42,752 nt of DNA from Bacteroidota bacterium (lineage in GTDB: Bacteria > Bacteroidota > Bacteroidia > Bacteroidales > B39-G9): positions 1 to 42,752 of the forward strand of contig JADFUR010000030.1 of the NCBI GenBank assembly GCA_015222055.1. The letters run 5' to 3'. Below are positions 1-42,752 of this stretch, one piece after another; position 1 is the first letter of the stretch; each line of letters begins with the position of its first letter. Under the pieces are notes generated by a model. It was not told the origin of the DNA and ran no database searches. It saw only the letters and a program-made list of their open reading frames with translations. The position numbers and the translations under genes are program-made.

Positions 1-327
1 GTATTTTAAAAATTTTATTCAAACTTACAGTCTGTGCTCTGCTGCTCATGCAGGGCACACACAAAAGCTAAATTTCATGGGCGCCGATGAGCCATTTGAA
101 AGCTTAGTACAATTAATAAACACCAGCAAGCCAATACAATTGGTTTGCTGAAAAATATAAACAAATTTACTCGGCTTGCTTCTTTAGCGCATTGATAAGA
201 TTACTCTTTGAAATTGCCCACGAAACTTAGCAAGACCGTTGTGGTGCATGGCAGACAGACCCCTCAATTGATAAAAAATAATCAGCAATGATTTTAATTT
301 TGTTAACAAACTTGTTAACTTTGTCAT
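1..327. other. Structured intergenic region upstream of the toxin-antitoxin pair
   Basis: No gene is supported here. The stretch is richer in G and C than its surroundings. It holds two hairpins: TGTGCTCTGC (33-42) pairs with GCAGGGCACA (50-59), and CAGCAAGCCAAT (124-135) pairs with ATTGGTTTGCTG (139-150), each with one G-T wobble. Neither is followed by a clear T tract, so I do not call them terminators. One + strand frame is open from the window edge to a stop near 151, but it resembles no family I know. It could be the tail of a cut gene or chance. Confidence 0.5.
302..319 (+). promoter_or_regulatory. Inverted repeat operator candidate before higBA
   Basis: GTTAACAA at 302-309 and TTGTTAAC at 312-319 form a perfect 8-bp inverted repeat with a 2-bp spacer, ending 8 bases before the toxin ATG at 328. 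It overlaps TAACTTTG (316-323), which fits the Bacteroidota -7 consensus TAnnTTTG. HigA-type antitoxins are known to autorepress by binding palindromes over their own promoter, so operator function is a reasonable inference. No TTTG lies at the usual 19-21 base distance, so the promoter half is uncertain. Confidence 0.45.
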
Positions 328-669
328 ATGTCTAGAGAGATACGATTTTATGAGAAATATTTCATAAATTTCTATTTATCACTTGATTAAAATTTTCAAG
401 AAAAAATTGAATATGTATTTAAAGTGATTAGGACAGTAGATATGATTCCTCAGAAGTTTCTTAAACATATTGAGAGTACTGATGGGTTATATGAGATACG
501 GATTAAAGTCGGTAGTGATATTTATATAGTGTTTTGTTTCTTTGATAAAGGACGGATTGTTATATTATTTAACGGATTTCAGAAAAAAAGCCAAAAAACA
601 CCGAAAAAAGAGATTGATAAAGCATTGAAATTTGAACAGGAGTATTTTAATACAAAGAAAGGAAAATAG
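328..669 (+). pseudogene. higB: HigB/RelE-type toxin (Gp49-like) with an in-frame stop codon
   Basis: Reading from ATG 328 gives a normal family N-terminus (MSREIRFYEKYFINFYLSLD), then TAA at 388-390. The same frame then continues without another stop to 669 with typical family sequence (FLKHIESTDGLYEIRI, VFCFFDKG, LFNGFQKKSQKTPKKEI). The whole would be 113 codons, a usual length for phage-derived Gp49-like/HigB toxins, which are ribosome-associated mRNA endonucleases. Nothing else is damaged. A single base change at codon 21 therefore probably inactivates the toxin, unless translation restarts at GTG 424 and yields an 81-residue product lacking the N-terminal helices. The antitoxin gene follows after two bases. 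A sequencing error or stop readthrough are alternatives. Confidence 0.8.
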
Positions 670-671
670 CT

Positions 672-971
672 ATGAAACAGATTAGAGATGCACAAACATT
701 CGATGAGCTTCTTGATATTAAATATGGTAAGCTTGGGACAGAGAATCGTGATGAATTTGAAGTAAAGTCAAAAGCCTTTGTTGTAGGAGAAATGATTAAA
801 GAAGCTAGAAAAGAGGCACATTTAACACAAGAGCAATTAGCCTCCAAGACAGGAACGAAGAAAAGTTATATTTCTCGACTTGAAAATGGAAAGATTGATA
901 TTCAAATATCCACCTTATTCAAAATTTTTGAGGAAGGATTAGGAAAGAGATTAGGATTTACAATGCTATAA
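672..971 (+). CDS. higA: HigA-type antitoxin, XRE-family helix-turn-helix
   Basis: A 99-residue protein with a short N-terminal stretch (residues 1-35, MKQIRDAQTFDELLDIKYG) followed by a Cro/C1 (XRE) helix-turn-helix at about 37-95. The recognition region is visible in LTQEQLASKTGTKKSYISRLE. Toxin-first order, tight coupling (toxin stop at 669, ATG at 672) and an AAAGGA ribosome site about 9 bases upstream of the start are typical of higBA operons. Its family role is to bind and neutralise the HigB nuclease and to repress the operon through the helix-turn-helix. The gene is intact while the toxin upstream carries a stop codon, so today it may act only as a repressor or as protection against other HigB toxins. 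Identification of the fold is firm; pairing follows from adjacency. Confidence 0.9.
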   Translation: MKQIRDAQTFDELLDIKYGKLGTENRDEFEVKSKAFVVGEMIKEARKEAHLTQEQLASKTGTKKSYISRLENGKIDIQISTLFKIFEEGLGKRLGFTML

Positions 972-1041
972 ACCATGACGCCACAACAGGCGGTCATAAA
1001 ACATTTGGGGGCAAATGGTTATTCGAGTATCCTGCCACGCT

Positions 1042-1069
1042 AAGCGTAATTTTTAGTTACGCTTTTTTT
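1042..1069 (+). terminator. Rho-independent terminator after higA
   Basis: AAGCGTAA (1042-1049) pairs perfectly with TTACGCTT (1057-1064) around a 7-base loop, and T continues to 1069. It ends the higBA unit. Confidence 0.85.
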
Positions 1070-1107
1070 GTACATTAAAAAAATCTCTATGCAAATCTGA
1101 ATAACTT

Positions 1108-1156
1108 GTGCCCAATAATATTCATGGGTTAATTATAATAAATAAACCTGATGTAC
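1108..1156 (+). pseudogene. Relic of a REP-associated tyrosine transposase (Y1_Tnp), copy 1
   Basis: Translation from GTG 1108 reads VPNNIHGLIIINKPD. It corresponds to the signature segment MPNHIHGI(I/V) around the HUH metal-binding motif of RAYT/Y1 transposases, with the first His replaced by Asn. Only about 16 codons survive. Copies 2 and 3 (18652 and 34888) share the nucleotide sequence CCCAAT.AT.TTCATGG-like start and AATAAATAAA. Unlike them, this copy has no 28-bp palindrome after it. Confidence 0.6.
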
Positions 1157-1180
1157 GCAATAAACTCAAGTTTTCTTTTC

Positions 1181-1237
1181 CAATAAATAGTGCCCAACAA
1201 TTTATTTGTTAACTCACTAAAAAAATCTTAAATTTAC
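1181..1237 (+). promoter_or_regulatory. Repeat-borne promoter, copy a (before the DUF255 gene)
   Basis: TTTG at 1205-1208 is followed after 20 bases by TAAATTTAC at 1229-1237. This matches the Bacteroidota architecture TTTG-N19-21-TAnnTTTG with A for the last G. Between the two boxes lies TTAACTCAC, which recurs in the other copies. The similarity to the copy at 3612-3671 extends about 30 bases upstream of the TTTG, so this is a repeat element and not only a promoter consensus. Confidence 0.5.
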
Positions 1238-1365
1238 TTAAAGAATATAATTAAAATAAATTATTCGTTTCTATAATTTTTAGTGGCAAAGCCAATCAAT
1301 TATTATAAAGCGTCACTTTTAATTAATTTTATTTAACTGTTTCAAATCTGATAAAAATAGCTCTT

Positions 1366-1420
1366 ATGAAAATCACACATTTCATTATGTTGATTTTATT
1401 TGTTCTATTTTTTTTCGTGT
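1366..1420 (+). other. Lipoprotein signal peptide out of frame at a T8 tract
   Basis: ATG 1366 opens a hydrophobic leader ([16 protein letters not shown]) that runs into a stop at 1423 in its own frame. The downstream gene is in the next frame, where it reads [13 protein letters not shown] just upstream of the ATG at 1448. Removing one T from the run of eight T (1408-1415) joins the two as a lipoprotein signal peptide with the lipobox-like end LFFSC. The likely causes are a homopolymer sequencing error, a recent frameshift, or slipped-strand phase variation that switches the protein between lipoprotein and cytoplasmic forms. Confidence 0.65.
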
Positions 1421-1447
1421 GGTAAAACTCAAAATAAAAAAGAGAAT

Positions 1448-3478
1448 ATGAATTCTACCAAAAATAAATTTACCAATCAACTAATTCATGAGAGTAGTCC
1501 TTATTTATTGCAACACGCCCATAATCCTGTAAATTGGTATCCTTGGGGAAAAAAAGCCATAGATAAAGCTAAAGACGAAAATAAATTAATTATTATAAGT
1601 ATTGGTTATGCAGCTTGTCATTGGTGCCATGTTATGGAGCACGAAAGTTTTGAGAACGAAAAAGTTGCCAGATATATGAATGAACATTTTGTTTCTATTA
1701 AAGTTGATAGAGAAGAAAGACCTGATATTGACCAAATATATATGAATGCCGTTCAATTGATTTCTGTCAGAGGAGGCTGGCCACTCAATTGTATTACCTT
1801 ATCTGATGGACGACCTATTTTTGGTGGCTCTTATTTCACAAGCGAACAATGGATTGATATGCTTTCAGAAGTATTGATCTTTGTAAAGGAAAATCCTGAT
1901 AAAGCCGAACAACAAGCGAAAGCACTCACAAAAGGGGTGCAATCGAGTGAAATAACTTTTTTGAATACCCAGAATTCGGAATTTTCAATAAACGACTTAG
2001 ATAAAGTTTTTGCTGTCTGGAAAAACACCTTAGACTATACTCAGGGAGGACATAAAGGAGCTCCAAAATTCCCATTGCCTGTTGGCTACCAATTTTTGTT
2101 ACACTATAATTATCTTAGCCAAAATGCAGATGCATTAAAAGCCGTTACATTAACATTAGATAAAATGGCAGATGGCGGTATCTACGACCAAATTGGTGGT
2201 GGTTTTGCACGATATTCTACCGATGAATATTGGAAAGCACCTCATTTTGAAAAAATGCTGTATGATAATGCACAACTCGTTAGTTTATATTCGTTTGCTT
2301 ATCAAAAAACTAAAAACAAAAACTATAAAATCATTGTAAAAGAAACATTAGATTTCACACAAAGAGAATTGAGCTCAAACGAAGGTGGTTTTTATTCTTC
2401 TTTAGATGCAGATAGCGAAGGAGAAGAAGGTAAATTTTATGTATGGACACAGAATGAATTGAAACAGATATTAGGCAATAAAGCAGACTTAATAATTGAT
2501 TATTACAATGTAAAAGAAAAAGGAAATTGGGAAAATTCTCAAAATATTTTATTTAAATCTGCAAGCGATAAAACTATAGCAGATAAATATAAAATAACTA
2601 AAAGCGATTTAAAAAAACAGCTTGCAAAAACAAAAAAAATATTACTAAAAGAAAGATCAAAGCGGATTGCTCCTGCCCTTGACGATAAAATTATCACTTC
2701 GTGGAATGCTCTTATGATTAAAGCCTATATTGATGCTTATAATATTTTTGACAATAAAAAATATCTGGATATAGCATTGCAAAATGCCATATTTATCAAT
2801 ACAAAAATAAAATTGCATGACAATAGATTATATAGAAACTATAAAAATGGAAAAGCTTCAATTAACGCATTTTTAGACGATTATGCCTTTACTATTGCCG
2901 CTTTTATTTCGTTGTATCAGTCCACATTTGATGAAAAATGGTTACAAGAGGCTAAACAATTAACAGACTATACTATTGCTCATTTTTATGATAACACAAG
3001 TGGTATGTTTTATTATACTTCCGATGTTGATCCCAAATTAATAGCCCGCAAAATGGAAATGACTGACAATGTTATTCCTGCTTCAAATTCCGAAATGGCT
3101 AAAAATTTATTTATACTCGGAAATTATTTTTATAGCGACAACTATATCAATATGTCAAAAAGAATGCTAAACAATGTAAAAAAAAATACCGTGTCAGGTG
3201 GTGCCTATTATGCAAATTGGGATATTTTGATGAGTTGGTTTACCAGTCCACCATACGAAGTCGCTATTTTAGGCAACGAATATGAAACAATACGAAAAAA
3301 ATTTAACAAGAATTATTTGCCCAATGTGTTCTTATCTGGAGGAAAAAATGAAGGGAAATTATCCCTGCTTGAAGGTAAACTAATAGATGGACAAACTACA
3401 ATTTATGTTTGCCAAGATAAATCGTGTAAGATCCCTGTAACTGAAGTAAAAGAGGCACTAAAACAAATAATTAAATAA
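1448..3478 (+). CDS. DUF255 thioredoxin-fold protein (YyaL/SPATA20 family)
   Basis: The start chosen is ATG 1448 ([12 protein letters not shown]), giving 676 residues; the frame is open upstream to a TTG at 1400. The N-terminal third is the conserved thioredoxin-like DUF255 domain, with [18 protein letters not shown] and the redox-type motif CHWC in [16 protein letters not shown], then [10 protein letters not shown] and GGWPLN. The rest resembles an (alpha/alpha)6 barrel as in N-acylglucosamine 2-epimerase relatives ([41 protein letters not shown]). The length matches the family. Its biochemical function is not established, so none is assigned. Upstream sits an out-of-frame lipoprotein signal peptide, so its true location (envelope or cytoplasm) is open. 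Its promoter is probably repeat copy a at 1205-1237. Confidence 0.9.
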
Positions 3479-3611
3479 AATATAAAACATTTTCAATCCC
3501 CCTACCCTCTTTTCTAAGGAGTAATTCTAAATTAGTATTAGTATTCAACAAGGACTTTTGTTTTTTAATAAAAAAAATCTCAAAGCTCAAAGATATTAAA
3601 AATCCAAATCT

Positions 3612-3671
3612 CATAAATAAATAACACTCAATAATTTATTTGTTATCTCACCCAAAAAAACTTAAATTTAC
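3612..3671 (+). promoter_or_regulatory. Repeat-borne promoter, copy b (before the D-lactate dehydrogenase gene)
   Basis: TTTG (3639-3642), 20 bases, then TAAATTTAC (3663-3671). The flanking sequence AATAATTTATTTGTTATCTCACCC closely matches copy a. The start codon of the next gene is about 105 bases downstream. The rest of the 3479-3776 gap is featureless AT-rich DNA. Confidence 0.5.
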
Positions 3672-3776
3672 ATTAATCATATTGTTAGCAACAAAACCGT
3701 GAATTCAATTTTGAAATAAAATATATATTTTTTTTGACTTCTTATTAAAATCGTTTAATAAAAAAAAATTAAAACA

Positions 3777-4787
3777 ATGAAAGTTGCTGTTTTTAGTACC
3801 AAATCTTATGATAAGGATTACCTTGATAAGGCTAACAAAAATAAAAGACACGAATTGGTTTATTTCGATTCCTCTCTAAAAGAAAAAACTGTGAGACTGG
3901 CTGAAAATTTTGATGCCGTTTGTGTATTTGTTAACGATTCGCTCACTAAAGAAGTTATAGAATGTATAAAATCGCTAAATGTTAAAGTCATTGTTTTAAG
4001 ATGTGCAGGTTTTAACAATGTTGATATAGCAAGTGCATGTAAAAACAATATTAAAGTTCTTAGGGTTCCGGCATACTCACCAAACGCTGTTGCCGAACAT
4101 GCCGTTGCATTGATTCTTACTTTAAACAGAAAAACTCACAAAGCTTATAACCGCGTAAGAGAGGGAAACTTTAATATTGAAAGACTTACAGGTTTCGAGC
4201 TATCTGGTAAAACCGTTGGTGTGATTGGCACCGGGAAAATTGGCTCATCCTTTGCTCTTATTATGAGAGGTTTTGGATGTAACGTTATTGCATTTGACAC
4301 CTACAAAAATAATGATCTCATCAATTCAGGAGTTCGCTACTGTAGTCTTGACGAACTATTCAAAATTTCTGATATTATTTCGCTACATTGTCCGTTAACT
4401 CCCGAAACAAATCGTCTTATCAACAAACCGTCTTTAGCTCTCACTAAAAAAGGAGTTATGATTATTAATACAAGCAGAGGAAAATTAATTGATACCGATG
4501 CTGCTATTGATGCCCTTAAAGAGGGTCAATTAGGTTATCTTGGAATTGATGTTTATGAGCAAGAAGAAAAAATTTTTTTTAAAGATCTTTCAGAAATTAT
4601 TATTCCTGATGAAAAAATTTCGCGACTGATGTCTTTCCCTAATGTATTAGTCACAGCTCACCAGGCTTATTTCACCGACAATGCTTTAAATCAAATTGCT
4701 AAAACAACCATACAAAACCTTAGCGATTTTGAAAACAACACTATTAAATCTCAAAATCAGGTTTGTATTAATGTTATAAAGCAATAA
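3777..4787 (+). CDS. ldhA: D-2-hydroxyacid dehydrogenase, D-lactate dehydrogenase type
   Basis: A 336-residue NAD-dependent enzyme expected to interconvert pyruvate and D-lactate in the cytoplasm. Visible features: the catalytic-domain N-terminus MKVAVFSTKSYDKDYL, the substrate-loop segment VLRCAGFNNVDI, the nucleotide-binding glycine motif GVIGTGKIG (about 149-157), and the catalytic set R234 (NTSRGKLID), D258 and E263 (DVYEQE) and H295 (TAHQAYFT). AHQAYFT and YEQEEKIFF are characteristic of LdhA within this superfamily rather than of SerA or PdxB. Length is normal (about 330). It is followed 38 bases later by the OsmC gene, which could be co-transcribed, although that gene has its own promoter-like sequence. 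Substrate assignment is by family; other D-2-hydroxyacids remain possible. Confidence 0.88.
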   Translation: MKVAVFSTKSYDKDYLDKANKNKRHELVYFDSSLKEKTVRLAENFDAVCVFVNDSLTKEVIECIKSLNVKVIVLRCAGFNNVDIASACKNNIKVLRVPAYSPNAVAEHAVALILTLNRKTHKAYNRVREGNFNIERLTGFELSGKTVGVIGTGKIGSSFALIMRGFGCNVIAFDTYKNNDLINSGVRYCSLDELFKISDIISLHCPLTPETNRLINKPSLALTKKGVMIINTSRGKLIDTDAAIDALKEGQLGYLGIDVYEQEEKIFFKDLSEIIIPDEKISRLMSFPNVLVTAHQAYFTDNALNQIAKTTIQNLSDFENNTIKSQNQVCINVIKQ

Positions 4788-4812
4788 TAAACTAATAATA
4801 AATCTATTAACT

Positions 4813-4821
4813 TAAATTTAC
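4813..4821 (+). promoter_or_regulatory. TAAATTTAC -7-like box immediately before osmC
   Basis: The same 9-base -7 sequence as in the repeat promoters lies only 4 bases before the ATG at 4826, with no Shine-Dalgarno sequence between. If used, it would give a leaderless or nearly leaderless mRNA. No TTTG is found at the expected upstream distance, so confidence is low. Confidence 0.3.
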
Positions 4822-4825
4822 AGAG

Positions 4826-5242
4826 ATGAAATTTACACGAAAAGCAAAAGCAAATTGGAAAGGTTCAGGCAAAGATGGAAAAGGAACTTTAAGCACTCAA
4901 AGTTCAATTTTAAATGAATCACAATATTCTTTTAAGACTAGATTTGAAGACGGAATAGGCACAAACCCTGAAGAACTAATTGCAGCGGCACATTCAGGTT
5001 GTTTCACAATGCAGTTAAGTTTCTTATTGGGTGAAGCCGGCTTCACTCCCGACAATCTCGATACTGAAGCTAAACTTACTTTTGAAGATGGTAATGTAAC
5101 TAATATCCATCTGGAATTAATTGGTCAAGTTAAAGGAATTGACAAAAATAAATTTCAGGAAATTGCCCTTAAAGCTAAAGAGATATGTCCAATATCTAAA
5201 CTACTTAATACAAACATCACATTAACAGCTACTCTAGCTTAA
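4826..5242 (+). CDS. osmC: OsmC-family peroxidase
   Basis: A 138-residue protein of the OsmC/Ohr superfamily, thiol peroxidases that reduce organic hydroperoxides and hydrogen peroxide in the cytoplasm. The two redox cysteines are visible in HSGCFTMQLS and KEICPISKLL. The start MKFTRKAKANWKGSGKDGKGTLS and the segment IGTNPEELIAAAHSGC are typical of the OsmC branch rather than Ohr. Length is normal. It follows the D-lactate dehydrogenase after 38 bases and may share its transcript. There is a GACGTT/AACGTC hairpin at 5283-5297 after the gene, without a T tract, so no clear terminator. Confidence 0.92.
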   Translation: MKFTRKAKANWKGSGKDGKGTLSTQSSILNESQYSFKTRFEDGIGTNPEELIAAAHSGCFTMQLSFLLGEAGFTPDNLDTEAKLTFEDGNVTNIHLELIGQVKGIDKNKFQEIALKAKEICPISKLLNTNITLTATLA

Positions 5243-5772
5243 AGAACCCTTTTTATATTATATATTCGTTATATAAAACCATGACGTTAAAAACGTCTGA
5301 GAAATAACTAAAAAAAATAAAATAATTTATAACATTAAAAAAAGTCTGCACTATTAAATAAATATATTAATAACCTAAATTCAGTATAAAAATGTACAGA
5401 TAAAAGAAGATTGCTGATTTATTTTCAAGAATATAATAATTCTGTTCCAAACTCAAAAACAAGATTATGCACATCAGGAGCTTTAAATCTTGTTTCGGTA
5501 AATACAGAAATAATATAAATAAAAAATATTTGTTTTTGTGTAAAAAAAATCTGAACTTTCGTTAAAGTTATGATAATCAATCTTTATAAAAAAAATAGAT
5601 GATTGGTAATAAAAAAAAAACAATATCTCGACATTACCAAAATACAGTTACATCAAGGAATTAAATTTTACATTTTTGCAGAATACTATGCCGACATGTT
5701 AAGTTGATTGAAAAAAAATTAAAAAGTAATAAATTTATTTAGGAAACTATCAGGTAGATAAATTTAAAACAC
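5243..5772. other. 530-base AT-rich gap before the chemosensory locus
   Basis: No gene is supported. It contains a small hairpin (5283-5297) and an inverted repeat AAACAAGATT (5457-5466) / AATCTTGTTT (5486-5495). Around the latter, the minus strand 5425-5511 reads like a short coding fragment (TETRFKAPDVHNLVFEFG) ending in a stop, but I do not recognise the source. CATTTTTG at 5671-5678 is a one-mismatch -7 candidate for the downstream operon, the same octamer as before the RND operon at 25557. Confidence 0.5.
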
Positions 5773-6249
5773 ATGAATAATTTTAAAAAATTGACAACAA
5801 ATAATATTGTTTTGTTCAGACTCGATGAACTACAATACGCACTCTACTTATCTACAATTAAAAAAGTTATTCATTCTATTAAAATCACTTTCTTGCCGAA
5901 CGCTCCTAAAAAAATTTTAGGTGTAATAAACTTACATGGAGAAATAATTCCTGTTATAAATATTCGTTTTATTTTTGGTTTGCCCACTCGTGAAATAAAT
6001 TTAGAAGACCAATTCATAATTGCAAAAACATCGAAAAGACTTATTGCACTTGCGGTTGATTTTGTAGAAAATGTTACTGAAATTGCTAATTATAAAATAA
6101 TTGATACTAAAAAAACATTACCATTTACCAATTATTTATCTGGGATTACTGTAATTAAAAACAACATTGTTTTAATAAACGACCTTGAAAAATTTCTTTC
6201 CTTAAAAGAGCAACAAGAATTAGATAAATCACTTAATGTAAATATGTAA
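5773..6249 (+). CDS. cheW: CheW-type coupling protein, short form (WspB-like)
   Basis: 158 residues forming essentially one CheW domain (about 12-150). Hallmarks are FRLDELQYALYLSTIKKVI near the start, PKKILGVINLHGEIIPVINI in the middle, and the late segment LSGITVIKNNIVLINDLEKFLS. CheW proteins couple a methyl-accepting receptor to the CheA kinase in the cytoplasmic array. It is the first gene of the chemosensory unit, and its stop overlaps the cheR start in TAATG at 6247-6251, implying translational coupling. A second, longer CheW follows CheR, so each may join a different position of the array, as WspB and WspD do. Confidence 0.92.
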   Translation: MNNFKKLTTNNIVLFRLDELQYALYLSTIKKVIHSIKITFLPNAPKKILGVINLHGEIIPVINIRFIFGLPTREINLEDQFIIAKTSKRLIALAVDFVENVTEIANYKIIDTKKTLPFTNYLSGITVIKNNIVLINDLEKFLSLKEQQELDKSLNVNM

Positions 6250-7733
6250 TGGGACAAATTCTTTCAAACACTTTACTATTACAATTAAGCGAATTTATTG
6301 CTTCCAATCTAGCTCTACATTTTCCCGAAAATCACTGGGATGTGCTCGAACGTAATATCACATTGGCTGCAAAAGAATTCGGGTTTCAGGATGTACAAAA
6401 ATTTATTAAGCACATTATTGCTTCTCCTCTTACTCGTAATCATTCAGAATTATTGGCATCTCATCTCACTATTAACGAAACCTATTTCTGGCGTGAAGCA
6501 AATTCTTTTAAAGTTTTGGAACAAAAAATTCTTCCAAAATTAATCCAATTACGTCAAAAAGAAAAAAGAATTAAAATATGGAGTGCTGGCTGTTCAACTG
6601 GCGAAGAACCTTATTCAATAGCAATAGCCATTAATAAATTAATTCCCGATTTAGACAAATGGGATATTACAATACTTGCGACTGATATAAACCCTAAAAT
6701 TTTATCAAAAGCTAAAACTGGTATATATAACCAGTGGTCATTTCGTAACACTCCACAATGGTTAAAAAAAGGATATTTTATTCAAAAAAAAATTGGAAAA
6801 TTTGAAATTATCCAGAAAATTAAAAATATGGTTACGTTCAAATACCTGAATCTGGCTGAAGATGTGTTTCCTTCACCGCTTAATTATACAAATGCAATTG
6901 ATATAATATATTGCAGAAATGTTTTAATGTATTTTACTCAGGAACGTTTTAGACAAATTGCTCAAAAATTCCATCAGTCTTTAATAGATAATGGCTACCT
7001 AATAGTTTCTTCAAGCGAACTCTCTTATCAAAATTTTACAAATTTTATTCCTATTAATTTCTCAGACATGCTCTTGTATCAGAAGGCTCCAAAAAAAATT
7101 AAAAAGCAAACAAATTATTCTGTAACAGACAATTCTCAAAAACCCATTATTAACCAAATGCCATCAAAACCAAATTCTGTTTTCAAAATCCCAAAATACA
7201 GACCCATCGAAATAAAAAATGCAATTCATAATGAAAAAAAAAGAATGCAGCAGATAGATTTATCATATGAAAAAAATTTAAAATTATATATGCAAGGAAA
7301 CTACGATGCTTTAATTAACAAACTTCAAAATCGCAAACAAACCCCTGAAGAACAAATACTTTTAATTAGAGCTTATGCAAATCTTGGCAAACTAAACGAA
7401 GCATTAAAACTATGTAAAAAATCAATTTCTTCAAATAAGCTTAATTATAAAACACATTATCTTTATGCAACCATTCTTCAAGAAAATAATATGGAGAATG
7501 AGGCAGAAGCAATTCTTAAAAAAGTCATTAATCTTAATCCAAACTTTGTACTCTCCTACTATTCTTTAGGAATGATATTTCTTCGTAATAATAATGTTAC
7601 AGATACAACAAAATGTTTTGAGAAAATTTTATCAATTATACATACATACAGCCAAGATGAAATACTTCCGGAATCGGAAGGTTTAACAGCCGGTAGGTTT
7701 AGGGAAATAATTAATGCAACAATAAAAAGATAG
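6249..7733 (+). CDS. cheR: CheR methyltransferase with C-terminal TPR domain (WspC-like)
   Basis: 494 residues. CheR adds methyl groups from S-adenosylmethionine to glutamates of the receptor. The small N-terminal domain is at about 10-75. The methyltransferase domain (about 85-285) shows the SAM-binding motif IWSAGCSTGEEPYSIAI near 110, TDINPKILSKA, and IIYCRNVLMYFTQERFRQI near 220. After a basic linker, residues 345-470 hold TPR-like helices (YMQGNYDALINKLQ, LIRAYANLGKLNEALKLC, YATILQENNMENEAEAILKKVI, YSLGMIFLRNNNVTDTTKCFEK). Plain CheR is near 280 residues; the TPR extension is typical of WspC and FrzF-like enzymes of alternative chemosensory systems. It overlaps cheW by one base, and the next gene starts 8 bases downstream. 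Confidence 0.93.
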   Translation: MGQILSNTLLLQLSEFIASNLALHFPENHWDVLERNITLAAKEFGFQDVQKFIKHIIASPLTRNHSELLASHLTINETYFWREANSFKVLEQKILPKLIQLRQKEKRIKIWSAGCSTGEEPYSIAIAINKLIPDLDKWDITILATDINPKILSKAKTGIYNQWSFRNTPQWLKKGYFIQKKIGKFEIIQKIKNMVTFKYLNLAEDVFPSPLNYTNAIDIIYCRNVLMYFTQERFRQIAQKFHQSLIDNGYLIVSSSELSYQNFTNFIPINFSDMLLYQKAPKKIKKQTNYSVTDNSQKPIINQMPSKPNSVFKIPKYRPIEIKNAIHNEKKRMQQIDLSYEKNLKLYMQGNYDALINKLQNRKQTPEEQILLIRAYANLGKLNEALKLCKKSISSNKLNYKTHYLYATILQENNMENEAEAILKKVINLNPNFVLSYYSLGMIFLRNNNVTDTTKCFEKILSIIHTYSQDEILPESEGLTAGRFREIINATIKR

Positions 7734-7740
7734 TAATATA

Positions 7741-8370
7741 ATGAAAAAAAATAAAATAGAAACCAAACTAATATCTAGAATAAATAACGATTGTGATAAA
7801 AGCAAGGTGAATGATTTAGAGGAAGTCGTGAATCAAAAAAATATTATTTCCCGAAAAGAAAAGCTTTCAATTTTATCAAAAAGAGCACAAGATTTGGCTC
7901 TGAAAAAAAAAGACAAAACTGCTAAACGTGATTTTATCAAAATAATAAAATTTGTTTTAGAATCTGAAATATATGGAATTGAAACAGTATTTGTTCGCGA
8001 AAGTTGTTCCTTAAAAAATTACACAATTATACCAGGTGTGCCTAATTTTGTTCTTGGAATTATCAATGTACGCGGACAAATTATTTCTGTGATTGACCTT
8101 AAAAAATTATTCAACTTACAAAAAAAAGGACTGGGAGAACTGAATAAAATAATTATTATTAAAAATGAACAGATGGAATTTGGTATTTTGGCAGATAACA
8201 TACTCGGCGTACATTCATTATCACTTGATACTATCCAAACTTCTTTGTTAAACACAAGCAATATTGACAACAATTATTTGAAAGGTGTCACAAAAGACCA
8301 CCTAATTATACTTGATGCTAAAAAAATTTTAGAAGATAAAAACATAATTGTAACTAAAGAAATAAAATGA
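7741..8370 (+). CDS. cheW: CheW-type coupling protein with N-terminal extension (WspD-like)
   Basis: 209 residues. The first 60 or so are highly charged and Lys-rich (SRKEKLSILSKRAQDLALKKKDKTAKRD) and precede a CheW domain at about 62-205 (FIKIIKFVLESEIYGIETVFVRESC, PNFVLGIINVRGQIISVIDL, GILADNILGVHSLSLD, YLKGVTKDHLIILDAKKIL). The helical extension matches the layout of WspD, the longer of the two Wsp couplers, and its place right after the TPR-type CheR is also that of wspD. It probably links the receptor encoded 22 bases downstream with CheA-REC. Two CheW genes with different lengths in one operon argue for a Wsp or Frz-like array rather than a simple flagellar one. Confidence 0.9.
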   Translation: MKKNKIETKLISRINNDCDKSKVNDLEEVVNQKNIISRKEKLSILSKRAQDLALKKKDKTAKRDFIKIIKFVLESEIYGIETVFVRESCSLKNYTIIPGVPNFVLGIINVRGQIISVIDLKKLFNLQKKGLGELNKIIIIKNEQMEFGILADNILGVHSLSLDTIQTSLLNTSNIDNNYLKGVTKDHLIILDAKKILEDKNIIVTKEIK

Positions 8371-8392
8371 TTTTTTAACTAAAAAAAAAGAT

Positions 8393-10141
8393 ATGAAAAA
8401 ATTTGAAGACCTCTTAATGCAGACGAAACTACTAATTAGTTTTGGATTGATATTGGCAATGCTTTTAGGAGTAATAATTGTTGCTTATATGGGATTACAA
8501 GGAATTATTCAATCGGAGAAAGAATTATACGATATTCATTTCCAAACAAGCCTAGGATTGCGTTCTATAAGATCTCACCAAAATTTTAATAGAGCGGCTA
8601 GTCTGAATCTATTGCTAACAAAAGATAAAGAAAAACAGATAGAAATTGAAAAAACGTTAAAAGGAAGAGAGCTGGCAATTAATGACATAATCGAAAAGTT
8701 GTCCAAGCTCAATCAAAATTTTCAATTTCAAAATAAAATGAATGAGTTAAAAAATGAAATTGAGCTATACCTCCAAATCAGAGATGATGAAATTTCATTA
8801 ATTCAAGATGGAAAAACAGAACAAGCAAAACTTTTAGGAATAAGTGTAGGATATGATCAATATAAAAAAATTCGATTAATAGCAAGTAAAATGGGGGAAA
8901 CCGCATTGAAAAAAGCAGATGAAGTACAGAAGCATGATATGCGAAAAGCATCTTTATCAATACTAATTTTCGTATTAATTGGGATCTTGGCTCTCTTATT
9001 TAGTATAGTTATGATAATATCATTAAACAGAGCTATTGTTAAACCACTTAATAAAATTACAAAAATAGCTAAACAAATTAGTGATGGAAATTTAAATATT
9101 GAATTTCCATTTGTTAAAAGAAAAGACGAGATTGGAATTCTATTACAGAATTTCAGCAAAATGGTGAATACCCTTAAAGCAATGTCAGAGGTTGCACAAA
9201 AAATTGCTTCAGGAGATCTAACAGGATCAATAACCCCTCAATCAGATAAAGATATTTTAGGAAATACCTTTTTACAAATGTTAAACAATCTACGTCGTAT
9301 AATGAACGATATTTCTGAAGGCGTTAATTTACTGGCGTCCTCATCAAGTGAGATTGTTGCTGCAACGACACAGGTATCATCATGTTCTACAGAAACAGCC
9401 TCAGCAATAAGCGAGACCACCACAACCGTTGAAGAAGTTCGGCAGGCAGCAAAATTATCCAGTCAAAAAGCAAGTCTTGTTTCTGATAATGCACAAAAAG
9501 TGGTTGAGGTAACCCATGCAGGTCAAAAAGCAGTGGACGAAACAGTAAACGGAATGCATAATATTCAAAATCAAATGGAAGACATTGCAAATACAATTAT
9601 TCTCTTGAGTGAGCAAAGCCAACAGATTGGAGGCATAATTGCATCAGTAAACGATGTAGCTGACCAATCAAATTTATTGGCAGTAAATGCAGCTATTGAA
9701 GCAGCAAAGGTTGGAGAACAAGGACTAGGATTTTCTGTTATTGCACAAGAAATAAAAGATCTTGCATTACAATCGAAACAAGCTACCATGCAAGTACGCA
9801 ATATATTAAACGATATACAAAAATCGACAAGTGCAGCTGTAATGGCAACAGAACAGGGTAGTAAAATAGTAGAAAATGGAGTAAACCAATCGATTCAAAC
9901 TGGAGAATCAATTCGAGTACTATCTGAAAGCGTTAACGAATCTGTTCAAACAGCCACTCAGATTGTAGCTTCAAGTCAGCAACAAACTGTTGGAATGAAT
10001 CAAATAGTATTAGCAATGCAAAATATTAATCAAGCAGGTACAGAAAATGCAGCAAGTATGATACAAGCAAAAAATGCAGCAAAGGACTTAAATAAACTGG
10101 GTTTAAAATTAAGAATATTAGTTGACCAATATAAAACATAA
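8393..10141 (+). CDS. Methyl-accepting chemoreceptor, membrane type (WspA-like)
   Basis: 582 residues. Transmembrane helices are at about 12-34 (LISFGLILAMLLGVIIVAYMG) and 189-213. They enclose a roughly 150-residue, all-helical periplasmic domain of the four-helix-bundle 4HB_MCP kind. A HAMP domain follows (about 212-265, VKPLNKITKIAKQISDGNLNIEF), then the cytoplasmic signalling coiled coil. Its kinase-contact tip at about 421-452 reads DQSNLLAVNAAIEAAKVGEQ then GLGFSVIAQEIKDLA, close to the universal consensus. The signal is not predictable from sequence. It is the only receptor in the locus and lies between the second coupler and CheA, so it is very probably the dedicated input. Its stop is 15 bases before the cheA start. 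Confidence 0.93.
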   Translation: MKKFEDLLMQTKLLISFGLILAMLLGVIIVAYMGLQGIIQSEKELYDIHFQTSLGLRSIRSHQNFNRAASLNLLLTKDKEKQIEIEKTLKGRELAINDIIEKLSKLNQNFQFQNKMNELKNEIELYLQIRDDEISLIQDGKTEQAKLLGISVGYDQYKKIRLIASKMGETALKKADEVQKHDMRKASLSILIFVLIGILALLFSIVMIISLNRAIVKPLNKITKIAKQISDGNLNIEFPFVKRKDEIGILLQNFSKMVNTLKAMSEVAQKIASGDLTGSITPQSDKDILGNTFLQMLNNLRRIMNDISEGVNLLASSSSEIVAATTQVSSCSTETASAISETTTTVEEVRQAAKLSSQKASLVSDNAQKVVEVTHAGQKAVDETVNGMHNIQNQMEDIANTIILLSEQSQQIGGIIASVNDVADQSNLLAVNAAIEAAKVGEQGLGFSVIAQEIKDLALQSKQATMQVRNILNDIQKSTSAAVMATEQGSKIVENGVNQSIQTGESIRVLSESVNESVQTATQIVASSQQQTVGMNQIVLAMQNINQAGTENAASMIQAKNAAKDLNKLGLKLRILVDQYKT

Positions 10142-10156
10142 AAACCAAATAATAAA

Positions 10157-12385
10157 ATGGATAAAAAAGAAGAAGCGTTTCTTAAACGACTTCAAGCTAT
10201 GTTCCAAATTGAGGCTAAAGAGCATCTTAACATACTCTTCTCAACGCTTATTGAACTGGAAAAAGATCCAACGTCAAAAAAATCATTGGAATTAGTTGAA
10301 ATTATTTTCCGTGAAATACACAGCTTAAAGGGTGCTGCACGTTCTGTAAGCAGAAAGGATATTGAATCAATTTGTCAAATTTTAGAAAAAATATTCTCAC
10401 AAATTAAAAACAAAAAAGCCTTTTTAAATGTTGAACAATACGATTTTATTCATAAAGCCATTAGTAATATATCGAAAATGCTTTCTAATACTGAAATAAA
10501 ATCTTCAGATGATAACAAAAAATTAATAACTCAATTACACTCCATAGCAGTAGAACTTCAAGAAAAAGAAACACAAATTATAACACCAATAAAAAATGTA
10601 TGCGAACAAATTGCACTCTTTGATGATAAGATAATGCAACAGAAAACCGTAAGAATTGAAACAGAAAAACTGGATCCGCTTTTCTTACAAGCAGAACAAA
10701 TGATTCATTCTAAAATTGTATCTGCTCAAAGAGTAGTTGACTTTAAAAATATTAGAGAATTTATTGAGTTGTGGAAAACAGAATTAAAAAAATCAAATTC
10801 GATTTACTCTTCTATGAGCAAATCACAATTAATAAAAATAATTGATTGGAATAAACTACAATTAAATAAATTGGAAGAGAATGTTTCTAATATTAGTACC
10901 AATATTGAAACGGATTCTCGCTTACTAAAAAAATTGATAGATGAGCACCAAGAATCAATAAAAAAAATATTAATGCTTCCGGTATCTACTATTATTCAAG
11001 TTTTCCCAAAACTTGTTCGTGACCTTGCAAGAAATCAGGGTAAAAAAATAGACCTAATAATTAAAGGGAAAGAAATTGTTGTTGATAAAAAAATTTTAGA
11101 TGAACTCAAAGACCCTTTAATACATTTAATTAGGAACTGCATTGACCATGGAATTTTGAAACCAGAAGAGCGTTTAAAAAACCAAAAACCGTCTAATGGT
11201 AATATCACACTTAATTTTATTGCAAAAGATAGCCGTCACCTAGAAATAAGTATTTCCGATGATGGTTCTGGTATAAATACAGATAAAGTAGTTTCTGCTG
11301 CTATCAAAGCAGGTATAATTTCAAAAGATAATATAGAAAAAATGAGTACCCAGGAAACTTTGTCCTTAATTTTCAAATCAGGAATTTCAACAAATCAAAT
11401 TATCACAGATATCTCTGGTAGGGGGCTTGGCTTAGCTATTGTTCACGAAAAAGTAAAAAAACTTGGAGGAACAATTTCTGTCGAAAGCAAACCAAATATA
11501 GGTACTACATTCCGTCTTTTGCTACCTCTACATCGTTCAACTTATAGAGGAGTTCTTGTAAGAACAGGAGAACACTTTTTTTTCATACCTTCTTCTTATA
11601 TAAAAAGTGCAGTCAGGATTAATACAAAAAACATAAAAACAGTCGAAAACAGGGAGACTATAAAAATAAATCAGAAAATTATTGCAGTTGTTAAGCTTAG
11701 TAACGCTCTTGGATTGAATGACAAACCTAATTATGCTTCACAAAACAGCACTGCAACCACATCTTCTAACTTTAAAAAAGCTATAATTCTTAAAAAAAAT
11801 GACAAGCAAATCGCCTTTATGGTTGACGAAATTCTTGGAGAACAACAAATTCTTATTAAAAAATTAGGCAAACAATTAAAAAGCGTACTTAACATTAGCG
11901 GGGCAACAATTTTAGGTTTTGATAAAATAATCTTAGTAATTAATGTTTCTGATTTAATGAAATCTGCTATAAAAAAAAATATTAACAGATTGAATATAAA
12001 GAAAAAGAAATCTGATGAGAAACCACACAAAATTCTGATTACAGAGGATTCAATTACCTCGCGTAATTTAATTAGAAATATACTAGAAACAGCAGGATAT
12101 GAAACAGAAACTGCTGTAGATGGTTTAGATGGATACACAAAAGCCCTCATTGGAGAATTTGATTTAATAGTTTCTGATGTAGATATGCCAAGGATGAATG
12201 GTTTTGAACTCACATCAAAAATTCGAAATGATAAAAAACTTAGCAAGCTGCCGATAGTGCTTGTTACAGCCCTGGAATCGCCTGAAGATCGAGAGCATGG
12301 AATTAATGTTGGAGCAAATGCCTACATTGTAAAATGTAGTTTTGACCAGAGTAATTTACTAGATGTAGTTAAAAAACTTTTATAA
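10157..12385 (+). CDS. cheA: CheA histidine kinase with C-terminal receiver domain (WspE-like)
   Basis: 742 residues. Order: Hpt/P1 domain with phospho-acceptor H55 (EIHSLKGAARSV); a long linker with no obvious P2 domain; dimerisation helices near 255-310; ATP-binding domain (N-box LIRNCIDHG near 325, DDGSGIN near 368, GRGLGLAIV near 420); CheW-like regulatory domain about 455-600; receiver domain about 622-742 with D674 in VSDVDMPRMNGFE. No separate CheY is encoded in the window, so the fused receiver may be an internal phosphate target or sink, as in WspE and FrzE. It is predicted to be soluble and held at receptor tips by the two CheW proteins. A degenerate ORF and a 460-base gap separate it from cheB. 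Confidence 0.94.
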   Translation: MDKKEEAFLKRLQAMFQIEAKEHLNILFSTLIELEKDPTSKKSLELVEIIFREIHSLKGAARSVSRKDIESICQILEKIFSQIKNKKAFLNVEQYDFIHKAISNISKMLSNTEIKSSDDNKKLITQLHSIAVELQEKETQIITPIKNVCEQIALFDDKIMQQKTVRIETEKLDPLFLQAEQMIHSKIVSAQRVVDFKNIREFIELWKTELKKSNSIYSSMSKSQLIKIIDWNKLQLNKLEENVSNISTNIETDSRLLKKLIDEHQESIKKILMLPVSTIIQVFPKLVRDLARNQGKKIDLIIKGKEIVVDKKILDELKDPLIHLIRNCIDHGILKPEERLKNQKPSNGNITLNFIAKDSRHLEISISDDGSGINTDKVVSAAIKAGIISKDNIEKMSTQETLSLIFKSGISTNQIITDISGRGLGLAIVHEKVKKLGGTISVESKPNIGTTFRLLLPLHRSTYRGVLVRTGEHFFFIPSSYIKSAVRINTKNIKTVENRETIKINQKIIAVVKLSNALGLNDKPNYASQNSTATTSSNFKKAIILKKNDKQIAFMVDEILGEQQILIKKLGKQLKSVLNISGATILGFDKIILVINVSDLMKSAIKKNINRLNIKKKKSDEKPHKILITEDSITSRNLIRNILETAGYETETAVDGLDGYTKALIGEFDLIVSDVDMPRMNGFELTSKIRNDKKLSKLPIVLVTALESPEDREHGINVGANAYIVKCSFDQSNLLDVVKKLL

Positions 12386-12457
12386 ATAAAATTGACTAAC
12401 TAAAACGTAATTAAGTTGCAAGTAGAAATATAATATATAAAAAGTAGACGAAAAAAA

Positions 12458-12745
12458 ATGAGAAACTATACAAAGAACTTGACTTTTGAATTTGCAGAAA
12501 AAAAATCTAAGGTAAAAACAAACAAATTGAACTCTCAATTTAAAATGAATACAGCTTCTATCCCGTCTAACATTGCAGAAGATTGTGTTTCAGATATTCG
12601 AACTAAATATCTTCGATTTCTAAAAATTTTTTCTACTCACTTTGTGAAATTACATTATCAGTTTGGATTATCAATTTACATGGCATATATCAAAAAAACA
12701 GAAATAGACAATTGTAGCTTAAAATTGTTTGAGGCTGAAATGTAA
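12458..12745 (+). pseudogene. Decayed four-helix-bundle (IVS) protein gene between cheA and cheB
   Basis: The 95-codon ORF keeps the core signature of the four-helix-bundle family named for 23S rRNA intervening sequences: LNSQFKMNTASIPSNIAED corresponds to the usual LTSQIRRAAVSIPSNIAEG, followed by a diverged KYLRFLKIF segment. About 20 residues that normally lie between the start (MRNY) and this motif are missing or replaced by Lys-rich sequence, and the C-terminal half has lost the conserved SLxExxxQL pattern. It is therefore probably a dead copy; an intact relative lies at 38163-38492. It interrupts an otherwise compact chemosensory gene set and splits cheA from cheB by 464 bases. Confidence 0.65.
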
Positions 12746-12849
12746 ATAGAACTTTGATTAGAGCATACCAAAAAGGATGTAAATATATATTGCTTAACAA
12801 AGTCAAAGGTCTAATAGTTATATACAAAAAAAAATAGAACTGTTTAATT

Positions 12850-13905
12850 ATGATAAAAGTACTTATAGTTGAAGATTCTCCGGTTATGCAAGAATTACTT
12901 GCCTATACTATTCAATCAGACCCTGATTTTAATATTGTTGATATTGTATCAAATGGTGAAGATGCTATTGATGCTGTTATGAAAAAACATCCTGATATTA
13001 TTGCAATGGATTGCTATATGCCAAAATTAGATGGGCGACAAGCAACACGCATTATTATGGAAACAAACCCAACTCCTATTGTCATTGTTACGGGAAGTAT
13101 AACTGCAAAAGATGTTGCCATTAATTTTGCTCTTTTAGAAGCCGGAGCTGTAGCAATAATAAAAAAACCACAAAGCCTTAATCATCCTGAATATAAAAAA
13201 GATGCACGTAAATTAATTGACACCCTAAAATTAATGTCTGAAGTTAAAGTTGTTACGCGTTTTAACCGAACTCTTAAAAAAAATAAAACTCAAAAATGTA
13301 ACAACGAAAAAATCACAAAAAAAAATTCGGATATTAAAATTATTGCTATTGGTGCTTCAACCGGCGGTCCAAAAATATTACAAAAAATAATTTGCGGATT
13401 ACCAAAAAACATTCCGGTTCCAATTCTAATTGTCCAGCATATCTCCCAAGGGTTCACCAAAGGTTTTGTTGAATGGCTAAAGACAACAACCAATTTTCCA
13501 CTACACCTTGCATCTCATGGAGAGCGTGCCTTACCCAGACACGGATATATTGCACCTTATGGTTTTCACATGGGCATAGATAAAGAATCAAAAATAATAC
13601 TCAGTGAACATGAACCAGAAAATGGTTTAAAACCATCAGTAGCATTTTTGTTTCGAACTGTAGCAAATATATTTGGTTCAAATGCTATTGGGATATTACT
13701 AACAGGAATGGGACAAGACGGAGCAAAAGAATTAAAATTAATGAAAGATAAAGGATCTATTACTATTGCCCAAAATGAAGAAAGTTCTGCAGTATTCGGA
13801 ATGCCTGGTGAAGCAATAAGACTTAATGCTGCAATGCATATTCTTTCACCTGAAGAAATATTAAATACACTTACTGCTTTATTTACAAAAACAAATGGAG
13901 ACTAA
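12850..13905 (+). CDS. cheB: CheB protein-glutamate methylesterase/response regulator (WspF-like)
   Basis: 351 residues. The N-terminal receiver domain has the acidic pair in VEDSPVMQELL, phospho-acceptor D54 (AMDCYMPKLDG) and an IVTGS switch segment. The C-terminal methylesterase domain carries the catalytic triad S170 (GASTGG), H197 (VQHISQGF) and D290 (GMGQDGAKEL). It removes receptor methyl groups set by CheR and so resets the array; phosphorylation by CheA normally activates it. Length equals the family norm. ATG is at 12850, with only 3 bases between its stop and the start of the next kinase gene, so the two are almost certainly co-transcribed. Confidence 0.95.
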   Translation: MIKVLIVEDSPVMQELLAYTIQSDPDFNIVDIVSNGEDAIDAVMKKHPDIIAMDCYMPKLDGRQATRIIMETNPTPIVIVTGSITAKDVAINFALLEAGAVAIIKKPQSLNHPEYKKDARKLIDTLKLMSEVKVVTRFNRTLKKNKTQKCNNEKITKKNSDIKIIAIGASTGGPKILQKIICGLPKNIPVPILIVQHISQGFTKGFVEWLKTTTNFPLHLASHGERALPRHGYIAPYGFHMGIDKESKIILSEHEPENGLKPSVAFLFRTVANIFGSNAIGILLTGMGQDGAKELKLMKDKGSITIAQNEESSAVFGMPGEAIRLNAAMHILSPEEILNTLTALFTKTNGD

Positions 13906-13908
13906 CTT

Positions 13909-16239
13909 ATGGAACATGTATTAGAAAAATCAAATAATAATTTGAAACTTATTTTAATAGCTGAAGACAGCCTTACACAAGCTGAAAAATTAAAGTATAC
14001 ACTTGAAAAGCACAATTACAAAATAATTTTGGCTAAAGATGGTAAAGAAGCTTTTGAAAAAGTTATTAAACACAAACCATCTTTGGTTATAAGTGATATT
14101 GTAATGCCAGAAATGAATGGGTATGAACTATGTCATAAAATAAAATCTGATGAAACGACTTTTGATATACCTGTTATTATCCTCACATCTCTTTCAAATT
14201 CAGAGGATATACTTGAAGGTATTTCTTGCGGTGCTGATAATTTTATTACTAAACCTTATAACGAAAATTATCTTATATCACATATTGAACAAATTCTCAC
14301 GAACAGTGATCTCAGTATAAATGAGCGAGTAAGAGTTGGTGTGGAAATTTATTTTAGTGGAAAAAGACGTTTTATCACAGCTAATCAGCAACAAATGCTT
14401 ACTCTGCTTATTTCAACCTATGAAGCGGCGGTACAAAAAAATAATGAATTAACACAAACACAGGATGAATTAAAAACAATAAATGAACACTTGGAAGAAA
14501 TAGTAATTGAAAGAACAAAAGAACTAAGTGAGGAAATTACAATTCGCAAACAAACTGAGGAGCGTGTCGTTAAGTTAAATCGCATTTACTCTTTATTAAG
14601 TAATATCAATAAAATAATTGTTTGGGTTCGCAATACAGACCAATTGCTTAAAGATGTTTGCAATATAGTTGTTGATAAAGGAAAATTTCAACATGCATGG
14701 ATTGGAATCATAAATAATAAAACAAATACAATTGAGAAATCAGCTTCGGCAGGTTTATCAAACAATTTAATAAATATAGACACGTATAAAAATCCAGCTT
14801 TTCTTGTAATAGAAACAAAAAAACATTTTATCTCTAATGACATTAATGGAGATAAATCTATACCAGAAAACTGGAAACAAGAATCTTTGTCTTTGGGATT
14901 TAAATCATTTGCAGTATTGCCAATTAGTGTACGTGGAGAAGTATTGGGAAGCTTTTGTATTTATTCTAATGAAATTAACTTTTTTGACGAAATTGAAATT
15001 AGTTTGCTAAATGAAATGGCAACCGATATTTCTTTTGCTATAGAATATATTTATAAAGAATCCGAGCGCAAACAAGTAGAAAAAGATTTACATCTGAGTG
15101 AACTTAAATACAGAAATCAAGCAAATTTTCTTGATAGTATTATAGAAAAAAGTCCCTTTTCCATGTGGATTTCTGATGCAAAAGGAATATTGATCAGGGC
15201 TAATCAAGCCTTGCGTAATATCTTAAATTTAACCGACGATATGATAATTAATAAATATAATGTACTCCATGATAAAAATATTATTAAGCAAGGCTTTCTG
15301 CCAGTTGTTGAAGACATATTTAACAATTTAAAGCCGGCTCGTTTTATTCTGTTTTGGACAGGTCTAAAAGCCGGCGATGTCGACCTATCCATTGCCAATG
15401 ATCATTGGTTAGATGTTTCAATGTTTCCAATAACTAATGAAGACGGAGAACTTGTTAATGTAGTATGTCAATATGTAAATATTACTGAGCAGAAGCGAGC
15501 AGAAAATGAAATTAAAAAATTAAATATCAGCTTAGATCAACGTGTTAAAGATCGAACTGAACAATTAGAAGATACCAACAAAGAACTCGAAGCATTTTGC
15601 TATTCAGTTTCTCACGACTTAAAAGCCCCTTTAAGGGCTGTTATTTCTTTTTCTAAAATCTTAAATGATGATTTTGCACCTCAGCTAAATTCAGAAGTCA
15701 AACGATATCTTAATCACATTCTTACGAATGCTGAAAATATGGGTATGCATATAAACGACCTACTCAACTTTTCACGAATGTCTCGTACAGAATTGCAAAA
15801 ATCACAAGTTGATTTGCACATTTTAGTACAAAAAATAGAAAATGAATTAATTGCAGAATTCAAAAATCGTAAGCTGACAATAAATATTATGGATATGCCT
15901 TTGATAAATGCAGACGAGAAACTTATGTACCATGTAATGTTAAACTTAATATCTAACGCAATTAAATTTACTAGTAAGGTTAAAAATGCTATAGTGGAAA
16001 TTGGCTGTACTAGTCAAAACAAAAAAAATATCTTTTATATAAAAGATAACGGAATTGGATTTGATATGAAGTATGCCGATAAAATATTCGATATTTTTCA
16101 TCGCTTACACTCAGTTAACGAATTTCCAGGAACAGGTATTGGCTTGTCAATTGTTCAACGAATTATTCATAAACATGAAGGTAAAATTTGGGTTAAATCA
16201 GAAATAAATAAGGGGACAACGTTCTTTTTTATAATATAA
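13909..16239 (+). CDS. Receiver-GAF-PAS hybrid histidine kinase, probable chemosensory output
   Basis: 776 residues, no transmembrane segment. Order: receiver domain (about 14-130) with D63 (VISDIVMPEMNGYE); a coiled linker (about 165-220, rich in Glu, Thr and Gln); a GAF domain (about 225-375, HAWIGIINNKTNTIE, FAVLPISVRGEVLGSFCIYS); a PAS domain (about 395-520, IEKSPFSMWISDAKG); a HisKA domain with H569 (FCYSVSHDLKAPLRAV, the bacteriophytochrome-kinase style); and HATPase (NLISNAIKFTSK, YIKDNGIGFD, GTGIGLSIV). It follows cheB after 3 bases, where Wsp systems encode the GGDEF protein WspR. I infer that CheA phosphorylates the N-terminal receiver and that this controls the kinase. The output partner of the kinase is not evident. 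Confidence 0.9.
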   Translation: MEHVLEKSNNNLKLILIAEDSLTQAEKLKYTLEKHNYKIILAKDGKEAFEKVIKHKPSLVISDIVMPEMNGYELCHKIKSDETTFDIPVIILTSLSNSEDILEGISCGADNFITKPYNENYLISHIEQILTNSDLSINERVRVGVEIYFSGKRRFITANQQQMLTLLISTYEAAVQKNNELTQTQDELKTINEHLEEIVIERTKELSEEITIRKQTEERVVKLNRIYSLLSNINKIIVWVRNTDQLLKDVCNIVVDKGKFQHAWIGIINNKTNTIEKSASAGLSNNLINIDTYKNPAFLVIETKKHFISNDINGDKSIPENWKQESLSLGFKSFAVLPISVRGEVLGSFCIYSNEINFFDEIEISLLNEMATDISFAIEYIYKESERKQVEKDLHLSELKYRNQANFLDSIIEKSPFSMWISDAKGILIRANQALRNILNLTDDMIINKYNVLHDKNIIKQGFLPVVEDIFNNLKPARFILFWTGLKAGDVDLSIANDHWLDVSMFPITNEDGELVNVVCQYVNITEQKRAENEIKKLNISLDQRVKDRTEQLEDTNKELEAFCYSVSHDLKAPLRAVISFSKILNDDFAPQLNSEVKRYLNHILTNAENMGMHINDLLNFSRMSRTELQKSQVDLHILVQKIENELIAEFKNRKLTINIMDMPLINADEKLMYHVMLNLISNAIKFTSKVKNAIVEIGCTSQNKKNIFYIKDNGIGFDMKYADKIFDIFHRLHSVNEFPGTGIGLSIVQRIIHKHEGKIWVKSEINKGTTFFFII

Positions 16240-16263
16240 ATTTCAAATGAAAATTTATGAATT

Positions 16264-16374
16264 ATGGAAACAAATAAAATACTATACATTGAAGATAATC
16301 AATGTGATATTGAGTTAAACTTAAAAAAAAATAAAAAATACAAGCTACTAAATAGTACTTTTAATAGATACTAA
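16264..16374 (+). pseudogene. 36-codon stump of a response-regulator receiver domain
   Basis: ATG 16264 begins METNKILYIEDNQCDIELN, which is the first beta-strand and acidic pocket of a CheY-like receiver (compare ILLLEDNPNDAEL in the next gene). It then becomes Lys/Asn-rich and stops at 16374 with no phospho-acceptor. It sits in the 162-base gap between two genes that both start with receiver domains. It is best read as the remnant of a lost single-domain regulator or of a duplicated neighbour. Confidence 0.5.
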
Positions 16375-16401
16375 TAAAAAAATTATTGTAAATTAACAAC
16401 T

Positions 16402-18348
16402 ATGGAAAAAATAATCAAAATATTGCTTTTAGAAGATAACCCAAATGATGCAGAATTAATTCATTATCAAATTTCAAAAAGCATTATTAAATTTCAGTTT
16501 AAACATGTGTCTGAATTAAACGATTTTAGTAAAGCCATTGAAGAGTATGTCCCAGATATTATTCTTTCAGATTACAACCTAATTGGCTTCACAGGCTTGG
16601 ATGCACTAGAGCTTGTTAAACAAAAATGTCCAGTCACTCCATTTATTATTGTTACCGGTACAATAAACGAAGAAACAGCTGCTAAAACCATAAAAAATGG
16701 AGCTTGGGATTACATCGTTAAAGAAAGACTTACTCGCCTAAACTCTGTAATAAAAAACTCACTCGAATTGAAAGATGAAAAAGAAAAAAGTGAAATCAAT
16801 AAAAAAAAACTTAAAATAAGTGAAGAAAGATTTAAACTTGCAATTGAAGGTTCTCAAGATGGAATATGGGACTGGGATATAAAATCAAACAACATGTATT
16901 TATCCTCACGTTGGAAATCAATGTTAGGTTATAAAGACAACGAAATTGAAAGCAATTATGAATTTTGGAAAAATCTTTTACACCCCGATGATAAAAATTT
17001 TATTTTAGATGAACTTAATAAACATTTGGGAAAGAAAACTCAATATTACAAGGTAGAAGCTCGTATGAAATGTAAAGATGGTAGTTATAAATGGATTTGC
17101 AGTCGAGGCAAAGCAATATTTGACAAAAACAGTAATCCATACAGATTAGCGGGTTCTCATACTGATATTTCTGAAAGAAAATTGATGGAGAATGAACTAA
17201 TTAAGACCAAAGAGCAAGCAGAAGAAAGCGACAGATTAAAATCTGCTTTTCTTGCTAATATGAGTCACGAAATTCGTACACCAATGAATGGAATTCTTGG
17301 CTTTGCCGATCTTCTGAAAGAACCAGACCTTACTGGTGAACAACAAAAAAATTACATCGAAATTATTAAAAAAAGTAGTAAGCGTATGCTGAATATAATT
17401 AATAATATTGTTTCCATCTCTAAAATAGAATCCGGTACAATAGACATTAATCTTTCAGAAATAAATTTAAACGATCAGATGAAATTTATTTATAATTCTT
17501 TAAAATTAGACGCTGAAAAAAAAGGATTAGACTTATCTTATGTTAATTTTATTACTAATGAAGAAGCTTTTATTAAAACAGATTGTGAAAAATTATATGG
17601 AATTCTTTCTAATCTTGTTAAAAATGCCATTAAATACACAGACCATGGCAAGGTAGTGTTTGGATATGTAAAAAAAGATAAGTTTCTTGAATTCTATATA
17701 AAGGATACCGGTATTGGAATTGAAAAAGAAAAACAGCAAACTATATTTGAACGATTTATTCAAGCTGATATAATTGATAAAAAAGCACGTGAGGGAGCTG
17801 GTTTAGGATTATCAATTTCTAAAGCTTATATTGAAATGCTTGGAGGTAAAATTTGGCTTGAGAGTAAAATTGGATTAGGATCAATTTTCTATTTTACAAT
17901 TCCGTTTGATACGGAAAAAATAAAGCTTAATAAAAAAAACGAAAATAAAAAAAATAAAATATTGTTAAAAAAACTTAAAATATTAATTGTTGAAGATGAT
18001 GACTCATCTAATTTATATCTTGCTACTGTATTAAAAAAAATTAATGCAAAAATTCTAATCGCCACTAATGGAAGCGAAGCTATTGAAATAAGTCGTTCTA
18101 ATCCAGATTTAGATTTAATATTAATGGACGTTAAAATGCCTATAATAAATGGTTATGAAGCAACTCGACAAATAAGAAAATTCAATAAATCGGTTGTTAT
18201 TATAGCACAAACAGCATACGGTCTTGCAGGTGATGATAAAAAATCAATAAAAGCCGGATGTAATTCATATATTAAAAAACCAATATTAAAAGATAAATTA
18301 TTTTCATTAATAAATCAATATTTTGGGAAATATCAATCTGTATCATGA
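16402..18348 (+). CDS. Receiver-PAS-histidine kinase-receiver hybrid sensor
   Basis: 648 residues, cytoplasmic. Order: receiver (about 5-120) with D57 (ILSDYNLIGFTGLD); a PAS_3-type fold (about 145-265, DGIWDWDIKSNNMYLSSRWKS, HPDDKNF, YKWICSRGKAIFD) with its PAC extension; HisKA with H289 (FLANMSHEIRTPMNG); HATPase (NLVKNAIKYTD, IKDTGIGIE, GAGLGLSIS); and a C-terminal receiver (about 525-645) with D576 (LILMDVKMPIINGYE). The two receivers flanking one kinase suggest an input aspartate and an internal relay aspartate. Same strand and close behind the GAF-PAS kinase, so it is likely the last member of the chemosensory unit. No Hpt domain is encoded in it, so a later Hpt partner must lie elsewhere if the relay continues. 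Confidence 0.9.
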   Translation: MEKIIKILLLEDNPNDAELIHYQISKSIIKFQFKHVSELNDFSKAIEEYVPDIILSDYNLIGFTGLDALELVKQKCPVTPFIIVTGTINEETAAKTIKNGAWDYIVKERLTRLNSVIKNSLELKDEKEKSEINKKKLKISEERFKLAIEGSQDGIWDWDIKSNNMYLSSRWKSMLGYKDNEIESNYEFWKNLLHPDDKNFILDELNKHLGKKTQYYKVEARMKCKDGSYKWICSRGKAIFDKNSNPYRLAGSHTDISERKLMENELIKTKEQAEESDRLKSAFLANMSHEIRTPMNGILGFADLLKEPDLTGEQQKNYIEIIKKSSKRMLNIINNIVSISKIESGTIDINLSEINLNDQMKFIYNSLKLDAEKKGLDLSYVNFITNEEAFIKTDCEKLYGILSNLVKNAIKYTDHGKVVFGYVKKDKFLEFYIKDTGIGIEKEKQQTIFERFIQADIIDKKAREGAGLGLSISKAYIEMLGGKIWLESKIGLGSIFYFTIPFDTEKIKLNKKNENKKNKILLKKLKILIVEDDDSSNLYLATVLKKINAKILIATNGSEAIEISRSNPDLDLILMDVKMPIINGYEATRQIRKFNKSVVIIAQTAYGLAGDDKKSIKAGCNSYIKKPILKDKLFSLINQYFGKYQSVS

Positions 18349-18429
18349 CAATATAATTAATAATTATTTAAGAAATCAAATATATTTGTTCTCCTTATAA
18401 ATTTGCAAGTAAGTCTGAGATATAAACCG

Positions 18430-18463
18430 AAATAAAAAACTCACCCAAAATTTATAAATTTAC
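18430..18463 (+). repeat. Promoter-like repeat, copy e (truncated)
   Basis: ACTCACCCAAAATTTA followed by TAAATTTAC (18455-18463) matches the right-hand part of copy c at 22190-22241 exactly over about 28 bases. No TTTG/TTTT box is present, and no gene follows closely, so this looks like a dead copy. Confidence 0.5.
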
Positions 18464-18651
18464 ACGATGCTTAAAAATTAAAAAAATAAAAAAAGACAAA
18501 ACACCGAAGGAGTGATATAAAAACAAATTTTAGAATGTATGAATAGCCTTATTAATATAATAATACCAACCCTTTGGGGTTAAAAAAACGAATTAAATAT
18601 TTTTGCTAAAATAATATCAGCCCTTCGGGCTTTAAAATAATAAAATGACTT

Positions 18652-18852
18652 GTGCCCAATTATATACATGGAATAATTACAATAAATAAACCTGATGAAA
18701 GCAATAAGGTAGAGACGCATAATTATGCGTCTCTACAAACCGCAAAACCACAAAATAAATTAGAATCTTTTAAAAACAAATGCCCATTAAAAATTATACA
18801 AAAAAATTGTTTTCAAACTCATTCAATGCTAATAATTTATATAATGCCTTAA
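18652..18852 (+). pseudogene. Relic of a REP-associated tyrosine transposase, copy 2
   Basis: Starting with GTG or ATG-like MPNYIHGIITINKPDE, it preserves the neighbourhood of the HUH motif of Y1/RAYT transposases with the first His changed to Tyr. At 18709 the frame enters the 28-bp palindrome, which is translated as VETHNYASL, followed by QTAKPQNKLESFKN. The remaining 30 codons no longer resemble the family, and the catalytic Tyr region is absent. The N-terminal half of the protein is also missing. It is a dead fragment, although a 66-codon frame is still open. Confidence 0.65.
18709..18736. repeat. 28-bp perfect palindrome, REP-like, copy 1
   Basis: GTAGAGACGCATAA followed by its exact reverse complement. 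A second perfect copy lies at 34951-34978 and an imperfect one at 22134-22161. It can fold into a 14-bp stem with almost no loop, or a slightly shorter stem with a 4-base loop. Two of the three copies are in frame within transposase relics. Confidence 0.9.
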
Positions 18853-19145
18853 AATAGAATCATTGCATAAAAAAAATGAAGCAATGGAAAAATAATATAG
18901 AGCTGTCTGTATTTAAATCATTTAGGTCAAGTCTCAAAAGTTTAGAATATATAATCAATTAAATATTTACTCCACAATAAAATTAAAGTAATTAGTCTCA
19001 AGCATGTTAATTTGAAAAAAAAATTATCTTTTTTTTCAAATTGAACAATATTATGCAACTAATAAATTAGATAAAAAATCTAGTTGACTTAATATTTAAC
19101 AATAAATCGACTAAAAACTAATTTTTATAACTTAATTCTTATAAC

Positions 19146-21935
19146 ATGAAAAAAACATTATTACTTATTTTAGTTCTGCAACTAGCTGTTATTCTAGGCT
19201 TTTCACAAGAATGGCAAACGACTTATCAAGATGATTCTAAAGGTACTTGGACAGCATTGCATTTTATTAACGCTTCTGTAGGCTATGCAGGTAATTCATA
19301 TGGACTAATCTGTGTTACTGAAGATGCAGGACAAAACTGGACTGAAATTTACAGTGCAAGTGGACACGTTAAAAACTTTTCGTTCCCTAACGATTCAGTT
19401 GCTGTTGTTGCAATAGACGGATATAATCCAACTCATATTGCAATTGATCTTAAAACAAAGAAAGTACTTTGGGAAGATACTGAATACAGCACTGCCCTGT
19501 TAAAAAAAGTTCATTCAATTGATGGATATAGAGGGGTATCTATTTCAAACTTAAAATACAGAGAGGATCTTACCACCTCTATTTACTCATACAAACGCTA
19601 CATTCAAAAAACTAATGATGGAGGAAAATCATGGACAAAAGTTAAAGATATTTCTATAGATTCATATAATGAATATTTTGTTGATTTAGCTTTTGCAACA
19701 GGCGATACAGGTATTGTGGTTGCTCAAAATCGTACACTATACCGCACTACTGATGGCGGGACTACTTGGGTTCAAAAAGATTTAATGAATGGCGAATTAA
19801 ATAAGGCTGCATTTTGTAACGATTCTTGTGGTATTATTATCGGCGACAATGGTGTTGTTTGGTATTCTTACGACTCTGGCTTAAAATGGTATAATAAGTC
19901 AATTAGCACCGATTTAAATTTAGAACAAGTTACGGTTGTAAACGATTCAACCTACATTGTAACTACCAATACAGATGATTGGAAAGCTTATAAAAGTATC
20001 GATTGTGGACAAACCTGGACAGAAATAACTACTGTAGCAGAAACTAAACCTGTACCTTCTTCATTTGAAGTTTTAGATAATATTGTTTTTATGGGTAGCG
20101 AAACCGGTATTTTGGTAAAAACAACTCAGGAGTTTGCAAGTATGGATACTCTTTATGGAAAAAAAATTCATGGTGCTTTTAGAAGTATACATTTTTCTGA
20201 TAAAAACACAGGTTGGGCTGTAGGTGTAAAATCATTGCTCTGCACTAAAGATGGTGGAAAAACATGGAGTTCAGCTGCAATTACCGAATGTGCAAATGAT
20301 GTATTCGCTATAAACAATTCAACTGTTTTTGTTGCTTGCAACGATGGTGTTATTCTTAAATCTACAGATGGTGGGGTAACTTGGGAAAGCTCTACACATG
20401 GTAAAAAAGATTTGAATTCTATTAGTTTTCATGGAGCTTTTGGTGTTGCTGTTGGCGATTATGGAGTAATTTATGTTACTAAAGATACAGGCTTAACATG
20501 GGAAGATCAAATATCTGTTCCTAAACAAACTTGCAATGATGTACAAGTTGTAAACGATTCCCTTGTTTTTATTGTTGGTGAGAATGGTTTAATTTTACGT
20601 TCTGGCGATACTTGTAATACATGGAAAGCAACTAAAATTGACAAATATGATGATATGTATCGTTTAAGTTTTATAAACGAAAAAGTTGGTTACGCAGTTG
20701 CCGACAATACATGTGGTAATAATTATCATTTTATTAAAACCACTGATGGTGGGCAAACATGGGTTAATATGCCAAATAATGGTATTGAAAAAGAAGACGA
20801 TTTTGATATTGTTAACTTTGTAAGCGAAAAAGAAGGCTGGCTTGGTGGAATATCTGAAATATTACATACAGCAGATAATGCACAAACATGGGATACAACA
20901 AAAACAGGAAAAGTTATTGCTATACAAGCTATAAATGAAAAAAATGTATATGCTTTAATTTCTAATAACAAAATTTTAAAGTTTTCATTACCAACTGAGA
21001 ACTTTACTATTACATTTAACGTTAAAGATATTTCAGGAAATGTAATTGAAAACCCTATTATTATAGTTAATTCAACTACGCTTGAAATGAACACAATGAC
21101 TTTTACAGGTGAAGAAGATATTGAATATACTTATAAAGTAGGTAAAACAGCTTATATTGATGCAGAGGGAAGTTTAACATTAACTAAAGATACAACTATA
21201 AATATTGTGCTTGAGGTTGCTCCTCCTAAAAAATTTGATATTACATTTACCGTTAAAAACATTTCAGGAAATGCAATTGAAAACCCTATTATTATAGTTA
21301 ATTCAACTACGCTTGAAATGAATACAATGACTTTTACAGGTGAAGAAAATATTGAGTATTCTTATAAAATAAGTAAAACAGCTTATATTAATGCAGTGGG
21401 AAGTTTAACATTAACTAAAGATACAACTATAAATATTGTGCTTAATGTTGGTACTTCTAAAGAATTTACTATTACATTTAACGTTATAAACACTTTAGAA
21501 AATAAAATTAATGACCCTTATATTATAGTTAATTCAGAGACAATAAACTCAATGAGCTTTACGGGTGAAGAAAATGACTTAATTAATTATAAAGTAGGTA
21601 AAACAGGTTATTCTGAGGTAGAAGGAAATATAACTTTAGTTAAGGATGAAACAATAAATGTTGTGCTTAAAGAGGTAGAGACATCAATTGTCAATTCATT
21701 ATCCGCTATCAATTCAAAAATTTATCCAAATCCTGCATCCGACTTTGTAAAAATTTCAAGTGATGTTGCCGGCTTTAATATCAATATTTATAACGTTATC
21801 GGACAATTGGTATTAAACCAATTAGAAAATGGAAAACAGTCTATAGTTAACATAGCAAGCCTGAAAAATGGTTTATATTTTATTAAAGTTCAACAAAACG
21901 GAGTTGAATCTATTCAAAAATTGATTAAAAAATAA
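19146..21935 (+). CDS. Secreted Asp-box beta-propeller protein with T9SS sorting domain
   Basis: 929 residues. Signal peptide at 1-20 (MKKTLLLILVLQLAVILGFS). Residues about 25-600 contain some eleven Asp-box/BNR or Ycf48-like motifs, for example TNDGGKSWTKV, TTDGGTTWVQK, TKDGGKTWSSA, STDGGVTWESS and TTDGGQTWVNM, indicating one or two beta-propellers. Residues 620-847 hold three tandem 77-residue beta-rich repeats (TFTGEE...YKVGKTAY...TLTKDTTINIVL). The C-terminus from about 857 (KIYPNPASDFVKIS...YNVIGQLV...LKNGLYFIKV) is a type A T9SS sorting domain. It is exported by Sec, carried across the outer membrane by the type IX system and anchored or released. Binding target unknown. It is a single-gene unit ending in a strong terminator. 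Confidence 0.9.
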   Translation: MKKTLLLILVLQLAVILGFSQEWQTTYQDDSKGTWTALHFINASVGYAGNSYGLICVTEDAGQNWTEIYSASGHVKNFSFPNDSVAVVAIDGYNPTHIAIDLKTKKVLWEDTEYSTALLKKVHSIDGYRGVSISNLKYREDLTTSIYSYKRYIQKTNDGGKSWTKVKDISIDSYNEYFVDLAFATGDTGIVVAQNRTLYRTTDGGTTWVQKDLMNGELNKAAFCNDSCGIIIGDNGVVWYSYDSGLKWYNKSISTDLNLEQVTVVNDSTYIVTTNTDDWKAYKSIDCGQTWTEITTVAETKPVPSSFEVLDNIVFMGSETGILVKTTQEFASMDTLYGKKIHGAFRSIHFSDKNTGWAVGVKSLLCTKDGGKTWSSAAITECANDVFAINNSTVFVACNDGVILKSTDGGVTWESSTHGKKDLNSISFHGAFGVAVGDYGVIYVTKDTGLTWEDQISVPKQTCNDVQVVNDSLVFIVGENGLILRSGDTCNTWKATKIDKYDDMYRLSFINEKVGYAVADNTCGNNYHFIKTTDGGQTWVNMPNNGIEKEDDFDIVNFVSEKEGWLGGISEILHTADNAQTWDTTKTGKVIAIQAINEKNVYALISNNKILKFSLPTENFTITFNVKDISGNVIENPIIIVNSTTLEMNTMTFTGEEDIEYTYKVGKTAYIDAEGSLTLTKDTTINIVLEVAPPKKFDITFTVKNISGNAIENPIIIVNSTTLEMNTMTFTGEENIEYSYKISKTAYINAVGSLTLTKDTTINIVLNVGTSKEFTITFNVINTLENKINDPYIIVNSETINSMSFTGEENDLINYKVGKTGYSEVEGNITLVKDETINVVLKEVETSIVNSLSAINSKIYPNPASDFVKISSDVAGFNINIYNVIGQLVLNQLENGKQSIVNIASLKNGLYFIKVQQNGVESIQKLIKK
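21003..21686 (+). repeat. Three tandem 231-bp coding repeats
   Basis: Unit 1 is 21003-21233, unit 2 is 21234-21464, unit 3 starts at 21465 and is slightly shorter and diverged. Units 1 and 2 share long identical runs, for instance AATGACTTTTACAGGTGAAG and GGAAGTTTAACATTAACTAA, so the duplication is recent. Each encodes a 77-residue domain likely to be beta-sandwich in fold (inference). Confidence 0.9.
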
Positions 21936-21959
21936 TAAACTTTAAAATACAAAGCTAAA

Positions 21960-21989
21960 GGCGTAGTTAAAAACTACGCCTTTTTTTTT
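21960..21989 (+). terminator. Rho-independent terminator after the T9SS protein
   Basis: GGCGTAGTT (21960-21968), AAA loop, AACTACGCC (21972-21980), then nine T. The preceding sequence AAAATACAAAGCTAAA is repeated before the terminator at 33604, so the whole module is duplicated. Confidence 0.92.
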
Positions 21990-22133
21990 AATTAAAAATT
22001 ATGAAAACTAAAGTTATCAATTTATAGCCGCTTAGCGGATTTCTAATAAATTGACGTACAAGTTATTAGCTTTTAGTCTTTTTATAAAATTAACCGCTTA
22101 GTGGCTTTTCGGAGTTGATTCAACATTTTAAGA

Positions 22134-22161
22134 GTAGAGAAGCATAATCATGCGTCTCTAC
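22134..22161. repeat. 28-bp palindrome, REP-like, copy 2 (imperfect)
   Basis: GTAGAGAAGCATAA then TCATGCGTCTCTAC: it differs at two positions from the perfect copies. Sequence downstream (AAACCACAAAACGAATTTA) matches the stretch after copy 1, but the transposase start upstream is absent here. Confidence 0.8.
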
Positions 22162-22189
22162 AAACCACAAAACGAATTTATACCTTTTA

Positions 22190-22241
22190 AAAATTATACC
22201 AATAATTTATTTTTTAACTCACCCAAAATTTATAAATTTAC
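22190..22241 (+). promoter_or_regulatory. Repeat-borne promoter, copy c (before the ATP-cone nuclease)
   Basis: TTTT (22210-22213) followed by TTAACTCACCC and, after 19 bases in all, TAAATTTAC (22233-22241). The start codon is 80 bases downstream. It shares CAATAATTTATTT and AACTCACCCAAAA with copies b and e. Confidence 0.45.
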
Positions 22242-22321
22242 CCGAATAATAAAAAACGGTATCAACACAAAACCCTTTTTTGCTACATATTTGTTATAAA
22301 ACAAAAATTTAAAAACGCATA

Positions 22322-23179
22322 ATGGATAATTTAAACTCAAAAAACAAAAAAGTAATACTTATAAAAAAGGCTTCGGGTGAAAAAGAGGCATTCTCATCAG
22401 AAAAGCTTAAAAAATCGTTACTTAATGCAGGAGCAAAAAATGAGACAATAAAAAAAATTGTTACCAAAATAGAGAAATGGGTTTATCCGGGTGTTACTAC
22501 CAAAAAAATCTATGCCCGTGCATTTTCAATTCTCCGTGACGAGAAATCAGATTCGTCATTACGATACAGGTTAAAACAAGCAATATTGGAGCTCGGTCCG
22601 ACAGGCTATCCTTTTGAAATTTTAATTGGAAAATTATTTGAGCATATGGGATTTAAAACAGAAGTTGGTATTGTTATAGATGGCAATTGTGTTACTCACG
22701 AAATGGATGTTATTGCCACAAACAATCATGTTCAGCACCTTGTGGAATGCAAATATCACAAAGATCAGGGAAAACAAGTAAGTGTTCAGGTGCCCTTATA
22801 TGTTCATTCCCGAGTAGATGACATTATAAGTAAACGTAATGGAATGCCAGAATATAAAGATTTTTCGTTTAAAGGATGGGTAATTACAAACACCCGACTA
22901 TCGTCAGATTCTATAAGATATGGTGCTTGCAGCGGACTAAATTTACTGGCATGGAACTACCCTGTTGGCAATGGATTAAAAGAAAATATTGAAAAATTTA
23001 AACTCTATCCAATAACAATACTAAAAAATATTAAGACTAAAGAAATAAAACATTTGTTAAATGAGGGTATTGTTACCTGTTCACAATTAATTGAGAAACC
23101 AGATTCGTTGATTAATTTAGGTCTGAGCAAAAAAAAATACAAAATGTTAACAAAAGAAATTAATGATATTTGCGGGTAA
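22322..23179 (+). CDS. ATP-cone domain fused to a PD-(D/E)xK restriction-like nuclease
   Basis: 285 residues. Residues about 10-92 form an ATP-cone (VILIKKASGEKEAFSSEKLKKSL, YPGVTTKKIYARAFSILR), the nucleotide-sensing domain best known from ribonucleotide reductase and NrdR. Residues about 95-215 resemble an Mrr-like endonuclease core (GYPFEILIGKLFEHMGFKTE) with D129 (HEMDVIA) and E142-x-K144 (VECKYHK) as the metal-binding residues. The last 45 residues are helical and resemble a small helix-hairpin-helix-like tail. Metal-dependent DNA cleavage gated by ATP or dATP level is an inference from the domain pair. It is a single gene with its own repeat promoter and a terminator 20 bases after the stop; no methyltransferase is adjacent. 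Confidence 0.8.
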   Translation: MDNLNSKNKKVILIKKASGEKEAFSSEKLKKSLLNAGAKNETIKKIVTKIEKWVYPGVTTKKIYARAFSILRDEKSDSSLRYRLKQAILELGPTGYPFEILIGKLFEHMGFKTEVGIVIDGNCVTHEMDVIATNNHVQHLVECKYHKDQGKQVSVQVPLYVHSRVDDIISKRNGMPEYKDFSFKGWVITNTRLSSDSIRYGACSGLNLLAWNYPVGNGLKENIEKFKLYPITILKNIKTKEIKHLLNEGIVTCSQLIEKPDSLINLGLSKKKYKMLTKEINDICG

Positions 23180-23570
23180 ATTTAACACGTTTTTCCAAAA
23201 GTCGTAGTTTCTAACTACGACTTTTTTTTAGAGATAGTCCCCCCAAAAGGTGCAAGCGTCTTCGCTTGTACCTTTGTTTACTTATTCATTTTATAAAAGC
23301 ACAAGCGAGAACGCTTACGATAGTTGTGAATTGTCTAAAAATATATACTTCTCGGAAATGTCTCATAATTCCGCAGGGGAATAAAATTTATATTTTAATT
23401 AACAGACTGCTCCCTGCGGTTATATTTTTAATTAGAAACACCCCCAATTAAAATCGGGGGCTAATCATATTTTTTCCTTTCTGGAAATTCTCGATTAAAA
23501 AAATATATAATCGGCTTATTTACAAATAATTAATAATCGAACTCAATTTATTAAAAAATAATAAAAACAA
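23180..23570. other. Hairpin-dense region between convergent genes
   Basis: No gene. After the terminator at 23198-23229 come GGTGCAAGCG (23249-23258) / CGCTTGTACC (23263-23272), AAGCG (23303-23307) / CGCTT (23312-23316), CCGCAGGGGA (23371-23380) / TCCCTGCGG (23411-23419), and CCCCC (23441-23445) / GGGGG (23456-23460). The last may terminate the minus-strand LytTR gene. The rest is AT-rich. Confidence 0.6.
23198..23229 (+). terminator. Rho-independent terminator after the ATP-cone nuclease
   Basis: GTCGTAGTT (23201-23209), TCT loop, AACTACGAC (23213-23221), then T to 23229. It resembles the GGCGTAG...CTACGCC family seen at 21960, 31291 and 33604. Confidence 0.9.
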
Positions 23571-24302
23571 TCACTTTCCCACTCCAAATATTTTCATTAC
23601 ATTTTCTTTATAATTCTTACCAACAGGCAGTTTGGTGTCAAATATTTCAATCATATTTCCTTCGAGAGACAAAATTTCATTTATAGAAACAATATATGAC
23701 TTATGAATTCTGATAAATTGATTAGACGGAAGGGCTTCCTCCAATTCTCTTAATGAAGCTAATGCTGTAATTCTTTTTTTATCGGTATAAAATTTAACGT
23801 AAGCTTTTTGACCTTCAATATATTTTAGCTCAGAAAAATTTATTTTATAAAGCTTTCGGTCAGCACGAACAGATAAATAAGTCTCCTCAACTATTGTTTG
23901 TGATTGTCCTGAAATGACATGAGATTCAACACCCTGCTTCTTACTATCCAATTTATCAAACACCTTGTTTACAGCTTGAAAAAAACGATCGAAAGAAAAT
24001 GGCTTTAACAAATAGTCAACAACATTTAAATTAAACCCTTCTATGGCATATTCATGATATGCAGTAGTAAAAATAACTTCAGGTTTTTTATTCAGACTTT
24101 TAATAAAATCTATACCCGTTATATCCGGCATTTGTATATCAAGAAAAAGCAAGTCAATATCCTTTTCTTTTATAATATCGAAAGCTTTTATTGGCGAATT
24201 AAACTCACCAACTAATTCTAACTGAGGAATTTTGCCGATATAATTTTTTATATATTCCCTTGCCAAACGCTCATCATCTATAACCAAACATTTTATTTTC
24301 AT
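23571..24302 (-). CDS. LytTR-family response regulator
   Basis: 243 residues. Receiver domain about 1-115 with the acidic pair in LVIDDERLAREYI and phospho-acceptor D55 (LLFLDIQMPDITG). A charged linker is followed by a LytTR DNA-binding domain at about 145-240 (VRADRKLYKINFSELKYIEGQKAYVKFY, FIRIHKSYIVSINEILS). It is encoded 14 bases downstream of its sensor kinase in the same operon. LytTR proteins bind direct repeats about two helical turns apart. Such a repeat lies in the intergenic region shared with the divergent RND operon, making that operon the probable target. Confidence in the family is high; the target is inferred. Confidence 0.94.
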   Translation of the reverse strand: MKIKCLVIDDERLAREYIKNYIGKIPQLELVGEFNSPIKAFDIIKEKDIDLLFLDIQMPDITGIDFIKSLNKKPEVIFTTAYHEYAIEGFNLNVVDYLLKPFSFDRFFQAVNKVFDKLDSKKQGVESHVISGQSQTIVEETYLSVRADRKLYKINFSELKYIEGQKAYVKFYTDKKRITALASLRELEEALPSNQFIRIHKSYIVSINEILSLEGNMIEIFDTKLPVGKNYKENVMKIFGVGK

Positions 24303-24316
24303 TTCTAATCCCCTCT

Positions 24317-25330
24317 CTAAATATCAATAATTAATTCAACACAAAATTTATTGTCTTTCTCCGATATTGTAAGTTCATGTTTCTCAGGGTAAATAATGTT
24401 AAGACGGTGCTGTACATTTTTTATTCCCATTCCACTTCCTTGTGAGGGTTTATTACACTCATCAATGTTATTTTCTATAATAAACGATAATTTTTTGTTT
24501 ATATTTTCTATACTAATTCTCACATAAGCATCTTTTGTTTCTTCAATCCTACTATATTTAAAAGCATTTTCTATAAAAGGAACAAAAATCATAGGAGCTA
24601 TTTCTTTATTGTTTAATCCTAAATCTGATTTCAACGAAATATTTTGTTTGTGATTAGATTTCATTTGCTGAAATGAAGCAAAATTATCAATATATTTTAT
24701 TTCAGAAGATAAAAAAACACGTTCCTTACTACAATCATAAAACACATAACGCAACATTTCTGACAACTTTAAAACTGCTTCAGGAGCATTTTTTGCTCTC
24801 ATGTAAGTTAATGAATAAATATTGTTCAATGCATTAAAAATAAAATGTGGATTTATCTGTGCTTTTAAAAGTTTCAATTCTGTTTCAAGCTTTTCTTTGT
24901 TTAGTAGTCTTTCATTTTCAATGAGGCGTTGGTTAGATACAAAAAGATTTCTCGAAGTAGCAACAAAATACACAAAGCTAGTTGTAAAAAACACTCTCAT
25001 AAAATGAAAAAAATGAGGCTGTTTTGAACGAAATCTGCATGGAAGGCGAGGAATAAAATTCACATCAATTAAATAAAAAACCAATGAAAATAAAAAAATT
25101 ATTAAAAATGAAACTAACAAATAGCGTCTGGTTTGTTTGATTAATTTTGGGAAAATTATTCTTGAATTCAGCTGGTAAACAATAAACATAGAAAGAGTAT
25201 CGAAAGTTGCAGAATAAAATGCAAATTCCATAGGCTGAAAATAATTTGACATGCTGAATAAAAAGCCAAATAAAAATATCAAAGCAGCAAATCCTCTAAA
25301 CTGTGGTCTCTTAAAACGATCTATCCCCAT
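24317..25330 (-). CDS. LytS/YehU-type sensor histidine kinase
   Basis: 337 residues. The N-terminal 130 residues contain about four transmembrane helices (near 13-30, 36-56, 70-90 and 108-126) with little extracellular sequence, so it probably senses a signal in or at the membrane. A short coil (LIENERLLNKEKLETELKLL) leads to the His_kinase domain with H162 in KAQINPHFIFNALNNIYSL. The ATP-binding domain follows, with its N-box VPFIENAFKYSR and a glycine segment SQGSGMGIKNVQHRL. It is the first gene of a two-gene minus-strand operon with the LytTR regulator and is divergent from the efflux operon, 265 bases apart. Confidence 0.93.
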   Translation of the reverse strand: MGIDRFKRPQFRGFAALIFLFGFLFSMSNYFQPMEFAFYSATFDTLSMFIVYQLNSRIIFPKLIKQTRRYLLVSFLIIFLFSLVFYLIDVNFIPRLPCRFRSKQPHFFHFMRVFFTTSFVYFVATSRNLFVSNQRLIENERLLNKEKLETELKLLKAQINPHFIFNALNNIYSLTYMRAKNAPEAVLKLSEMLRYVFYDCSKERVFLSSEIKYIDNFASFQQMKSNHKQNISLKSDLGLNNKEIAPMIFVPFIENAFKYSRIEETKDAYVRISIENINKKLSFIIENNIDECNKPSQGSGMGIKNVQHRLNIIYPEKHELTISEKDNKFCVELIIDI

Positions 25331-25494
25331 TCTTATATTAATATATTATGATATTTATATATATCTAATTAAAATACAAAACAAAACAAAAACTTTCAAT
25401 TTAAAAAAAATTTTAAACCAAGTTATTGATTTCTTTAATGAATATCAATTTTAAAAACAAAACCGGTAAAATAATACTTCATTTATTATTTTAT

Positions 25495-25525
25495 GCTTTT
25501 GGTTCAGATTAACAGGCTTTTGGTT
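25495..25525 (+). promoter_or_regulatory. Candidate LytTR operator: direct repeat with 21-bp period
   Basis: GCTTTTGGTT occurs at 25495-25504 and again, identically, at 25516-25525, start to start 21 bases, which is two helical turns. LytTR regulators such as AgrA bind paired direct repeats with this phase and a GTT core. The pair ends about 32 bases before CATTTTTG (25557-25564), a near match to the -7 box, so it sits just upstream of the -33 region, where an activator would bind. Confidence 0.6.
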
Positions 25526-25556
25526 AAAAAAAATTTATTATTTCAACATTTAATTT

Positions 25557-25564
25557 CATTTTTG
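25557..25564 (+). promoter_or_regulatory. Candidate -7 box of the RND efflux operon
   Basis: CATTTTTG differs at one base from TAnnTTTG and lies 31 bases before the adaptor start. The same octamer occurs at 5671-5678 before the chemosensory operon. No clear TTTG at -33, as expected for an activator-dependent promoter. Confidence 0.35.
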
Positions 25565-25595
25565 TAATATTAAAAAACTTTTAAAATAAATTCAG

Positions 25596-26711
25596 ATGAA
25601 AAAAAAAAGTATATTGTATGGAATTATTGGGCTATCTATTATTATTATATCTTTTGTTATATCAGGATATATAATTAAAAATAAAAATTTGCCCGGCAAA
25701 AAAGAAAGCCAAAAAAATTCTGTTTATATAAAAGTCGAAAAAGCAAATTTAAAAGAAATCAGTTCTGACTTAAAATATCGTGGCAGAGTAACAGCTTTCG
25801 ATCAAATTTCATTAGCTAGCGAAGTGCAAGGTAAAATTATGCAGGGCAAAGTGCGATTTAAAACAGGCGAAAATTTCAATAAAGGAGATGTACTTATAAA
25901 TATCGACAAAGAAGACGTAGAAATTTTATTAAAATCTGAAAAAAGTTCATTTTTACAAATCTTGTCTAGAATTTTACCCGATATAAAAATTGATTTCCCA
26001 AACGATTATGAAAAATGGAATAACTTTTTTCATTCAATAGATGTAGAAAAAACACTGCCTAGCTTACCAAAAATTAAATCGGATAAAGAAAAAATATTTT
26101 TAGCTACAAACAATGTTCTTTCAAACTTTTACAAATTACAAGAGCAACAAATAAACCTTGAAAGTTACACCATTATTGCACCTTTCAACGGGGCATTCAA
26201 AATGGTTAACAAAGAAATTGGAGCCATTTCAAACGCAGGTGCCGAGCTAGCTACAATTATAAGAACCGATAAACTTGAAATAACAGTTCCCATATTTCCT
26301 TCAGATATAAAATTCATAAACAAAGGAGATAATGTTTTAATAGAAAAGTCAGAAGAAGATATTAAAATTGCCAAAATTTCGCATTTGGCAAAATTTGTAG
26401 ATGAAACAAACCAGTCCGTTAACGTTTATTTAACTTATTTTCCTAAACCTAACGACAATCTTTTGCAGGGCGAATATGTTGACGTTAAATTTAAGGGAGT
26501 AAAAATTAAGGGCTTTGAAATTCCTCGAGAAGCTCTTGTAAACGATTCATATGTATATGTTTTGAAAGAGAAAAAAATTATTAAAACTAAGGTTGAGATA
26601 CAACGAACCCTAAACGATTCTTATATAATTTCTGGTATTGATGAAGGGGAAAACGTAGTTTTTGAATCCTTAGCAAATATTAATCCCAATATTGATTACT
26701 TAGCTCGTTAG
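25596..26711 (+). CDS. RND efflux periplasmic adaptor (membrane fusion protein)
   Basis: 371 residues. An N-terminal membrane anchor at about 8-27 (YGIIGLSIIIISFVISGYII) without a lipobox. A lipoyl/barrel-sandwich first half (KYRGRVTAFDQISLASEVQGKI, FKTGENFNKGDVLINID) and second half (YTIIAPFNGAFKMVNKEIGAIS) flank a helical insert at about 118-188. A beta-barrel domain and membrane-proximal domain follow (LEITVPIFPSDIKFI, GEYVDVKFKGVKIKGFEIPREAL). It bridges the inner-membrane pump and the TolC-type channel encoded next. First gene of a three-gene operon (gap to pump 43 bases), divergent from a LytTR two-component system. Substrate unknown. Confidence 0.92.
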   Translation: MKKKSILYGIIGLSIIIISFVISGYIIKNKNLPGKKESQKNSVYIKVEKANLKEISSDLKYRGRVTAFDQISLASEVQGKIMQGKVRFKTGENFNKGDVLINIDKEDVEILLKSEKSSFLQILSRILPDIKIDFPNDYEKWNNFFHSIDVEKTLPSLPKIKSDKEKIFLATNNVLSNFYKLQEQQINLESYTIIAPFNGAFKMVNKEIGAISNAGAELATIIRTDKLEITVPIFPSDIKFINKGDNVLIEKSEEDIKIAKISHLAKFVDETNQSVNVYLTYFPKPNDNLLQGEYVDVKFKGVKIKGFEIPREALVNDSYVYVLKEKKIIKTKVEIQRTLNDSYIISGIDEGENVVFESLANINPNIDYLAR

Positions 26712-26754
26712 TCACAGCATATAATTTACTTTTTTACTTTAAATAGTTATTTCA

Positions 26755-29700
26755 ATGAAAAAAATATTATCTCTATTTGTCAAATATCCTTTCTACGGGG
26801 AAATGTTTATAATAATTCTTTTATTATTGGGCAGTATTTCATACATAAATATGCACAAGGCGACTTTTCCTCTAATCGAATCAAAGGTAATTAGTGTATC
26901 GGTAGCGTATCCTGGAGCAACACCAAAAGAGATGGACGAAGGAATAACTGCTTTAGTAGAAAACAGCATTAGAGGAATACCGGGCATTAAAGAATTTACA
27001 TCTAAATCACGTGAAAGTTCTGCACGAATTTCAATTACAGCACTTGCCGGTTACAATATGGACGAATTACTTCGTGACGTAAAAAATGCTGTAGATGGTA
27101 TCTCAAACTTTCCGGCTTCTGCCGAACGACCTATTGTTTCTAAAGGAAGAACAAAAGACATGGCCATTTTTGTTGGGCTAACATCCGAATCTTCTGATAT
27201 TCTTAAAATAAACAGTATGGCAAATCGAATTGAAGACGATTTGTTGGCAACAGGCAAAATTTCACAAATAACTATTTATGGAGTACCTAATAAACTTGAA
27301 CTGGCGATTGAACTTGACGAGACACAAATGCGTCGATATAATTTAACTTTTAGTGAGATACAAACTGCTATTTCGTCAAACAATATAGACATTGCAGGAG
27401 GTACAATTAGAAATCCGCGTGAGCAGATAAAAATCATTTGCAGAAATCGCTCCGTTAATCCTAAAGACATTCGTGAAATTGTACTAAAGACCAATATTAA
27501 TGGCAATGTTCTTACAATTGGAGATGTGGCAACTGTAAAATTGCAAGTTCCCGAAGATCCAACTAACGGATATAACAATAAGAAACCTACGGTCACTCTT
27601 TTTGTCCAGAAACTGGTAAACGAAGACCTTGAAGCTATTTCGAATATTGTAAACGATTATATAATAAACTTCAATAAAACGCATGATGATTATAAGATGC
27701 GTGTAAAAATGGATTTCCTCGAATTGATTGATTCACAACTCTCTATATTAACCAGCAATGGTATTCTTGGAGTTATTATTGTTATTTTGCTATTATCATT
27801 GTTGCTCAATATTCGATTGTCATTATGGGTTGCATGGGGTATACCAGCTTCTTTCCTTGGAATGTTTATTGTTGCCAATCTCATGGGTGTTACCATTAAC
27901 TTAATTAGCTTATTCGGAATGATTCTGATTATTGGAATTTTGGTTGACGACGGAGTGGTTATTGGTGAAAACATATTTACACATTTCGAAATGGGAAAAT
28001 CTCCCCGACGTGCTGCAATTGATGGCACTTTAGAAGTTTTGCCAGCAGTGTTTACTTCTGTCACAACGACTATTATTGCTTTTACCCCACTATTTTTTAT
28101 TCAAGGTCACATGGAGATGATGTATGAAATGGCAATTGTTGTTGTTATAGCACTTATTTTTTCATTGTTAGAAAGCGTTTTTGTTCTCCCGGGACACCTT
28201 GCTAACACAAAAGTTTTAAAGAAAAACACCTCAAATTCCTTCTATGGTAAATTAAGAAAAAAAATAGACAAATTAATATTTGGTCTTCGTGACAAAATTT
28301 ATGCTCCCTTTTTAAATTGGGTATTAAAACATAAAACAATCTCTATTTCATCAATAATAGGGATGTTTATAATAACTTTTGCTTTGGTTGTTGGAGGTAT
28401 AATTCCTTTCACTTTTTTCCCTCAAACACCTTCAGATATGTTTACTGTCGACTTGGCACTAAAACCAGGTGTTAATGAACAAATTACTAAAAATAAACTT
28501 TTTTATATTGAAGATAAAATTTGGGAGGTGAATTCCGAATTAATGAAAAAAAATAATGACACTCTATCATATATTAAATCAATAGATATTGGTATGGGAA
28601 ATGCTTTTAATGGTACTGAATCAGGAAGCAATGCAGGTAAAATGAGAATTTTCCTTAATCCATTGGAAAGCACACAGGTAACTGATGAAATTTTAAAAAA
28701 AGCTATTTCTCAAAAAATAGGTCGAATTCCTGAGGCTTATAAATTTGCTGTTGGAGCAAGCAACCGCTTTGGTGCTCCAGTTTCAATTAGCTTATTGGGA
28801 TATAATGAAGATGATTTGGAAAGTGCCAAAAATGAGTTAGAAGCAGAGCTGGAAAAAATGCCGGCATTATTCAATATCACAAACAATAGCCAGATAGGAA
28901 GTCAAGAGCTTCGTCTGAAACTTAAACCTGAAGCTTATGCATTAGGCTTAACTAATCAATCGTTAATGATGGAAGTGCGTCAAGGTTTCTATGGCGGTTT
29001 GGCTCAACGAATTCAGGAAGGGAAAGATGAAATTTGGGTTTATGTTCGTTACTCACGCAAAAATCGCAAAAACATAGGACAGCTCGAGAATATGCTTATA
29101 CACACAAAAAAAGGAAATTACTCTCTGGGACGAATTGCAGATATTAGCACAGCTCGAAGTCTAAGCACAATTAATCACTTCAACGGGAAACGCGAAATTC
29201 GTGTCGATGCTTATCAAAAAAACCAAACACAATCGGTTCCCGACATTTTAGACTATATAGAAGCAGAAATTCTTCCTACAATTCTTGAAAAACATAAAGA
29301 TGTGTCGTTTATGCACCAAGGACAACGAAAAGACACTAGTGAACAAATGCAAAGCTTAATTTTGTATTTCGGTCTTGCCTTTTTGATAATAGTACTTGTG
29401 ATTATGATTTATTTCAAATCGTTCCGTCAAGGCCTATTGGTCATTGCTATGATGCCTCTGGGAATTATGGGTGCAATATGGGGACACGGCTTTCACGGAC
29501 AATCTATATCAATGATGAGCCTCTGGGGTATCGTTGCTCTTTCTGGTGTAGTTATTAACGATGCAATAGTGTTTTTGGCAAAATACAACCAAAATCTGGA
29601 AAAAGGAATGACAATTCTGAATGGAATTAAAGATGCAGGAATGTCTCGTTTCAGAGCTATTTTCTTAACAACTTTAACAACAACTGCAGGTTTAATGCCT

Positions 29701-29955
29701 CTTATTCTGGAAAACAGCCCTGATGCACGCATGCTGATACCAATGGCTATTTCATTAGCTTATGGTATTATGTTCGGAACAGTATTTATTTTAATAATTC
29801 TACCTGTTTTTGTTGTATTGTCGAATAAAGTAGCTTTTGAGTGGAAAAAAATTTGCAACAAACAAGTAAGTAAACCAGAAGATGTTGAAACAGCTGTTAT
29901 TAATCTGAAAATTGAGCAGGCTCTAAGCAAAAATATGTCCAAAGAATTTGAGTAA
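26755..29955 (+). CDS. RND-family efflux pump, inner-membrane transporter
   Basis: 1066 residues with the duplicated RND layout: TM1 near 14-33, a large periplasmic loop, then a TM2-6 block around 335-470, TM7 near 525-550, a second periplasmic loop, and TM8-12 near 870-1025. The proton-relay pair is D398-D399 in GILVDDGVVIGENIF of TM4. Other family signatures are SVAYPGATPKEMDEGI and LKPEAYALGLT. It exports substrates by proton antiport through the adaptor and the TolC channel of the same operon. The sequence is of the general Bacteroidota AcrB-like kind, without enough detail to name a substrate; the periplasmic loops argue for organic compounds rather than metals. TolC gene follows after 27 bases. 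Confidence 0.94.
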   Translation: MKKILSLFVKYPFYGEMFIIILLLLGSISYINMHKATFPLIESKVISVSVAYPGATPKEMDEGITALVENSIRGIPGIKEFTSKSRESSARISITALAGYNMDELLRDVKNAVDGISNFPASAERPIVSKGRTKDMAIFVGLTSESSDILKINSMANRIEDDLLATGKISQITIYGVPNKLELAIELDETQMRRYNLTFSEIQTAISSNNIDIAGGTIRNPREQIKIICRNRSVNPKDIREIVLKTNINGNVLTIGDVATVKLQVPEDPTNGYNNKKPTVTLFVQKLVNEDLEAISNIVNDYIINFNKTHDDYKMRVKMDFLELIDSQLSILTSNGILGVIIVILLLSLLLNIRLSLWVAWGIPASFLGMFIVANLMGVTINLISLFGMILIIGILVDDGVVIGENIFTHFEMGKSPRRAAIDGTLEVLPAVFTSVTTTIIAFTPLFFIQGHMEMMYEMAIVVVIALIFSLLESVFVLPGHLANTKVLKKNTSNSFYGKLRKKIDKLIFGLRDKIYAPFLNWVLKHKTISISSIIGMFIITFALVVGGIIPFTFFPQTPSDMFTVDLALKPGVNEQITKNKLFYIEDKIWEVNSELMKKNNDTLSYIKSIDIGMGNAFNGTESGSNAGKMRIFLNPLESTQVTDEILKKAISQKIGRIPEAYKFAVGASNRFGAPVSISLLGYNEDDLESAKNELEAELEKMPALFNITNNSQIGSQELRLKLKPEAYALGLTNQSLMMEVRQGFYGGLAQRIQEGKDEIWVYVRYSRKNRKNIGQLENMLIHTKKGNYSLGRIADISTARSLSTINHFNGKREIRVDAYQKNQTQSVPDILDYIEAEILPTILEKHKDVSFMHQGQRKDTSEQMQSLILYFGLAFLIIVLVIMIYFKSFRQGLLVIAMMPLGIMGAIWGHGFHGQSISMMSLWGIVALSGVVINDAIVFLAKYNQNLEKGMTILNGIKDAGMSRFRAIFLTTLTTTAGLMPLILENSPDARMLIPMAISLAYGIMFGTVFILIILPVFVVLSNKVAFEWKKICNKQVSKPEDVETAVINLKIEQALSKNMSKEFE

Positions 29956-29982
29956 AAAACTTTTAGTTAAAGATTAAAAAAA

Positions 29983-31281
29983 ATGAAAATGAAAAATATA
30001 ATAATTCTATTTCTAATAACATTTTGTTTTGCAAATGTTCATGCCCAAAAAATGTTATCATTATCTGATGCAATAAATATTGGATTGGAGAATAATTACG
30101 ATCTTAAGGTTCAAAAAAATTCCGAAAAAATTGCAAAAATCAACAATACATGGGGTAATACAAGTGTAGTTCCAACATTAAATTTTAACGCTTCAATGCT
30201 AGAAAATTTCAACTATAATGATAAAGAAAACTACAGAGTTCAAACCATAGTGCCCGATTTAAGTTTAAACTGGTTGGTTTTTAATGGATTTTCTGCAAGA
30301 ATAAACAAAAAACGTTTTGAAGAACTTGAGCAAAAATCTCAGGGCAACACTGCTATCTTGGTCGAAAATACTATACAAGATATTATTCTGGCCTATAACA
30401 ATTGCTTATTGCAAAAGGAGATGGTTTTTGTATTTAAGAAACTGTCAGATTTATCGGGAGACCGTTATAATCGTGCCGTTGAAAGCAAAAAGATAGGAGC
30501 TTCCACAACTTACGAAATCACCACTGCAAAAACTTCATGGCTTGAAGATCAGTCTAATTATCTGCAACAAAAAATAACTTTCACGAATGCTGTTAGAACA
30601 CTTAATTTTGTTTTAGCTGTTGATGGCAATGAGCAATGGGAACTAGCTACTAATTTAGAGACAAATGCCCCCGCTTACAAAATTGAAGACCTTGAACAAA
30701 AACTCATGGCTGCTAATGCTACTTTAAAAAATCAGTATCTGTATCAAAGCCTTCTTGCAAAAGAAACAAAACTTACAAAAAGCTCATATTCCCCATCAAT
30801 AAATTTAAATGCAGGAATAAGAAACAGCGATTTGGGAAATTACTATACAAAAAAAACTCCTGATTTGACTCAAAATGCTTCGGATACTTATCTTGGATTA
30901 ACTTTTTCGTGGAGCATTTTTAATGGAGGAACCAGAAAACGCAGTGTTGAAATAGCAAAAATTAATCAAGAATCGGCACAAGTGCAAACCAGCCAAATGG
31001 AACACAGCTTAAAAAACCAGTTACTGCAAACTTTTAGTAAATATGAAGTGCAAAAAGCCCTTTTAGAATTAGCCAACGAAAGAGAATCAAGTGCCAAGCT
31101 AAACCTTAATTTATCTGAAGAAAAATATAAAAACGGAAGCATAAACTCTTTTAATTACCGTGATGTACAAATCTCATACATGAATGCGGCTATTAATCAA
31201 TTGCTAGCCACTTTTAATCTAATTAATTCGAATACCGATTTATTGAGAATTACCGGCGGAATTATTAGCGAATATGAATAA
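29983..31281 (+). CDS. TolC-family outer-membrane efflux protein
   Basis: 432 residues with a signal peptide (about 1-21, IIILFLITFCFANVHA, cut before QKMLSL). Two internally related OEP repeats are visible: LSDAINIGLENNYDLKVQKN with WLVFNGFSARINKKRF in the first half, and TFSWSIFNGGTRKRSVEIA with LNLSEEKYKNGSINSFNYRDVQ in the second. The protein forms a trimeric channel across the outer membrane and periplasm that completes the RND pump encoded just upstream. Last gene of the operon, followed 9 bases after its stop by a good terminator. No Cys lipobox is present. Confidence 0.93.
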   Translation: MKMKNIIILFLITFCFANVHAQKMLSLSDAINIGLENNYDLKVQKNSEKIAKINNTWGNTSVVPTLNFNASMLENFNYNDKENYRVQTIVPDLSLNWLVFNGFSARINKKRFEELEQKSQGNTAILVENTIQDIILAYNNCLLQKEMVFVFKKLSDLSGDRYNRAVESKKIGASTTYEITTAKTSWLEDQSNYLQQKITFTNAVRTLNFVLAVDGNEQWELATNLETNAPAYKIEDLEQKLMAANATLKNQYLYQSLLAKETKLTKSSYSPSINLNAGIRNSDLGNYYTKKTPDLTQNASDTYLGLTFSWSIFNGGTRKRSVEIAKINQESAQVQTSQMEHSLKNQLLQTFSKYEVQKALLELANERESSAKLNLNLSEEKYKNGSINSFNYRDVQISYMNAAINQLLATFNLINSNTDLLRITGGIISEYE

Positions 31282-31290
31282 ACATATCTA

Positions 31291-31317
31291 GGCGTAATCT
31301 TAAATTACGCCTTTTTT
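31291..31317 (+). terminator. Rho-independent terminator of the RND operon
   Basis: GGCGTAAT (31291-31298), CTTAA loop, ATTACGCC (31304-31311), then six T. Confidence 0.9.
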
Positions 31318-31451
31318 AAAACTATTTTTTTGTCTGCTCTTTAATTAATCCCAGTTATTTATTTGTTTTATATAATAAAATTTACATTATTGTGTTTAAT
31401 CTTTTTATTGCCAAAAACAATTTTTAGCAATAAAACAAAAGGCAAAGCAAA

Positions 31452-31976
31452 ATGAAGATAATAAGAATAACAGATATCTCAAATATTTATTTTGAGCAGG
31501 CTTGGAAATTATACGAAGATTCATTCCCTACTGACGAGAGAAGGCAAATCTCAAATCAAACTAATATTATGGAAAAAATTAATTATAATTTTGAAATAAT
31601 AACTAAAGACAATCATTTTATTGGAATATTATTATGGTGGGACTACAATAATTTTAGATATATTGAGCATTTAGCAACATTGCCCAAAGAAAGATGCAAG
31701 GGCTTTGGAAAAACAATTTTAGAACAATTTATTAATAGGGATACAAAACCTATTATTTTAGAAGTAGATTTACCTGAAAGCAATATTAACAAGCGTCGAA
31801 TAGAATTTTATAAAAGAATAGGATTTAAATTAAACAATCATTATTACAAACAAACTCCTTATAATAAAGAAAGTTCATCAGTTGAATTATTATTAATGTC
31901 ATATCCTTCCTGCATTTCAAAAACAATGCTTGATGTTTTCTTAAAAAATATTGCTTCTAATAAAATAGACACTTAA
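31452..31976 (+). CDS. GNAT-family N-acetyltransferase
   Basis: 174 residues. The GNAT fold is suggested by the N-terminal WKLYEDSFPTDERRQ, the central strand FIGILLWWDYNNFRYIEHLATLP, the acetyl-CoA pyrophosphate-binding loop ERCKGFGKTILEQF (pattern R/QxxGxG/A near residues 80-86), and the late motif ESNINKRRIEFYKRIGFKLN, where NxxRRxxFYxRxGF is typical. It transfers an acetyl group from acetyl-CoA to an unknown amine. It is a single-gene unit between two terminator or palindrome regions. Substrate cannot be inferred. Confidence 0.85.
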   Translation: MKIIRITDISNIYFEQAWKLYEDSFPTDERRQISNQTNIMEKINYNFEIITKDNHFIGILLWWDYNNFRYIEHLATLPKERCKGFGKTILEQFINRDTKPIILEVDLPESNINKRRIEFYKRIGFKLNNHYYKQTPYNKESSSVELLLMSYPSCISKTMLDVFLKNIASNKIDT

Positions 31977-32055
31977 CTAATACTATTTTTTTCTTTCATT
32001 AATAATAAAATACTTAGCAGAACAATTGCACACAAAATCTAAAATTGAAGAAGTA

Positions 32056-32485
32056 TTTATGGAATCATTTAAAAAGTTGTGGAAATAAGTTTATTAAAAT
32101 TTTATATTGGCTGTGTTTTGAATATTTTATGTAAAAGTTATCTTTTTTCATTTAAAGCAATTGAGAAATGTATTACGCCACGAAGTAGCAACTTATTTAC
32201 CTTCGGTGAGCTCGCAAGCTCGGTTCAGCCCAAAGGCAACGCCTTGGGTAAAATGTATATTATAAAAAATATCGTCCTGTAAAGGGCAGCTTAAAAAAAC
32301 AAAACAAAACAATTTGAGTGACTAATATTAAATTGTCCTTTCAGGACGTCAAAATGATCTTTAATCTAACCAGAGGCGTTGCCATCGGGCTAGATTAAAT
32401 TGGGCTTTACTTACGTGAGCTCTCAGGCTCGGTTCAGCCCGGATTATAATGATTCTCCACAACTTTTAAAAGTGATCCTATTTAT
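32056..32485. repeat. Roughly 430-bp palindrome cluster with imperfect terminal inverted repeats
   Basis: Left end 32056-32083 (TTTATGGAATCATTTAAAAAG then TTGTGGA) is an imperfect reverse complement of the right end, TCCACAACTTTTAAAAGTG at 32456-32474 and following; the innermost 12 bases match exactly. Inside are the direct repeat GTGAGCTC..AAGCTCGGTTCAGCCC (about 32208-32231) and GTGAGCTCTCAGGCTCGGTT (about 32415-32434), AAAGGCAACGCCTT near 32231, GTCCTTTCAGGAC near 32334, and AGAGGCGTTGCCATC near 32380. Such strings recall REP-like intergenic repeats. A non-autonomous element is possible. Confidence 0.55.
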
Positions 32486-32641
32486 GCGAATTACTCAGCA
32501 AATTGAAATAGCATTACTCCCATTACTCCCATTCTTCTCATGTATATTAAATAATAATTTAGCCAACTAAATTTTAATTACAAATCAGTAACTCAAGTTT
32601 TTAAGTTCAAAATTATTTTTTTTATTATAAACATTATACCT

Positions 32642-32649
32642 TAAATTTG
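32642..32649 (+). promoter_or_regulatory. Candidate -7 box of the peroxiredoxin gene
   Basis: TAAATTTG matches TAnnTTTG exactly. A T-rich stretch lies 20 bases upstream, without a true TTTG. The 5' untranslated region would be about 120 bases. Confidence 0.4.
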
Positions 32650-32774
32650 TTTATAATAAAAAAGTTACTCTAATCAGGAACAAAACATATTCAAAACAAA
32701 ATGATTTAAGCTACAATTCTTTTTAAGCAATATTTTTAATAATTGTTAAATGCTAACTTAAAATTTAAATAGTT

Positions 32775-33491
32775 ATGGAAGAAAATCAAGAACAACAAGT
32801 AATCAGTATGCCAAGAATTGGTGATGCTGCACCTGAATTTAAAGCGGTAACAACCCAAGGTGATATTAATTTCCCTTCTGACTATAAAGGCAGCTGGGTT
32901 ATTCTTTTTAGTCACCCTGCCGACTTCACTCCCGTTTGCACCTCCGAATTTATGACCTTTGCCACAATGGAAGATAAATTTAATGAAGCAAACTGCAAAC
33001 TTATTGGACTATCAATAGATGGTCTTTATAGCCATATCGCTTGGTTGAGAACCATTAAAGAAAAAATTGAGTACAAGGGAATGAAAGATGTAGAAGTAAA
33101 ATTTCCATTAATTGAAGACATCAAAATGGATGTTGCAAAAAAATATGGAATGATACAACCCAATGAGGATACTACAAAAGCTGTTAGAGCTGTTTTCTTT
33201 ATCGACCCTAAAGGAATAATTAGAGCTATAATTTATTATCCACTAAGTTTAGGACGAAACTTTGACGAATTATACAGAGTAACCATTGCACTACAAGCAG
33301 CCGACGAATTTGGCGTTGCTACTCCTGCAGATTGGCGTCCGGGTGATGATGTTATTATTGGTCCTGCCGGTTCATGTGGTGCTGCAAAAGACAGAATGGA
33401 TGACGGTGAAATTGATTGTAAAGATTGGTTTTTCTGCACAAAAAAATTGGATAAGGATACTGTTTTAAAAAAAATACTACATAAGAAATAA
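32775..33491 (+). CDS. Peroxiredoxin of the Prx6/archaeal-type group
   Basis: 238 residues. The thioredoxin-fold peroxidase reduces hydrogen peroxide and alkyl hydroperoxides in the cytoplasm. The peroxidatic cysteine is C55 in HPADFTPVCTSEF; the supporting Arg is in the later TKAVRAVFFIDPKG segment. The C-terminal 1-cysPrx_C extension (from about 165) ends with three further cysteines, C201, C215 and C221 (GSCGAAKD, IDCKDWFFCTKK). Archaeal-type Prx6 proteins use a cysteine in this region as resolving residue, so this is probably a two-cysteine mechanism despite membership in the 1-Cys group. A monocistronic gene with its own promoter-like box; about 110 bases separate its stop from a terminator at 33604. 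Confidence 0.93.
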   Translation: MEENQEQQVISMPRIGDAAPEFKAVTTQGDINFPSDYKGSWVILFSHPADFTPVCTSEFMTFATMEDKFNEANCKLIGLSIDGLYSHIAWLRTIKEKIEYKGMKDVEVKFPLIEDIKMDVAKKYGMIQPNEDTTKAVRAVFFIDPKGIIRAIIYYPLSLGRNFDELYRVTIALQAADEFGVATPADWRPGDDVIIGPAGSCGAAKDRMDDGEIDCKDWFFCTKKLDKDTVLKKILHKK

Positions 33492-33603
33492 GCAAAAAAA
33501 TAGTGTTTTTAAATTCTCAAATTTATAAAGGCGTAGTTTAAAGTTCACCCCATTCTTTTTTAAATTTAAAAAAAATTTGATAATTTATAAAATACAAAGC
33601 TAA

Positions 33604-33629
33604 AGGCGTAGTCTTTGACTACGCTTTTT
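33604..33629 (+). terminator. Rho-independent terminator after the peroxiredoxin gene
   Basis: GCGTAGTC (33606-33613), TTT loop, GACTACGC (33617-33624), then five T. Preceded by AAAATACAAAGCTAAAGG, identical to the sequence before the terminator at 21960. Confidence 0.9.
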
Positions 33630-33654
33630 AATGTATAACTCAGCTTCTCAAAAA

Positions 33655-33702
33655 CAAAACCAAAAAATTATTTTTTACTCATACATAATTTTGTAAATTT
33701 AC
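33655..33702 (+). promoter_or_regulatory. Repeat-borne promoter, copy d (before the Mrr-like nuclease)
   Basis: AAAATTATTTTTTACTCA followed by TAAATTTAC (33694-33702). More diverged than copies a to c, but it keeps the ACTCA core and the -7 box. The start codon is 115 bases downstream. Confidence 0.4.
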
Positions 33703-33817
33703 CACAGTAATAAAAACTGTACTACAAAAATAAAATTTATTCCTACAGCTACATTTATGTTGTCACTAAAAATATTAATAAGGGTTAAGAAAGTTCAAAA
33801 AATTTTAAATAATAATT

Positions 33818-34744
33818 ATGACAATACCTAAACATAATGAAATACGATTACCAATTTTGAATTTATTAAAAAATGGTGCTCAAATACAAATACGAGACTT
33901 TGTAGGACCAATGGCAAATTGTTTCAATTTAACAGAAGAGGAAAAATCTAAAAAATATGCTTCGGGACAAAAGGATAAGTTTGCTAACCGAGTATTTTGG
34001 GCTCTTAGTTATCTAAATATGTCTAGTCTTATTCAAAAACCAAAGAGAGGTGTTTATGAGATAAGCGAGAAAGGTCTTGAACTTTTAAAAACTCCTGATA
34101 GAATTGACACTTATATAAAAAAGAAATTAACAAAGCGAAAAACAAAACAATCAGACAAAAAGTTAGAAGATATTTCAGAAAAAAACAGTGAACTTACCCC
34201 AAGAGAAGTACTATCTAATGCATATGAAGAAATTCAACAAAGTATTTTTTCTGAAATTTTAGATACAATCTTACTCAAGTCTCCTAAGGAATTTGAAGGA
34301 CTTGTTGTTCAACTTCTCCAAAAAATGGGTTATGGTGGAAAATTAAAAAATTCTGGTATTGTTACACAATATTCAAACGACAAAGGAATTGATGGAATTA
34401 TTAAAGAGGATGTCTTGGGTTTGGGAAGAATACATATTCAAGCTAAAAGGTACAAACAGAATTCAAATGTACCAAGAGAAGATATTCAAAAATTTGTTGG
34501 TGCTCTAGCAGTAGCACAATCAAATAAAGGAGTATTTATTACTACTTCCAATTTTACAAAAGGGGCAAATGAATACGTCAAAAACTTGAATGCAACAACT
34601 ACAATAGTACTTATTAATGGTGAAAAATTAGCAAAATTCATTTATGACTTTGGACTAGGAATGCAAGTCGAAGAAACTATTGAAATAAAAAAACTAGATT
34701 CTGATTTTTGGGATAACATGGAAGACGAAAAAGTCAGAAGCTAA
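33818..34744 (+). CDS. mrr: Mrr-like type IV restriction endonuclease
   Basis: 308 residues. Residues about 1-95 are an Mrr N-terminal winged helix (LPILNLLKNGAQIQIRD, RVFWALSYLNMSSLIQKPKRGVYEISEKG). After a Lys-rich linker, the Mrr_cat PD-(D/E)xK domain spans about 155-275: E160 (FEGLVVQLLQKMGYGG), D192 (DKGIDGII) and Q208-A-K210 (IHIQAKRYK), the D...QxK form usual in Mrr, then VGALAVAQSNKGVFITTSNFTKGA. Mrr enzymes cut DNA carrying foreign methylation. No methyltransferase neighbours it, consistent with a modification-dependent enzyme. It differs from the ATP-cone nuclease at 22322, but both are solitary genes behind copies of the same repeat promoter. Confidence 0.9.
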   Translation: MTIPKHNEIRLPILNLLKNGAQIQIRDFVGPMANCFNLTEEEKSKKYASGQKDKFANRVFWALSYLNMSSLIQKPKRGVYEISEKGLELLKTPDRIDTYIKKKLTKRKTKQSDKKLEDISEKNSELTPREVLSNAYEEIQQSIFSEILDTILLKSPKEFEGLVVQLLQKMGYGGKLKNSGIVTQYSNDKGIDGIIKEDVLGLGRIHIQAKRYKQNSNVPREDIQKFVGALAVAQSNKGVFITTSNFTKGANEYVKNLNATTTIVLINGEKLAKFIYDFGLGMQVEETIEIKKLDSDFWDNMEDEKVRS

Positions 34745-34887
34745 AAGAAACATAATTAATCTGTCAATTTGAATATCCCCACTCCAACTCAACTAGGTCT
34801 CAAACCACGTCTTTTTATTAAAAAAAAACAATATCAAAAAAAATCCCACAACATTTTCCATTTGTGAAATTCAACAAATTTGTTGTT

Positions 34888-34998
34888 ATGCCCAATTATA
34901 TTAATGGGATAATTATAATAAATAAATATTATAATGGTCGCAATAATATTGTAGAGACGCATAATTATGCGTCTCTACGAGGCACAAAACAAATTTAG
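34888..34998 (+). pseudogene. Relic of a REP-associated tyrosine transposase, copy 3
   Basis: ATG 34888 reads MPNYINGIIIINKYYNGRNN, a degraded version of the HUH-motif segment in which both His positions are lost. It then enters the 28-bp palindrome in the same reading phase as copy 2 (VETHNYASL) and stops at 34998. Only 36 codons remain. Confidence 0.6.
34951..34978. repeat. 28-bp perfect palindrome, REP-like, copy 3
   Basis: Identical to the copy at 18709-18736, with GTAGAGACGCATAA joined to its reverse complement. It is embedded in the transposase relic. Confidence 0.9.
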
Positions 34999-35137
34999 AT
35001 TCCAATCCAAAAATCTGGCGTCAATAATATGCGGTTTTAAATTTGCGGTAACAATTAATGCCCGTTAAATAAATACCTGTTTCGTATGGCAATCACATTT
35101 TCACGACCACACAATCCGCAATGATTTCCCCTTTTCA

Positions 35138-35183
35138 AAACAAAAAAAAAGATTTTCCAAATCACAACAATTTGGAAAATCTT
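35138..35183 (-). terminator. Rho-independent terminator of pepD
   Basis: AAGATTTTCCAAAT (35149-35162) and ATTTGGAAAATCTT (35170-35183) form a perfect 14-bp stem with a 7-base loop. On the minus strand a T-rich run follows, just after the pepD stop. A T run on the + side (35190-35196) could let it act in both directions. Confidence 0.92.
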
Positions 35184-35214
35184 AATACATTTTTTTGCTT
35201 AAAAATAAATGTAT

Positions 35215-36678
35215 TTATTTAGCAGGAACATTTTTCAAAATATCGAGCAATAAATCCCAAAATTTCTGAACTGTTTCAATATCAATTTTCTCATCAGGTG
35301 AATGAACAGCCCTAAGAGTTGGACCAAACGAAACCATATCCATATTTGGATATTTCTCTAAAAATAAACCACACTCAAGTCCTGCATGAATAGCACGAAC
35401 AACAGGTTTAACATTAAATAATTTTTGATATGATTTTTCAGAAACTTTTAAAATCTCAGAATCTGGATTTGGTTTCCATCCCGGGTAACCATCAGAGTGT
35501 TCAAATTTTGCATCAGCCAAGCGGAATACACTTTCTACCATTGCTGCAATATCCTTTATCGACGAATCTATTGAACTACGTTGGCTTGTTGTAACAAATA
35601 TTTTTTTACCATCAATAAATTTAACCGCAGCCAAATTCGTTGAAGTCTCAACCATACCCGGCATTTCCTGACTCATTGCACTAACTCCGTGAGGGCAGGC
35701 ATACAAAGCATTTAATAATTTATGTTGATCGTCTTTATCAATAACATTTTTTGGCAAATAAGTTTCTTCAATACTGAATGCTAAATTAGGCTCGGTAATA
35801 GACAACTCGTTTTTAACATCAGCAGAAAATTTAGTAAAATACTCTTTAAAATCATCAATATGCTTATTAGGAACAACAACTAAAGCATTAGCTTCGCGTG
35901 CAATTGCATTACGTAAATTACCACCGTTGAAATCAGAGAGGCGAATTTTAAAATCATTGGTAGCATTCCATAAAAAACGATTAAGTATTTTATTAGAATT
36001 TCCCAACCCTTTATTAATCTCATCACCGGAGTGACCACCTTTTAAACCTTTTATCTCAACTTTAAAAGCCGTAGATTTTGAAGGCACCGAACGATTTTTA
36101 AATAAAAAAGTAGCAGTAGTATCTATTCCGCCTGCACAACCAATAAATATTTCACCTTCGTCTTCAGAATCAAGATTTAATAAAATCTCACCATCTTCAA
36201 TAAAACCTTTTTTCAAGGCAAAAGCACCTGTCAATCCTGTTTCTTCGTCAACAGTAAACAAACACTCAATTGGTCCGTGTTCAATATCATTGGCAGCCAA
36301 AATAGCCAACTCAGCAGCAACTCCAATACCATCGTCGGCACCAAGTGTTGTTCCTTTGGCTTTTACCCATCCGCCATCAATAAATGGTATAATAGGGTCT
36401 TTATCAAAATCATGTTCAACATCATTATTTTTCTCACAAACCATGTCAATATGACTCTGTAAGACAATACCTTTTAAATTTTCTTTTCCTTTAGTGGCAG
36501 GTTTTTTAATAATTACATTACCAACCTTATCTTTTTTGGTTTTAAGATTATGTTTTTTACCAAAAGCCACAAGATATTCAATAATTTTCTCTTCCTTTTT
36601 TGAAGGGCGTGGAATTTGGCAAATCTCCTCAAAATAACTCCATACCTTTTCTGGTTTTAATCCTTTTAATATATCCAT
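35215..36678 (-). CDS. pepD: Aminoacyl-histidine dipeptidase (PepD, M20 family)
   Basis: 487 residues, the usual PepD length. It is a cytoplasmic zinc dipeptidase hydrolysing Xaa-His (carnosine-type) and some other dipeptides. Metal and catalytic motifs are in order: GIVLQSHIDMVCEKN (His ligand and Asp), TTLGADDGIGVAAE (bridging Asp), FTVDEETGLTGAF (catalytic Glu and Glu ligand), LNLDSEDEGEIFIG, and a C-terminal FGPTLRAVHSPDEKIDI (last His ligand). The start MDILKGLKPEKVWSYFEEICQIPRPS is typical. It is a monocistronic minus-strand gene with a -7 box TAGCTTTG just upstream and a strong terminator downstream. No deviations from the family are seen. Confidence 0.95.
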   Translation of the reverse strand: MDILKGLKPEKVWSYFEEICQIPRPSKKEEKIIEYLVAFGKKHNLKTKKDKVGNVIIKKPATKGKENLKGIVLQSHIDMVCEKNNDVEHDFDKDPIIPFIDGGWVKAKGTTLGADDGIGVAAELAILAANDIEHGPIECLFTVDEETGLTGAFALKKGFIEDGEILLNLDSEDEGEIFIGCAGGIDTTATFLFKNRSVPSKSTAFKVEIKGLKGGHSGDEINKGLGNSNKILNRFLWNATNDFKIRLSDFNGGNLRNAIAREANALVVVPNKHIDDFKEYFTKFSADVKNELSITEPNLAFSIEETYLPKNVIDKDDQHKLLNALYACPHGVSAMSQEMPGMVETSTNLAAVKFIDGKKIFVTTSQRSSIDSSIKDIAAMVESVFRLADAKFEHSDGYPGWKPNPDSEILKVSEKSYQKLFNVKPVVRAIHAGLECGLFLEKYPNMDMVSFGPTLRAVHSPDEKIDIETVQKFWDLLLDILKNVPAK

Positions 36679-36703
36679 CTTATTCTTTTTTTTTAGATTC
36701 TTA

Positions 36704-36711
36704 CAAAGCTA
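36704..36711 (-). promoter_or_regulatory. Candidate -7 box of pepD
   Basis: On the minus strand TAGCTTTG matches TAnnTTTG exactly, about 25 bases before the ATG. No TTTG at the ideal distance. Confidence 0.5.
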
Positions 36712-36807
36712 CAAAAAAAGACTATTTTTATTGTAAATTACAAAAAAAAAAGTTTTTTCAACATATAAAATTTTTCATTTAAATAGTTTTGATTGAGAAT
36801 TTTATGC

Positions 36808-36816
36808 TATTTTTAC
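36808..36816 (+). promoter_or_regulatory. Candidate -7 box of the isocitrate/isopropylmalate dehydrogenase gene
   Basis: TATTTTTAC fits TAnnTTTAC, the local variant seen in the repeat promoters, 39 bases before the ATG. A TTTG at 36788-36791 is 16 bases upstream, closer than usual. Confidence 0.4.
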
Positions 36817-36855
36817 AATCTAAACTTACTAAACTTACTAAATTAATTAGAAATT

Positions 36856-38046
36856 ATGGCAAGAAGGACAATAGTTACTTTACCGGGTGACGGTATTGGA
36901 AAAACCGTATTAAACGAAACTTTAAGAGTATTAAATGCTGTTGGTTTCGAAGCTGATTATGTTGAAGGCGATATAGGTTGGGAATTTTGGTGTAAAGAAG
37001 GAAACCCTTTACCTGAAAGAACAATAGAACTTATTGAAAAACATAAAATTGCTCTTTTTGGTGCAATCACATCTAAGCCTAAAGATGATGCTGCAGCAGA
37101 ATTAATTCCTGAATTGCAAAACAAAGGATTGGTTTATTTCAGCCCAATTGTATCAATGCGTCAACATTTTAATTTAGATTCTTGTATCAGACCTTGTAAG
37201 ACCTACAAAGGTAATTTACTAAATTTTGTTAGAAGAACAGCTGATGGCAATATTCAAGAACCGGAAGTTGATGTTGTAATCTTCCGTCAAAACACCGAAG
37301 GTTTATACGGTGGTGTTGAATGGTCAAACCCTGACGATAATGTTTATAAAGCATTAAATACACATATTAAATTTCGAAAAAACTTTGCAGATGTTCCTAG
37401 AGCCGAACTTTCTATTTCTACAAGAATATTCTCAAAAAATGCTACAAGCAGAATTTTACATGCAGCTTTTGCTCATGCACTAAAATTTGGATATAAATCA
37501 GTAACACTATGTGAAAAACCTAACGTTTTGCGCGAGACTTCTGGCATGATGTTTAAAATGGCAAAACAAATTCAAGCCGAAGAATATCCTGAAATAATTT
37601 TAAAAAACACAAATATTGACGCACAGATGATGTGGCTTACAAAAAATCCAGAAACTTATGGTGTGCTTGTAGCCGGTAATTTATTTGGCGATATTATTTC
37701 TGATGGCTTTGCAGGATTAATTGGTGGATTAGGTTTTGCTTGCAGTGCTAACGTTGGTGACGAAGTAGCTGTTTTTGAACCTACTCACGGATCTGCTCCA
37801 AAATATGCCGACTTTCCTGTTTCAATAGTTAATCCTATTGCAATGATTGCTTCTGCATGTATGATGCTCGACCATATTAACGAAAGCGATAAAGCTAACA
37901 AAATCAGAAAAGCTATTGCTGAAATTGTAGAAGAAGGTAAAGTAAAAACTTACGACATGATGAAAATGAGTGGCCGTCCAGACGTTGTAGAAAAAGGTGC
38001 TGCTTCAACTGCACAAATGACTGATGCTATTATTGCAAAATTATAA
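36856..38046 (+). CDS. Isocitrate/isopropylmalate dehydrogenase family protein
   Basis: 396 residues of the NAD(P)-dependent beta-decarboxylating dehydrogenase family. The N-terminal nucleotide site reads TLPGDGIGKTV; the substrate region has RQNTEGLYGG; metal-binding Asp residues lie in AGNLFGDIISDGFAG; and the adenosine-binding segment is FEPTHGSAPKYA. Length and motifs suit isocitrate dehydrogenase of the short NAD type better than LeuB, which would normally sit with leuA/C/D. No TCA or leucine genes are adjacent, so the substrate (isocitrate, homoisocitrate or isopropylmalate) is not settled. It is monocistronic with a terminator about 20 bases after the stop. Confidence 0.88.
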   Translation: MARRTIVTLPGDGIGKTVLNETLRVLNAVGFEADYVEGDIGWEFWCKEGNPLPERTIELIEKHKIALFGAITSKPKDDAAAELIPELQNKGLVYFSPIVSMRQHFNLDSCIRPCKTYKGNLLNFVRRTADGNIQEPEVDVVIFRQNTEGLYGGVEWSNPDDNVYKALNTHIKFRKNFADVPRAELSISTRIFSKNATSRILHAAFAHALKFGYKSVTLCEKPNVLRETSGMMFKMAKQIQAEEYPEIILKNTNIDAQMMWLTKNPETYGVLVAGNLFGDIISDGFAGLIGGLGFACSANVGDEVAVFEPTHGSAPKYADFPVSIVNPIAMIASACMMLDHINESDKANKIRKAIAEIVEEGKVKTYDMMKMSGRPDVVEKGAASTAQMTDAIIAKL

Positions 38047-38065
38047 TCTTTTATTTATTGATATA

Positions 38066-38102
38066 GACCTTCCAGTTTCTGACAGATCTGGAAGTGTCTT
38101 TT
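38066..38102 (+). terminator. Terminator after the dehydrogenase gene
   Basis: CTTCCAG (38069-38075) pairs with CTGGAAG (38088-38094) around a 12-base loop; GAC/GTC extends the stem with a bulge, followed by five T. Confidence 0.8.
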
Positions 38103-38121
38103 TAATGGTGTTGATAATATA

Positions 38122-38148
38122 GTCATTAGTTGTCATTTGTTGTTAATT
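38122..38148 (+). repeat. Left flank repeat of the four-helix-bundle gene
   Basis: GTCATTAGTTGTCATTTG and following bases consist of short GTCATT/TTGTTAAT units. Their reverse complement (ATTAACAACAAATGACA...) resembles the AATGACAATAAATAAC sequence on the other side of the gene (38511-38528), so the gene is bracketed by inverted repeat-like sequence. Confidence 0.45.
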
Positions 38149-38162
38149 AAAAATTAATTGGC

Positions 38163-38492
38163 ATGAAATTAGAAGAACTAAAAATTTATCAATTATCAAT
38201 GGAAATTGGTGAAAGAATATGGAAAATTGTAGTAAAATGGGACTATTTTTCAAAAGATACTATAGGAAAACAATTAGTAAGAGCTATAGATTCTGTAGCT
38301 GCAAATTTAAGTGAAGGGTTTGGCAGATATCATTACAAAGAAGCAAAAAACTTTTGCTATTATTCAAGAGGTTCTCTTTATGAAACAAAAACATGGTTAA
38401 CCAAAGCATTTAATCGCAAATTGATTAACGAAGATAATTTTAATTCATTTCAGTCTGATATAAATATAATTGGAATAAAACTAAATAATTAA
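38163..38492 (+). CDS. Four-helix-bundle (23S rRNA intervening-sequence type) protein
   Basis: 109 residues. The family signature is clear: an N-terminal LEELKIYQLSMEIGERIWKI helix, then the core GKQLVRAIDSVAANLSEGFGRYHYKEAKNFCYYSRGSLYETKTWL, and a last helix. These small proteins were first seen inside intervening sequences of 23S rRNA genes and occur widely as solitary genes in Bacteroidota; they form pentameric or bundle assemblies of unknown function. No rRNA gene is nearby. Short repeat sequences in opposite orientation flank the gene, and a decayed relative lies at 12458-12745, which together suggest the gene type moves or has moved as a unit. Confidence 0.9.
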   Translation: MKLEELKIYQLSMEIGERIWKIVVKWDYFSKDTIGKQLVRAIDSVAANLSEGFGRYHYKEAKNFCYYSRGSLYETKTWLTKAFNRKLINEDNFNSFQSDINIIGIKLNN

Positions 38493-38510
38493 ATAAATTC
38501 TATTGGTAAA

Positions 38511-38585
38511 ATTAATGACAATAAATAACGGCGAAGCCTAATGACGTGAAACTAATAACAGTGTAGCCAAATAACAGCTAAGCCA
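38511..38585 (+). repeat. Right flank repeats of the four-helix-bundle gene
   Basis: A run of short related units: AATAACGGCGAAGCC (near 38524), TAATGACGTGAAAC, TAATAACAGTGTAGCC and AAATAACAGCTAAGCC, each 14-16 bases with the pattern AATRAC...AAGCC. Their first part mirrors the left flank in inverted orientation. Confidence 0.5.
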
Positions 38586-38635
38586 AGTATAAAAACAAAA
38601 CAACTTTACAAACTTTCAACTTAAAAAATAAGCTC

Positions 38636-39187
38636 ATGATTGAAAAAATAAAACAACTGTGGACTGAACTAGAATGGATAAAAGATGAGGGCTTAAGAGA
38701 AAAAACAGCAAAGACCTGGCAAATTGCTCTTGAGAGAAGTGTTTTAGATGCAGAAGACTTGCAAAAAATTCCTTTCACACTATTATGTGGACCCGATTTA
38801 AAAGTAAGTTTTATGGCTCATAAGCGTGCTGTTGTCCATATCGCAAAGCAAAGTGGCGAAAAGATGAATGAATTTTTTAAAGATGAACTTCCTGTTAATA
38901 TGGATGTTTTAATTTCAGGAGCTATTTTATGTGATGTGGGGAAACTTGTTGAATATGTTTTAGACGAAAACGGAAAAGCTGTTCAGGGAACTTACGGCAA
39001 ATACCTACGACATCCATTTTCAGGCGTTTCTTTAGCTGAAGAATGCGGTGTTCCACCCGAAGTTTGTCATATTATTGCCACTCATGCGGGCGAAGGAAAT
39101 ATGGTTAAAAGAACCACTGAAGCTTATGTTGTTCATCACTCCGATTTCATGACTTTTCTTCCATTTAAAGAGAGACTAAAAATTTAA
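38636..39187 (+). CDS. HD-domain phosphohydrolase-like protein
   Basis: 183 residues. HD-superfamily landmarks are H62/H68 (MAHKRAVVHIA), the doublet in ISGAILCDVGKLVEY (residues 99-100), H126 (LRHPFSGV), H150 (IIATHAGEG) and H168/D170 (VVHHSDF). The doublet is Cys-Asp instead of His-Asp, so the metal site is either built differently or altered; the other ligands are kept. Family members hydrolyse phosphoesters of nucleotides or cyclic phosphates, but the substrate here is unknown. Cytoplasmic, no signal peptide. It stands alone downstream of the four-helix-bundle gene with 143 bases between and has no obvious terminator. Confidence 0.8.
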   Translation: MIEKIKQLWTELEWIKDEGLREKTAKTWQIALERSVLDAEDLQKIPFTLLCGPDLKVSFMAHKRAVVHIAKQSGEKMNEFFKDELPVNMDVLISGAILCDVGKLVEYVLDENGKAVQGTYGKYLRHPFSGVSLAEECGVPPEVCHIIATHAGEGNMVKRTTEAYVVHHSDFMTFLPFKERLKI

Positions 39188-39471
39188 TTGTTAATTGTTA
39201 AGGCTGTTGATTTCTGAAAAGAGTCTGTCTTTAAAGTCATAAAATTTTACCTAAGCTGTCATTTTGAAGTGAATAATTTCACAACTTAAGACTGTCATTC
39301 CAAAGCTAGGTGCGAACGAGGATTCCCTTTTTTAAGTGAACGGAATTTCTTCTCCTCCAGCTGGCTGTGCAAAATAACGAATATGCAATTTTAAAGACAA
39401 ACACTAAATAATATTAACACTTTTTTCTTTTATCTTATTACCTTTGCCTTGTTAAAATAAAAATTATTAAA
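39188..39471. other. Intergenic region with a TGTCATTCC-type repeat
   Basis: CTGTCATTTTGAAGTG (from 39258) and CTGTCATTCCAAAGCTAGGTG (from 39292), followed by CGAACGAGGATTCCC and CTCCTCCAGCTGGCTG, resemble the dispersed CTGTCATTCCGAACG...AGGAATC repeats frequent between genes in Bacteroidota. A -7 box TACCTTTG at 39439-39446 lies 25 bases before the next start. Confidence 0.5.
39439..39446 (+). promoter_or_regulatory. Candidate -7 box of the FAD protein gene
   Basis: TACCTTTG matches TAnnTTTG exactly and is 25 bases upstream of the ATG; no TTTG at -33, only a T-rich stretch. Confidence 0.45.
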
Positions 39472-40722
39472 ATGAAAATTGCAATTGTAGGTTTTGGAGC
39501 TGCGGCTATAGGATTTATCGAAAAAATGAAAAATACTGATCATGAACTACATATCTTTGAAAAAAGCAAAGATATATATTCATCAAGTATTTCGGGTATT
39601 CGTGCTGATGGAAAGCTGTTTGTGTCAGAAGGTATGGGAGGCGATTTAAAGGTTGATGTAAAACTACAAAAACAATTTGTTGATTATTATATTAACCACT
39701 CAGATACAAAAAATGTTGAGACAGGTAAATCGTTTAGTAACGATGGTTATTATAAAAAATTTTATGAGAAAGGATTTTTACCTATAAGTGCTGATTTTTA
39801 TCACATTGGTACAGATCAACTTAAACAGGTTTTGTATAATATTTATGAAGATTTTAACTCTCATAAGAATGTTCTCTTTCATTTCAATTCTGAAATAAAA
39901 CATATAAATCCAACTAATGAAAAAGTCATATTAAACGAGAAAGATTCTTTCGATAGAGTTGTAATTTGCGTTGGGCGAAGTGGTCATAAATTAGTTAATA
40001 ATCTAACAATAAAACATCCTGACTTAATTCTCGATAATACAAATGTTGACATCGGTATTCGCTTTGAATTACCTAACCACATTGTTGAAGAATTGAACAA
40101 AGAAATGTATGAATTTAAAATTAAGTATAAAAGCAAAACCGGTTATATGGTTCGCACATTTTGCAACAATCCCTCTGGCTATGTAGTTACTGAAAATTAC
40201 GGTGATTTCTTTACTGTAAACGGTCATGCCAAAATAAATGAAAAAAGTAAAAATACCAACTTTGCAATTTTAACAACCGTAAAACTAACTCAGCCATTTA
40301 ACGACCCAATTGGCTATGGCTCACACATTGCAAAACTTACAAATATACTTGCCGGCGAAAATAAAGTTATTCTTCAAACTTATAAGCATTTTAAAAACTC
40401 TAAAAGGACAAAAAATTTATATAGAGTTTTTCCTACCTTAGAGAAAGAAAAATACATTTTAGGAGATATAAATCTGGCATTTCCACGTAGAATTATTGAG
40501 AGTATTGTAGATTTTATTGAAACTCTTGAAACAATTGTTCCTGGAGTTGCAAATGCTGACAATTTAGTTTATGCTCCTGAAATAAAATTTTACTCAAACA
40601 AAATTAATAACAACAAATTTTCAAATTTAAAATTTATGGGCGATTGCTCTGGAGCAACTCGTTCAATAATATATGCAACTGCTCATGGCTATATGATAGC
40701 GGAGGAAATATTAAATAATTGA
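39472..40722 (+). CDS. FAD-dependent oxidoreductase, NAD(FAD)-utilising dehydrogenase type
   Basis: 416 residues. The N-terminal dinucleotide-binding motif IAIVGFGAAAIGFIEKM (GxGxxxxG form) starts at residue 3, followed by an acidic strand end HELHIFEK that would bind the FAD ribose. A second strand FDRVVICVGRSGHK and the C-terminal FMGDCSGATRSIIYATAHGYMIAEEI complete the FAD site, as in the large group of uncharacterised FAD-dependent dehydrogenases related to HI0933/COG2509. The substrate is unknown. It appears complete and is transcribed alone; the next gene starts 86 bases downstream with its own promoter-like box. Confidence 0.82.
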   Translation: MKIAIVGFGAAAIGFIEKMKNTDHELHIFEKSKDIYSSSISGIRADGKLFVSEGMGGDLKVDVKLQKQFVDYYINHSDTKNVETGKSFSNDGYYKKFYEKGFLPISADFYHIGTDQLKQVLYNIYEDFNSHKNVLFHFNSEIKHINPTNEKVILNEKDSFDRVVICVGRSGHKLVNNLTIKHPDLILDNTNVDIGIRFELPNHIVEELNKEMYEFKIKYKSKTGYMVRTFCNNPSGYVVTENYGDFFTVNGHAKINEKSKNTNFAILTTVKLTQPFNDPIGYGSHIAKLTNILAGENKVILQTYKHFKNSKRTKNLYRVFPTLEKEKYILGDINLAFPRRIIESIVDFIETLETIVPGVANADNLVYAPEIKFYSNKINNNKFSNLKFMGDCSGATRSIIYATAHGYMIAEEILNN

Positions 40723-40789
40723 AACAATTTGTATGTATCATTTTAAACTATTATATTGCAAATTGAAAACAACATGATGATTTAGTCAT

Positions 40790-40798
40790 TATTTTTAC
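40790..40798 (+). promoter_or_regulatory. Candidate -7 box of the cNMP-binding kinase gene
   Basis: TATTTTTAC, identical to the box at 36808, lies 10 bases before the ATG at 40809. A TTG at 40763-40765 is 24 bases upstream. Expected start of the mRNA is very near the start codon. Confidence 0.35.
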
Positions 40799-40808
40799 GG
40801 TATATTTT

Positions 40809-41990
40809 ATGACAATAATTAAGCATAACGATAAAATTAAATATCAAATTTCTTTACTAAAAAGCATTGCTTTGTTTTCAGGAACTGATGAAAATATATT
40901 GAAAGAATTTGCTCTAAAATGTAAAGAAATAACTCTCGAACAAGGAGATACTCTTTTTCGTAAAGGTGACGATCAAAGAGCTTTGTATGCTATTAAGGAC
41001 GGAAAAGTAATTATTCACAACGAAGGTTATGAATTTGCAACCTTAGGGAAAAACAAATTCTTTGGCGAATATTCATTAATCGATTCTTCTACAAGATCAG
41101 CTTCTGTAACTGCATTGGTAAAAACAGAATTATTAAAACTAGACCAAGTTGATTTTAACAAAATTTCAGAAAACAAACCTGAAGTTACAAAAGCAATATT
41201 GAAATCACTAATAAATAGACTTCGAAGTTATAACGAATTACAAGAAGAGCTTTCAAAAAATAATTTTAAAATTGAAAAACAACGTTTTGAATTACAAAAA
41301 GCAAATGACACTAAAGATAAATTTTTTAGCATAATTGCACACGACTTACGCAACCCCTTCAGTACAATAATTAATTTATCTGACCTTTTAACAACAAATT
41401 ATAATGATTTTGATGATTCCAGACGACAATTTTTCATCTCTCAAATAAGCGAGTTCTCTAACAAAGCTTTCAATTTATTAGAAAATCTGCTTCAATGGTC
41501 AAGGTCTCAAACAGGTAGATTAAAAGTTTCAATTAACAAAACAGACATTTCTGAAATCATTAATGACAACATAGAACTTGTAGAAGCAACAGCCTTACAC
41601 AAAAATATCACAATACAATCATATGTAAAACCCGATACTTTTGTCATGACTGACGAAAACATGACTTCTACTGTTATTAGAAATCTTATTACTAATGCTA
41701 TAAAATTTACACACAAAAACGGGAAAATAACAATTCTTTCGGAAGAACAAAACCGCCATATAAATATAAAAGTAATTGACAATGGTGTAGGAATTGAGGA
41801 AAAAAACATCTTGAAATTATTTAAAATAGCATCCAATCCTAGTTCTGTTGGCACATCAAACGAAACAGGTACGGGCTTAGGACTAATTCTATGCAAAGAA
41901 TTTATTCATGCTTGTAAAGGCAACATCTGGGTTGAAAGTGAAATAAATAAAGGAGCTTCTTTTATTTTTTCACTACCTAAAAGTGATTAA
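40809..41990 (+). CDS. Cyclic-nucleotide-binding-domain histidine kinase
   Basis: 393 residues, soluble. Residues about 15-135 form a cNMP-binding (CRP-like) beta-barrel: LFSGTDENILKEFA, LEQGDTLFRKGDDQRALYAIKDGKV and the phosphate-binding cassette FFGEYSLIDSSTRSASV with its Glu and Arg. A coiled linker (EELSKNNFKIEKQRFELQ) leads to HisKA with H178 (FFSIIAHDLRNPFSTI) and HATPase (NLITNAIKFTHK, VIDNGVGIEEKN, ETGTGLGLIL). The layout implies control of kinase activity by cyclic nucleotide or a similar ligand. No cognate regulator or cyclase is adjacent. The cassette keeps the residues needed for nucleotide binding, but which ligand binds cannot be read from sequence. Confidence 0.9.
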   Translation: MTIIKHNDKIKYQISLLKSIALFSGTDENILKEFALKCKEITLEQGDTLFRKGDDQRALYAIKDGKVIIHNEGYEFATLGKNKFFGEYSLIDSSTRSASVTALVKTELLKLDQVDFNKISENKPEVTKAILKSLINRLRSYNELQEELSKNNFKIEKQRFELQKANDTKDKFFSIIAHDLRNPFSTIINLSDLLTTNYNDFDDSRRQFFISQISEFSNKAFNLLENLLQWSRSQTGRLKVSINKTDISEIINDNIELVEATALHKNITIQSYVKPDTFVMTDENMTSTVIRNLITNAIKFTHKNGKITILSEEQNRHINIKVIDNGVGIEEKNILKLFKIASNPSSVGTSNETGTGLGLILCKEFIHACKGNIWVESEINKGASFIFSLPKSD

Positions 41991-42061
41991 CTAAGTAATT
42001 TTTTTTATTTGAAAATTTCTTTTACCTTTAAAATAAAATTATCAAATTTAATATTTGACAA

Positions 42062-42752
42062 ATGGCAAATTTAAAATTCTCTTTATTATCAACTTTTGGT
42101 TTAATGCCAAAAACTTCAGATATTGAAGCTAAAAAAAACAAGCTAAATAAAGAATTTAATGAATTTAATGAATTCAAAAATTCAGATGAATTAAAAAAAT
42201 ATAATGAGCTCAATGAATATATTAATTCTAATGAATTTAAAAATTTTAAAGAAAACCTTGAAAAATTAAATTTTAAAAACACTGAAGAATTTAAAAAACT
42301 AACCCTTTATAACAAACTTAGAAAAACAAATAAATTTGTCAACTATTATAAATTAAAAACTTCTGAAGAACTTAAAAAATTTATTGATTTTTCCGAATCC
42401 TCAGATTTGCAAAATTATAGCGAACTTGAAAATTATTTTAACTCAAACGAATTTATAAAATATAAAAAAAAATTAACCGAAAAAAATACTGTTGAAAAAA
42501 AGAAACTCTCAAATTTTAAAAATTTAAAAAAATCGAAAAGCTTTATTAATTATTATAAGCTTAAAAAATCAACGGAATTTGCCGAATATACAAAAACTGA
42601 AAATTCTGAAGAAATAAAAAAATATGAGGAGCTTGAAACCTTTATTAATTCAAAAGAGTTTAAAGAATTTGAAAAAAATTTAGAACAAAATAAGCTCCAA
42701 GAAAAAAACAAACTTAACTCCTATAAAAAGCTTGAAAAAGCTAAACATATTA
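42062..42752 (+). CDS. N-terminal part of a long Lys/Glu/Asn-rich repeat protein (cut by window edge)
   Basis: An open frame from ATG 42062 (MANLKFSLLSTFGLMPKTSD) runs 230 codons off the end without a stop. There is no signal peptide. From about residue 40 the sequence is a charged helical repeat of roughly 65-75 residues: units contain S(D/E)ELKKYxELxxYINSxEFKxFK and later KxKLxxYxKLKKSKxFxNYYKLK, for example KKYNELNEYINSNEFKNF, ENYFNSNEFIKYKKKL and ETFINSKEFKEFEKNL. Nearly all residues are K, E, N, F, L, Y and S, and coiled-coil or alpha-solenoid structure is likely. I have an uncertain recollection of similar N-terminal repeats preceding glycoside hydrolase (family 16) domains in Bacteroidota; the missing C-terminus would decide. 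Confidence 0.75.
   Translation, partial: MANLKFSLLSTFGLMPKTSDIEAKKNKLNKEFNEFNEFKNSDELKKYNELNEYINSNEFKNFKENLEKLNFKNTEEFKKLTLYNKLRKTNKFVNYYKLKTSEELKKFIDFSESSDLQNYSELENYFNSNEFIKYKKKLTEKNTVEKKKLSNFKNLKKSKSFINYYKLKKSTEFAEYTKTENSEEIKKYEELETFINSKEFKEFEKNLEQNKLQEKNKLNSYKKLEKAKHI

What the first reader, a model, noticed from the sequence alone, without database searches (positions are those of the whole stretch)
18652..18852. Palindrome sits in frame inside a dead REP-associated transposase, repeated at 34888
In two relics the 28-bp palindrome follows MPNYI(H/N)GI by the same reading phase (codon 20 and codon 22) and is translated VETHNYASL. The relic at 1108 has the same gene sequence up to GCAATAA but lacks the palindrome at that point, as if it were an empty site. 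This suggests the REP-like palindrome has inserted into its own transposase-type gene without breaking the frame.
Basis: partly seen in the sequence, partly recalled or inferred. Interest (0 to 1): 0.55.

Follow-up and report, generated by a model that had tools for sequence, protein, structure and literature searches.

The report
Transposase genes carrying their own REP
The window holds dead copies of a bacterial transposase gene that carries, in frame, the kind of small DNA hairpin such enzymes recognise; this arrangement was already published, but comparison with live relatives suggests that the hairpin is kept as DNA and follows the enzyme rather than the genome.

Summary
Observation confirmed. 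A perfect 28-bp palindrome lies in frame (VETHNYASL) in two dead RAYT/TnpAREP relics, at 18709-18736 and 34951-34978. The 1108 relic is a truncation, not a demonstrated empty site. In-frame REPs inside this RAYT subclass were published in 2018 (subclass 2.4, PMC6006769), so the window adds decayed members of a known kind.

What I add rests on 92 RAYT genes of the same order and 66 from named records. Strong slot palindromes: 58 of 92 and 43 of 66, none in shuffles. Where a GT[AG]G foot was found it lies in phase 0 or 1 in 93 of 93; one 28-mer occurs in both phases as different peptides. The slot REP follows the enzyme tree and differs in 13 of 13 paralogue pairs within a genome. Its codons are kept better than the rest of the gene overall, though clearly so in only 10 of 25 pairs. 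In 12 of 19 genomes tested it is the only exact copy.

Best reading: the slot holds the enzyme's cognate REP, kept as DNA. Passive insertion with replacement remains a serious rival.

The parts
18649..18774 (+). RAYT relic 1: HuH region (mutated to NYIH), slot and the sequence just after it
   Evidence: sequence; tblastn of intact RAYTs, best E 5e-07, matches within 18649-18759
18709..18736 (.). perfect 28-bp double-foot REP, read VETHNYASL in relic 1
   Evidence: exact, 0 expected
34840..35137 (+). RAYT relic 2: matches residues 74-122 of the stop-to-stop L088 ORF in frame 1 and 129-179 in frame 2: a frameshift just after the REP, one TAA in the second part, both ends of the gene missing; HuH mutated to NYIN
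   Evidence: E 1e-26, 63 and 65% identity
34951..34978 (.). perfect 28-bp double-foot REP, read VETHNYASL in relic 2
   Evidence: exact
1105..1161 (+). half relic: RAYT sequence up to the REP position, then unrelated sequence; no REP
   Evidence: tblastn best E 0.001
22134..22161 (.). third REP copy (2 mismatches), followed by about 12 bases like the gene sequence after the REP in relic 1; no gene sequence before it

Best explanation
These are dead copies of a REP-associated tyrosine transposase (RAYT/TnpAREP, of the kind called subclass 2.4) that carries a REP hairpin inside its own coding sequence, in a loop predicted to be disordered between the HuH motif and the next helix. Inferred: the slot REP is the enzyme's cognate recognition hairpin, kept because the enzyme or the element needs it as single-stranded DNA or as RNA, either as a founder copy that travels with the gene or as a site for self-control. 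The loop tolerates it, and the TAG in a GTAG foot closes the third phase. In the window's genome the copies of this lineage that I found are broken, while its REP persists.
For: Slot palindromes of score 11 or more: 58 of 92 genes, 0 of 1840 shuffles; 43 of 66 named genes, 0 of 1320 shuffles. Foot phases 0/1/2: 28/27/0 of 55 footed among 71 palindromes and 25/13/0 of 38 footed among 49. The same 28-mer in both phases: AAAATTTT type 6 and 2, AATGCATT type 1 and 6, CGATTAATCG type 1 and 2, so the peptide is not what is kept. Inner core changes 57 times on the tree of 158 genes, lowest of 300 shuffles 87. Nearest relative has the same core in 53 of 112, all pairs 288 of 6216. 13 of 13 within-genome pairs have different 28-mers. 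REP codons identical 153 of 212, expected 87.6 with sd 6.8, control windows 91.8. Slot copy the only exact copy in 12 of 19 genomes whose slot fits the pattern, of 35 searched. Own-type copies outside the gene: 58 of 89 within 200 bp of its ends, about 4 expected. Loop pLDDT under 50; best PDB match 4er8, the enzyme bound to a REP hairpin.
Against: 22 of 92 genes have no slot palindrome of score 8 or more and 17 of 66 none of score 9 or more, so it is not essential. L111 (G140) has an empty slot yet three REPs of or near the window's class on each side, so a REP class is not tied to one enzyme clade. In 15 of 25 nearest pairs more than 5% of control windows are as well kept as the REP, and in 3 (L140/L153, L123/L101, L097/L114) the REP is kept worse than the control mean. 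54 of 112 was the ceiling of agreement seen: about half of nearest relatives have a different core. In 5 nearest-neighbour rows the same core lies in another phase, which fits re-insertion or paired small indels better than plain retention. 19 of 114 slots hold two or more REP-like units. Allowing 2 mismatches, only 3 of the 12 sole-copy genomes still have the slot copy alone. No function was tested; most assemblies are drafts.
Confidence: 0.45

Rival explanations
1. Passive insertion: REPs spread by the enzyme insert in many places; the disordered loop is a part of the gene that tolerates them, and old copies are now and then replaced by new ones of the same type. No function in the slot. This is close to the published view (PMC6006769).
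For: The loop is predicted disordered. 19 of 114 slots hold several REP-like units. Same core in different phases between relatives (5 rows). The window's REP core also sits in frame in an open PfkB-family kinase gene (L275). In 15 of 25 pairs codon conservation does not stand out. Passages of PMC6006769.
Against: In 12 of 19 genomes no other exact copy was found to re-insert from, in 3 of those 12 none within 2 mismatches. Paralogues in one genome carry different REPs in 13 of 13 pairs. Among genes from the 12 sole-copy genomes, the 25 same-phase pairs that share the inner core have 197 of 215 REP codons identical, control windows 77.8; these pairs are not independent and were chosen for the shared core.
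Confidence: 0.37
2. Hairpin self-correction or conversion: the palindrome is kept perfect by template switching between its arms, or by conversion from copies at the gene ends, without selection.
For: In 25 pairs of relatives, stem changes hit both arms 34 times and one arm 20 times. Copies of the own type often lie next to the gene.
Against: Arm-to-arm copying keeps a palindrome but not one sequence, yet the identical 28-mer is found in genes with 60-70% core identity. Some of these genes have no second exact copy. The palindromes were selected for being palindromes, so paired changes are partly built in.
Confidence: 0.12
3. The REP-coded peptide is an ordinary functional protein segment.
For: Peptides such as VETxxxASL recur in many slots.
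Against: One DNA sequence is read in two phases as unrelated peptides; some genes lack it; the loop is predicted disordered.
Confidence: 0.03

Closest known systems
TnpAREP subclass 2.4 (PMC6006769; section 13 read whole, other passages)
   Same: Abundant in Bacteroidetes and Cyanobacteria; NH[IFV]H and WQ motifs; REPs beside the gene; double-foot GT[AG]G...C[TC]AC REPs; [quoted passage not shown]
   Different: The window's copies are dead. The passages I read treat the insertion as probably of little impact; 'codon' and 'synonymous' do not occur in the main text. Its supplements, with the figure on insertions, were not readable to me.
GTAG REPs inside genes, and REPtrons (PMC3733652; abstract and passages)
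   Same: GTAG-tagged palindromes, some inside open reading frames; RAYT genes flanked by REPs.
   Different: The intragenic cases in the passages read are other genes (repair, replication, tRNA-related), not the transposase itself.
Rickettsia palindromic elements (as described in passages of PMC3733652)
   Same: Palindromic repeats in frame inside protein genes.
   Different: Not described there as lying in a REP transposase gene.
E. coli TnpAREP and its REP (4er8; PMC8266576, abstract and passages)
   Same: Fold of the enzyme; enzymes and REPs said to have co-evolved.
   Different: The E. coli REP is an imperfect palindrome with a bulge; a REP inside the gene is not mentioned in the passages read.

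Membership tests
RAYT/TnpAREP | Y1/HuH transposase core related to TnpAREP | tested here: met
   Relic 2 matches the intact relative L088 at E 1e-26. Of the relatives in A1, 12 of 12 match NCBIfam REP_Tyr_transpos at best E 2e-17, but the score shown, 58.6 bits for the first, is under the curated 80; Pfam Y1_Tnp matches 3 of 12. Best PDB match of the L088 model is 4er8. The relic fragments alone match no NCBIfam model.
RAYT/TnpAREP | Intact HuH and catalytic Tyr in the window's own copies | tested here: not met
   NYIH and NYIN instead of NHIH; frameshift and a stop in relic 2, whose match ends before the Y motif. They are pseudogenes.
[quoted passage not shown]
   Window: REP after the HuH region, in frame. 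Relatives.
TnpAREP subclass 2.4 | Double-foot REP, GT[AG]G ... C[TC]AC | tested here: met
   GTAGAGAC...GTCTCTAC.
TnpAREP subclass 2.4 | Cognate REPs beside the gene | tested here: inconclusive
   Relatives: own core outside the ORF in the fetched locus in 23 of 65 genes, foreign cores 54 of 3118 pairs; 17 of 49 and 35 of 1820. A clear excess, but most genes show none within the stretch fetched.
TnpAREP subclass 2.4 | Place in the published subclass tree | not tested
   The published tree and profiles were not at hand; the assignment rests on motifs and the in-frame REP.

The most novel reading that the evidence does not exclude
In this RAYT subclass the gene carries its own cognate substrate, under selection as DNA or RNA, inside its coding sequence. 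The slot REP then names the enzyme's specificity, so that pairs of enzyme and hairpin can be read straight from gene sequences, and a transferred gene always brings a founder REP with it.
Probability: 0.37. Interest if true: 0.7.

Novelty: new member of a known kind. Interest (0 to 1): 0.42.

Why it matters
How a RAYT recognises its own REP is an open question that papers treat one enzyme at a time. If the slot REP is the enzyme's cognate, about a hundred enzyme-hairpin pairs (114 genes with a slot REP here) become readable from sequence and testable in vitro. It would also be a case of one DNA stretch kept both as a protein loop and as a hairpin.

Tried and rejected
Rejected: chance; an ordinary conserved peptide (two phases); a clean empty site at 1108 (what follows the break is not RAYT).

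Less useful: Pfam Y1_Tnp gave 11 matches in the own genome; I read one of them, an IS200-like protein (L001), and did not classify the rest. The family held only 6 genomes. Paper searches listed many unrelated papers. In six searches I found no paper that reports codon conservation or enzyme-tracking of REPs inside RAYT genes; the library lacks most subscription papers and I could read no supplements.

Limits: counts depend on my palindrome score (match +1, mismatch -2, loop 0.5 a base). One search listed 123 matches; I fetched 100 regions, leaving out the own genome's three and most of the weakest. ORFs without a definable slot or repeated were dropped: 115 ORFs to 92 genes and 82 to 66. Feet were not found for 16 of 71 and 11 of 49 palindromes. 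Two gene pairs are shared by the unnamed and named sets; the tree count includes them, the neighbour counts do not. Shuffles kept dinucleotides, base composition only.

Full report
1. Observation. The 28-mer GTAGAGACGCATAATTATGCGTCTCTAC is exact at 18709-18736 and 34951-34978, with a 2-mismatch copy at 22134-22161; none is expected by chance. From GTG 18652 and ATG 34888 it starts at codons 20 and 22 and reads VETHNYASL. The intact relative L088 aligns to relic 2 at 34840-34980 (frame 1) and 34985-35137 (frame 2), 63 and 65% identical, with a frameshift and one stop, and to relic 1 at 18649-18759. The first HuH histidine is lost in both.

2. The own genome (G000, a draft of 118 contigs). Further relics with a REP lie at C12:75226-75336 (exact 28-mer) and C48:27680-27773 (one mismatch). 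REPs without a recognisable gene lie at C97:16854 (exact), C40:1428 and C48:27420 (both imperfect). A search with a RAYT query found one open RAYT-like gene, at C56 (L050, 184 aa). It holds a different palindrome at the same place (ACGGGTTTGAAACCCGT, read TGLKPV; my score is under 8, so it is not counted below) and two REPs of matching type downstream. The 1108 relic stops one base short of the REP position and goes on with other sequence; at 22134 only the REP and a short stretch after it look like the gene. Two half copies broken at the REP edge are suggestive but too few to interpret.

3. Known phenomenon. [quoted passage not shown] The window is an instance of this.

4. Survey. Of 393 genomes of the order searched, 88 had a hit at E 1e-8 or less, 123 matches in all; 100 regions were fetched. 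With L050 and L057, 102 of 102 loci held RAYT ORFs, 115 in all; 92 distinct genes had a definable slot from HuH to W[QLE]. Slots with a palindrome of score 11 or more: 58 of 92; shuffles 0 of 1840; N-terminal parts 8, C-terminal parts 1 of 92. The named set: 43 of 66, shuffles 0 of 1320, N-terminal parts 6, C-terminal 0. Slot REPs occur there beyond Bacteroidota by record title: cyanobacteria (L237, L256), Methylomonas, a Methylococcales symbiont and Crenothrix (L189, L233, L246), KSB1 (L229), Chlorobiota (L207); several of these are metagenome bins.

5. Phase. A GT[AG]G foot was found for 55 of 71 palindromes: phase 0 28, phase 1 27, phase 2 0; in the named set 38 of 49: 25, 13, 0. With GTAG, phase 2 gives a TAG stop, so its absence is expected. 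The informative point is that one and the same 28-mer occurs in both open phases, which gives different peptides (examples).

6. The slot REP follows the enzyme. Inner-core changes on the tree: 32, lowest of 200 shuffles 44 (65 genes); 57, lowest of 300 shuffles 87 (114 genes with a REP). Phase also follows the tree (12 changes, lowest shuffle 16). Without near-identical genes, the nearest relative has the same inner core in 53 of 112 (48 in the same phase), against 288 of 6216 of all pairs; by set, 38 of 65 and 15 of 47. Within genomes, 12 of 13 pairs of genes differ in the inner core; the thirteenth (L123/L101) differs by two paired stem changes.

7. Conservation as DNA. In 25 disjoint nearest pairs in the same phase, 153 of 212 REP codons are identical; 87.6 (sd 6.8) are expected from the rest of the gene and 91.8 from sliding control windows. 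Both genes of a pair were required to have a palindrome. The effect is uneven: in 10 of 25 pairs at most 5% of control windows reach the REP, in 15 more do, and in 3 the REP is below the control mean. Among genes from the 12 sole-copy genomes, 25 same-phase pairs sharing the inner core (not independent) have 197 of 215 codons identical, control 77.8.

8. Copy number. Pattern GAGACGCAANNNNTTGCGTCTC: 26 of 35 genomes have a match; in 19 of the 35 a slot copy fits it, and in 12 of these 19 it is the only exact match. With 2 mismatches allowed, 3 of the 12 (G203, G223, G344) still have the slot copy alone. For a second REP class, 2 of 11 genomes (G265, G318) have the slot copy alone within 2 mismatches, while G034 has 29 matches. 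Own-type copies in the fetched flanks cluster at gene ends: 58 of 89 within 200 bp (about 4 expected). Slot copies have no arm mismatch in 80 of 114, copies outside in 45 of 89; slots were chosen for palindromicity, so this comparison is biased.

9. Structure. AlphaFold2 on A1 gives L088 residues 94-118, which include the REP-coded part, pLDDT under 50, between strand 82-90 and helix 128-145. The best PDB match is 4er8, the REP-associated tyrosine transposase bound to a REP hairpin (E 2.4e-06).

10. The window's own REP elsewhere. The exact core occurs in 7 of 393 genomes, the own one included. At its 12 places outside G000, tblastn with the 92 RAYT proteins found no match in the fetched loci. 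In L275 it lies in frame in an open PfkB-family kinase gene. RAYT L111 of G140 has an empty slot and three REPs of or near this class on each side. So this REP class moves, and is not bound to the slot.

11. Mechanism. [quoted passage not shown] A slot REP would let the enzyme act on its own gene or message. I favour retention of a cognate hairpin (0.45) over passive insertion with replacement (0.37). Nothing here shows binding or function.

Noticed in passing
L275:922-1923 (G027:C49): The window's REP core lies in frame (VETHNYASL) in an open PfkB-family kinase gene that scores 132.9 bits in Pfam.
   Followed up: partly
L111 (G140:C50): RAYT with an empty slot flanked on each side by three REPs of or near the window's class, about 50 bp apart.
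   Followed up: partly
L097 (G285:C7): A RAYT gene with an internal duplication that repeats the HuH motif and the slot REP (two identical REPs 222 bp apart), frame open.
   Followed up: no
L162, L171, L183: Segments that read like REP peptides (CRDGVHTVST, VETFHETSL, VETVRAPSL) also lie in the N-terminal half, after the HYFGEI or HFFGEI strand: perhaps a second tolerated site (8 of 92 N-terminal parts have a palindrome of score 11 or more).
   Followed up: no
L246, L266, L104, L183, L214: Slots with several decayed or tandem REP-like units in one phase; 19 of 114 slots have two or more.
   Followed up: partly
window 18438-18462 and 22216-22240: A 25-bp repeat AACTCACCCAAAATTTATAAATTTA, exact at both places, near relic 1 and near the third REP copy; none expected by chance.
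   Followed up: no
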